This document shows positions 1-64,000 of a stretch of DNA of 64,000 nt, one piece after another. The notes under the pieces were generated by a model, which worked only from the letters and a program-made list of their open reading frames with translations, made no database searches and was not told where the DNA came from. Each line of letters starts with the position of its first letter. The first letter of the stretch is position 1. The position numbers and the translations under genes were made by a program. The stretch is from Liolophura sinensis (lineage: Eukaryota > Mollusca > Polyplacophora > Chitonida > Chitonidae), in assembly GCF_032854445.1 (NCBI RefSeq), contig NC_088301.1, positions 32,596,402 to 32,660,401 of the forward strand. The letters are read 5' to 3'.

Positions 1-757
1 CCTCATAATACCGACGTTCATCCTTCCTTACTGTCTTCACTGGAAGCATAAACATATTTTACTTGTTTACTTGCTGTGTTTACACTGCATTCAAGGATAT
101 TTCCGTAATATGAAGGCAGCCAACGTTATGGTGGGAGGAAACCGGGCAGAGCCCAGAAGGGAACCCACAACCGTCTGCAGGTTGCTGACAGGCTTCCTAT
201 GTATGAGAGAACAGGAAGCAATCATGAGCATACCATATCAACTTGTCTTCAAAGAAAACAACTGAAACAACTCAATCTTACATTACAAGGATCACACAAT
301 AAAACCCATTAACTTGTTTAAGTTTAATAGGATAAGCATATGACACTCAAGAATATTTCACTTATACGACAGCATTGGAGGAAACCGAGCAGAACTCTGG
401 GAAAACCAAAGACATTCCCAGGCACATGACAAAACTCCTGTTTAAAAGCTTTAGCCTAAAACTGGATTGGAGCCTGCAACATATTTGGATAAGTGGATTT
501 CTGGGAGAAGCCATTAGGCTGCTTGGCCATTAAGGTTTAATTTCTATATGTGTTTTCATCTTGCACTTTCATTTTCTTTTCCATGTGTTTCTTCCTTTTG
601 GAGGGGTGCTAGAGCAGAAAATAGCGCCTAAATGATTTCATTTGACTGAAGATAGTGTACTCTGAAACTGTCAGCAGGACATTACCTGTGTCTGAGGTGA
701 CTTTGTCAAGTAGAAAATAAAATTACACTGGATGAAGGACATATTGATACAACTTAC

Positions 758-2261
758 CAAGATTCCCCTTGTACCTTAGCTGGTTTTTGACACTGAACAG
801 TAGTATGGCCTTTTCATATTCCCTCTGAGCATTTCCCACAACCTGACAATATTAAAAGACAATCATGATACCTTCAAACAGTATACGCATATGTTGATTT
901 TATGTATAATCAGCTCTCAATTTTTAAAACTATTGTCAAGTCTACATCAGAGATCCACGATTCTTAGAGCATCTGTGATTAAAGGATGAATCTTACACTA
1001 TACAGGGCAGTAAGCTTTACATACAACTAAAAACCAGAATTGTTAATCAGTGTGTTTCAATTCACTTCACACCAAAATCAATCTACCCAAAATGACCTTC
1101 AGTTTGTTCCATAGTCACCTCAAATTGTAGTCATCTTCTACCAGAATATACATGTATGATTATACTTACACATTTTACGATATTATTGTTAAAACTAAGA
1201 CATGTAGAATCCAGCATATGGTCAACTTTTCGTCTGAACTAAGTGACTAATAATGGCATTTAATTTCTATCAGTAAAATCTGCAGTGTGCCATGACATAT
1301 TTTTCAAACTTGCATCACCTTCCAACTTAGGGCAACCAAACTCACTTCCTCTATGCATTCATATAAAATTTTCCACTGGACTCTCTAATACCATCCCCTT
1401 AATTTACTTTCCACACCAATCCAAACGATTTTCATTTGCTGCCTTGCTGTCACAATGACTGCGGTGGAACCGAGTGCATTGCCGTAGACAGCCATTTTGA
1501 TGTGTCACGGGACCTACTTCTGGGTTAATTGCAACTGAGTTTTGGCATTGAAATCCTTGAGAAAACTGTTATATTTCCACTGCCGTCTCCAAGAACAACT
1601 TTAATCTTCGTAATTCAACCCAAAAAGGCATAAAAAAGAACATGTGTTTTTTGTGCAGGTAAGCTTGGGTGCAGGAAATCACTGAACTCAGCCCCATGGA
1701 GTTGAAGTTCTCAGGTGTGTGACGATTTGTTTGGGAGGCGTAGATGAACTCAGTGTTATAATGAATGTCAGCATCTTAAAATAGTACACCCAGTCCATCA
1801 AAATGAACTACAGTAGAGATGTGTATCGAAATTGGGTAGTACTGTTTTATTTGGTGACCAACCTTTAATTTTTTATAAGGTTAAGGGTATAGGGTATATA
1901 GCATGGCATAAGCGGGCTACTAATTTGACAGAGGGGTCCGTAGTTACGATGAATGTCGGAATTCTAAAATAGCAAACAGACTATCACTGATGGGCAAAGA
2001 GAGTGCATGCTGACGGCACACTGTGTCTAATTTATAATGGTCAATAATCATCATGTGACGGTCCATTGCAATCTGCAGGGTAGGATTTTGTGCACTAGCA
2101 TTTGTGGCTGTTTGCAAATACTCAAATTCGCATATTCAGGAAATGTTGTTGTTGCCAAAATTTGACAGCCTATAGTGATACTCGCTTACCTGCTTGATGT
2201 TGGCAGGAAGTTTTGCCCATGTATAGTTATGTTTGATGTAGTATTCTACATCAGAGTTCAT
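758..2261 (-). CDS. FAM91A1: FAM91A1 homologue, first two coding exons (gene continues left of window)
   Basis: Two exons read on the minus strand: 2261-2190 (24 codons, starting MNSDVEYYIKHNY) and 842-758 (28 codons plus one base, containing GNAQREYEKAILLFSVKNQL). Exon 1 ends CAG|gtaagc. Exon 2 follows ...tattgtcag and ends CTTG|gtaagt. Phases join cleanly. The 52 residues match the known N-terminus of FAM91A1 proteins (MN-DVE--I-HNY-W-KLPAN, GN-QREYEK, NQLRY). That family is known as a trans-Golgi factor that works with TBC1D23 and golgins in capture of endosome-derived vesicles. The ATG at 2261 is the first in frame after a TAA stop. Intron 1 is about 1.35 kb, and further exons must lie left of position 1. 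I found none in 1-757, which is SINE-rich. The family call is strong because it rests on a recognised conserved start, although only a small part of the protein is present. Confidence 0.86.
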
Positions 2262-2308
2262 TTTGTATTTCGTTCTTGCTTTCCTCACATCCACATAAAT
2301 ATGCCTCT

Positions 2309-2362
2309 TTATTTACAACACGTCAACACAAAACAGTTCCGCCTACATATGTGATCCTCCAT
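2309..2362 (-). other. Upstream ORF in the FAM91A1 leader
   Basis: A 17-codon ORF (ATG at 2362, TAA at 2309) lies about 50 bases before the FAM91A1 start, in a different frame. If transcription starts upstream of it, ribosomes could engage it first and lower main-ORF translation. The transcription start is inferred from promoter motifs only, so its presence in the mRNA is unproven. Confidence 0.4.
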
Positions 2363-2388
2363 GTTGTCGCCTGCTACAAATTCCCGAA

Positions 2389-2432
2389 CCGGAAGCCCAG
2401 CCTAGGCGTTCTATAACGCGCTCTCTGATTGG
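2389..2432 (-). promoter_or_regulatory. Candidate FAM91A1 core promoter (ETS site and CCAAT box)
   Basis: On the minus strand an inverted CCAAT element (ATTGG on the plus strand at 2428-2432) and an ETS-type CCGGAAG (plus strand 2389-2395) lie 130-170 bases upstream of the FAM91A1 ATG, in a locally GC-richer stretch. This fits a TATA-less housekeeping promoter. The assignment is by motif and position only. Confidence 0.45.
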
Positions 2433-3229
2433 TTTAAAGTTTATTCACTAGCCACCGACTTGTTTCGCTTTCATGGTGTGTTTTCGAAGAGGACTGATCT
2501 TGTTTCATTTTAAATGTGTTTTTTAAAAGTTAAAAAGTCAACTAGGCTATATTAATTTAGCTGTAACTTTATTGAGGAGTTAGTCGGTGTGATGGAGCAG
2601 CCAGTTAAGAATGAGACTTCGTAAAACATCTTAAACACATTCATGTATGTTACCATGGCAATTACGTGTAGTCAACTTAAATTATTATTGCTTTGGCAGT
2701 GGCATATATAGGGCTGTTATACTGTCGGTTTGTTGCCGACAAATAGCAGTAGACCGTTGACTTGTTGAACTGATATAGGCCTATTCTGTCGTCGGTGTGT
2801 AGACCAGCCATGGCATCCGACATATAGTGAAATGCCTGTTTGACTTATAAATACATGTATTATATGACCTATACTTTCATAGATTTTTTCACCAACTAAT
2901 CCCTCAGTATTACCGGTATTCAGTTGGTCTTAGTCTATACGTGTGCATCGGATGCATTTACAACCCCAAACATGAAAGTGGGGAATATCCTAACGCCGTA
3001 TTTCTCCACATATACAGGCTATTTGCCTATTGTAAAATCTTAACTGGCAGATAGGGTTATATGATGTGCGGTATATCTGTATGTGTGTTGCCTTGGCGAC
3101 TTTATACTCATTGAACCCGGAATGTTATAGCTGTACTGATAACTTGAGAATAAAACAAAGCAAAATAATGGTGACTCGAGGGCGAGGGGAGAGGGTACGC
3201 AACGATGTACGTCTGGGTTGAGAACATTG
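2433..3229. other. Spacer upstream of FAM91A1, no gene seen
   Basis: No coding exon was recognised. Two near-consensus RFX X-box-like 14-mers occur at 2649-2662 (reverse strand ATTGCCATGGTAAC) and 3087-3100 (GTTGCCTTGGCGAC). Palindromic octamers TAGGCCTA (2776) and TACATGTA (2852) are present. Confidence 0.4.
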
Positions 3230-6080
3230 GCTATGCGACATGGCGTCGAAGCAAATGAGGTCAACCACGTGGAGCCGGAACAGGAATAGGACAATGAGCG
3301 TAAGGATGAATTATCGTTCTTGTTCGGGAACATTGAAGAGTTGAAATCTAAGTTTAATGACTCTGACTTTATTAAGTACATTGGGTTTCAAGGTTCTAGG
3401 CTTTGTTGAAATCTTGTGTAAACATTCCGAAGTCGTACTGTCTGAATTTTTAACTGACTATGTTGCGCTTTGTGTGCCGGCTGTGCAATCTGACCGTGTG
3501 TGTTTATACGTCTGTCAGTGTCTAAATGGTTTACCCCTGTCATCAGAAACCACCTTAGACCATCTTTAATGTAAAGAGTTCATTTCTAAGTCTCGAACGT
3601 GACGTTGTGTACGGCTGTTTATATGTACCTCCACGTAATGCACCCTTTTTACTCCACCGGTAGCGGGTAGGAGAAAAACGGTGTTTTGGTGTTACCTTAG
3701 CGATCTGTCAGTCTGATCCGTTACTGATCTTTGGAGGGGACTTGAAATTATTTTCCAAGACTATTAAGTGTTGCAGATTGCTGTAAAGTGAAAATTTGAG
3801 CGTCTCTCTCAACATTCATGAATGATAGGTATGACCGGGAATGTAGGGCATTGGAAAGGGAATGTAGGCTTACCTTAAAGATGCCTAGAAAGGATCGCTG
3901 CAGCAGTAATCTCTCCGCATATACATCGCTTCGCAATAAGTATAAATCCCGTGGACGATCCAACAAACACGTTAGCAATCGGTAAATGACAAATTTTTTT
4001 GGCCCATACTCCATCGCATTCGCTCCCCAAATCCTCGTAATCCCATACCAAAGCATGAACCGTTTAACTACTTTAAGGACCTGTTTAACGTTAACGTGGG
4101 TCAAGATAATGCATTAGTACATATGAAGATTTAGAACAGCTTGAAAATAATGAAATCCTGAACAGCGGAATTTGTGAGGAAGAAATTGCATTTATGATAA
4201 GTAAATGTAAAATAGGTAAAGCCCCAGGTCTGGACAGTCTCATTGGAGAATTTTTTAGAATTTCTTCCCCATTATGTATGTAATATACGCTGAAACTGTT
4301 CAACCATGTATTTGTCACAGGAGAGTTCCCAGAGGTTTGGAGTTTGGGTGTAATTGTCACCCTGCATAAAGGTGGCGGTAGGAGTGATCCTAGTAATTAT
4401 AAAGGAATCTCGCTCTTAAGTATATTAGGCAAATTAATTACAACAGTTATAGACAGACTGGGCCGAAGAATATAAGGTCTGGACACATTGTCCTTCGGGC
4501 AGTGTCTTTACCATCTTGTCATGTATCCAAAATCATCTCAGTAAATGTAAGGGGAAACGTGTCTCATTTATAGACTATAGAAAAACGTATGATTTAGTTA
4601 ATCGCCAAAAACTGCTGTATCTATTGTTTACACTTGGACTAATGGCAGGGGGGGGGGGGGGGGATTGATTTTCAGTTGTCTCAAGGGTGTTAATAATGCT
4701 GTGAAAGCTTGTGTACTTTGTGCGTCAGATTTAACGGATGCATTTTTGTGCCCAGTCGGTCTCCGTCAATGCTATGTCTTAAGCCCGTTGTTATTTTCGT
4801 TATATATTAATCAGCTAAGTAATGATGTATTTATGTTTGGTAATGATGGGGTTCAACTACTAGTATCTTCCGAGTTTATTCATATATTTATATTTCTTTT
4901 TTTCAGATGACATAGCAATTACTTTACACTCCCAAGGGATTGCAACAACAACTAGACACACTGTTTGATTATTGTCAGAAATGAACCCTCTTTGTAAATT
5001 TAGATAAATCAAAAGTTGTTGTATTCCGGAAAGTTGGCAGGTTGGGTGAAAATGAAAAATGGCGGCTTGGGACACACCCGATGGAAGTCGTACCATCATA
5101 TAAATATCTAGGTGTGATGTTTACTTCTTCCTTAAGTGAGGGTAAATCTGTAGAATATGCTGCCTGGTAGTGGAAACGGACTCCTACTGAGGTGCTGCGA
5201 ACCATGTTGTACCTTGTTGACATGTCATGCGCAGAATTTTTTAAACTGTTTGATACCAAACTATTGCCTACACTTACATACGGCTCCAAGTTATGGGGAT
5301 TCCAAAGGTATGAGGTATGCTAGAAAGAGTTCAATGTTTAGCATGTAAACAATTTTCTACAAACGGGCAAAAGCATCCGCAAGCTGATGACTCTTAGCGA
5401 ATGGGGCTGATTTCCTCTGGTCTGTAATACCTCAGCGTTAAGTATTAGTTAAGAGTTGTGAGCTATATTGAAGATCGATACCCAAAAAAGGCTTAGGATA
5501 TGCTGCTCCATCTGGACTCCCAAGGGAAGCGTAATTGGGCTACCTCTGTTAAGGGAATGTTGTTCAGCCTGGGGTTTGGATATGTGTGGGTACTCAGGGA
5601 GTTGGGGATGTTAGGTCTTTTCTTAGGAATTTTCGTGAGCGACTGCATCATATCTGAAGGCAGGAATGATCTGCATCACTCAAGTCGGGCAGTAGATATG
5701 ACCTCTACTGTGATTACAAAGTCACACGTAAGCCATGTATAAAAAAAAAAGATTTTGGTAAGTTCCGTGAGGGCATTGCGGGCCTTGAAATAGACTGGCA
5801 GGTTTCGTAATACCCCTGCGTGCGAATCTGCTACCGCAGAAATTTGTTCAAACTGGAAACTTAAATCCTTTCAATATGCTCATGTCTGCTAAGAATGTAA
5901 CGGTTTTGAAAGCTCTTTCTGAGTTCATTCATGCAGCCTTAAAATTCGACAAACATTGCTACAGAAGTTGCTGGTGTAATGCATTTGTATGTGCAAATGA
6001 TGGGAATGATCGGAAATGTCTGTTAAATTGTATTCAGACCTGTGGTCTTACATACTGAATAAACTGAATTTGAATTTTAT
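3230..6080 (+). mobile_element. Decayed LINE (non-LTR retrotransposon), endonuclease and reverse transcriptase remnants
   Basis: Broken plus-strand frames carry the hallmarks of a LINE ORF2 in order. Endonuclease-like pieces include YVALCVPAVQSDRV near 3460, VVYGCLYVPP near 3605 and a GGDL strand near 3735. Reverse-transcriptase motifs follow: GKAPGLD near 4215, NYKGISLL near 4395, the FIDYRKTYD block near 4570, GLRQ..VLSPLLFSLYIN near 4765, the catalytic-loop region near 4900 now interrupted, then KYLGVMF near 5100 and LLPTLTYGSKLWGF near 5265. A C-terminal region runs to about 6055, ending next to AATAAACTGAATTTGAATTT. Stops, frameshifts, a poly-G run (4650-4663) and an apparent deletion after the endonuclease show it is dead. 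I do not assign a clade. Confidence 0.8.
4650..4663 (+). repeat. Poly-G homopolymer inside the LINE
   Basis: An uninterrupted run of about 14 G within the reverse-transcriptase part of the decayed element. It disrupts the frame and is prone to length variation or assembly error. Confidence 0.8.
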
Positions 6081-8240
6081 AGGGGCAGATGTCAACTCAT
6101 CAACAAGGCAATACAATCTACACTGGTGGAGGGAGTCGATTGTGCGGAATGTATATTATATGAAGGAAACACAGGTTCAGTATCCACTACAAGCGTCAAG
6201 GAGTTTGCAATTTCGTGGCACTATGTCTTGCTCAGTATTAAAGAATATAATCAAAATTAAAAACCTCTTCACAATGCTCAGTTTTGGGAACCTGAAGTTG
6301 AAATTTAAACACATTTGTCTTGCGATAACATTGATAAGGTGGACAAAATTTTAATTTCTAAAAGCGTAAAATAAACTTTATAATTCCATATCAAATTTTG
6401 ACTTAAGTCAGAAATGGCTTTGTGGAATCGGTCCATGGTTGACGGTGTCAAATCCGAAACTCAGTGAGGCGTCATGTCTGGTGTCTTCTGCATGGCGTTC
6501 CGTGCAGCGTTATAAGTTCTGTCACGAGTTGCATGATTGTTTGGCGGATTATGTATGGGACAGCTGATAGGTGAAAAGGACTGAGCAAAACGGATCATTT
6601 CCTTCAATGTGCATATATATAAGCCTATATATGTGCACGGCTTCGATAGGTATATCGATTTTTTGATTCACTGATTGAATGGTGTACGATTAACGCCGTG
6701 CATGAGCAAGAAATTTTCACTGATATATGACGGCGATGAGGTATATGGGTGTAGCAAGGATCGACTATACCTGTACGTAACATATGGCCACCCACTACCA
6801 TGTCTCCTATATATTCCTTCGTCAACTAACTTGTTCCAACGAGAGATTATTTATATATGAAGGGAATATTATGTCATCTGAACCAAAATGATTTTATTTC
6901 TCATATCCGTTTTACGAGATTCGTATGTTTCAAAACAAAATACGAATAAATAGTCAGATGCATGGAAATGAAACCTCGTGGGCCTTCCGCTGGTTTTTCG
7001 CGGAGACACTCGGGTCTAGCCATTATCAGCTATCATAACCTGGGGCAAAAATCATTGTACTTTACGAATACTGTTAATTAAACAAATATTTTTGGGATAT
7101 GAAATTGTTACACCGGAAAAAGCCAATATGGTTCCAATATGGTTGTAACAGCCGAAATTTTCTCTCGGGTTCTCATTGTTTGTAGACCATACACTGTTCA
7201 TTTATACATAATCCGAATTAGATAAGTCATTTAACTGCGTAAAATTTATTTCACTAGCCTATCCTGTGTTTAGAAACATTCTCTGCCATTTTGATAAATA
7301 TGTGTCTTCATCATTCATGCGTATATATTTCTTCCCGTAAACACCAAGTGTCATGAACTCGGTTCACATCACGTTCCTTTCAAAAGATATTTGTTGTTAT
7401 AAACCTTGCTATCAGCACCTTTTCTTCCTGTATGAAAATGGGTCGATTTACGCTCTATATACAACCAGCACTTCGCTGTACAGGCAAGTGCGCTATACAA
7501 AGTGCGATGGTCGAACATACACACGTAAGGAAGTTATACAGAAAATAGGCTTATTCGGACGACTCCTGCTTGTTTTGTATATACTCTTACGCGTATTTAT
7601 AGGCCGATATACATCGGTCTGGGCCATCTGTTGTTCGTTTTCTCATGCATATTCCATTATATAAATATATAGTATCTGCAGCTCAGGTAGGTTTCATTCT
7701 TCCCAGATTATCTTCTACAGAAACTGTGAATGTGAAAACTAAGCTATAGGGACAAGGTCGACCGATCTCGGATAGCACATGACGTTAATCGACTAAAGTT
7801 CTGTGGAGAAAGTCTATGGGCACGGGCTTAAATCATTTATATTTTTGTCGATGTTTCATCATTCTTGTTCTCAAACACCATATAAAGGCATGTAAACAAG
7901 CATAGTATACATAATAAATGTATACATGCTACACAACACATATTATAGTGTGCTTTCCATATAAGGCTGATAACAGAGCTGATGTATATGTCCACTATTT
8001 TACCCATTCATCGGGAGGCGTGTATATTGATGTTGTTATTAGGTGTGCTTACACTTTGCACTTCAGTATCTGTAATGTAAGCTTATATGGCAGACTAAAG
8101 GTCAATTATAAAGTTCACATTTGTTCAATTGTCAACTGACCTGCTTGGCTCTTCCCAGTTCACTTCGTGCCTTGCTCGTCACAGCTTCGGTAATGTCCGG
8201 AGCACGCAAAACCATACCCGAGAAATAAAACTTCAGTGTA
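6081..8240. other. AT-rich spacer upstream of actin A, no gene seen
   Basis: Only short chance ORFs without recognisable domains occur. The region is very AT-rich with many TATATA strings (for example 6608-6640, 7590-7670). No SINE tail or head was recognised. Confidence 0.5.
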
Positions 8241-8245
8241 TGTTG

Positions 8246-8275
8246 CCAAATATGGTCACAGAGTACCATAAATGG
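8246..8275 (+). promoter_or_regulatory. Two CArG boxes (SRF sites) of the actin A promoter
   Basis: Two exact CC(A/T)6GG motifs are present: CCAAATATGG at 8246-8255 and CCATAAATGG at 8266-8275, spaced 20 bp (about two helical turns). They lie about 60 bp upstream of a TATA-like box and about 180-210 bp upstream of the ATG. Paired CArG boxes bound by serum response factor are a well-known feature of actin promoters. Confidence 0.75.
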
Positions 8276-8333
8276 TCATCAATGCACGGGGAAGTCATAA
8301 TAAAGCAGATAGGGACTTGAGTGGTGTGAGGAG

Positions 8334-8340
8334 TATTTAA
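8334..8340 (+). promoter_or_regulatory. TATA-like box of actin A
   Basis: TATTTAA sits between the CArG pair and the ATG, next to an E-box (CAGCTG at 8342-8347). Transcription would be expected to start near 8365, giving a leader of about 90 bases. An alternative reading is that ttgttccag ending near 8434 is a leader acceptor. Confidence 0.5.
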
Positions 8341-8454
8341 GCAGCTGCACCACTATACCGTCGTCTGCTCCTCTGGAAATCGGCATTAGGACAGGTCGTG
8401 TAAGAAAATTTAGCTTTAATTATCAATTTGTTCCAGTCTATTAAATCTTTCACC

Positions 8455-11200
<2,746 letters not shown>

Positions 11201-11470
11201 ATCACACTGCTGGAACGTGCTATGTAGCAATGAAAGAGTTCGAATTATTTATTGACTCATTATTACTTCTGCAAAACACGTACAACATTAACAATTGTAA
11301 AACATGACAAAATGTACAAAAAAGAAGCTGTATGGTCCAGGTTTTATCTCAAAGGTTGTTCATAGTCTGATTCGGCCAAGTTGTTCCATCTTGGTTTCAT
11401 CATCGAGAATCCATTTGGAAATTCTTGCTCAATGTACAAGGTGCAATGTTTATGCATATGAAAAGTTTTT

Positions 11471-11476
11471 AATAAA
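11471..11476 (+). terminator. Poly(A) signal of actin A
   Basis: A canonical AATAAA lies 270 bases after the actin A stop codon, followed by T-rich sequence. Cleavage is expected about 15-25 bases downstream. Confidence 0.75.
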
Positions 11477-11765
11477 GAGATTTTTTAAAACAAACGATTT
11501 TTCTTGTTGGTGTTCATAAGAATCGCCGGTTCACTTCTTAGCTAATGGAAAAACCACTTCAGTGGGCAGGCACTTTACAAATGTAGGCCTAGATAGCACA
11601 AGGAAGTCAATTCTCCCATAAGCTATCAGTGCATGATGGAATACTGACACAGAAACAAAGACGTAAGTGGGTAGCGGTGAAGGAAATGATGAACAAAAAG
11701 TTAGGTGGTATAAACTTCGAAGGTTGTTTTAGAGAATTCAAGTGTCTTCAACCCAGACAACTAAC

Positions 11766-12024
11766 CTACACCGAAAAAATTAATCTGTTAACTTTAACAG
11801 AAAATCTCTTGTTTAGAGCGATGCTAGAGTGTATTCTGTTATTACGTAATACTGTGTTATATTCAACATAATATTCTGTTAATTTAATAGAAGTCTTATG
11901 TTGAATTAATAGAATATATGTGTTATATTTAACACAATAATATGTTACAGTAGCAGAATACATTCTAGCATCACAAAAAGAACAGACTTTCTGTTACATC
12001 AACAGATTCATTTTTTAAGTGTAG
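11766..12024. mobile_element. Palindromic MITE-like element
   Basis: The two ends are inverted copies: CTACAC-GAAAAAAT-AATCTGTTA at 11766 matches the reverse complement of the sequence ending ...TTTTTTAAGTGTAG at 12024. The inverted similarity continues inward through GATGCTAGA-TGTATTCTG and an AT-rich centre. The length is about 259 bp with no coding capacity. This is the form of a foldback or MITE derivative of a DNA transposon. No clear target-site duplication was seen. Confidence 0.7.
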
Positions 12025-12580
12025 AAAATTTCCTGGCTAGCAAGATAATCCATCTGACCTGGTGATACATAAGAGATTATATACGCTATGTGTGGAACAC
12101 GTAGTATTGTGACACACACCACTATATTTTATGTGATTTTCGTTATAATGGGTCCTGGCCCTGGAAGCACGAAGCGATCTTAGACTAAAGTCAAAATTTC
12201 AAATAACTTTAAAATTGTTATTTCTTGCGTAACAAAGTCAAATTACTGCTTGACAATTTAAATCCTGGATAAGTTATTGTAAAACAAATTTGACCTGAAA
12301 TAAGAGAAAGGAACATACCAAGTTTAATGATATTGACTTAAGTCTAAGATAGTTTCATGATCCGGGTGCTGGTCATTCATTCATTGCATATCAGATATTA
12401 AAAGAATATAAATTTGACATTAGTATTAATTTTAGCTGACCTTTGGTTTGTTTTTTGTCGGGTTTTTTTTTGCCAAATCCGTGTCCAAAATATGTCCGTC
12501 CGTAAATATGTCTGTCTATTGTTGTTAGATTTTGGAAGTTCTCATTATGGCATCAAGAACTATTGACTGTCTTGGGAATT

Positions 12581-12794
12581 CATTGGCCGAGTGGTTAGTG
12601 TGCTAGCGCAGGTGAATACCCAGGAGCAACTCATAGCTGCCAGTCCAGCCCATACTGGCTTCCTTTCCAGTCGAGCGTGGGAAGGTCTGCCAAAAAGCTG
12701 TGGATGGTTGGGAGTTTCCGCCGGATCTGTCCCCTTTCAGTGAAATATTCTGCAGTCGTAAAACAACACTAAAGTAAATAAATAAATGAATAAA
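12581..12794 (+). mobile_element. Family-1 SINE, degraded
   Basis: The tRNA-like head (GGCCGAGTGGTTAGTG), body (CATACTGGCTTCC, GTGGGAAGGTCTGCC) and GTGAAATATTCTG element are followed by an AAATAAATAAAT tail. The box B region is degenerate. Confidence 0.75.
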
Positions 12795-13085
12795 CACATG
12801 ACATCATTAGCTAATTACTCGGTAGGGCTTAACACTGCACTTTTACTATATATTGATGCTTTAAATGCGTTTGAAAGAAATATCCGATTTCGGCAGAATT
12901 CTGAAAAGCATCTGTGTTTCATTTTGCAAAACATTAGCAAATACATTATCAAAACTCCGAAAGATAAAAACATAAATTCCTTTTCATGTAGAGCGTGTTG
13001 ATCTCCATGGCATTAGAATGCCGTGTGTGCTCTTACATAAAGTTTACCTTGTTGTCCATAACTAATATGCCTTATTTCACCTGTG

Positions 13086-13203
13086 GGGGATTTCGTCAGC
13101 AACTCACCAAAGGTCGGTGGTTTCCTCCGCCCGTATGACAGACTGCCATCATGTAAGTAAAAATTCTTGAGTATATGACCGCAGTGAAATAAATAAATAA
13201 AAT
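13086..13203 (+). mobile_element. SINE-like 3' fragment
   Basis: Contains GGTCGGTGGTTTCCTCCGCCC, ATTCTTGAGTA and an (AAAT)n tail, so it shares the 3' organisation of the local SINEs but has a different body. No head is present. Confidence 0.55.
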
Positions 13204-13729
13204 AGATCTCACTCCGAGAGCGCCAACATACGTCACGTGTGCAAACTCGTCACAGCAGAGTTCAATGTACAAATCCACACTACAAAGGGACAATACTCTA
13301 AATTTGTGCTCTATAATGATCTCGCAATGATGTAGGATAGTTTTAAAAATTGCTCCAGATCCAGATCACCAATAGACCAAGGTTTGTACAAATTTCATCA
13401 AAACCAGTGCATAACTTTTTTATAAAGTTAGTGACAGAGAATTAGGCAATAGTGAAGAATCATTAGTAAAACCCTGAATCCAGGGTTCAGACTCAGTTTC
13501 ACAAAATTTCTTTAGTCCAGTAAAAGTTCAACATGGAGTGTTTCTCAACAAAATGTACGTGAAACATAGGTACGGGAAAGAAGGCATTACGTTGCCTTAT
13601 GCAACTGAGCCCAGATCGCCACCAAAATGTAGGGATTAATGTTCGTGCTAAGTCCGAGCTGTGAAATAGTTTTATCATAATCCAAGAGAAAAATGTTTAC
13701 GACATTTGGCAATGCATGGTGAAGAATTA

Positions 13730-14115
13730 GGGGCCTCTGTGGCCGAGGTGGTTAGAATGCCAGTGCGGCGCAATGGCCCAGAAGCCTCGCACCATTGCGG
13801 TTGTTTTGAGTTCAAGTCCAGCTCATGCTGGCTTCCTCTTCGACTTTACGTGGAAAGGTTTGAGGTGGTTAGGACGCCAGTGCGGTGCAATGGCCCAGGA
13901 GCCTTGCACCAATGCGGTTGCTTTGAGTTCAGGTCCAGCTCATGCTGGCTTCCTCTTCCGCTGTACGTGGAAAGATCTGTAGGCAATCTGCGGATGATGG
14001 TGGGTCAGCCCTGGGTCCTGCCCGGTTTCCTCCCATCATAATGCTTGCCACCGTCGCATAAGTGAAATATTCTTGAGTACGGCGTAAAACACTAATCAAA
14101 TAAATAAATAAATAA
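13730..14115 (+). mobile_element. Full-length SINE with a duplicated tRNA-derived head
   Basis: Two head/body segments lie in tandem (from 13730 and from about 13862), each with the GCAATGGCCCAG(A/G)AGC block and the GAGTTCA(A/G)GTCCAGCTCATGCTGG box B block. One shared 3' body, the GTGAAATATTCTTGAGTACGG element and an (AAAT)n tail follow. A perfect 14-bp target-site duplication, ATGGTGAAGAATTA, flanks the whole unit at 13716-13729 and 14116-14129. The dimeric form therefore inserted as one piece. Confidence 0.88.
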
Positions 14116-14399
14116 ATGGTGAAGAATTATTTTAAAAATTCTTGCATATGGATCCAGATCGAGATCGCTACCAAGATAAAACTGGTGCTTGCTCCAAAGC
14201 AAAGCGGCGCACAAAGGCAGACAGAGAAATAAACACCAGCAAAATATAGCCTACCTAGCCTGGTGTAGGTATAATGTTTGTTTAAATCACAATAAACCAA
14301 ATCCGTGCCGAAAATAAATTGTGTTCGCTCTTTGAAGGTTTTCTCTTCGTTTTGCTTAGCACTCATCAGGGAAACATTAGAACATTAAACTTGTCGGAA

Positions 14400-14596
14400 G
14401 GAGTTTCCGTTGCCGAGGTGATTCACGTGCAAGCGCGGCGCAATGACCGAGAAGCCTCTCACCAATGCAATGGCTGTGAGTTCAAGTCCAGCTGGCTTCC
14501 TTGCCGGCCTTACGTGGTTATGTTGTCCGCCATCGTATATAAGTGAAATATTTTTTAGTACGGCGTAAAGAACCAATCAAATAAATAAATAAATAG
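14400..14596 (+). mobile_element. Family-1 SINE with internal deletion
   Basis: The head (GCCGAGGTGATTCACG, GAGTTCAAGTCCAGC) and tail (AAGTGAAATATT, TACGGCGTAAAG, (AAAT)n) are present, while about 70 bp of the middle is missing. Confidence 0.78.
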
Positions 14597-15109
14597 ATGC
14601 CATGATGCTTTTAATTAAGTTCACAAGACAATGGCTTTCAATAAAACTCACCTTTTGTTTCTGCGGGAGGCTCCTTGGATATTTGGCTGAGGTGCCTACC
14701 CTATTTTTTCTAACATTTAGATCACCTGGCCTGCTCATTTTAGCTAATATATATGTAATTCTAGCAGAAGTATTGAGTTTCTGTTTTCTCACACGGTTAG
14801 GGCATCTAATGAACATACTCATATCTTTACTTATCCAAAAGGCTGGTAAAGAAAAATATTCTACTTTCAACACTACTAATATCTGTCCCAAACTTTAGAG
14901 GAATTAGGGTATCGTACATGTATTTGAGGTCCTTATATAACAAACAATACATGAGCATAGCGTATAACTGAAGACTTACCCAGACTTGAAATTTGAACAT
15001 TCGAACAGTTTGCCATCATCATAGGGGAGTCATTCGCTAAATACATCCGTTCTAGTTTTCTGTTCATTTTGCAATCATTAGCAGAACTATACATTTACAC
15101 AATATACAT

Positions 15110-15374
15110 AATTTATTTATCTATTTATTTGATTAATGTTTTACGCCGTACTCAAGAATATTTCACTTATACGACGGCCGCCAGCATTATGGTGGGTGGA
15201 AACAGGGCAGAGCCCGGGGGAAACACACGACCATCCGCAGGTTGCTGGCAGACATTCCCACGTACGCTCGGAGAGGAAGCCAGCATGAGCTGGACTTGAA
15301 CTCACAGCGACCGCATTGGTGAGAGATTTCTGGGTCATTACGCTGCGCTAGCGCGCTAACCAAGGTGGCCCCCC
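15110..15374 (-). mobile_element. Family-1 SINE, near full length
   Basis: Reading the reverse complement: GGGGGGCCACCTTGGTTAGCGCGC head, GTGAGTTCAAGTCCAGCTCATGCTGG box B, body, GTGAAATATTCTTGAGTACGG, then the AAATAAAT tail. Similar ATATACATA strings on both sides are a possible target-site duplication. Confidence 0.85.
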
Positions 15375-15854
15375 ACTATATACATAAGACCTAATGTAAA
15401 TTTACTGCGCACTGTATGCTCACTGGCCCACATGTCTCATGAAAGTAATATATACATTTTTGTAAAGGAATATATCACGCTATATATCTACAAATAAAAA
15501 TAAGGTCACAAAATAAATTTCTTCAAAACCGAAGCCTCTCAGTGCAGTTGACTGTCATTATGTGTTATTTTTCGCAGACCGTCTATGCAATAGGTGGTAA
15601 ATATCGTCAATAAATGTGAAACTTTACAGCAGACTTTGGGTTAAAATTAGTTCCACATGAACGTCGTTTTCCGATGCCAGAGTTTTCCCTTCACATTGGA
15701 ATACCCGGAGTTGGTAGGCTGACGGTGTAAATGTAAGTCTAAATCGTCGGGTTTTTTTCGTGCATACAGCCCCTGGAATTTTGCGGTCAATCAAAAAGAT
15801 GGTGCTGATCTGATCAAAGCAGTCAGTTATGAGAAATGTTTCTTCCTCTTCCTT

Positions 15855-16395
15855 AAAGTGGTTGGTTGACTCATAAAAATCGTTTGGTATGGTTGATTAA
15901 TTAATAAAGATGTTTGCTCTGTGTCTTTCTACAAGTGGTTGGTTGACTCATTAAAGTCGTTTGGTGTGGTTGATTCATTGACAAAGATATGTGCTCAGTC
16001 TCATTCTATAAGTGGTTGGTTGACTCATCAAAATCGTTTAGTATGGGTGATTGGATGACAAAGATATTTGCTCTGTATTTTTCTAGAAGTGATTGGTTTA
16101 TTCATCAAAATCACTTGGCATTGGAGATTGACTAAGAAAGATGTTTGCTCAGCCTCTTTCTAGAAGTGGTTAGTTGACTCATCAAAATCGTTTGGTATGG
16201 GTGATTGGCTGACAAAGATGTTTGCTCAGCCCCTTTCTAGAAGTGATTGGTTGACTCATCAAAATCGTTTGGTTTAGGAGGTCGACTGACAAAGATGTTT
16301 GCTAAGCCCCTTTCGAGAATTGGTTGACTCACTCCTCAAAATCTTTTGGTATGCATGATTAATTAACAAAGATGTTTGCTCAACCCCTTGTGGTT
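15855..16395 (+). repeat. About 77-bp tandem array carrying AP-1 consensus sites
   Basis: About seven degenerate copies of a unit beginning AGTGGTTGGTTGACTCATCA and containing AAATCGTTTGGTATGG and ACAAAGATGTTTGCTC. Six copies keep a perfect TGACTCA (15867, 15954, 16021, 16175, 16252, 16325). The array lies 200-740 bp beyond the 3' end of the actin B coding region. Confidence 0.85.
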
Positions 16396-16594
16396 GCTTG
16401 ACATATAGAGCATGAAACCTGGGCGATGTTATCTGAAGACCTCAGAACGTAAGCACTTTGGTGTCCTGTTTAATGATTAAATATTGAAACAATTATAATG
16501 TCAGACCTATACAACAAGCTTTAACCAACTGTATATAAGCAATGGGTTGAATCCCAACAGTTCAATACGATTCGAACAAGAGGATTGTGAACAT

Positions 16595-19500
16595 TTAATA
16601 GCACATCCTGTGGACAATGCTAGGACCAATTTCATCGTAAGTGTCTTTCCTGACGCACATCTGCATGAAAGTTGGCATAGAAGCAAGCATGGATCCACCG
16701 TACCAGGCGGAACATCTCCTTTCGAGCGGGGTGTTTATTTTGACGCGCATGCCTGTCGGAGCCAAAGAGGTGATTTCTTTCTCCAACCGATCAGCAATAC
16801 CGGGAAACGTCGTTGTGCCACCAGACAAGACCACATTAGCGAACAATCTTTTACGCAAGTCCACGTCGCATTTCATGATGGAATTGTAGGTGGTTTCATG
16901 AATGCCGGCCGTCTCCATACCGAGGAAGGATGGCTGGAATAGGGCTTCTGGACACCGGAACCTCTCGTTGCCAATGGTGATGACTTGACCGTCGGGAAGT
17001 TTGTAACTCTTCTCCAAAGATGACGAGCTAGAAGCCGTGGCCATTTCCTGTTTGAAATCCAAAGCTACGTAGCAGAGCTTTTCCTTGATGTCCCTGATTA
17101 TGTTTCTTTCTTCGGCTGACGAAAGAATAAAACCGCGGTCAGTGAGGAATTTTCGAATAAATCCGTTCAGTTCCCTACCAGCAAGATCAATGTGCGTAAT
17201 ACCATAGGGGAGAGCGTGTCCTTCGTAAATAGGGACGGCGTGGGTGGTACCGTCTCCTGAGTCCAGCACGATACCTGTTGTACGTCCAGAAGCATACAAC
17301 GACAAAACGGCCCCCGTGACAATGTATGTAGCCGGGGTGCCAAACCTCTCAAACATGATTTGCATCATCTTTTCTCTGTTGGCCTTAGGATTTCTGGGTG
17401 GCTCTGTGAGAAGGACCGGGTGCTTTTCAGGGGTAGCGTGCAGCTCTTTAGTGAAGATGTGCTGCCAGATCTTCTCTATATCGTCCCAGTTGGATATGTA
17501 ACTATGTTCAATCGGGAATTTCAAAGCAAGAGCACTTGCTTTACTTATGGCCTCATCCCCAACATAGACGCTCTTTTGCCCCTACAACACACAACGTGAA
17601 ACGAACATTACGTTCAGAGAAAAGCACATTTGCAGCATTTGCACACTCCATACTTATTATTATTGCGCAATATATATATACAAATGAAACCACCGCATTT
17701 GGTAAAGAAAATGTATCTGGCAAACCTCCTGACTTACAGCTGCAGTAGAACTAGCCGGAGCTACAATTCCAAAACGCAACATTTGGTCAAGATCAGCATT
17801 CTTACTCAGCGAGACATATAAGTTTTAGTGCGCTTAGAGAGCCAGAGAAGTCTACGATAACGGCCCGTCACAAAGCTGTCACAACGCTACGTGCCCGCTT
17901 TGAGAGTAGAACAAGAGCAACGACATCACTGCCATACCCATGTACTATGTATTGCATGAACTGTGCTTGTGTGTAACATGGACGCTCCGACTTGGACCAA
18001 ACAGAATTTCATAAAATTCCGAATAAAACTAGAATTGTAAAACAGGAGAGGCCTTAGTGCTATATACATAAATTGACTGTTTTTCATGCCTCTGTTGTAT
18101 CGTGTCGGCCATGTTGTTGGCGCAATGTTCACATGATGTGCACTAGACTCCTCTCCGTGCATCAGAACTGTTTATATAGGTCATGATGCTATTCCACTGT
18201 TATTTGTTCTGGTATTAACTACTGTTAATTAGCTAATTTTGGTAGCTTTAATGATCTGTGTAAAGCAATCCTTACGGGATTACTTTTTCGGTGAGTAGGA
18301 GTCAAAGTACTGCACTGGTTGACCTCAAAGTTATTCTAGGCGCGATATTCGATCCCTACTGCCTATTTTGAGTGAGTTTGTAGAAATTATTACTTAAAGT
18401 ACTGTAATGAAATATGGATTCTGATTCTACAGTCTTTGAAGATTATAGGCCTAGATTTATTTATTTATTTGATTGGTGTTTTACGCCGTACTCAAGAATA
18501 TTTCCATTATACGACGGCGGCCAGCATTATGGTGGGTGGAAACCTGGCAGAGCCCGGGGGAAACCCACGACCATCCGCAGGTTGCTGGCAGACCTTCCCA
18601 CTTACGGCCGGAGAGGACGCCAGCATGAGCTGGACTTGAACTCACAGCGACCGCATTGGTAAGAGGCTTCTGGGTCATTACGCTGCGCTAGCGCGCTAAC
18701 CGACTGAGCCACGGAGGCCCCTGCCTAGATTATGTGGTTTGGAAACTTGCTCCATTCCAGTTTAATAGTGATCACACTGTTTTGGTGTGATCTCCACTTG
18801 GTCGTTACGAATCACCGCCATGTTTGGCTACTCGTTAGTTGATTGCGTCATTTGCACCTAAATGAACCCAGTTATGCTCATTGCACACTCTCTACATGAA
18901 ACTGTTTGCTGATATTGAAACCTACTAGTAAACACTACTAAATTAAGTGGTTTTAAAATTTAAACATAATTTAATTAGCTTTACCGAGCCGTTTTAGCAG
19001 AAATTTAGCGTTGGTTGGTCATATGACCTAAGGGTGTAAATTGAGGTTTCCTCGGTGTATTTCGCGGATGTCAGTCTGACCTCAGATGTGTTCGGATATA
19101 CCTCTACCCATAAGGTGTGCATCTCGAGGTTTTCCTATATTAAATAGCATCTTTAATATAGAGAATTATATGGAATAAAGAATTATATTTGATTACTACA
19201 CATACATAGAAGGCCAATGTGTAGCTTTAGCCTAGACTATAGCATGCTGAATACTATGGGGTATTATGACTATGCTGTACGAGTGTTTGCCTGGCCTGTT
19301 AACATCACCACACTTGCAGTTATACCATTGATTTGTATGTGGTCATGATATAACTATTTACTATCTATGTTTATTGCTGTCTTTCTTTGGGCTCAGTTTG
19401 GCCTTGAATAAATCCTGTTGTCGTTTTAACTGAGAAAAAGTCTTGTACAAAATTTGATAGCAGGCTTAGTGGCACGTAGTGATTTAAAGCGCTGAAGCAA

Positions 19501-20651
19501 GTATGCCACGATATGGCTGAAGCACTGCCAATAAGGCGTCAAACGCTAATCATAAAATCATCATATTCAGGGATAACGCTAGCTACGTGTATATCAGTAA
19601 AATGATCTACAATGATGACACACATAGCACGCGCGATACGCCCCTTTCTGTCTGTTTCCACCTAGACCGTGTGTTTTTGATATAATATAATCGCATGCCG
19701 AATTAGTTAAAGTGTCAGGTGGCCTATCTTTCTACAATCTTATTAAGAAAGCACACCACAGTTGTGAACTAATTTCTTCTTCTGTGACTTGGTAAAAAAA
19801 AAGGATACAGAATCGACAAATTAAAGGTTATGTGTGGTGAAGGTGAAAAGTCATGCCCAAAATTCTTCTAAGTTTTACAGTTTGGAAACTTACATTGTAC
19901 TCTAAGCAGATGATAACACAACTCAAAATTAATAAAAATTACACAGGTATTTCATTAAAACTCATCAGAATCATTGCATAGGGCATACTATTGCTTATGT
20001 TCAGAACTCGTTGATATCTCTCTTGCTGTACAAGTACTTGTTGGTTTATTTTACAGTTGTACGGTCTTAGTGACAAGAACCGGTCGGAAGCCTCTGTGGC
20101 CTCGGGAGTTAGCACGCCAGCGCGGCGTAATGACCCAGGAGCCTCTCACTAATGCGGTCGCTATGAGCTCAAGATCAGTTCATGCTGGCTTCCTCTCTGG
20201 CCGCACGTGGGAAGATCTGTCAACAACCTGTCAACAACGGATGGTCGTGGGTTTCCCCGGGCTCTGTCTGATTTCCTCCCACCATAAAACTGGCCGCTGT
20301 CGTATAAGTGAAATATTCTAGAGTATGGCGTAAAACAATAAATAAATCAAATAAATAAATAAAAATCAAATAATAAACTTGTCGACGACGCTCGTGTGAC
20401 CGTTTATGCTGGCTAGAACGGTCCATGAAAGAAATTTACAGGAAGCTAATCTCCAGGCGGTTACGGTACTTTGATAAATAAACCACGTCTGGTTTATGAG
20501 CTGTGTTGAGTCGTGCATATATTACCTGTCCCCTGGGCCTTCCCACTATAGACGGAATCACTGCCCGTGGGGGGTCATCTCCAGCAAATCCAGCCTTAGT
20601 CGTTCCAGATCCACTGTCAATGACGATCGCTTGTAACACATCATCGGCCAT
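16595..20651 (-). CDS. Actin B, divergent actin with shortened D-loop and altered active site
   Basis: Exon 1 is 20651-20526 (42 codons, [21 protein letters not shown] ... VGRPRGQ, donor gtaata) and exon 2 is 17581-16595 ([11 protein letters not shown] ... IVHRMCY, stop). Both are phase 0, giving 370 residues against 376 expected. The six missing residues are GVMVGM-equivalents 42-47 of the D-loop. Nucleotide-binding loops (DSGSG, DSGDG) remain. The catalytic Gln137 position is Gly (VTGAV) and the His161 position is Tyr (LPYGI). The C-terminus is MCY rather than KCF. The frame is open throughout, so it looks maintained. It could be a specialised non-hydrolysing actin, a slowly decaying copy, or a gene with an unrecognised 18-nt microexon in the 2.9-kb intron. 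It is convergent with actin A. A weak ATTAAA signal lies at 16469-16474 on the minus strand. Confidence 0.9.
18455..18721 (-). mobile_element. Family-1 SINE, full length
   Basis: The reverse complement begins GGGGCCTCCGTGGCTCAGTCGGTTAGCGCGC (box A), then box B GTGAGTTCAAGTCCAGC, body, GTATAATGGAAATATTCTTGAGTACGG and an (AAAT)n tail. GCCTAGATT is present on both flanks (near 18449 and 18723), a probable target-site duplication. Confidence 0.88.
20088..20366 (+). mobile_element. Family-1 SINE, full length but diverged
   Basis: GCCTCTGTGGCCTCGGGAGTTAGCACGCC head, GCGTAATGACCCAGGAGCCTCTCAC, body, AAGTGAAATATTCTAGAGTA and an AAATAAAT tail. It lies in the actin B intron, 160 bp from the exon 1 donor, in opposite orientation to the gene. 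Confidence 0.85.
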
Positions 20652-20690
20652 GGCGAACTATTGAAAAACCCTCCAATCAAAATCTGAAAA
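20652..20690 (-). promoter_or_regulatory. Leader-intron acceptor upstream of actin B start
   Basis: On the minus strand ttttattttcag (AG at 20685-20684) precedes 32 leader bases and the ATG at 20651. This is a good 3' splice site and suggests a non-coding first exon further upstream, which is common in actin genes. Confidence 0.6.
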
Positions 20691-21146
20691 TAAAAATGTT
20701 GAAGTTTTTTCACGTCATCAAAATGGTGTCAGACGTCCTGTAAGACATAGGCCCTGTATCTGTAAACCTGAGTCTATACTGCACTTCAGATGCTTAGCTG
20801 ATCAATAATAAACTAGGCCTGTGCTTGGAAAATATCGTGTAACTACCTATATATGACCTCATATATCTTTGGAGCCTATGTACACATTTGGCTGCAAAGC
20901 TAAAGTTCATTATTAAATCTAATGTTTCTTTTTGAAATGTATAATGCCGGAGCATTCGTCGTACTGTTTAAGAACTAAGGGAATCTTCACTTCTATAATC
21001 TTCACTGACCAGCCCAAACAGCACAGATCATCAGATGTTAAGCCGGTAACGTACGTATGTGCAGACTGAAAAAGTTGCTCGGTCTAACATAAAAACATGT
21101 GCCTATATACTTGATGTTACATCGATTCTAAGTACATAAAGCGACC

Positions 21147-21258
21147 TATATATTTCAGTTCAGTGCAGATATGGAAAACGTGATACCGGTAGGCCTACGG
21201 GGTATGTGCTTATTAAGACCGATAACTGCATGCAAATAGCTTACACCTCCATATATGG
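21147..21258 (-). promoter_or_regulatory. Candidate actin B promoter: CArG box and TATA-like box
   Basis: A perfect palindromic CArG box CCATATATGG (21249-21258) lies about 100 bp upstream of TATATA (21147-21152) on the minus strand, about 500-600 bp before the actin B ATG. With the leader acceptor at 20684 this would place a non-coding exon near 21120. No donor was chosen, so the model is tentative. Confidence 0.42.
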
Positions 21259-22029
21259 TCAGGATAATCCCCCGACAGTCGTCAACCAAAGTACAATTGC
21301 CTCTTTTCTATAGCCTGTACATTTTTCATTTCTTCACTATAACATATCGTCGTTGAATCATAAGACCATATACAGAAATATTATAGATATATATATATAG
21401 CAATGACTGTTCCCGTGCGTCGATCAGCTCTCCATGATATACAGCGTGTTGGGCGTATATATGAAATTATCTATTCAACTGAAAGGGCGAACAGATACAT
21501 GGACATACGCGTATTCCTGGCCATAATATTGTCAACAGTTTATGCCAGAAAAATAATGCAGAATTATTTATACTTATGTTATATGTAACATAGAGCATGA
21601 TGGCCTATACAAGCACTACATATATTACCTGTGAACAACACGCAGCCTGTAACTAATACAGTGTATTGGGTATAGTATAAGCCTACGAGATCTGGAAAAA
21701 TGGGCCAACGTCTGTGGTTGACTCATGTCTGTTCACCGGGATGTCTGTATTGATAATACAGGTAGACGCAGGCATAATGCGTGTGTATATATAGGCCTAG
21801 CCTACATGCCAAGCGTACTACAAACAACGTACGGTACACAAGCAGACCGACTATGGCTATTTTAAGTATAAGCATAAATACTTATGTATCGTCATAAATA
21901 CTTGTACGCGTATAGTACGTATAGTAGGCTTATACACCTGAATAACGCTGTCGATAACTATTTGAATCGTTCAATCGGTAGAGCTTAAAGCACCATGAAG
22001 CAGAACGAACGAAAGAATGATTATGATAG

Positions 22030-22140
22030 TGCCCTAGCGGAAGGCAAGCCAGCGCGGCGCAATGTCCCAGAAACCTCTCAGCAATGCAGGCGCTGTGAGT
22101 TCGCTGTGAAGTCCAGCTTGTGCTGGCTTCAGCTTGAACT
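22030..22140 (+). mobile_element. Family-1 SINE head fragment
   Basis: Contains CCAGCGCGGCGCAATGTCCCAGAAACCTCTCAGCAATGC and a broken box B with an 11-bp insertion (GAGTTCGCTGTGAAGTCCAGC). No tail is present. Confidence 0.65.
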
Positions 22141-22216
22141 CATGGTCCAACTTCCAAAATCAGGGTCTTAGTGACAGAACAACATGTAGGTTAGTCACCT
22201 TTTACCACCTATTCTC

Positions 22217-22217
<1 letters not shown>

Positions 22218-22266
<49 letters not shown>

Positions 22267-22290
22267 CATATACATATACATACATATATC
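22218..22290 (+). repeat. (TA)n microsatellite
   Basis: Uninterrupted TA dinucleotides to about 22255, decaying into TATG/TACATA repeats. Confidence 0.9.
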
Positions 22291-25219
22291 ACTCATCGAT
22301 CTGAGAGATGACCTTATTCCTGATGCCAGGTTTGGTTAGTTCGGGTTTTTATTGATCATAAATCCATGATACTAGCTTGGTTATAGATTGCTTAATTGAT
22401 TAGTTTTATTCGCATGTTGATTTCTTGATTGATTGACAATATAACTCTTGTGATTTACTCTTGTGATGTAATTCCTGTGATTTACACATACATTTTTATA
22501 TACAGATATTACTTAATTCTCAACTTAACATCTTTATGTTTGAATTTCAGATTATAGAATACATCCAAACAGATTTCAAGGTTTACTTTAAATGGTTGTA
22601 GTGCTATATAGCTAGGTCTATATAATGTTTACCGTCACTAACACATATTCTTATTTCATTACTATGGCTCAGTCAATCACCATTAATTTAGAATATATGG
22701 TGATAGTAATTTATCTGACAAAGAAACTTCTAATGGTCGAAATTGCACTGTTGTGTTGAAGACTATATCCTTTTAAATCTTATTTCCCTGCATTCATTAT
22801 TGGCTTTTCAATGGTTGTGTTTCACTGCGATAAGCCTTGCATGTTTCCCTTTCCAATCTAATATCACAAACATTGACGTATTAATAATGGTTCATAGTTT
22901 TTAGAGCTTTTTTATTGTCATGGGACAAGTTAGTTTGGCATGTATGTGTCACGAGGCTGCTGTAAATGCGTTCATGACAACAAGCCAACCATCACTTGAG
23001 ATATGCGGTAATTGCTTTTCCAAGCATAAAATAAACCATAATTCACAAGTTAAATTATGAAAAAAGAGCATAATTTATGAGGCCGATTCTTTAGAGAAGT
23101 AGTTTACCTCAAATATGTGGTATATTTGCACAGGGTATATGATGGGGTATAGCCGTCTGCAATCTTTGTATTTTTGGCCTTTGTCCTGGAGATTATATGG
23201 TAGCAACGTGCAAGCACATACATCAATGACTAAACCATATCTAAGCCTTCGCAAGGCTACTGAGAATTTTATTTGCTCATCAATAATATATTGCAATTCA
23301 AGATTTATCTATAGGCACAATACAATTACCTAAAGACGGTGGTTGCACTCTTATGCAAACACAGTCTTCAGGTACAACCCTTTTCATTTATATAATATAA
23401 TACAAGAAGAGAGAGGATCAGATATAAGTGCAGGCCTTTTCTCTTTTTGGCGCATGTTTACATCATGTTGCTCTCCTCTGACAAACATATTTATATCTGT
23501 TATACAGATTCGTCCCAGAATGCCTTTAAATCAGTTTATAGTTTCAAAGCTTTTTCATCAGTATTCAAGTACAACATTCAAGGTTGCATATAATAGAACC
23601 AGTATCATGCGCAATCGAGATCTGGGCCCAAGCCAGATTGACTATTGTTCTCGTGTTAAATTTCAGCACATAACCCACAAATCACCATCGCAAAGACATG
23701 GACGAATGTAACCTAGACGACACAACCGGCAGTAATGGCCTGGATATGTTCCTCACCGCCATTGCAATGATTCAAAGGACGTTCAAATCGGGGCTTTCAG
23801 AGCGCTCAAGACTTCCGCCTCAAAGATTCCTTTCGCAATAGTAAATTCATATTATGTAGCAGCTTCGATACTTTAGATGTTCTCTACCCTGATCCACACT
23901 CATTTGCATTTTTAGCACATGTTTTCTTCTGAGCCTTTTCAGCTGTTCGTACAGTTCATTCTCAGCGTTGCTCGTTAAATCTCATGTTCACGTTCAAACA
24001 TATTCTCCTTGGGTGTGTTTTATCGAAGTCGGAAGGACAGATTGATATTCTGTTAACAGCCATTGTACAGCCTGTGTGCTGGTACATGCATGTCGCTTGA
24101 TACTCATAAGGAGATGTACTCATTGTCCATTCATATTCGCCCTATAAAGGTTGTTGTCCGACAAGGTAGCCAATACAAACATTGGCAGATTAAAAGGTGC
24201 AAGAGCCTCCGTGGCGGAGGGGGTTAGCACGCCAGCACGGTGCATTATAGGCTTTGCGAATTTTCTCCCCAAGAAGTGCAGATCATGCAAAAATCCCAAT
24301 CTAGAACTGATGCTTCCTAGCTCTGACGTAGGAAGTTTGCCAATGTCTTCATTTATTTAAAGGATACCTGATAAAGGTCATATAAAACAAAGAGTATGGT
24401 TTTAAGGAAAATGAAGAATTATATAATTCCCCCCCCCCCCCCCACACACACACAAAATTAAATCCAACAGATTCATGTAACGTTTAAGTTGTTATTTCAT
24501 TAGTGTTTTACGCCGTACTCAATATTATTTCACTTATAATACGGCGGACACCTGGTTATCATCACCACCCACAAGTCACCGGATTTCCAGGAAGGATTAT
24601 GTGACAAGAACGGTAACAACCATCTGAAAAAATGAATGGTCAGGGCTAACCTTTTATAAACATATAAGCATGCGTAGTATGGAACAAGGCTAGAGGCTGA
24701 TTTTCACTAACTGTCGAAATCGATTTATTTTTTATAATTATTTTTTGTTAATTGTTGTTTAACGTCGTGCTCTAAAAATTGTGCACGTATATGACGCCAG
24801 TCCCGTTTATGGGTGGAGGAAAGGCCTACACATCGCTAGGCTATTCGACGTGTATACTTCTACATAAATTTCAAGACGCAGTCGAGGCGACCAGAGCTGG
24901 ATTCGAACACGCGGCCATATTGTTCAAGGGCCTGATAGTCGCGTTTGAGCCAGCGATGATTCCAGCTCTTATAGCCTTCATGAATAAGATACAAAGGAAA
25001 AGTACCACCAGTAGGGCCCCATAGATACTAGATAAAAATAGTAGAAGTACAGTCTTCCAGGAGTTTCTGACTGTGCTTGGTATAGAATATATTCGTATCA
25101 TACATTCTATGTTCTCACATGCGGTAAGATACATATATACCAAAACTAATTCTGACTTCACGTCAGTATACAGGGGGTCCGACCTGACTTAACCCCATGA
25201 TACATGAGTTCAATCTGAC

Positions 25220-25790
25220 TTAACTTCGTACCTCAATATACAAGTCCAAACTGACTTGCAAATGGTTCAAAGCATCAAATTCAGTGTAAACGAGTACAAA
25301 CTATATGAAACTCAACGTGAACGAGTACAAACTAGATGAAGCTCAGTGTGAAACAAGCCCAAACTAACCGAAGCTCAGTGTGAACAAGTACAAACTAACT
25401 GAAAATTAGTGTGAACGAGGACAAAATAACTGAAACTCATCGTGAACGAGTACAAACTGAAACTCAGTGTAAACGAGTACAAACTAACTGGGAGCTCAGT
25501 GTGAAACAAGCTCAAACTAAGTTAAACTCACCGTGAACAAGTACAAACAACTGAAGCTACATGTGACCGAGTACAAGCTAAAGTTCAATGTAAAACAATT
25601 CAAACTGACTGAAACTCAGCGTGAATGGATAGAAACTGACTGAAGCTCAATGTAAAAAACAGCTCAAACTATAACCCAAGCAAGTTCAAAGCATCAAACT
25701 CAATGTGAACGGGTACAAACTAATTAATGATACTAACTAATTAATGAGTTCAAACTGACAAACTCAATGTTAACAGATGCAACTCAGGAT
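25220..25790 (+). repeat. Degenerate tandem repeat of about 30-33 bp
   Basis: Roughly 17 diverged units of the form GTGAACGAGTACAAACTAACTGAAACTCA. Unit length drifts and AACTGA/GCTCA blocks are shuffled. No coding capacity is maintained. Confidence 0.8.
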
Positions 25791-25913
25791 GAAACTCAAA
25801 GCGCCTATGTCCAATTAAGCTATTAGCGTCCGACAAACTTTTACTTAACATGCGTGTGTCTAAACGCCACTGGACAATAAAACCATGCACACTTCTGTGA
25901 CAGGGTGACGCAT

Positions 25914-25916
<3 letters not shown>

Positions 25917-25998
<82 letters not shown>
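25917..25998 (+). repeat. Compound (CA)n-(TA)n microsatellite
   Basis: About 21 CA units run directly into about 20 TA units. The same compound order recurs at 28606-28650. Confidence 0.95.
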
Positions 25999-26002
<4 letters not shown>

Positions 26003-27299
26003 AGTTCAGACCGCAATTCTATATTTCTACACGGCCATTTTTGTTAACTAAACGCGAATTTTCAAGTCACACTAATTCCATCTAGATGGACTAGGCGTAC
26101 TTTTACTCCTGTTCAAACCTAAAAATGTCCCCTTTTATTGTACACTCTTTCTCTTATATAACGTCGTTTTGGGTTATGATAAATTAACACAATGACACAT
26201 GTTTCCAAATCAAGGTTTGTTTTTTTTGACCGCTATACTCCAGTGTGATTTCTAAATGAACAACAAACATACTCGAGCACTTTACCTTACTCACACACGA
26301 GTTTTCTCTCTCTCAACAGCGCAGACAGTCGCTCTGTAGCTCATGCTAGGCTGAAACACTTTTAACGTAGTGCTCAGTGTCTCAGCCCATTCTACACTAG
26401 AAATGTACCTACTGCCTCCGTTGAGATTACACCCCTAATACAGGTGGCCGCCATGCTTTTTACAACAGCGACGTCGAAAGCGAGGCTCGCTCATTATGTC
26501 ACCTAATCTGAGATGACTACTTTGGCCTCATGTAAACAACTGCACGTGATGGCGAGCCTACTGAAGTGTTGAGTAGAGCACTATTTATTGGCGTGCGTGG
26601 GTATGATTATCATCTCCGTCCGTGCTCAAGCTGAACCGTAGCGATTTAAATAGGCCTATATTTACAAACTTACCGCTTGATTTTGCATAACAGAATTCAG
26701 AGGGGATACAACATTTGTTATGGTGGGTTCTTCCCTGTGAGGCATGAGCTGATATATAAGATTTTTACCATACCCAGCCGATTAGATGCAGTCACATCTT
26801 TTTTCTCATATGCCGCACGATACGTGAGTAAATAGTTCATTTCTATTTTGAATGTTTTTAATTAACTCTGATATAGGTAAGTGCCTTATTTTTTACCATT
26901 GGTACACATTTAGGCTCAAGAAATCCGAAAATACTCATTAAATATCTGATACTCCTCTATCAATAATCCTCCCCAAATTTGGGGGGGAGGGGGGGGAATC
27001 ACTGCCCTGATGGCGCACATCTATCACAAGCCTTGTCTCGGTACCGTAGGATCACATAGAAAGGCGCGTGATCTCCAATGTGTCTTAGCCTGGCTTGAGA
27101 AACAGGGGAGGTAACAAAGGCACTGAACCATGGCTTGATCATAATTTCAACCAATAATACGGAAGGAAATAATTTTCTGCTGAACATGTTGTCAAAGACG
27201 CATTTAGAAGCTCAACATCCTTTTTATTATGTCTTATCTGCGTAACGGATAGGTATATGTTGGAAAAACTGCAACAGAAATAATGTCCAGTAATTTCAG

Positions 27300-28080
27300 T
27301 TGAAACAAAGGTGAGATCAAGTGGTAGTTTGGACTTTTGCTGTTTATGTATTCCCGGTGAGAGCTAAAGGTGACGGAAATAGGCCCTTCACCAATAGTGT
27401 ATGTGTTAATGAGTCTATCTGAATAAGATTAGCCCCAGCGGCCGCCAGTGGTAAACCAAACATCGTTTCACGCCATGCCCGATAAGTCTTTTCTAATTCT
27501 AAACGATGGTTGCTGTGCAAGACAGGTGTCAACTTTGTCTCTTTCCTCTCAGCTGGCCGCACACGCAATATCCCAGGTATATTCTATTGGGTAATGCCTA
27601 CTGGCGTACCAACCTCAAATTCACGACACAACAAAGCATTTATAACCAAGGTGGCCTTTAGGAACGATAAGTTTTTCAAGACCAAAACTGTGGTGACGGC
27701 AAAATGGTTGATGCATTAGTGATGACTGTGACATAAATTTGGGTCGAGTGTGTCCTTACCAAGTGGAATACTACATGAAGATACGTGTAAGTGGCATTAG
27801 CCCTAATGGTGGTTTCAGCTCCTATCGTTATACCAGACTGGCGGAGATTTGTTGCAACAGCGACAACCTTAATCATACACCGTTTCACGCTAAATCCAAT
27901 AAATACTGTTGAAAATGTGTCTGCAGAGTGCAGCCCAAATTGTTTCACCTGTGGCTCTTACTACCTCTCAGCATGCCCACACATGCAACACCCCATGTAT
28001 ATTCCATTCAGTAATGGCATGCCAGACCCAAGTTCCTGACAAGGCAAACTGTTTCAAAACAAATCGGTTATTAGACTCTT
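27300..28080. repeat. Two diverged direct copies of a roughly 400-bp sequence
   Basis: The block ending TATATTCTATTGGGTAATGCCTACTGGCGTACCAAC (near 27575) reappears as TATATTCCATTCAGTAATGGCATGCCAGACCCAAG (near 27998), with similar flanking blocks. Identity is low and no known element was recognised. Confidence 0.45.
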
Positions 28081-28130
28081 CTTTTTAGCCCACAAATAAG
28101 TTTCGATTGTTTGGATCAACTTATTATGAC

Positions 28131-28216
28131 TGGACTCAGTGTGCTATTTTAGCATTTCTGTCAGTCATCAGTGTTAAGATGACTGTCAGAAATTTTAAAA
28201 TAGTTCACTGAGTCCA
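28131..28216. repeat. Near-perfect 86-bp hairpin (39-bp arms, 8-bp loop)
   Basis: The left arm TGGACTCAGTG..CTATTTTA..ATTTCTG.CAGTCATC pairs with 28178-28216 with five mismatches, around the loop AGTGTTAA. It could be a miniature foldback transposon or a small-RNA precursor. Nothing in the sequence decides which. Confidence 0.75.
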
Positions 28217-28601
28217 TCTGGATGGACTAGATTGGTGACGTGGGTTAGTGCAAATGGGAGTTTGAAAGACTTTTTTTTGAAAAACAAATGCCTTTGTTGG
28301 TCATTGACCCACTTCTTAGTTGCTCATTATAAAAAGGAAATCCTTCAGTAAACTGCCGTCACTCTATTAAGTGAAAGCAACCTAGTCTTTGTAACACCCA
28401 TGCAAATTAAGGGTATAGTATAATGTGACTGGGTGGGGTGCCATGTCTGGTGTCGTCGTCATGGAACTTCAGTGGCAGCAGTACACTGGCAGCATGGACT
28501 CGTCTTGCCACAAGAAGACACAATATATGTGCGTTCATCTAATAACTACTCGTCGTCATTTGACTGAAAAATTGTTAAGTAATTCGACAATTAAACCCCA
28601 A

Positions 28602-28605
<4 letters not shown>

Positions 28606-28650
<45 letters not shown>
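28606..28650 (+). repeat. Compound (CA)n-(TA)n microsatellite
   Basis: CA repeats run into TA repeats and abut the SINE that starts at 28652. Confidence 0.92.
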
Positions 28651-28651
28651 A

Positions 28652-28918
28652 GGGGCCTCGGTAGCTCAGTTGGTTAGCGCACTAGCGCAGCGTAATGACC
28701 CAGGAGTCTCTCACCAATGCGGTCGCTGTGAGTTCAAATCCAGCTCATGTTGGCTTCCTCTCCGGCCGTACGTGGGAATGTCTGCAGCAACCTGCGGATG
28801 GTCGTGGGTTTCCCCCGGGCTCTGCCCTGTTTCCACCCACCATAATGCTGGCCGCCGTCGTATAAGTGAAATATTCTTGAGTACAGCATAAAACACCAAT
28901 CAAATAGATAAATAAATA
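28652..28918 (+). mobile_element. Family-1 SINE, full length
   Basis: Head GGGGCCTCGGTAGCTCAGTTGGTTAGCGCAC (box A), GTGAGTTCAAATCCAGC (box B), body, AAGTGAAATATTCTTGAGTACAG and an AAATAGATAAATAAATA tail. It ends 83 bp before the start codon of the EF-hand/dynein-stalk gene. Confidence 0.9.
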
Positions 28919-29001
28919 TATATATATGTTTGTAATGTTTAAGACACCTTTCAAATCAATAGAACTTATGATGCAGGTTACACGAGAGATAAAAGCTTAC
29001 A

Positions 29002-32000
29002 ATGGGAGAAGTAGATCACAGGAGGCAGGTTTTACAAGCTGTCTTCAAGACTTATGATGAGTCACAGTGTGGAGAATTAACAGCTCAACAGTTACAGAGA
29101 CTGCATGGGGACTTAAGAATGGGTGGAGTCAGTATGCCTCAGGTTAGTGACTTGATTTACTGTACTTCATGTAACCTCCAGTTTAGTGACTTGATTTACT
29201 GTACTTCATGTAACCTCCAGTTTAGTGACTTGATTTACTGTACTTCATGTAACCTTGTTGACCTTTTTTAAGTGAAGCATTTTGCTTAATTCTGATGATT
29301 GATTCATCCATCTTAAGGGTCCTTTTAATCAGAAAAACTTCAGTGTTGGCATTAACAGTATCATTTTAAAGCCTTAATATCCTTCTAAAATTAGGCCAAA
29401 CTCTAGTACAATAGAATGACCATGGCCAGTATTAATGATAGAAAAATTATGTTTACCAGGCCATCCTTAACAAATTGTTCGTTGAACATAACCTGACCCT
29501 ATTGTTAGAAAAAGGAGTGATGGTCAGTATGGAATTTACTGTTTTTTTTTCTTTTTTTATTTTGGCTATAAACAAAGAAGATGGGAATTTTAAAGAAATT
29601 AACATGCAGACAAAAAAAAAACATTTAGCAAAGCTTCTCTGGAATACTGAACTTCATTTAAACTCACTCTGTGAGGACTGACAAAGATTTGGTGTAATGT
29701 TCCAAAATTCAGGCAGGCCTTTTGGACTTAAAAAAATATTTTAACACATATTGAGATAAATAAAATATTTACATGTATATAGTTACACACCAAGCCATCT
29801 TCAAAAATGTGTTCATTGGGTGTAACATGGCCAGCCCTCTGAGACAAAGCCCTACATTGGATTTTATTAGTGGGATTTTGATAAAAGTTTATAATTTATT
29901 TTTCTCTCAATGTTAATATCTTTAAAATGTGAATTCCCTATCCTTTTCATTAACTAGAATGACGAGGAAAGAAAGCAAAGAGTTCCCTACCAACTGTGTT
30001 TTTTTTTCTGATATGTTTTTCTGTTAGTTTAACCTTATCCAGTTCTGGAAAAGATGTCCATGATATGAGATGTCTCATATGGCCTCTTTATGGCGTAATA
30101 TATATGGCGACTTGCTTTTCTTTCAAAACTGATGACTAACCATGTAGGACATGTATTTTTTTTTACAACATTCAGATTCACTGAAAACAACAATTCAGAC
30201 ATGGACTGTATGTTATGTTTATTTATTTCAGTGTGGTTTTAAACTCAAAACTACTCTGGCATGTAGGTTCAATTTCAAGTTCATTTTTTTTCACCCCTTG
30301 TCACTCAGGGTGGCCTATTATTTCCTGTAGGCCTATGCAGGATTATCATTGCTTCTTGTATGAACTTACACACATTATCATATATAAGATCTTTTTGCTC
30401 TCGGATTGAAATAAGTTTTGAAAAGTAAAAACACTCTCTTGATTGTATATTTTCAGATACTAGTATATGCTGAAATTATTTATGCCTGTATGGTCTATCA
30501 CTCACTACCATTGATCTTGTACAGGTGAAGGCAGCCATGAGTTATGTGTGCTTAGACGACTGGACCTGTGACTCCTTTGAGCTGTATGAGGTCCTACAGG
30601 AGCTGGATCGACGTTACTACCTCATACAGGACCTGCGCTGGGAATTCTCCATGTTAGACAGGACTCAGTCCAACACCATCTCTGAGGAACAGGCCAAGTA
30701 TGTTTGCTGTAACCAGTTTTACAGGACTTAAATATAATAAACTAGGTGATATTTTATTATCAATAATTTAATGTACATTCCCCAACCCTCATCTGCACAT
30801 CGCTTTTGACTTAAGGGATACATGAAAGGCTTGTTTTGTAGTTCTTAATATAGACATGATGGAGTTAAGAATGTGGCATAACATATAAAAACTCTCCGGC
30901 CATACGTGAGAAGGTCTGACAGCAACCTGCGGATGGTCATAGGCATCCCCTGGGCTCTGCCTGGTTTTTCCCCATCATAATTCTGGCCACCATCATAGAA
31001 GTGAAATATTCTTTCATTTGGTAAGGAAGCTAGTATGAGATGGCCTTGAATTCACAGCGACTGCATTGGTGAGAGGCTCCTGGATCATTACGCCATGCTA
31101 ACACGCTAACCAAAGATGCCCCGGTCAGTCAGGTGTTAGCATTGTGTTCTAGTGAGGTAGCACGATGTGGCTTATGGCATTGGGGACCATGAAACAATGT
31201 GGTTTTGAAGGCGATGTTAAGCCTTAAGTAAACAAACAAATCATATTTCTGGAATTTTTTAATGTTGTATAGTGGGGTGCAGTTCTCTTAATGATTTGTT
31301 TTTTTACTTCATTAATTAGATGGTTAGTCCAGGCAGTGCATGGTAGGTACTTTTCCAACCGACGATGGGAAAAGTTTTTAACCAGTCGGCTTATCCCAGG
31401 TGGTGGAGTAAGTTTTGGTGAGATTGAGGTCATGCTTTGCGAAATCCCAAGTAAGCTTCAAGTGGATCACGAGTTACAAGAGGCAGAAAGAGAAGAGGAA
31501 GGTGAGAACTTTTTATTTAACTTTAATGGCTTTCCTTTTACCATGGAAATCTCTTAAATTATTCTGATCAAGAAACATTCATGATATTTGGACAATACCT
31601 CTCATATTTTACAGATTATTAATTTGTCTTAGAATGATTATAATTCAGAAGATAATCTGAAAATTGAAAGTTTACTGCAGGTGGTTATTGCTTCTTCTTT
31701 TTTTTCTGTCTGGGGATCCAGGCATTAATATTTGATTGGTGTCTAATTTCTTTGTTACACAGATCTGTACTTTCCTTCCCATAATTGTCATTGTGAACAC
31801 GATGGGAATTGGTGTAATAGTACTTTTTAAATTGCATGTCTGTTATGAAATGAATTGTTTTGTGTTTAAGCCAAACGTAAGAGGCAGAGAGAAATAGAGA
31901 AACTTGTTCAAGAGGAGAAAGAGAATGAAAGACTGAAGAGAGAGGAGCAGGTACATTTATGAAGTTTATTATTTTATTACCATGACAAAAGAGTCTGCAG

Positions 32001-35000
32001 GCACCCTCTCTGGTTAATTTGGTTAAGGTAATTCATCCGCCCCCCCCCCCCCCCCCCCCCAATACCCCACCTCCCCCCAAAAGTTTGCTTGTTCAGTTGC
32101 AACTTTAAGTCAGAAGGTTTCCCAGGAAACTGGTCACAGGCACTGGTGTGCTGCAGTTTCGACCAACCATGAACATGAACATTGTCATATATTAAGCGAA
32201 TTATAAAGCCTGAGTATGACGCTAAACACCAAGAATGATTTATTCTCCTGAGTGCATTTAAAATGAGTCTGAAACTGCAATGTAGCAGGAAGAATTTTTG
32301 AGGTTGAACGGTTGGAAGGTACCTGTTCACACGTAACAGCATTTATGTTTTCCTAATTTAGGCCTGAGCAGCATGTTTAAAGAACTGTTCTGATGTTTTG
32401 TAGGCTAAAAACAAACATAAAAGACAGCTGGAAGAAGAAGGTTTGTATGATCACATTTCATATGTTATTTGAAATATGGCAGAAAAGGACCGAAGTGAAT
32501 GAATCCTGATGTTATAGCGCCCAGTTGGCAATACTCCAACCATATCATGGCATTGTACTGATTCTGAAGCAATACTGAGCAGATCCAAAATCAACACCAG
32601 TTTATATAATACATACCTCAGTTAAAATTCCAAAACCACACTGACATTTTTTATAATAGACAAAATTGTATATAGTAATGTATGAAAGCTATGTTATATA
32701 ATATAGGGCAGTAGTTTTCAAGAAATGAATATTAACAGCATCGTCAGCAACTCTGCCAAATAAAACTGTGTACAACATTCTAAATAAATTTTTTTTTTGT
32801 ATCTTTTGTGATATTTTTGTGCTATCTTTCACCATATGTGTTATGTATTATTAACAAATTGAAATACCGCTGTACAAGTGAAATAAGCTGTTTTATGGCA
32901 TCGACGCCTCTCATATAAACGTGCATCTAACAGAAACATGATATCTGTTGTCTTTGCCTTAATCAGAGCAACTTGCAAGAGAGGAAGCAGATCATCAAAG
33001 GAAATTACAAGAGAAGGTGAGTGATATAATCAGCAATTTATAATCTGTAAATACCTGTAATTAGTAAAAGCTACATGTAAGAAGTATTAGATGATTAATG
33101 AACTGATTGTACTCACATATGTTTGCATTTGCTGACTTGATTTAGGTTTTATGAATTTATTAAAGAAATGGGATGATTTGAAGCATTTGTGTTGAGAAAA
33201 TTTATTTTTGGAGAATGTGTAGAAGACAATTTGATTAATGCCATGCCGATTTTGTGTATGCTTGGAAATGCATTCTCAGCCATTTTAAACTGTTTCTTTT
33301 GTAAATTACTCAGAAGTAAGTTTAAGTACAAATTTCATAATAAAACATCTCATTTTGTTGGATAAAAATCATGCAATGTTTTCAAAGAAGAGTCTGACAG
33401 ACCCTGTATCAATTCCTGGAAAATGACATTATATGGCTTGAAACTGATTATTATGTATGGTTAATTATTGCTATAATATGGATGACACAGTGGTAATGTG
33501 TAGTGATCTGAAATGTACCATTTAATCTAACCCTTAAAGGATGTATCATTACTTAATATCCTATTTTATTATATGTACTAACATATAAAAGTTCAAAAAA
33601 TTCTCAGCCTTTCTTTTGGTGCGTAACAATTGCTTTTAAAGACAGCCTTCTTAAGGCCCCTGCAGTTAGTCTGAAAATTATGTAGCATGCAACTGTGGCA
33701 TCATTGGTGATAGCTGTCAAAACAACTATGTCAGGGTACGGGTGGGCATCGATGGGGGTGGGTACAAAACTGGTCCGCCTATAAAAGTCTGAAAATTTCC
33801 AACCATTGATGGAAATATTCCTGGCAGAGTAGATAAAACAAAAATTATTTGGGCATGGTTTTCTTTGTTTTCCATATAACAATAAACCTTATTTTAGATT
33901 TACTTTTCGTGACATTTTACTGAGTTTTGCTAATTTAAACAATGTAGACCACTTTGATTTCATCTGATGTGGAAGAAAAATATCTATTAATGCCTTTTAT
34001 GCTTAGTATTACACCTCATTCTTCCTCTGATCGTATTGCACCCTATCTTTATTTCCCTGTACTGACAGCATGCAGTAGTAAGGGCTATTAAATTTATACC
34101 AGAGAACCAGTGTGTGCAAAAGGAATGCATGATGAAATGCCATCAGGTAAGAAGGGTATGGAAGCTTGAAACATAGGGCCCAGTGGTGTTTGTTTTTAAT
34201 GTTCTTGTCGTCCTTAGGAAGAAGAGGAGGAGGCGCAAAGGCTGAGAGAGCTAGAGGAGCAGCAGAGACTGGAGGAAGAGAGGAGAAAGGCAGTGGAGGA
34301 TCAGCTCTATCACAATGTGGAACATCTAGCTGCAGTGAGACATTCTTGATCCTCATTCTCCTCCTAAACTCTTTAAGTGCTCAGCTTCTTCCAGAGGCAT
34401 TTATGAGCCAGGTTGTTGTATAATAAACAATAACAGGAAGATTACGTATGGATAAGAACTTCTTGGTTTATTTGTAGTAATTTTTCTATGTGCTTGTAGA
34501 TCATAATGTCATTTTTAAACCAATGCCTGAAAACAACATTAGGGCCTGTATAGAAACATTATTACAAATAAAACAAGACGTTGTTAATTTTACTGTTTCT
34601 TAAGTACTATTTGGAGCTAGGTGGGTTTGATTGCCGATCAGCTCAAAGTTATACGCTCTATCAAAGGTCTTGGTTGTCTGTCGGCTCAGAGCTGTGTGTT
34701 GGACAAAGGCCTTGATTGTCTGTCAGCTCAGAGCTGTGTGCTAACCAAAGGCCTTCATTGTCTGTGAGCTTAAAGATACGTGCTGAACAAAGGTCTTGAT
34801 TGTCTGTCAGCTCAGAGCTGTGTGCTAAACAAAGGCCTTGATTGTCTGTCAGCTCAGAGCTTTGTGCTGAACAAAGGTCTTGATTGTCTGTCAGCTCAGA
34901 GGTGCGTGCTGAACAAAGGCCTTGGTTGTCTGTCAGCTCAGAGCTGTGTGCTGAACACAGGCCTTGCTTGTCTGTGAGCTTAAAGCTATGTGCTGACCAA

Positions 35001-38000
35001 AGGCTTTGATTGTCTGTCAACTCAAAGCTACGTACTGACTAAAGGCCTTGATTGCCTGTCAGCCCAAAGCTACATGCTGAACAAAGGCCTTGATTGCCTA
35101 TCAGCTCATAACTATGTACTGATCAAAGGCCATGATTTTCTATCAGTTCATAAAGTGAAGATATGTTAATAGATACAGCATTCTGTGGCTTATACGTGGT
35201 TAACCTCAACTAATTTATTGTCTCTTGAATCAATTAGTCATAACATTACATCTGTACTTGTTGTATTTTATCATGAATAGGAGGAAGCTGAGAAAGAAAA
35301 ACAGGCTGAGACAGACTTTCAAGATGCTCAACAGCGCAAGCAGAAGGCACAAGACGCTAGAAGCAAGAAGGAAGCGGAGACAGATGAGAAGGATGCTGCT
35401 CAGAGAAAGTCAGGTGTGTTCACTTTTTATAGAAAAGGCCATCTGAATTGAAAACTGAAGCACTGTTTTGTTTTTCTAAATTTTCTTTAAAGAATTTAAT
35501 GCATTAAAATATTCGAATTTTAAGGCTGTGCACTGTTTTGTTTTTCTAAATTTTCTTTAAAGAATTTAATGCATTAAAATATTCGAATTTTAAGGCTGTG
35601 CCTCAAATTCATAATGATAATGGGTGGAAATCTGACCAAGTGTACAGAAACATTGAATCAGTATATTTGGTTAAAGTCAGTTAAGTAGTTCAAAACATTT
35701 TAGAGTAATAGTAAGAGCGCAGTGACCCATGAACCTCTCACCAATGACTGCTTATGCTGTCTTCCTCTCAGGCTATACATGAGAAGGTCTGCCAGCATTG
35801 TGCGCATGGTCATGGGTTCTGCTTGGTTTCCTCCCACCATATGCAGGCCACCGTCATATAAGTGAACTATTCTTGAATACTGTACAAAACACCAATCAGA
35901 AAAATCTGATGCGGTCAAGACATTATGGCAAGTGTATAAATGAAGCTCATGTTCAAAATTCACAAAGGAAGTCATTGTTCAAGTAAGTTTTTAGGAAATT
36001 TAATGAGCCCAGGGGAACCTCGTGAGCAGTTCACCTGTAAGTTGTGATCAAAATCAGTCCTTTGCGCAATTTTAGAGGTACTCAAGACACCAATAATGTT
36101 CCTTTGTGCCTATTTTTTTTTAAAATGGGATTATTGCGTTATGGGATACATGTACATATATCGTGTTGACAGAACGGCAATGGATGCAGGCTTCGAAGTT
36201 TGTAATAGCTTATATATTGTTACTCCAAGTGCCCTGGGCCAGTCCAGCTGTCAGATTTTATTCAAGACCGATTACATGTGCCTACACTTAATCTGTGAAT
36301 TTGTTAAAGTGGTGTGGCTACAAATTTATCAATTATTTGGTGAACGAGGGATATGGGATTATTAATCACTTACTGGAAGTTTCATTTTGCGCCTGACTTT
36401 TTACGGAATATCATATGCTGAGAGCTGAGAGTTTAGTGAAGAGCTGTGTGTGAATCTGAACCTCATTATCCTGTTATCGGGGATCTTTTTACAGCGCATT
36501 TTGTTCTTGTTTTGTTTATGTACAGATCACAGAAGGAAGCGGATTCGCTATGATCTTAAGGTGGCAATTAAAGCAAGGGACAAATTTCACCTTCAGCATT
36601 CCATTAAAGAATTCTCAGATGAGCAACTGGAGGATCATGAGATGGACTTAATGAAGGCTGAACGTTTGTTGAGAGAATTAACAGCTGGGGATAGTAAGTA
36701 GACGTTGCTCAAGCCCCCCCCCCCCCCCACTCCCCACTATAATACAGCAATATGGAGTTGATTATAAACATCAGGGAGCTGATTCAACAAAGTTATTAAT
36801 GACTCAAGTCAAAATTTGATGTAAAGCTGGTTTATGGGCCCTAGAAATTTGAAGTTTTTACTACCTCATAAATGTTATGTGAAAATAAATGTGAGAATTG
36901 CAACTTTCAGTACAACCAAGAGTCATCAGAAAATGGCAGATTCCTCTGGACTACTCAATAGATTGATTGCAAAATAACATCATCAGCAGCATCCTCTGTG
37001 CCTTATGGGCTTATATTAGGGTCAGATTTGTATACAGGGTGGTGGGAGGTGTGGTATTATATTGCCCTCCCACTCAGCATACATATGTGCTATAGTGAAA
37101 GTTGACGAGACACATCAGCAAGATCTATGAAAGCTCAGAGATCTAAGTGCATATGGTTTACAAGTATAATTCAGACAACAATGATTTAGACATGTAAACC
37201 AGGACTTGGACATGGAGAGATTATTGTATAACTCCAAAAAAACATTCACTATCAGTATCTACAAGTACCTTGTCTATGTTCAGAAGGCAAAAACTCTATG
37301 TGGCCAACCCAAATACCACATTCACATCCTCACATGGCTTCTGTCTTGCCTGCAAAGTTTTGTGAAAGTCAGAACATACATGTACATGTAACTGTAGGAG
37401 GAGTTGTGTGGACTAACTACCTACAAGTCCCCATTCTATGTTTAAAGGGTAATAACTCTGGAAATAGTTGATGCGACAAAATCCAGATAGCACTTGCACA
37501 TGCCATGTCTACAAAGTGAAAATCCATTCAAAACTGTAGGATGAAGCGAGTTGACACAATAATAATTAAGGAATCCACTCACATTACATATTCCCAAGGA
37601 ATAAAATCTAAATATTGTGTCAAAAACTTCAGTCAGAAATAACTTTGTGGAATCCACCCTTGTGTTTGATCGGTTTCTTTGTTGGCAAACCCTCAAGGTT
37701 CTAACAGCAGGTTGTCCATTGCTGACATACATGTATTTATAGCGTAATTTTTGAATTTGATGTCAATGTGGAAAGTTGTCCTATAACAAGTTGGTCAAAG
37801 CTGTGTACTTTTTTGTGTTTCCATAACACCTAAGTTTCTGCATAGTTGAGTTAATGAACCTGCAGCCTAACAGCAGAAAATGATGTGTTTTTATACAGTT
37901 TGGAAGGAGCCTGTGTAGGAAAGAAATGTTGAACAATCATGCCGACTGACCAACTGTCTGAAGAATTACTAAGCAACACAGCAACCTGCACTGTCATTTT

Positions 38001-40718
38001 TGGGTGTTTTACAGATCTCAAGCGAGCAATGACTCAGCGAGAAGTCACAGAACTTGAGAGTGCAATAGAAACTGTCAAGAAGCACGGCTTGGAGGCAAAT
38101 TTGGCAAAGGAAATGATTGCTGCCCACAAGATGCTGGGTCGTTTGCGGCGCCTTGAGCGTATTCGCCATGAGATTCTGGAACTGAAACAAGCAACTGTAG
38201 CTGAGATTCGAAGTTATCAGAATCCTCCAGAAGTTGTTCACACCGTAATGACCTGCACTTTCCTGTTGCTAGGTCACCCAGAAAAAGAAACTAAGGTAAG
38301 AGAGTATACATAGCCTCAAGGTTTATCAAATTGCACTCCACTTTCGAGAGAAACTAGACAGAATTTTAAAAATTATACAAGGATACATTAGAGAACTGAC
38401 ATAATGGTCGGGTTAATGGGTTTAAATGAAGTGTTTTCAAAAGGAAAATCATTGATAATATCCATACCATTTGGCTTAATATGTAAGGTGAGTGAGATAT
38501 GATACTAAGTAAGGCAGTTTTGCTTGAACAATGTCAGTTTCGGTATGGCTATAGCTTTTGTGTGACATCTGATAGGATCATGCAAAAGTGAAAAAGATTC
38601 ACTTTTGACACTATCATTTGGTATAAAAATTGTGGTCATTTGGGTATAAGTTCAGGTTACTTCATAGATGAAACTATTTTAGCTCAGATTAGTCTACTAA
38701 AAGGGTGCCCAAATTAAAAAGCTGGGTTTGGCCCTGTAGATAGTGAACAATAACATCTGTGTAGTCAATAAAATCTCTTGTTTGTCTCTTGTGTAAGATC
38801 TGGAAAGCTGTACAAGCCCTGGTAGGAAAGACTGGGAAGGAGAGCTTAAAGAGACGATGTCTGGGCTGTGATCCTGGTAGTCTAAATCCATCAGCTACAG
38901 CACGTGCTAAAGCACTGCTCGACAAACACGAATTGGATGAGGTCAGGGACGTGTCAGCTGGAGCAGCTACCTTCTATGTTTGGGTGAGGCAACACTATTG
39001 TCACTGCACTAGTGAAGTCACTTTTTTACCCTAGACGAGTCATATCCCTCTTGGGGTTTTTTTCCAGGTAACATAACAATAAGCACAAGGTGAACTGTGT
39101 ATGGAAGGAGTAGAATTATGTTTATCTTGTGTCTTCATCGTATGACTTTGTCATCCTTTGTCAAGGTGTCAAAGCTGCTGCAGATTCAAAACTGCAAGGT
39201 TTTTAATCAGGAGCCAGTCAGCTGCAAAGAGATATGTCGCTTTTACATGACACCAGGTTGTTTTGTGTTTTACGGGTGAGACAACACCAAAAATTCCAAA
39301 AATGGAATTAAAAAATCTTCAAAATCCCTATTTTTATTTGTCCAAAATTTTATATTGTACAAATGTGTCTTCAAGAGAAAAAATTGCAGGGACAGTCAAC
39401 ATTTACCACAAGTCAAATGATTTTCTCTTTTTTTATTTTTAATTTTATGTCCTCCAACATTAGGAAAAGATTTATTCTGCAAGTACAACAACAATTTAAA
39501 TTGATGTGGCCTTAAAGACGCCAAACATTGAACGATACTGTGCAGCTCTAGGTAGCAAGCTGAAGGACAAATAGAACTCAATTATTGGAAGGGTCGTATT
39601 TTAATCTGTGCTCTGATTCATAAAAGGCTATTACAACACCAAATTTTTAGTATAGCATGCAAAAACTGATCGTGATGTCATTGGCTGCAAAAGTTATCAG
39701 TAAAGCTCATGAAACATGCCTCTGCCAGCAACCTGGACTGCAGATGGTCGTGGGTTCCCCCGAACTATGCAAGGTTTCCTCCCACCATAATGCTGGCCAC
39801 CATAGTATAAGTGAAATATTCTTGAGCTCTGTGTAAAACAGCAATCAAATAAATGAAACATGCCTCAGAGTTCAAACACTCGATGGAGTTTTATTTATAA
39901 ACTTTGATAAGCAAGGTATTTCCAACCGTTGTCTTTCTTCAGCATTGGCACTGACCTGATAGCACCTGGAAGATTGTACCAACAATTCTATTGCATGGTT
40001 ATAACTCTAGTGTCTAGGTGGCATATTTTTTAATCCCTGAAGTATGGCTTGCAGAGTACTTTTAAGAATAGTGTGAAATAGGACCTCGAGCCATTGTTAG
40101 GTCCAAAAATTTATTATAGCAAAATGTCTGCAATGTATTAGTTTCTTCTGTAACATCATTATGTCTTTATTGTGATAATGATGACGTCATAATGATGAGC
40201 TGAGAAACGAAAGTATGACGATAATAAAATGGCGTCAAGGTGCTACTGTTGAGCGTTTGACAGGTCCCTATGCATCATGTATCATTGAAGCTGTGGAATC
40301 ACATCATGATGAATGATGAATTAAAGTATTCACATTCTTACAGAAATTATAAAGTTGATTTAACTTAATGTTTTTTTATGTATATATATTCTATACTTTT
40401 CAGTGCATAACAATGATAGAAGAAGCAATAGAGGTGGCCAAGCAAAAGGAAGAGGAAAGGTTAAACCCCAGATTAGTAGAGACACCTATGGCCAAGCCAG
40501 CGGCAGCAGCTCCAAGCAAAAGACCCGCTCAGACCAGGAACAGTGGCCCGAAAGGACAGAGACAAGCCAGGTCGCACAGCACAGGACGCTCTGGAAATCG
40601 CAGGAGCACATCCAAAACACCGGAACGCAGTCTTGTGCAAGAAAAGATGAACAAAGTGGCCGCAGCACGCCAGGAGTCTGAAGACGTAAAACGGAAACAA
40701 GCTGAAGAGGGACTGTGA
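29002..40718 (+). CDS. EF-hand, coiled-coil protein with a dynein-stalk-like microtubule-binding domain, 12 exons
   Basis: Exons: 29002-29142, 30525-30697, 31320-31501, 31871-31950, 32404-32440, 32967-33016, 34218-34334, 35281-35413, 36526-36693, 38015-38295, 38798-38983, 40404-40718. All introns are GT-AG and all phases join, giving 1863 bases and 620 residues. Residues 1-165 carry degenerate EF-hand loops (for example DESQCGELTAQQ, DRTQSNTISEEQ) with several calcium ligands lost. Residues about 155-430 are a charged coiled coil rich in E, K, R and Q. Residues about 424-530 resemble the tip of the dynein heavy-chain stalk: IRSYQNPPEVV and the FLLLG helix, a W-K-A-V-Q-A-L segment at 456, then AGAATFYVWCITMIEEAI returning into the coiled coil. 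The PP-to-W spacing (about 85) matches dynein. Residues 540-620 are a basic S/R/K-rich tail. No AAA+ motor is present. A microtubule- or cilium-associated role is inferred. I cannot name an orthologue. Confidence 0.82.
29140..29254 (+). repeat. 39-bp triplication spanning the exon 1 splice donor
   Basis: Three direct copies start at 29140, 29179 and 29218. Copy 1 reads CAG|GTTAGTGACTTG and serves as the donor. Copies 2 and 3 read CAGTTTAGTGACTTG, so the GT is lost. The unit is 13 codons long and open in the exon frame, so intron retention would add three near-identical 13-residue repeats before a stop at 29269-29271. Confidence 0.9.
29143..30524 (+). other. Intron 1 of the EF-hand/dynein-stalk gene
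   Basis: A phase-0 intron of 1.4 kb, AT-rich. Apart from the donor triplication no repeat or exon was recognised. Confidence 0.75.
30698..31319 (+). other. Intron 2 with a chimeric SINE
   Basis: The intron holds the 3' half of a SINE in plus orientation followed at once by the 5' half of a SINE in minus orientation (30893-31126). The rest is AT-rich without features. Confidence 0.7.
30893..31126. mobile_element. Inverted chimera of two SINE halves
   Basis: 30893-31020 is a plus-strand body and 3' part (CTCCGGCCATACGTGAGAAGG ... AAGTGAAATATTC) with no (AAAT)n tail. 31023-31126 is a minus-strand head (its reverse complement begins CCGGGGCATCTTTGGTTAGCGTG). The junction looks like an inversion or 5' inversion event. 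Confidence 0.7.
31951..34217 (+). other. Introns 4 to 6 of the EF-hand/dynein-stalk gene
   Basis: Between the small exons at 32404-32440 and 32967-33016 the sequence is AT-rich. A poly-C tract lies at 32040-32060. A fragment of repeat family 4 lies at 33595-33790 in the intron before exon 7. No further exon is required, since the phases already join. Confidence 0.65.
34627..35152 (+). repeat. 42-bp minisatellite in intron 7
   Basis: About 12 copies of the unit GGCCTTGATTGTCTGTCAGCTCAGAGCTGTGTGCTGAACAAA, degenerate at both ends. The unit is a multiple of three, so long open frames appear on both strands, including 119 codons on the minus strand with a 14-residue period. Confidence 0.93.
35461..35600 (+). 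repeat. Perfect 70-bp tandem duplication
   Basis: 35461-35530 and 35531-35600 are identical over 70 bases, inside intron 8 just after exon 8. The identity implies a very recent event or an assembly artefact. Confidence 0.92.
35708..35900 (+). mobile_element. Family-1 SINE, degraded
   Basis: GCAGTGACCCATGAACCTCTCACCAATG, TGAGAAGGTCTGCCAGCA, CCACCGTCATATAAGTGAACTATTCTTGAATAC and ACACCAATCAGAAAAA are recognisable. It lies in intron 8. Confidence 0.75.
36694..38014 (+). other. Intron 9 of the EF-hand/dynein-stalk gene
   Basis: A phase-1 intron beginning gtaagtag, with a poly-C run at 36712-36728 and tandem TACATGTA octamers at 37377-37390. No exon or element was recognised. Confidence 0.65.
38984..40403 (+). 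other. Intron 11 of the EF-hand/dynein-stalk gene
   Basis: A phase-0 intron within the dynein-stalk-like segment, between Trp516 and Cys517. It contains a SINE 3' fragment (39719-39860). Confidence 0.7.
39719..39860 (+). mobile_element. Family-1 SINE 3' fragment
   Basis: CTGCCAGCAACCTGGACTGCAGATGGTCGTGGG, CCACCATAATGCTGGCC, AAGTGAAATATTCTTGAG and CAATCAAATAAATGA. The head is missing. Confidence 0.82.
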
Positions 40719-41125
40719 ATAGGTGACACGGAGAGGGCGTGATCTGAAGAGAAGACAGAGTAAAGAGGTTGAAAAGCAACAGACCAAAAAGTAATTGTGA
40801 CCATGTGTCATGATGAATAGATGATAGAGTAAGTGTTGAATGCATGAAGGTAAAAAACTAAGGAGGGATTCTGAAGGAAAGAGAAAAATAGAGTGGCAAG
40901 TGGGGTGGATATGAAGAACTGAGTGAAGAAGGGACCATGAACACGTGGCGTGAAGAAGAGGTTAGAGTGCACAAGAGATGGAGGCAAACAAGATAGACAG
41001 TGCATAGTGATTTGTGAAATGCGGAAGAATCTTACAAATTAAACGATCCATATAATCAAGAGTTTCATGTAAAGGATTAAATATTCTCTATAATAAGAAC
41101 TGTGATATCTTGCAGAAGAGTACAT

Positions 41126-41169
41126 CTAATTTACATGTACGTCTGTTTTCAGACCTACATGTAAATTAG
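41126..41169. repeat. Perfect-stem hairpin downstream of the EF-hand/dynein-stalk stop
   Basis: CTAATTTACATGTA, one mismatch, GTCTG, loop TTTT, CAGAC, one mismatch, TACATGTAAATTAG. The outer 14-bp arms pair perfectly. It lies about 400 bases after the stop codon, either in the 3' UTR or just past it. ATTAAA signals at 41038 and 41076 would put it outside the mRNA. Confidence 0.85.
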
Positions 41170-41462
41170 TACATGTAAAATTGTACTTTATATTAAGGAG
41201 TATGCAGTATTACGATGTCTATGGGGGTTTTTTTGTTCACCCATTTTTATCTGTGATAATGTAAATTTAGTTTAGTATATACAGTATATTTTGATGTATT
41301 AAGACGATATTGTATATTGATACACATATTTTTGTGTTCTGCCGATTTGTCTTTTAAATACTCATTCTCGGTTCTTGCAAGAGAGGTCAAGGCAAATAGA
41401 GCTCTGTGTTTAAATCAGCTCATACTTTAAGAACCCACGTAAAATGATGTTTATATGTTGTA

Positions 41463-41690
41463 ATTGATTGGCGTTGTACGCTGCACTCAAGAATATTTCA
41501 CTTATTCGATGGCGGCCAACATTATGGTGGGTTTAAACCGGACAGAGTCAAGGGAAAACTATCGGGTTTGCTTGACAGACCTTTCCACGTTCGACCAGAC
41601 AGGAAGCCAGCATGAGCTGGTGAGAGGCTTCTGGGTCATTGTGCTTCACAAGCGTACTACCCACAAGACGTACTAGTAGATGTAACTGAT
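41463..41690 (-). mobile_element. Family-1 SINE, truncated
   Basis: GATTGGCGTTGTACGCTGCACTCAAGAATATTTCACTTA and GGCGGCCAACATTATGGTGGG (reverse of the 3' part), then CAGCATGAGCTG and GAGAGGCTTCTGGGTCATT. The head is degraded. Confidence 0.75.
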
Positions 41691-42002
41691 CCCATGTCGG
41701 CTAGCCGAACCACACAGCGTACTTGAAGAGGGCTGCAAAGCATGGAGTTTTCCATGTGCTTTGTCGTCATCCTTGTTCCAACAAGAATCAGCCGCCTAAA
41801 ATTACGGAAAGAAGTCAGCTGTATTGACGAGCTTTTTGTGGAAGTCACAATCAGCTAAGGTACCAGCCGGAGAAGATAACTCATTTGAACCCTGAACCTG
41901 CATGGCTTTAAGAAACAAACTTACGCGTTAGCAAAGCTTTCTTCTTTGGTCAAAATAGAACGTCACAGCTAACTTTCTTTATTTTATATATATTTGGATT
42001 TA

Positions 42003-42052
42003 TTTATTTTTTACGCCGTACTCAAGAATATTTCACTTATACGACGGAGGAA
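42003..42052 (-). mobile_element. Family-1 SINE tail fragment
   Basis: TTATTTTTTACGCCGTACTCAAGAATATTTCACTTATACGACGG, the conserved 3' end only. Confidence 0.75.
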
Positions 42053-42295
42053 ACCTATATATTTGGAAGAAACTCCCTTTTCTCTTTTCGACCGTTTTGT
42101 ACAAATATAAAAACCTGCTGTAGTTCTCTGAAACAAATGTAACTGTTGAAACTTGTTAATCGAGAAGTCCAAACCGACATCCGCCATGTTTGCATCTGAA
42201 TTTCGGGAAGGCAATGCGGAAGCATTTATTCAGAGGCTGGTGAACAAAATACACGATATGATGATTGAAGCCTCTCTAAGGGGTGCCCGACTTGT

Positions 42296-42655
42296 AGAGT
42301 GAGTGAGTGCTTGGGGTTTAACGTCGTGCTTAGCATTTTTTTTAGTCATATGACGACAAAGGAATCCTTAGAGTGCCAGTAATGTGCCTCCTTACTGCAG
42401 GACGGATTTCCACCGCTCTTTATCTAGTGCTGCTTCAATGAGACGACCTACCGAAGGCAAGTAAGCCGCCCCGCCCGAGCATTATACTGATACAGCTCAA
42501 CCAGTCTTTGCACTATCCCCTTCATGCTGAACGCCAAGCAAGGAAGTTTACAACTTCCTCTTTTAAAGTCTTAGGTGTGACACGACCCAGGATTAATCCT
42601 GGATCCACCGCTCCCGAAGCGGACGCTCTACCAACTGTGCTATCGGGGCCGGTAC
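42296..42655 (-). mobile_element. Family-2 tRNA-derived SINE
   Basis: The reverse complement starts GGCCCCGATAGCACAGTTGGTAGAGCGTCCGCTTCGGGAGCGGTGGATCCAGGATTAATCC, a tRNA-like head with box A, followed by a body (AGGAAGTTGTAAACTTCC, GAGCGGTGGAAATCCG) and a 3' end TCATATGACT ... AACGTCGTGC ... CACTCACTC. A truncated sister copy lies at 60269-60565. Confidence 0.8.
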
Positions 42656-43079
42656 CTGAATTGTAGAAAGCATCTCTGAATGAACCTGCAGAAAGTTCGT
42701 GTAAATGACTTTTTCCAACAACTGAACCAACAATCTTTGAAAATGACCATAGGCAAACTATTGCAAGAGCCAACTTTTGTCCACACTGTTGCCGTTATTC
42801 TTGACGTGCTTCGCGCATCCCGCGACGCTCCGAACGTCTATGAACGTCGGTCCTGAAGCCTAAATTCAGACTGAACTTCATCGGGTGGCCTATATGCGTG
42901 TGTACACGTAACAATTAATTGGTTATCAAAACCCTACACCAGTGGACATTCCAGTCTCCAAAATCAAAATGTTGTCGATTTCAAGCTCTCATTTATTCAC
43001 CATTTTGACCCTATCTGTAGTATTCAGTGATCTGCTAGGTCTTCCATGACAGTCCTTACCATCAGGTGTACAAGGGGCT

Positions 43080-43350
43080 ACCGGTACAGTACAAGGCACG
43101 GTGCCACAGTTGTTACACAGTTATCGACATGCTCGACACTGGCATTACCTTAAACACCTCTGGGATGTTCTCGAACGGCGTGTTCGTCGGCGATTTCCAG
43201 TTCCGGGTAACATCGCGGAGTTGCGTTTCACCCTCAGACAGGTGTGGGAGAACATTTCGTAAGTCCCAGTTCACGATCTCATCAGGTCTGTACGTTGAAG
43301 ATGTGTCGCTGTGCAGCAGCAAACGGCGGGCATACTCGGTATCGAAATGT
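43080..43350 (+). pseudogene. Tc1/mariner-type transposase C-terminal fragment
   Basis: One plus-strand frame reads HLWDVLERRVRRR then GNIAELRFTLRQVWENIS, and after a shift LIRSV and ANGGHTRY-like codons near 43320. This is the end of the DDE transposase of Tc1-like elements, including the HLWD block after the catalytic region. Stops, an internal deletion and no visible terminal inverted repeats show it is a dead fragment. Confidence 0.8.
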
Positions 43351-43690
43351 GGACCCAAACTGACCCCCACACCTGTTTCCTAAGTGTCTCAGCGTAACCA
43401 TTTCCAATGTCCGCTTTCCATCAGGTACGGAAAGAGGTCATTTTATGCCCACCCCCACCCCCAGGAAAACGGTATTGAAAGGAATTTGATAATGCAGATA
43501 ATTTCATCAAAATATTGGGTGTTGCGTTGATATTTTTTTTTCAGTATAGTTACGACGCTATTCCACTCGTTTGAAACCAGCCGGAGTTTGCTGTGGCTGT
43601 GAGAAAACACGTCTAAGTCCCTGCCGATTCCAGATGAGCCACGTCAATATTTAAACAACCTAATTCATTTCAGATACAAAAATAATAAAA

Positions 43691-43734
43691 TCATGTCTAG
43701 CTAAAGAGATGTAAATCTCTTTGGCTAGATATGA
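43691..43734. repeat. 44-bp hairpin
   Basis: TCATGTCTAGCTAAAGAGA pairs with TCTCTTTGGCTAGATATGA with two mismatches around the loop TGTAAA. The function is unknown. Confidence 0.75.
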
Positions 43735-44069
43735 CAGAGCGTTGTTCTAGCCTCAGTCTTTCGACCAATGATCACGCAGTAAGGTCGCGGACTCGACACC
43801 AGCTGCTGCTACTTTTCTTGGGTTTTGAATCAAAATATGCGCCATGTACTTGGCGAATTCAGACGGCTTACTCCGGGCACTCTTAGGTTTCCTTCACCTG
43901 TAATCTGACCGCGTTGCCACATAATTGTTACACACAAATGAAAATATTAAATCGAAAGCTTCTTAGCCTGCCATCCTCTGAGGTGTCGTCACAGAACACT
44001 TGCCTAATATCTGACACACGCACTGAGCTCGGTATGCGGGTGAAAATGGGTGTTTCACATGCTCATCAT

Positions 44070-44370
44070 TAAAACGATAAATGAAACGCTTGGTTTCATT
44101 TCTTATTAGATGGTGAGGCCTAACGGTTACAAGTACAAAAAGGCTTTTCTTGGGGCGTAACATGGTTTAAACTACAGTTTTCTTAAGGCCCAAGAGGTGA
44201 TTAAGTAGCCTGCTCTGGTGACATCAACAGTGATGGCGGTTAAAGCAAATTTGCATCGGGGAAAGAGCCCGAATTTGGAGCGCTTAGCTGGTCTTTCATC
44301 GATGACGTCATTTCCGAATATCTCCGAGCCTTGACGCAAAGTATGCATTAAACAGAGGGGTTATTAGGAA
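44070..44370 (+). repeat. Repeat family 4, copy 1
   Basis: Shares with 51195-51510 the blocks CGCTTGGTTT, AAGTACAAAAA, TTAAGTAGCCTGCT, GATGGC/TAGCTGTCAAA, GAGAGCCCGAATT and ATCGATGA-GTCATTTCCG. A shorter relative is at 33595-33790. No head, tail or coding sequence was recognised. Confidence 0.65.
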
Positions 44371-46967
44371 ATACAAAAAAGTCTATAAATCACCTCTAAC
44401 TCATTATACAAGTATGAGTTCGACGTTCAATACAGATGACTCAGCCAGCGAGTGTTATGAAATGCCCTTTAATTGTGATCCGTGAAAGTGTTAACTAATT
44501 TTGCCATCGCAATTTCCAGTGACATTTAAAGCCATAAACGAAATGAATACTGTAATTGAATTCTTGTGATGTTAGCGTAGGGTTGTTATTTAATTGGTAT
44601 GACCTTGCTGTACAGCGGGTATGACATTGCTATACACCTGGTATGACCTTGTGTGTAAACCTGGTATACCGTTGCCGTACACCTGGTTGCGTATGAATAA
44701 ATTGGGCGATCCCAGTCAAATATAATGCTGATCGGCGCCTTTTAATTTACCATTATTATCGCTAGATCTGAAATGAGACTAGATATATTGTTCTTCAACT
44801 TCCCTTCCAATTCAGAAGGAGGGTATTGAAGCAGTATACGGACTATATGGGAGACGTGGAGAACAACTACACGTAGATAGGCCGTGGAAGACTTTCTTAC
44901 TTTCATGTATATGCTCAGTTTTATGTAATATCTTTAGTTTAACCAAGGATCCGTGCCTAAACGCCTGTTTCCCACTTATTTCTTTGGCTTTCTCTTATTA
45001 CTCTGCATAACTCTCCATCCATGAGAATATTACAGGAGATAGGAGTAATTCATGTGAAGTAGGCTAACACCTACTCCCAGACATCCTCACCCTTCGAGCC
45101 CTCCGATGACCCATCTTTGATAGCAGAGGTTAAATCCTATATGGTACCAGTAAGAGTCCTAATGTTAATATATAAATGGGTGAAAGTTTCGAATTCACTT
45201 AAAACACGCATTTAAGAAATGAGCAGGACGTACAGCCTGGGACACTCTGGAATAGGCGTATAGTGACAATGGGCCTAGTAATATTACTGCTGATGTGAGG
45301 AATCGAAACCGCTTCAGCCTGTATATTTATTATCCAGTTAGGCACGGAGATGTGATTGCGTTTGCGATTACTTGTCCATCGATATATTTTCGAGAATGGT
45401 AATTACATAAAAACGCTAGAGAGCAGGCCTTATCCTGTTGCGAAAACGAAGGACAGGCAAATCCCTCTACAAGTAGATGTTCACATTTCATCGATTACCA
45501 CTCGGGTGCTGTAAACACCGAATCCAACAGGCAATACAAGGATGTAGATTTTATATTTCCTTTTATACAACTCTTATTCTCTTACTAAGATTGTGGTTAC
45601 GTTTCCGATTGTGGTTGAGTCAGTTCGTTGACTATGGCCCACTCGGTTCCATTACACACGGGAACGTGTGAAGTGAATTTCACTGAAAACCCACTAAGGC
45701 CCAATTCCATGTATCAGTGACAGTATTCTAACCATGCAAGGCATTCTGCCATTGACCTTGTCAGTTGTTTGTCAGTTGTTTATGCCAGTCCAAGTGTCTG
45801 AACCATATTCAGATACCCCTTTGCCTTATGTTTTTCTCACTAGTCTATATACTTGTTCTTTCTGGAGGTTTTGCGTGACAAGGGCAAAGCTGAAACAAAG
45901 TGTCGGTTTTGTACTCGTTTAAGAATTTATCACCTATATTCCCAGATCCATACTCCTTACAGGGCACGCGTCGCTCTGTACATTCAACTGCCACCATTAT
46001 AAAATTTTGTACACACATCTTGAACAACACCGTTGATATCGGGATCACAGTGATGAGGCAAGAAGTGATGCCAGGAAACACAAATCTACGTCTCGACCTT
46101 TGTTTTTAATAATACTTTATAGCCTAATACTCTATAGCCTTATCTTTACCTGAGGTATGCAAAATAGTTTGTAATCAAAATTTGAAGCAAGTTTATTCAT
46201 GAATGCTGATTAAATAGTTCTACGCGAGGACACCAGTGCTGAGGCTAAGTCTGTACAAGCCTAAGTTCTTCCAAAGGTCAAGCTTGTCTAGTGGTGGCAG
46301 TGATGTAAACGAGCGTATAGTGCGGTACATGCGCTGTAAGGAGTACGTCCCAGACCACCTACTCTTCGTTCACTCAAAATTATGCTTTTGCATTTTGAAA
46401 AGTCGGCTGTCTGCTTTACTTTTCTATATGCGTTTGTTTTTAAATGCCAATGCTCTTTAAAACTACAAGACCTGACCTCTTCATTTGAAGTAGGGTCATG
46501 GCCTGATGATGGAGGCAGGTGTTACTTCAAATATAGTATAAGGGACCAGCACATACTATTATAGATATGACATCAGCGAAATTGAAATTATCATGCAAAG
46601 AATGTGTATGCGCCGTCAAGGAACGTTACTTTCAGATAGATAATGTAGAGTTAGCCACGTCAACGTGCATCTAAACAAAATTAAACAAACTAAGGCAAAT
46701 GCATTCTCGATTTTTTTTCAAAAGCAAACTTTATTTCACAGTCAAACATGATTAGAAATAATGTATGGTGTGATGAGATAAAAATCAGTAAAGTGACCCC
46801 TAAAAATGTATCACAAATGCAAACTTGTGCATTAATTCGTTGGCAAATATTGCAATGATACCATATATAACTTTGCATTGATACGTTTGCATTGATATGA
46901 CTTTATCTTGGACCACTTCCAGTATACATGTACACTGATGACATTATTGGAAAGTCGTGATTTTGCA

Positions 46968-47105
46968 TTGATAACTTCAGTGGAACGTTACGATTTGCAT
47001 TGATAACTTCAGTGGAACGTTACGATTTGCATTGATAACTTCACTGGAACGTTATAATAAGATTTGCATTGATAACTTCGTTTGGAACGTAAAAAATTTG
47101 CACTG
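46968..47105 (+). repeat. 32-bp tandem repeat, about four copies
   Basis: Unit GATTTGCATTGATAACTTCAGTGGAACGTTAC. Copies 1-2 are identical and later copies decay. Each unit contains ATTTGCAT, an octamer (POU) consensus. Confidence 0.85.
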
Positions 47106-49199
47106 AATATTATAATTTGGAAGGTATGTATTACAACGACAGTTATCCTCATGTTTTCTCGTATACAATAAACTAAGCGTCTATATGTTAATACTAGAAT
47201 CTTGAGAATCTTTCATACAATCTTTTGTGCGCATAAAAGTTTGGGTAGCTCTTAACTGACTTAACCATGCCCATCACATAATTACGTTAATAACCATAGT
47301 AAGATTCATTTTGATGACATCTATACAAACAAATCTGGGAACAATATCCGCAGTTTCTACATGCTATAACAACCATTTTCCATTCAATTACAGTATTATT
47401 TAGATACAGTAACTAATAGCCTAGTTATTACCACGTGATGCTAAGGTTACATTTAAAGAGAACACCATTTATAAATAAAGTACGCATCATCTGACAGGCC
47501 ATTTCCTACAGATACCATATGTCGTTTCATGATTTTTTTCAGTGAATAAAGTGAAAAAAACACTAATGTTTTACACTGTTTTACTCTTAGAGGCTATAGT
47601 AGGTGTGCCATCTATTGCTCTCATCCTCTCATACCAGTTAAATGTGACAGTTAGTTATATTTTCAACAATAATACTGCAGTATTTCAAAACCAGCACATA
47701 AGCTCATTGCGATCATTTAACGTTACGCATAGAAATCACGCACATATCATAATAGTTAAAAACAAATTGTAACAGGAGGTTGTCTCAAATACCCCTTGCA
47801 GACAGGAAAAGGTTCTCAGCATTGAAGGCAAATTGTAACATTACACTCTAAACTTCATCACTGTTCCAAACTATGTGTTAAAGTTAATAGAAAAACCAAA
47901 AAGAAACCATGAAAAGCCCAACAAAACTTTGGGGAATCGGAAGGGTCACCCCAGAAGGACATATGCATAATGACGCCCCAAGTGATCAAGTACGCGTATG
48001 GTAGTCGAGTTCCACACCTTAGCTATATCGGTTGACAAAAAGCTTTCGTTTTGGACATGCTCTCAATATAATACGGTCAAATTGTCAAACTATAATAATG
48101 ATGAAAATGTGTTGTACAGCTTACATGCTGGATAAACTACATTGTCACTTAATTATAAAGATAACTGCGATGCAAATGCAAGTGCGAAAGATATAAATTC
48201 TATAAATACATCCAAAAGGGTTTAATGAAATGATAACAATCACTCCTTTTGTTACACACGCATAGAAAAATGAGACATCAAGAAATAACAGTGCACATGC
48301 ACGCACTGAACCTGTTAAGTAAACTGACAGCAATGAACAAGGGTGGCGGCTTCGAATAATGATCTACCTGAAGTTTCAACGGGAAAGATAAACTCATAAA
48401 TAAAGCCAGTGTATACAGGGAAACCACAGGCAACTACATCTCAAAATTGGCTATATTGTTTTATGTATTGTATCTTAACTTAATTTCTTGGATGAGTGCC
48501 GTCTGTTGTGTTTAACACATACAGGGTATATCTCAATATAATTTAATTCGAATTGTAATCGTAAAACAGATTTTTGCCTGCTAACGTTCTTGCCTGGGTA
48601 GTCACTAATCAGCTCAATGCGGTATTCCACCGGCTATTTTCAAATACTTCATCTCTGTCTTTTCTACCCTTGGGATAAATGTTGACCTGATTAAAGGACA
48701 AAAGCGACCCAGATGTGTCACTATGACCTAGGAGAGGGTAAAGTGTACTTCTTGAGGAGACCGGAAAGGTTTAGTGGATCCCCACCCCTGTTAGGCCTTC
48801 ACAAACAGCTCAGCTTACATTGTTCCTGACACGGGTGCAAGTAATCCGAGTCATTTTTGCCTTTTTTCCCCGCTTATGGGCTGAGCTTAAATCTCTCACA
48901 GGGATTACCTTCATTTTACAGTTAGTGCAGCAAAACCTAAACCTGACAACATTTTTTATGTATTATTTGCTTTTTAAAGTTTGGAAGCACATGTACTTAC
49001 CGCGCCCGACAAACGTTTCCTTTCCGGTCTGCTGTGCTGTGGCTCAATGTCCACAAAGCTATCTGGAAAACAGTATTAACTTTGTCTTCCGTAGCTTTTT
49101 GCAACGACATAACGTCCCATTGTATAGCTACATGTAAATAAATGTTGCCTATAGGCGTATAGTCGTGTGAAACCAGGGCGTACACTTTTCGAGCTGTGG

Positions 49200-49570
49200 T
49201 GAATGATGAACACAAATTTTCACGGGTTGAAAAACTTACAAAAGAACAGATAGAACACTTTTTAAGCCGTTATGAATGATGAACACAAATTTTCACGGGT
49301 TGAAAAATTTACAAAAGAACAGATAGAACACTTTTTAAGCCGTTATGAATGATGAACACAAATTTTCACGGGTTGGTATCTCAAACTTACAAAAGAATGG
49401 ATAGAGCACTTTTCAAGCCGGGATGAACAATAAATTCAAATTTTCACGGGTTGATATCTCAAGCTGACGAAGGGGCGGGGAAAATATTTTTCAAGCCGGG
49501 ATGAACAATGAACTCAAACTTTCTCGGGCTGATATCTCAAACTAACGAAGGAGCGGGGAGAGCATTTTTC
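49200..49570 (+). repeat. About 73-bp tandem repeat, five copies
   Basis: Unit GAATGATGAACACAAATTTTCACGGGTTGAAAAACTTACAAAAGAACAGATAGAACACTTTTTAAGCCGTTAT. The first three copies are nearly identical and the last two are diverged. Confidence 0.88.
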
Positions 49571-50054
49571 AGGCCCTGGTGAAATATGGACATGATTTAT
49601 ATATACATCTCCATCTGACAAATGGACAGATAGATATTATACAACGAAATATCACTGTAAAGATAAGCTTTTTGTTTTGGACGACACAATGATTATACAG
49701 GATTGTTATCTGTCTAACCAAACCTCACTTATACTCATTTTTTAAGCGTTTTCGTAATTCTATCCTCCATCTCCTGTGTGAAGAGAAATGGAGTATCGCA
49801 TAATGGCACCGGTAGTGCCATTGTAGTTCAATGGCCATTTCTCAGGTGTTTAAGCAATTGCATACACCCAGTTGAAATGTTCAGCACACTTTTTTAAGCT
49901 GTTTACAAAGTGATCCAATCGCCATTAGAACAGTCCCATTAGTACCGAAGCTTTTGAAATTAAATCCAGCAATTTAATCTCAGCCAACACTCATCTGTCT
50001 GAAAGATGTACGGGAAATTTAGAGCAGGAGTTGGAGGTCAAAAGTCATATATCG

Positions 50055-50260
50055 ACAGAAGCAACGAGCCTCACAACGACAGTGCATCGAACCTCATGAC
50101 GACATTGCAACGAGCCTCACAACGACAGTGTAACGAGCCTCATATAACGACAGTGCATCGAACCTCATGACGACAGTGCATCGAACCTCATAACGACAGT
50201 GCATCGAACCTCATAACGACAGTGCAACGGGCCTCGTATAATGACAGTACAACAGGCCTC
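50055..50260 (+). repeat. 22-23-bp tandem repeat, about nine copies
   Basis: Alternating units of AACGACAGTGCATCGAACCTCAT and CAACGAGCCTCACAACGACAGTG type. Confidence 0.88.
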
Positions 50261-51194
50261 CAGTTGCGAGCTGGTAATCAAAGATTACTGAAAGTCTCAA
50301 ATTCCTTCAGAGTCGGTCTACAGTATATAGCATTCCACTTTAAGCATATCCTGCACAGAATTAATAAGGGGATATTGATTTCGTACAGTAATATACCATA
50401 TGTGTGGGTGTCATGAGAGACATTCTGTAGCGTACTCAGATCTAATTAACAGGTTATAATATAAACATCAGAAGACAAAAACAGGATAAAAATAGTCTGA
50501 TCTATAACTACAAAAGGGGTGTTTGAATAACCAATCGGTAAGGGAATTATGAAAATGCCGACAACAAAGCTTATTTTTTGGGCTGAAGAGATTAACTCAG
50601 TATTTGCATTATGGCATATTTAAATTCACAGATCTTTTGTGATATGAATTGTCAGTATGTTATAAATCAGAAATTAATAGTTAATCAGCTCGCGATCTCT
50701 TTTGCGTTCATTTTGACAGAATGTTACAAGACAGAAACGCCAGTTCACCATCTCTTTTATAAAGCCGCGTTCAACTGGCGCGATTGTCAAGTCGATTCGT
50801 GAACGTGCCTAATGGACTTTTCCTATTTTCGTTCCACTTGCTGAATTCAACGAGTTGACGCGAAAATCGCACCGTGTGAACGTGGCTTTATGCAAATCAG
50901 ATGAGTTAAAGTTTTTTTGAAGACTCTACAGTTTGGATACATTGGGATACAAGCTTGGAGAAATTAATAGCACGATAAATAGGTTTGAGCACCATATGTC
51001 ACGACAGTTGGGAATCTGCGCATAACACTTCACGGAGATAATCGTCAAATACCCTTTTAAAACGAAAGTCTCTTTACTTCCTATCAGACCACGAGTATAC
51101 ACATCCATTGTGTACTAGCATTGTAAACGTTTTTAATGTGACTTCAGGCATTATCGCGCATGCGAATGATGCTCAATTCCAATGAAGAAGCATT

Positions 51195-51510
51195 GCTTTA
51201 AGGGACACCTGAAGCGCTTGGTTTATATTTCTTCAGATAGGGTAGGGTCTATATAACATGGAATTGAAGTACAAAAAAAGCCTATCAGCTGTCTTTTTGG
51301 GACGTGAAAATAGCAACAGTTCTTCTGAGGTTCCAGTGGTCAGGCAGGAAATTAAGTAGCCTGCTGTGGTTACGTCAACGATGGTAGCTGTCAAAACAAC
51401 TTTGTTGGGCCGAGAGCCCGAATTGGGGTGCTAAGCTGTCCCCGCGTTCCCAGTATGTCCATCGATGAGGTCATTTCCGTATATTTCCGGCCTCACACGG
51501 AAAATATGCA
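51195..51510 (+). repeat. Repeat family 4, copy 2
   Basis: Diverged copy of 44070-44370. It ends about 175 bp before the stop of the activin-like gene and might overlap its 3' UTR. Confidence 0.65.
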
Positions 51511-51684
51511 TAGAAAGAGGATATATACCTTAAAAATATATATATATTTTTTTATACTCTTTTGGGCATATCTTTCTTCATTTCCTTCAAATCATAATCT
51601 TCGTTTTATAATACCTTTTCAAGTATTCTTTAGTCATCAAAATATTTAAACTCATTCTGGTTTGCCTTTGACTGGAAATGCTGG

Positions 51685-54600
51685 CTATACAACACAGCCA
51701 CACTCGCCAACCACCAATTCCATATCTTGTTTGATGACGTTTTGTCTATCATCCATCAGAAGCATTGACACCCGCCTCATCTTGGTCGGTGCACAGCAAG
51801 TCTGTAAATCTGTATGCAAGGCCTCTTCGAGCGCAGGGTTCGCAATGGAGTGGATGTATGTCTTCAGCAGGTTAGAATGATGAGTGTTGATGCCTGGCAT
51901 ACTTCTTGCTGCAGGTAAGACATTAGAATAACCTGTTACGCACAAATATACGTCTCTGGATTTTTTTTTCACACATACCGTACAGCACACAGTAGCTCTT
52001 ACCCAAAATTACTGGAAAAGTTTACAGAACTGAGAAATGTTTCTCGCCCAGGTACGCTTGTAACCGCAGCTTGCCAAGGTGAGTTTATGACAGAGCTTTT
52101 ACACCAATCGGCTGACAACTCCCTCTGTGTCTGTGTAAATTTAATGACAAATTCCGACATGACAATGGTGGGCTTGTGAATGCACGGTATTCAACCGTCA
52201 ATTCTTAGATAAATAGATTGATGGTTGGTGTTCCGATATTCACCGATAATCTACTCAAGTTTTCACTAAAACGACAGTGGTCAGGTTTATAAATGGAGGA
52301 AACCGAAGTTCCTGGATGAAAGCAAAGTGTCCGCAGGAAACCAAAGAGCCCCGAGAAAACCGAAGTGCCAGAGAGTAAACCAGAGACTATTGCTAGATGC
52401 CTGACAAAAGCGCGAGCGTCGGAAGCAGCAGAAATTGTCAAAGCTTAGACTATACAGCGCTAAAGTGTGATTGTAAGTGTACTTTAAGAAGTTTTTCACA
52501 TATACGATAACAATGGGCTTTATGAGCGGGGAAGGTCGGATTTCGCGGAGTAAACTACCGACCGTCGGCAAGTAACTGATAAACTTTCCCACACGTGGCG
52601 AACACATGTGCACATCATATTTGTGGAAGACAAGTGGTTTTCAAAGAAAGTACAAACGGTCACACCAGCATCTTCGACAGGTTGTTGGCGTCCAGGGGCT
52701 GTGAGAGCCCAGGAATCTACAAATTCCCTGTCCTAGGCCGGGCTCTATTAACGATCGAAAGGCAAGGGCCTTTAACCCCTAGATGTAAGACGATTTGAGT
52801 CGAAATGTTGGAGTGAAGGAGGCAACTCTCTTTAAACTGAAGTGTTACATTTAACACTGTGAGTATCACGAGGAGTGACCGCACTTACATGATAGCGAAT
52901 TACATGTATCTGACCAGTTTTATTACGACTTAATGTTTAAACACTCTTCAAAGGTGTTCACATTTCAACTCTATTAAAACTCTGTTTCAATGGTTGGTTT
53001 ATGATGTTGATTAACCAACTTTTAATGCAGTTGAAATGTGAACACTTTGACGAGTCTTAAAACATTAACACTTTATAAAAGTGGTCAGATAACTCGTATA
53101 AGTGCAGTCACTCCTCATGATCTTCACTGTGTGAAATTCAACATATTAGTTTTAACGGTGAAATGACATTACCATTGCCTCACGTATAGTATGAGAGATG
53201 TATTTACTTATTGTTTATTCGGGGCCTCCGTGGCTCAGTCGGTTAGCGCGCTAGCGTAGCGTGATGATCCAGGAGTCTCTCACCAATGTGGTAGTTGTGA
53301 GTTCAAGTTCAGCTCATGCTGGCTTCATCTCCGGCTGTACGTGGGAAGGTTTCCAGCAACCTGCGGACGGTCGTGGGTTTCCCCCCGAGCTCTGCCCGGT
53401 TTCCTCCTACCATAATGCTGGTCGCCGTAAGTGAAATATTCTTGAGTACGGCGTAAAACACCAATTAAATACATAAATAAATACTTATTGCTTATTACTG
53501 TGGAATGAAGAAAAAGGCGACTTTTCTCACCTGTTTCGCAGGTACCGCGACAAAAACTTGGTTCAAAAGTTTTGGGAAAGATAATCCAGTCTCCCCAGCC
53601 GATTTCCTCGAAGTCGATCTTTAGTTTCTCCTTACAGCACACCTTGTTCCGTGAGTGGCAGTAATCTGGGAGTCCCCTCGGCACACGATGGCGTTCCGAG
53701 AAACGCACAATAAGCACAGGTCGAGTCTCGCTTGAAGTGGCTATTGGTGTCAGACGATGCCGTCCCGCTTTGCACGTCTTGCAGAATATCTGTAGTCCAT
53801 AATTTCGGTGTGGCTTGTCCAGCCAGAAATCCACGGTTTTCCGCAGTTTGAATTTAACCCAGCCGTGTCTGTCTGTTTCGAGGGCGTCGACCACCTGTCT
53901 TAGCTGAGGACGGTTCTCATCCCCGGGCTCCTCCAGTTCGTAAACTACCAAAGTATGGTTGTAATGATCCTGGGGGTCGAACTCCTTGTACACCCACAGT
54001 TCTGCAGAATCGGCCCTTTGGCCGGAGTACCTACCCAGATCAAAGCTCACGCATTTAGCAGTTTTTTGCGGACAAGCCAGCAGCTCTGCAAGGGAAAGAA
54101 GTCAAAGTGATGCTCATGCTAGGCGGAAGTTATTTCCAAGCTAAAAGGTTGGAAGACTGTTGATATTGCTTGGACGAATGAAGAAGTGTTCTTTGCACTT
54201 ACTTTTTACTGATTTCCCTCAAAACTGTTCATCAAGATTAAACCAAAGCGATCAATGAAACATAAAAATACTATGCAGGCCGTAAAAAAGTGATTTTCTA
54301 GTCTGACTGATTCTTTCCGCCATATAGTTTGGTGATGAAAACTTTAGCAATTTTCTTCTAAAAAATCCACAGCACCGATCAAATGGATATTTGGTGTGCT
54401 GTTATGCAAGGACGATGAATTCCAATGAAATACAGAAGCTTGCAAATGTCATGTGACGTCACGTTATGACCTATTTTTGAATTTTAAGTTTACAAGTATG
54501 CAGTTACATGTAGTTTGTCTTACTGAACACGACTAGGTGATCTATTCACATAGCTTCAATACCCTATAATTCTATAGTTTCTATAAGAGCCTTCTGAACA

Positions 54601-57600
54601 AAGCATTATGGTGAGAGGAAACCGGGTAGAGCCCAGGGGGCACCCACGAACATGCACAGGTTGCTGCCGGAGAGGAAGACAGCATGAACTAGACTTGAAC
54701 TCACAGCGACCGCATTGGTGAGAGGCACATGGGTCATTGCGCCATGTTGTCGTGATAAACCTGTCGACTACGGAGCCCCCCCCCCCCCACTAGAAGGTAT
54801 CAGAGCAATTATCCATGGAATGATGTAAGAATTTAGAAGTACCAGTGTCATGGAATTTAATCAACCACAATGATTGACTGTGACTAGTGACTAATACGCT
54901 TGTGTCATTTCTTATAAGGTTAACTACTTTTGAATCGTTTTTGTGCATTGCGAAAGTGACAAGGTAAACGGCAATATTTTCCATATCCCATATGCCTTAA
55001 TACTAAAAATAAAGCACAAATACCTGCCGTCAAGTGAGATAAATCATTGAAAGGTAAGTAACCTATGTAGTACAAAAATACTGAATTCGGTGGTTGATTA
55101 CACCTGTGTCACACCGGTACTTCCAAATGCTGACAGCATTTGACAGTTGCCGTGATACCTTCTATCAAGGGAAGTAACATATGCATTACGAAAATACGGA
55201 ATAGTTTAACGTCCATGTTTTAAATATTTGAAGCGAAATGAAAATGTTATGCACTGCCTAAACATCTGTATGCTATGTGGAGCTAATTGCAGCTATTGTA
55301 GTCGAGTTTACAACCTAGCCCTCCGGTATAGTTTTAACGAACTATAACGCATAACAGTTCAAAATTGGCAAAACGTCTGTCTCCTCTTGAACTTTGTACA
55401 GTACTTAAAGCACGTAAGCGTACTAATGTAAACAGGATTAATTCGCATTTCTACATTGTTGCCCAGTGTTCGCTTAAAATAACCGGGGGTGGAAGAAATA
55501 TATGCTTTCACCAACTGGTCTCAAGCAGGAAAGACACATTTAACTTTAATACCAACAACGTTGCAGCAACGGCTGTTACATTGCAATGTTCCAGAACAGA
55601 ATTGGTCTGAAGCACATGCTAAAAACCCTGACCCCGATCCATGTAGCTGGAATTACTGATGGCCAGGGTTTAAATCTATGAACAACCAGGTGTAAAAAAA
55701 AATCGCAAAAATGATTTACTGCGCGCTGCAAATCCCCGAAAGCTTTATGTCCCTGAGAGGCCAAGTTATCAACTTCCCCACCCTTTCACTTTAACGAAAC
55801 TGGCAAGTTCTGATGAGCAATGATTGGGGATGAGCGAAGGAAAGTTGGAATCGGCCTCTAGACCTTAACATCATGGGTTTGAGTCCCCGAGTTCAGCACG
55901 TGTAACACTAACGAGCCAGATGCTTATAATTTTAACCATGCAACTTATATATACAAAGAAGATATTTACATTTAGACAAAATAAAAATATACGGACTTTT
56001 TCGCTCGTACAGGCGTATCTTGTGAATTTTTAAAAAGCCGCCTAGTGTGTCCGCGCCTTCTACGGCGCATTACGCAGGCAATCTTGTCCGCCCCGAAATT
56101 CGCCTGTATCAAACATGTCAGATACTAGCGAAGAAATACAATAACAAGCGATCGACACGGAATTGTGTTGAACTATGAAATTTTGTTTGTGTCAAATGGT
56201 TTACTAGTCACATGATATAACCTACTGACGATGTTCATGGAAAAAATCCACCTTGTGTGTCTGCAACCATGCTGCGAATATCGTCAGCGTATTTCGCGGG
56301 CGAAAAAACCTGCCTAGTGTGTCCCCAGCTTAACGCCACATGGGCTATATTTCAGCCATATCGTGGCCACCTACATTTGAAAGATCATCTCAAGGTAGTA
56401 GGACCAATAATTTATGGTGAATTTTCGAACAGATGGCAGTGGATTTGAATGGCGAACTGATGAAAAAATATGTTTATTAACACTCGAACCAAAAATAACC
56501 ATAATACCACGGACAGATTGAAGGAACATGTCCCAGATTTGGCCCCGGCCTGTTGAAGGGCGAACAAAAAAAAAAGAGTGACATCTTATAAAGCCGAGTT
56601 CTTACAATTAAGAGGCTAGCATAAATACTCTTGTTCCGAGGACGAGTGTGTGTTGGTGGTGGCGGAGGGTGTGTGTTGGTGGAGGGGATGGGGTGGAGAT
56701 TGGGGAGTGGTAACACAATAGCACAAATGGCAACTGACAAATGACAAATTTTGCAAATCGAGTCAGCTATGTTAGATATTTATGCATGTTAAGTTACATA
56801 ATTTGGAGAATTATCTTACCCTGTTCGGCAAAGACAACCGCCTGTGAGGGCAGGGAAGAGTCGGCGGTGTCTGGGATAGGCGGCTCATCCCTCAGAGCCG
56901 AATCTTCCAGAAACTGCGGCGGGATCATCGGCATGGGTCTTGTGATGTTCGGTGGACTCTCCATGCGCAATAACCTCAGGATTTTCAGCTTAATCAGTTC
57001 GATGTGCATCCTCCGAAGACTCTCCCGGAGCAAAGCTTCCTCAGCATCCCGCAACGTTTCGTTGGAAATAGCTGTTGACGACTCAAATGAGTGTGCCGAT
57101 TTGGCGGAACTTTTACCTCGTTCTTCTGTCCGGGATTCCAGCTTGTCTTTCCCTTTCATCGTACTTTTGTTAGTCCGCAGTGGCATGGATAGGGGTTGTA
57201 CTGCATGTCCTTCATGTTTTGCGTATCGGCTTAGTTTTCCCACCACAGGATGCTGGTATTTAGGTACAGTGTCCACATCTCCACTGTTTCTTGCTAAGCT
57301 GTCCACCTCACTCCTCGACTTCTTTCGCTTTGTTTTGTTCTTAGGTTTCGTCTTTTTCGACTTTACGTGATGATGGCTTTTAGACTTTTTGTGACGGGCT
57401 AGTTTTGTCTTTTGGCTATGCTTTTGTTTTTGTGCCATTAATAAATACTTCGAGCTGCCCTTTGAGCCAAATTCAGTAGGCCTACCTTCCTTTGTTTGTG
57501 CCATTTCTTCCTTAACATCAACGTGCTTCTTTTTCCCGTGGACCTTTGGGGGAGAGTCGACCTCGTCGGTGTTACCGGCGGTTGTTGCTGCTGTTATGCC

Positions 57601-57795
57601 TGTTTCTCCAGCTTCTGTATCATGTACTGTGTGGTTTCTTTGTAGAGAGTGTTTGAAGAATTCTTTGGTTCTCTGACTAAGCCTGGACATGGTTGAATAT
57701 TGAGCACCAGCGGACTGAGCTCGTTCACAAATACTGATGTTCAGCAAGGTTATTAGCAATACCCTGATGGCGATGTGCTTTCTGTACTGTGACAT
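51685..57795 (-). CDS. Activin/inhibin-beta-type TGF-beta ligand precursor, three exons
   Basis: Exons on the minus strand: 57795-56820, 54085-53531 and 51908-51685. GT-AG sites and phases join to 1755 bases, 584 residues. The first in-frame ATG is 57795. Residues 1-29 form a signal peptide (RVLLITLLNISIC core). The prodomain has an unusual Lys/His/Ser-rich stretch (about 122-162), a prodomain core (GWVKFKL, VDFWLD, NYGLQI) and two cysteines near 330-337. RVPR at 459-462 is the only good furin-type site, leaving a 122-residue mature ligand. It has nine cysteines in the activin pattern: C468, CC475-476, C504, C508, CC548-549, C580 and C582, with IGWGDWII and CCAPTKMRRVSMLL hallmarks. It should be a secreted dimer signalling through type I/II serine kinase receptors. 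Activin assignment over myostatin-like is favoured by the GL...C start and the CCAPTK block. There is no clear AATAAA close to the stop. Confidence 0.93.
52280..52760 (-). mobile_element. Family-3 SINE-like fragments
   Basis: Two adjoining stretches share GGAGGAAACCGAAGT and GGAGTAAACTACCGACCGTCGGCAAGTAACTG blocks with the better-preserved copy at 59245-59606, in minus orientation. Confidence 0.6.
52831..53155. mobile_element. 325-bp foldback (MITE-like) element
   Basis: The two halves are inverted copies almost throughout: GGAGTGACCGCACTTA, CTGACCA-TTTTAT and GTGTTCACATTTCAACT-ATTAAAA on the left reappear inverted on the right, around a centre holding GGTTGGTT...AACCAAC. It has no ORF and lies in intron 2 of the activin-like gene. 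Confidence 0.82.
53220..53481 (+). mobile_element. Family-1 SINE, full length, with target-site duplication
   Basis: Head GGGGCCTCCGTGGCTCAGTCGGTTAGCGCGC (box A), GTGAGTTCAAGTTCAGC (box B), body, AAGTGAAATATTCTTGAGTACGG and an AAATACATAAATAAA tail. TACTTATTGTTTATT (53205-53219) and TACTTATTGCTTATT (53482-53496) are a 15-bp target-site duplication with one mismatch. It is the best-preserved tRNA head in the window. Confidence 0.93.
54086..56819 (-). other. Intron 1 of the activin-like gene
   Basis: A 2.7-kb phase-1 intron in the prodomain. It contains a tail-less SINE (54603-54780) followed by a C-run (54777-54789). The rest is unique AT-rich DNA with no recognised exon. Confidence 0.8.
54603..54780 (-). 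mobile_element. Family-1 SINE, 3' end missing
   Basis: The reverse complement gives GGGGGCTCCGTAGTCGACAGG..., GTGAGTTCAAGTCTAGTTCATGCTG, and CTGGGCTCTACCCGGTTTCC, then stops before the conserved tail. Confidence 0.8.
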
Positions 57796-59244
57796 TGTCT
57801 TCCCAGTGCTGTGGTTTACCGCTGTAGTGTACACAGACGCCACGCGCGCACAAACCACGCGGCTTTCAAAATTCGGTCAGCTATAAAACAGATGGGTAAA
57901 ATATTCCAGAAGCTCGATTTTTTACCCCCAAAGTTCCTGTCTTTTGTCGACGACCTAATTTCGGGTGTCAGCTAAGCCTTTTACTGGGTCCCGAAGCACT
58001 GCCTGCTCGTTTAGCCATTTTACCATCTGTCATACCATGTGGCAATCGTCGTTTTCACTTGTTGTTTCTTCGTGTATTTCAGATACTATACACTTGCTTA
58101 CAGCAGACAGTAAACGTGGATAGTTGACTTCACTCTGTTCACGTCCAGCACGCAGCCAGGGCCGTTGTCAACTTGACACGATCGTCACATAGCACACAGG
58201 ATGTACACTTGTGTACAAAGACAGCCGATCTTGTGATACACCCGTAATGCATTCATCACGGTCACTGCCACGCTTCTCAAAGGCTTCCTTGACATAGTTC
58301 ACATAATTATACCCTCCCACTGGTTTTAATCTGCCTTTGGTATCTAAAACCAGGAGTCGATCAACAAGTCATCATTTCCGTTTGTTTCTGTTGGATAGTC
58401 AGAGAAAATCAATTAATTACCTACTAATTTCTATATTACAATCACTTGATGCCTGCAAGTGTGGGGCTTCTCGTTATATCACAGCCGTATACATGCCTAT
58501 AGGTAACTAAGTCAGAGGTATTCTGAACTGACAGAGATCGACTTCATTTATGAGATTATATATTTGCGACGAAAGTGTCAACGTACAAGAACTTGACGTC
58601 ACTCCTTGACCATGATACGTCATTTGCAGTGGTGACAGGTGGCTTGTATGACAGGTGGCTTGTTTATTTTCAGATAAGTAAGATTTCATCAATTGCGTTG
58701 ATAGCAAACGGCGGGTTTCGTTCTGTTTTTTTATATACACGTAGGTTATAGTGTGGAAAAGAAGTGGCGTCATGGCGGTAGTTGACCCAAAAGTGCAACT
58801 TTATAAGAAGACCATTTTCCACGCTTCGCACGGTGTATAAACTCACATGAAGTTTTAAATCATACTAGTTTGAAATAAATAAATGAACGCTGTTATTAAA
58901 TACGCGTGTCCCACGAGATGACACGGATTCTCACTCCAAAATAACCAGAATATTTTATATTGATATTGATATTATGATGGGTATGATAATGAATATGAAT
59001 ATATGATTATGATAATTATGAATATCCCTGGTAATCACTTACTGCACACAATTCTTTAGTGTAAGAGGCGATTCTCGATTGTTTAAATGGATATCGGTCG
59101 TTCCCTAAAAAACAGTTAATTAAATTAATCCATTTTTTGTCCTAACAATTTCGGATGGAAAAAGAAGGTTTGAGGTATATTTATTCAATTGGTGTTGCAT
59201 ACAAACAATATTTCATTTATATGATGGCAGTGAGGTTTATGGTT

Positions 59245-59606
59245 TAGTCATTTATTTGACTGTTGTTTATCACCATACTCAAGAATTTTCCGCTTATACA
59301 TGTAAGCGATGGCGGTTAGTTTAGGAGTGGAGGAAACTGGAGTGTCTGGGGTAAACCACCGACCATTGGCAAATTGCGGACGAACTTGCCCTACATTTGG
59401 CGTACATATATGCACAACATTTGGGTAAAAAGACAGTTGATTTTCAACTAAGGCTACGCTGTGCAGACGTCCATGCGTACTACAGCCCTGCAAACAGTGA
59501 GGGCGAGGTAATTCACAAATTCCTTAACAAAAACGGGTTTGAACCTGCAACTCGTGTGTCCTAGTGATTAAAAGATAAGGGTCATAACCACTCGGTCACG
59601 ACCCGC
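59245..59606 (-). mobile_element. Family-3 tRNA-derived SINE
   Basis: The reverse complement starts GCGGGTCGTGACCGAGTGGTTATGACCC (box A-like) and has GCAGGTTCAAACCCG (box B), looking derived from a class-II (long variable arm) tRNA. The body and 3' end CGCTTACATGTATAAGCGG ... TTGAGTATGGTG follow. Confidence 0.8.
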
Positions 59607-60268
59607 TTCCCATTTTATGAGTGAAGTAAACCTACGCCGGTTAAAACATACAATTGTGTATATAATAGCCAGACTTCGTGTGCCAGCTGTGAACCATGAT
59701 GGCGGTTCATAACGGCACTATATGCATTGCTTGGTATCTGTATAAGAGATCTTCTGATGCAAAGACGTACTGTACCAAACCTGCGGGAACTATAGAACAC
59801 AAAGGGTTTTTACGGAATGCTGAAAAACATTCCATACAAAATACATTTCATGAATTAACTTGTTTAATCCCAAGATAAACAACTTTCAACCAGGTGTTGC
59901 GTAAAATAACGAAAACCCTTTTCAAACTTTAGACATTCAAATAGCATGACTTTGTTAATATACTGACCAAATTTCAAGGTCATAGCTTGAGTAGTCTATT
60001 CACAAGGGCTAAAATAAAACCTAGCCTCAAAAACGCACGTTCCGGTGACCCACATTGCATCACCTGTCAGGTGTCATGATTAGAGTGCGCGCTGCACCTG
60101 TGTGACACGCGTAAATCAAGTGTCGTCTGGAAAAATTTTCTGGCTCTAGTGTCTAGAAACTCTTCTGCCAGATAGGCACAAGTTTTACTGAATCAAGATG
60201 GTTTTCCTCTGTGGCGGACAAGGAATTGACCACCTTTTCAAGTAAAAAAAAAAGGTTGAACATCATTT

Positions 60269-60565
60269 TGAGTGAGTGAGTGCTTGGGGTTTAACGTCGT
60301 ACTCAACAATTTTTCAGTCATATGACGACGAAGGAATCCTTAAAGTGCATGTACGTGTAATGTACCTCCATGTTGCAGGACGGATTTCCACCGCTCTTGT
60401 ATTTAGTGCTGCTTCACTGAGACGACTTACCGAAGGCAAGTAAGCCAGTCGTTGCACTATCCCGCCTTCATGCTGAACGCCAAGCGAGGAAGTTACAACT
60501 TCCTCTTTTAAAGTCTGATCTGACTCGATCAAGGATTGATCCTGGATCTACCGGTCCCGAAATTT
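60269..60565 (-). mobile_element. Family-2 SINE, head truncated
   Basis: Strongly similar to 42296-42655 (GAGTGAGTGAGTGCTTGGGGTTTAACGTCGT, TCATATGACGACGAAGGAATCC, GGACGGATTTCCACCGCTCTT, AAGCGAGGAAGTTACAACTTCC). It ends in the head at GGATCTACCGGTCCCGAA. Confidence 0.85.
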
Positions 60566-60690
60566 GGTCTGCATACTGAGGACATAATGGCTTTTGAGTG
60601 TGTAAATTTTTAGAAGCTGACGTAAGAGGGTTTCGGAGATATTGAGTGTCAAAGTACGGCCCATTTTTTATGCCCACCCGATATATACAC

Positions 60691-60752
60691 GGATAGGTTT
60701 GACATCAAGGAATTGACTGATATCTTCGAATTCCACGACGTCAAACCTATCC
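60691..60752. repeat. 62-bp hairpin
   Basis: GGATAGGTTTGACATC pairs with GACGTCAAACCTATCC (one mismatch), with an inner GGAATT/AATTCC pair and a 14-base loop region. Confidence 0.78.
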
Positions 60753-62605
60753 ACGCGATTTGGCTTGCATATATTCATATTCATTAGCGTGACATACCTC
60801 GCTATATGGAATATTTCACAGCAACCGTGAAGAACTAGCGGCAGCATTTGAGTTTCGGTGCAATATATATGAGCAGACTTGAACGTTTTCAAAATATGGC
60901 ATGGTTATTCAGATAATTCTTATTGCATTTAAATAACAAAGGTTTCAAAACACTTTTCTCATAATTTGCAACCAGATATACTTTTTAACTGACCGCAAAA
61001 GGTCTAAACTGTGTACAGGCATAGGCCATTGTGTTACAATATTCAAAATTTATTATCTAAGAACTACTTTTTTAAATTTTTTTCATAAAAAAAGAAAAGT
61101 GAGGAAAGGTAAATGCAACCTTGACTACAAACAAAATCTGATGGTGTTTTATTTCTTGTTTCAATTTTGTTTAGTTATGAAAGGATGGTGTTACATTTCT
61201 TGTTCAACTATGACTAGCTGTTTCGGTCAAAGGCTCGCCATTTGTGATTTGGCCACGTTTCGTGGAATTCCCTAACGTCCGGCTGTACATACGAATTACT
61301 AAACCAACGAATATGTTTCCAAATATCCCTCTTACACATTGTGCTTATTGTAGATTTACTTTAATGTCCAAGAAACAAGCAACTCCTTTTCCGTCGACAG
61401 CCTTTCTTGAAAAACTTTATTATATTTCCCAGCAGCCAAGATATAGTGACTGTTTTCACTATCCTCTGCCCTATAGACAACCGATGCATTCACTAAGTCA
61501 TTTGAAATAGCTTTAAATTTGAGAATCGTGAAAACTGAAAACTCCATTTTTGAAATGATTGTTTTTGAAAATTAATGTAATTCACGAACATGCACTTTCT
61601 AATGAGAAATGGTTGATTCTTAGCCTTCATGCTTGATCTATCCTCACCCCCACTCTTTGTTGAACCTTGTTAGTTTGGCTTACCCTCACAGTTCACACCT
61701 ACAGTTCAAAGAGGAATGAACAAATAAGCAAAATACTGAACTAAAGGTGACCCAGTCCAGACATTGGATTTTATCTGTCTTTAGTCCGTATACGAAAAAA
61801 CATCACCTGTTCTATCGTGTTTTTGTTCTTTTTCTTTCTTTCCTTCTTTCTTGTCATGGTTTTCGTGGACTGAGTTGATCAAAGTTTTCATTTCTTGGGC
61901 CCAGAACTAAGCTCTAAAATCTTCATCTGTCAGAAATGGCTTTGAGGAATCGGACCTCTATCATTTAGTTTAGATATATCTTGAAAGGCCGTTAATCCAT
62001 ACTGAACATGATGACAAAACGAATTTAATAAAGCCTGTAATGGGACGTTCAATTTCACAGCCATTCCAATTTTTAAGCTTAGTACGAATTTCTACAAAAA
62101 CCACAGCTACCGACTGGTCATCCCATACTTTACAAAATACACATTTACTTTCTTTGTCGTAATGTGCCACTAAGGGTCGATTTACATGCATGTACTTCTG
62201 GAGTCAAAATATGTCTTTACAGTTCTAACTCAGGTTTATGAGTAACATTAAAGTCAAATTGCTGTATACAGAATAACATGTGTGCTGACTACAGTCCTGC
62301 AATAGTTAGTGCGTTAAAGGAGTAATTTGATTTGAGGCAATCGTATAAATTACAGAGGATAACCGATCTAAACTGTCTGGGCTACATATAAGACAAGAGG
62401 GCATCGGAAGGTCGATCATCTTTTCCCCCTTTTATGCAAGAGGCAAAAAAAAAATCTCTTTAAGCCGCCCACCCTCCTCCCAGCTGCCAATGTTTATATA
62501 CAGTTGATAAAGTGTATTGTTGACTTCACAATCTCTGCAGATTCCTAAGGTTTCATTCACATGAGAAATATTGTCGTTGGCGGATTTCAGATCATTGAAT
62601 GTTCA

Positions 62606-64000
62606 TGATTACTACAGGAATGGCCGTTGATAAACTGGTTCTAAACTAGGATTACAGGAATGGCCGTTTGATAAACTGGTTCTAAACTAGGATTACAGGA
62701 ATGGCCGTTTGACAAACTGGATCTAAACTAGGACTACAGGAATAGCTGTCTGATAAACTGGATCTAGGACTACAGGAATAGCCGTCTGATAAACTGGTTC
62801 TAAACTAGGACTACAGGAATACCCGTCTGATAAACTGGTTCTAAACTAGGACTACAGGAATAGCTGTCTGATAAACTGGTTCTAAATTAGGACTACAGGA
62901 ATGGCCGTCTGATAAACTGGTTCTAAATTAGGACTACAGAAATAGCCCTCTGATAAACTGGTTCTAAACTAGGACTACAGGAATGGCCGTCTGATAAACT
63001 GGATCTAAACTAGGACTACAGGAATAGTCGTCTGATAAACTGGTTCTAAACTAGGACTACAGGAATAGCCGTCTGATAAACTGGATCTAAACTAGGACTA
63101 CAGGAATAGCCGTCTGATAAACTGGTTCTAAACTAGGACTACAGGAATAGCCGTCTGATAAACTGGATCTAAACTAGGACTACAGGAATAGCCGTCTGAT
63201 AAACTGGTTCTAAAGTAGGACTACAGGAATAGCTGTCTGATAAACTGGCTCTGAATTAGGACTACAGGAATAGCTGTCTGATAAACTGGCTCTAAACTAG
63301 GACTACAGGAATAGCTGTCTGATAAACTGGATCTAAACTAGGACTACAGGAATAGCCGTCTGATACACTGGTTCTAAACTAGGACTACAGGAATAGCCGT
63401 CTGATAAACTGGATCTAAACTAGGACTACAGGAATAGCTGTCTGATAAACTGGTTCTAAATTAGGAACTACAGGAATAGCCTGTCTGATAAACTGGATCT
63501 AAACTAGGACTACAGGAATAGCTGTCTGATAAACTGGTTCTAAATTAGGACTACAGGAATAGCCGTCTGATAAACTGGTTCTAAATTAGGACTACAGGAA
63601 TAGCCGTCTGATAAACTGGTTCTAAATTAGGACTACAGGAATAGCCGTCTGATAAACTGGATCTAAATTAGGACTACAGGAATAGCTGTCTGATAAACTG
63701 GATCTAAACTAGGACTACAGGAATAGCTCTCTGATAAACTGGATCTAAACTAGGACTACAGGAATGGCTGTCTGATAAACTGGATCTAAACTAGGACTAC
63801 GGGAATGGCCGTCTGATAAACTGGATCTAAACTAGGACTACAGGAATAGCCGTCTGATAAACTGGATCTAAACTAGGACTACAGGAATAGCCGTCTGATA
63901 AACTGGATCTAAACTAGGACTACAGGAATAGCTGTCTGATAAACTGGCTCTAAACTAGGACTACAGGAATAGCTGTCTGATAAACTGGCTTTAAACTAGG
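62606..64000 (+). repeat. 41-bp satellite/minisatellite array, continues past window
   Basis: About 34 copies of the unit GGAATAGCCGTCTGATAAACTGGTTCTAAACTAGGACTACA. The main variants are GGTTC/GGATC/GGCTC and AGCCG/AGCTG. The first copies differ (GGAATGGCCG), one unit near 62760 is shortened, and two insertions occur near 63465-63482. No coding capacity is evident. Confidence 0.96.

Follow-up and report, generated by a model that had tools for sequence, protein, structure and literature searches.

A chiton gene predicted to carry a diverged dynein microtubule-binding tip on a protein without a motor

The microtubule-binding tip of dynein is worked by the motor ring through the stalk (PMC6629372). 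Can such a tip be carried by a natural protein that has no motor? The question is raised by a gene of Liolophura sinensis in the 64-kb stretch of DNA analysed here (the window), which lies on a contig of 60 Mb (C7) in a genome of 609 Mb and 632 contigs. The encoded protein of ~72 kDa appears, from its sequence, to begin with a degenerate EF-hand module and a long helix of high charge, to go on with a diverged dynein-tip homologue and to end in a basic tail.

Rebuilding the gene from the sequence gave 12 exons, whose 1863 bases (stop included) specify 620 residues (Table 1). All 11 introns are GT-AG, the spliced frame runs without an internal stop to a single stop codon at its end, and an in-frame TAA (28990-28992) lies three codons upstream of the ATG at 29002. 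Base composition is typical of coding sequence, with a G+C content of 0.60, 0.37 and 0.46 at the three codon positions and of 48% in exons against 36% in introns. The first-pass annotation had proposed the same 620-residue model, with which our independent rebuild agrees, and as a prediction this gene model is firmly grounded in the sequence. The join between exons 9 and 10 is predicted from splice sites and phase only, and the frame of exon 10 is open upstream from 37933, with an in-frame ATG at 37939 as a possible alternative start. The model could fuse two genes or forms: one would encode the EF-hand and charged-helix parts and end near exon 9, the other would be a short tip protein whose start is the ATG near 37939. 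We regard such a fusion as unlikely, since a good donor (GTAAGT) lies 3' of exon 9, the acceptor TTTTACAG lies 5' of exon 10, and the phases of the two exons match, although chance would produce a match in one case out of three.

Table 1. Coordinates of the predicted gene and of its parts in the window.
Feature	Position	Strand	Observation
Whole gene	29002-40718	+	12 exons, one open frame once spliced, GT-AG introns throughout
Exons 1-6	29002-29142, 30525-30697, 31320-31501, 31871-31950, 32404-32440, 32967-33016	+	
Exons 7-12	34218-34334, 35281-35413, 36526-36693, 38015-38295, 38798-38983, 40404-40718	+	
Exons 1-3, putative degenerate EF-hand module, residues ~1-150	29002-31501	+	Pfam scores, loop letters
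End of exon 3 to exon 9, putative charged helix 151-305, then helix-like 306-360	31320-36693	+	Composition
Exon 10, residues 361-454: predicted lead-in helix, EIRSYQNPP motif, tip part one	38015-38295	+	31.4 bits alone against dynein tip profile
Exon 11, residues 455-516: predicted tip part two, IWK to FYVW	38798-38983	+	Co-linear with dynein tips
Exon 12, residues 517-620: predicted short return helix, basic Pro-containing tail, stop	40404-40718	+	Composition, proline positions

Several repeats lie within the introns. Three near-identical 39-base units (29140-29255) begin at the splice donor of exon 1, so that the surroundings of this donor are repeated within the intron. Intron 7 holds a 42-base minisatellite of 11.6 copies (34662-35150), and intron 8 a perfect 70-base duplication (35460-35601). 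Elsewhere in the window we observed two actin-like single-exon open frames, one of 334 residues at 10196-11200 on the forward strand (Pfam Actin E 1.7e-133) and one of 328 residues at 16595-17581 on the reverse strand (E 2.8e-114). Both lack the first ~43 profile positions, and upstream exons or a retrocopy origin are possible. An exon at 53325-54101 on the reverse strand encodes a TGF-beta propeptide and the beginning of a TGF-beta domain. The 16-base word GAAATATTCTTGAGTA occurs 16 times in the window with at most two mismatches, where 0.10 occurrences are expected (e.g. 14064, 28868, 53433), and is probably the end of an interspersed repeat.

Residues ~407-530 are very probably homologous to the microtubule-binding tip of dynein, from which they have diverged. 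In the layout of the protein, the tip is assigned to residues 424-516. The motifs from which the likeness had first been read by eye were found where they had been reported, Pro-Pro at 431-432, IWK at 455-457 and Trp at 516, the Trp lying 84 residues beyond the second Pro (about 85 had been claimed). The Pfam MT model (PF12777) matched an isolated 177-residue fragment at 12.6 bits (E 0.071), below its cut-off of 24, and gave no listed match with the whole protein. A phmmer search of PDB with the same fragment returned 24 sequences at E ≤10, comprising 16 dyneins, 6 cytochrome P450s and 2 others; the top twelve were all dyneins or dynein tip constructs (two of them under other names), the best with an E of 0.0019. 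With the whole protein as query the dynein matches weakened to E 0.4, and the 11 sequences found at E ≤1 were 8 EF-hand proteins, 1 ribosomal RNA-processing protein and 2 dynein tips; this search brought up only dyneins and EF-hand proteins as relatives among solved structures. Two dynein-sized PDB chains that match dynein tips, 9fqr_Hl and 9fqr_Xx, carry the names radial spoke head protein 9 homolog and putative malate dehydrogenase 1B, probably because the entry or the database copy is mislabelled.

Profiles built from dynein tips gave a clearer signal. With a profile of six dynein sequences, from which the query was excluded, the protein scored 38.0 bits and the fragment 361-540 scored 41.1 bits; the best score among 20,000 plain and 20,000 block shuffles of that fragment was 11.8 bits (16,727 plain and 17,369 block shuffles were listed, the remainder scoring too low for listing). 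The hhalign program gave a probability of 96.6 over 109 columns, with an E of 4.8e-10 for this single comparison. Since some of the six dyneins were the query's own best matches, the profile test was repeated. A dynein profile without DNAH6 and DNAH10 still gave 23.0 bits (E 8.8e-5 at Pfam size), and a profile of 11 dynein tips from the same genome, chosen by their Pfam match and independent of the query, gave 33.7 bits (E 4.5e-8 at Pfam size). Profiles of single sequences yielded E-values, again at Pfam size, of 0.00024 for DNAH6, 0.074 for cytoplasmic dynein, 0.25 for the Chlamydomonas sequence and 0.3 for DNAH2. A six-frame scan of 2,904 pieces of the window at E ≤10 found two pieces only, exon 10 at 30.8 bits and exon 11 as a weak match at 4.3 bits (E 6.5). 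The signal is uneven, exon 10 alone reaching 31.4 bits and exons 11-12 alone 5.3 bits, a score equalled by 8 of 5,000 shuffles. When exon 10 was held fixed and exons 11-12 were shuffled, the real total was reached in only 2 of 5,000 cases, and the exon 11-12 half therefore adds signal.

These observations bear on the possibility that the likeness is a chance one between helical sequences. The weak Pfam MT match and the E-values of 0.07-0.3 from the DNAH2, Chlamydomonas and cytoplasmic sequences would be in line with chance, but the shuffle controls, the detection of the protein by multi-dynein profiles and an alignment that crosses two introns in order make this explanation extremely improbable. 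The domain likeness noted in the first-pass annotation thus extends, by phmmer, hhalign and the tip profiles, over nearly the whole length of the tip. Of the Pfam hit that had been expected there, the part that stands is the significance of tip-only profiles; the Pfam MT model falls short of its cut-off on its own, and a lack of any significant hit was not the outcome.

We then come to the motor. A dynein-type P-loop pattern had zero matches in the six frames of the 64-kb window, and in 144 kb (the window and 40 kb on each side) its one match was on the minus strand, spurious-looking and near stop codons. Loops interrupted by introns escape the pattern, and a 28 kb control around the host DNAH10-like tip yielded one of dynein's several loops, that of AAA4. 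The predicted protein ends 104 residues past the last tip Trp, where a dynein would continue into CC2 and AAA5, and the AAA+ ring with P-loops of a dynein heavy chain is absent from it. A recognisable motor part is lacking nearby, and the non-motor architecture claimed earlier is in agreement with both scans. It might still be proposed that these exons belong to a motor gene for a dynein heavy chain, or are what is left of one, given that the tip most resembles the host DNAH10-like tip. Besides the P-loop results, three observations speak against this and leave it with very little probability: the EF-hand-like exons and the basic tail with its stop occupy the places of AAA4 and AAA5, the genome contains a distinct DNAH10-like locus (L012), and the spliced frame is uninterrupted.

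A Pfam family search of the genome at E ≤0.001 identified 23 dynein places, with zero in the window. Fourteen of the host places were rebuilt (L002 and L010-L022) and 11 of them were used for the profile and the tree, some of these tips having doubtful splices near the second helix; L014 and L019 are partial tips used for pairwise scores only, and L018 was left out on account of doubtful splicing. In pairwise scores against 17 host and PDB tips or tip parts, L012 was the best (31.1 bits), followed by DNAH6 (25.3 bits). FastTree and IQ-TREE both joined the query to L012 (support 0.80 and 83); its branch measures 1.9 and 2.2 substitutions per site in the two trees. The assignment of L012 as DNAH10-like rests on a comparison by eye with the letters of the PDB DNAH10, and a DNAH10-like nearest tip is a weakly supported placement; since the columns are few and the branch is long, the DNAH10-type affinity should be read as a lead only. 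Intron positions shared with host dyneins were also considered, and a phase-0 intron of L013 fell close to intron 10 of the query in a home-made spliced aligner. Nothing is drawn from it, since some of the introns made by the aligner were doubtful, and among these were wrong introns beyond exon 10 of the query. The host dynein L002 (G000:C1:14960646-14961791) has its stalk region in an open frame of 690 residues, as against at most 190 in the other listed host matches.

The tip was compared residue by residue with 15 dyneins (11 host, 4 PDB), with columns numbered by mouse cytoplasmic dynein and R3382 anchored in VNRAS; under this numbering, positions 3289, 3298 and 3378 carry letters that agree with PMC4987762. 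P3311, P3312 and the basic residue at 3306, each found in 15/15 dyneins, are kept in the query, as are E3304 (10/15), S3384 (13/15) and W3393 (13/15). K3298 is Lys in the query and in 6/15 dyneins. According to PMC4987762, K3298 and R3382 had earlier been proposed to form salt bridges with tubulin, and in the simulations reported there the K3298 bridges were not found and 3382 bound to alpha-tubulin. At this last position the query has Asp, with Arg one residue before, and the residue is basic in 9/15 dyneins; the host DNAH10-like tip reads Arg-Ser at 3381-3382 against Arg-Asp in the query. At K3299, R3337 and R3342, which we take to be microtubule contact positions, the query has Gln (Lys in 9/15 dyneins), Gln (basic in 12/15) and Lys beside an insertion (basic in 3/15). 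The predicted contact positions are mixed and only partly kept.

The boundaries of the tip differ as well. The proline at the CC1 boundary is Arg in the query as against Pro in all 14 dyneins with a letter there, and P3409 at the CC2 boundary is Glu as against Pro in 15/15. Pro 538, in RLNPRL, lies six residues after the P3409 column and may be the displaced counterpart of the CC2 proline. In PMC6629372, 'universally conserved proline residues' serve as bounds of the tip domain. The tip is followed by ~20-28 helix-like residues, forming a slightly acidic return helix, with no long return coil or CC2; the long antiparallel stalk of dynein, with CC1, CC2 and boundary prolines, is not present. 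The first-pass annotation had spoken of a stalk or stalk mimic, which has to be given up in favour of a tip without a stalk.

Outside the tip, residues 1-161 scored 23.3 bits with Pfam EF-hand_6 (cut-off 25) and 22.5 bits with EF-hand_7 (cut-off 30), the scores being lower with the whole protein. No curated EF-hand cut-off was reached, and the canonical 12-residue loop pattern had no match. The two EF-hand-like loops that are seen, 19-30 and 92-103, have Gln as their last residue, which makes calcium binding doubtful. The degenerate EF-hands described earlier can be retained as an EF-hand-like module, with the reservation that its scores lie under the Pfam cut-offs. Residues 151-305 contain neither Pro nor Gly, are ~70% E/K/R/Q/D and have few hydrophobics, a composition, and it is composition only that was used, more like that of a charged single helix than of a classical coiled coil. 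The coiled coil said to flank the tip is accordingly limited to the N-terminal side at most, where it looks rather like this helix, and is not found on the C-terminal side. A helical repeat in 306-425, suspected by eye, was discarded, with 553 of 5,000 shuffles scoring equally high. The tail (residues 541-620, 80 residues) has a net charge of +10 and contains Pro.

What might such a protein do? Our preferred reading, to which we give a probability of roughly 0.5, is that the protein has neither ring nor motor and serves for microtubule docking or as a linker. The tip would derive from a dynein heavy chain, which may have been of DNAH10 type, and would have been placed on a new carrier. Since the AAA+ ring is absent, ATP could not switch the tip, which would act as a static docking module. 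It would sit on the microtubule with the basic tail assisting, while the charged helix would serve as a spacer and a partner would be bound at the EF-hand end. The protein would most likely act in cilia, as a linker or tether, a setting to which the sequence points solely through the axonemal type of the tips nearest to it. As PMC6629372 describes the tip as permanently primed for binding, with H1 as the main moving part, a ring-less binder is conceivable. We infer microtubule binding from the Pro-Pro pair, basic 3306, S3384, W3393 and K3298, all of which are kept, and from the basic tail; the changes of K3299 and R3337 to Gln and of R3382 to Asp, the acidity of the return helix, the absent CC1 proline, the absent or displaced CC2 proline and the Pfam MT score below cut-off count against it.

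The chief rival, and a serious one, is that the dynein-derived fold has lost microtubule binding and is now a protein-protein interaction domain or a structural helix cap. The very long tree branch (about 1.9 and 2.2), the non-basic residues at K3299, R3337 and R3382 and the missing or displaced boundary prolines would all fit such a loss. Yet host dyneins vary at these places too (Lys at 3299 and a basic residue at 3382 in 9/15 each), the DNAH10-like tip itself has R-S where the query has R-D, and the core residues are kept, so that we rate loss of binding as possible rather than probable. Returning to the docking reading, a wider version of it may be put forward tentatively: a ring-less tip captured by an EF-hand/charged-helix carrier might work as a constitutive, ATP-independent module for docking on microtubules, marking or bridging the sites where dynein binds, and would represent a new class of non-motor microtubule-associated protein.

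If true, a natural ring-less tip protein would show that the tip is a separable module, and it would allow one to test how far tip affinity depends on stalk register and on the boundary prolines. The protein could compete with dynein arms or mark their sites. Similar EF-hand/tip proteins may occur in protists, and an annotated orthologue may well exist. Searches of open-licence papers brought up none whose title or displayed abstract describes a non-motor protein with a dynein tip or stalk. Searches of the collections viral_contigs and genome_contigs with the tip protein gave 1 and 31 pattern matches with 0 relatives, and the query-dynein alignment gave 5 pattern matches in viral_contigs, with 0 relatives of the query. 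DNA patterns had 0 and 0 matches in viral_contigs, and the one match of a DNA pattern in genome_contigs, a Paenibacillus stretch, was taken as chance. These are virus and prokaryote collections, and the lack of relatives in them says little.

Three known systems invite comparison. The dynein heavy chain tip (PF12777 MT) shares with the query the order of lead-in helix, EIRS..PP, Trp and return helix, at 26% identity in the hhalign alignment and 20-26% to four dyneins in the multiple alignment. It differs from the 620-residue protein, which has neither AAA+ ring nor long stalk, has its boundary prolines missing or displaced and three contact positions changed, and bears additional residues at two places, between the first helices and ahead of the DEVRDVS part. 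Residues ~12-114 weakly match neurocalcin/GCAP-type EF-hand proteins (phmmer E 0.016, neurocalcin delta), but the solved members of that type have only 193-199 residues as against 620, and the loops here end in Gln. A parallel to the wider docking reading would be SRS-MTBD, in which a dynein tip has been fused to seryl-tRNA synthetase in the laboratory (PMC6629372); the protein would be a natural counterpart of these fusions. The fusions are engineered, with 12 stalk heptads in fixed register, whereas the query has hardly any return coil; common to both is a non-motor protein that carries a dynein tip.
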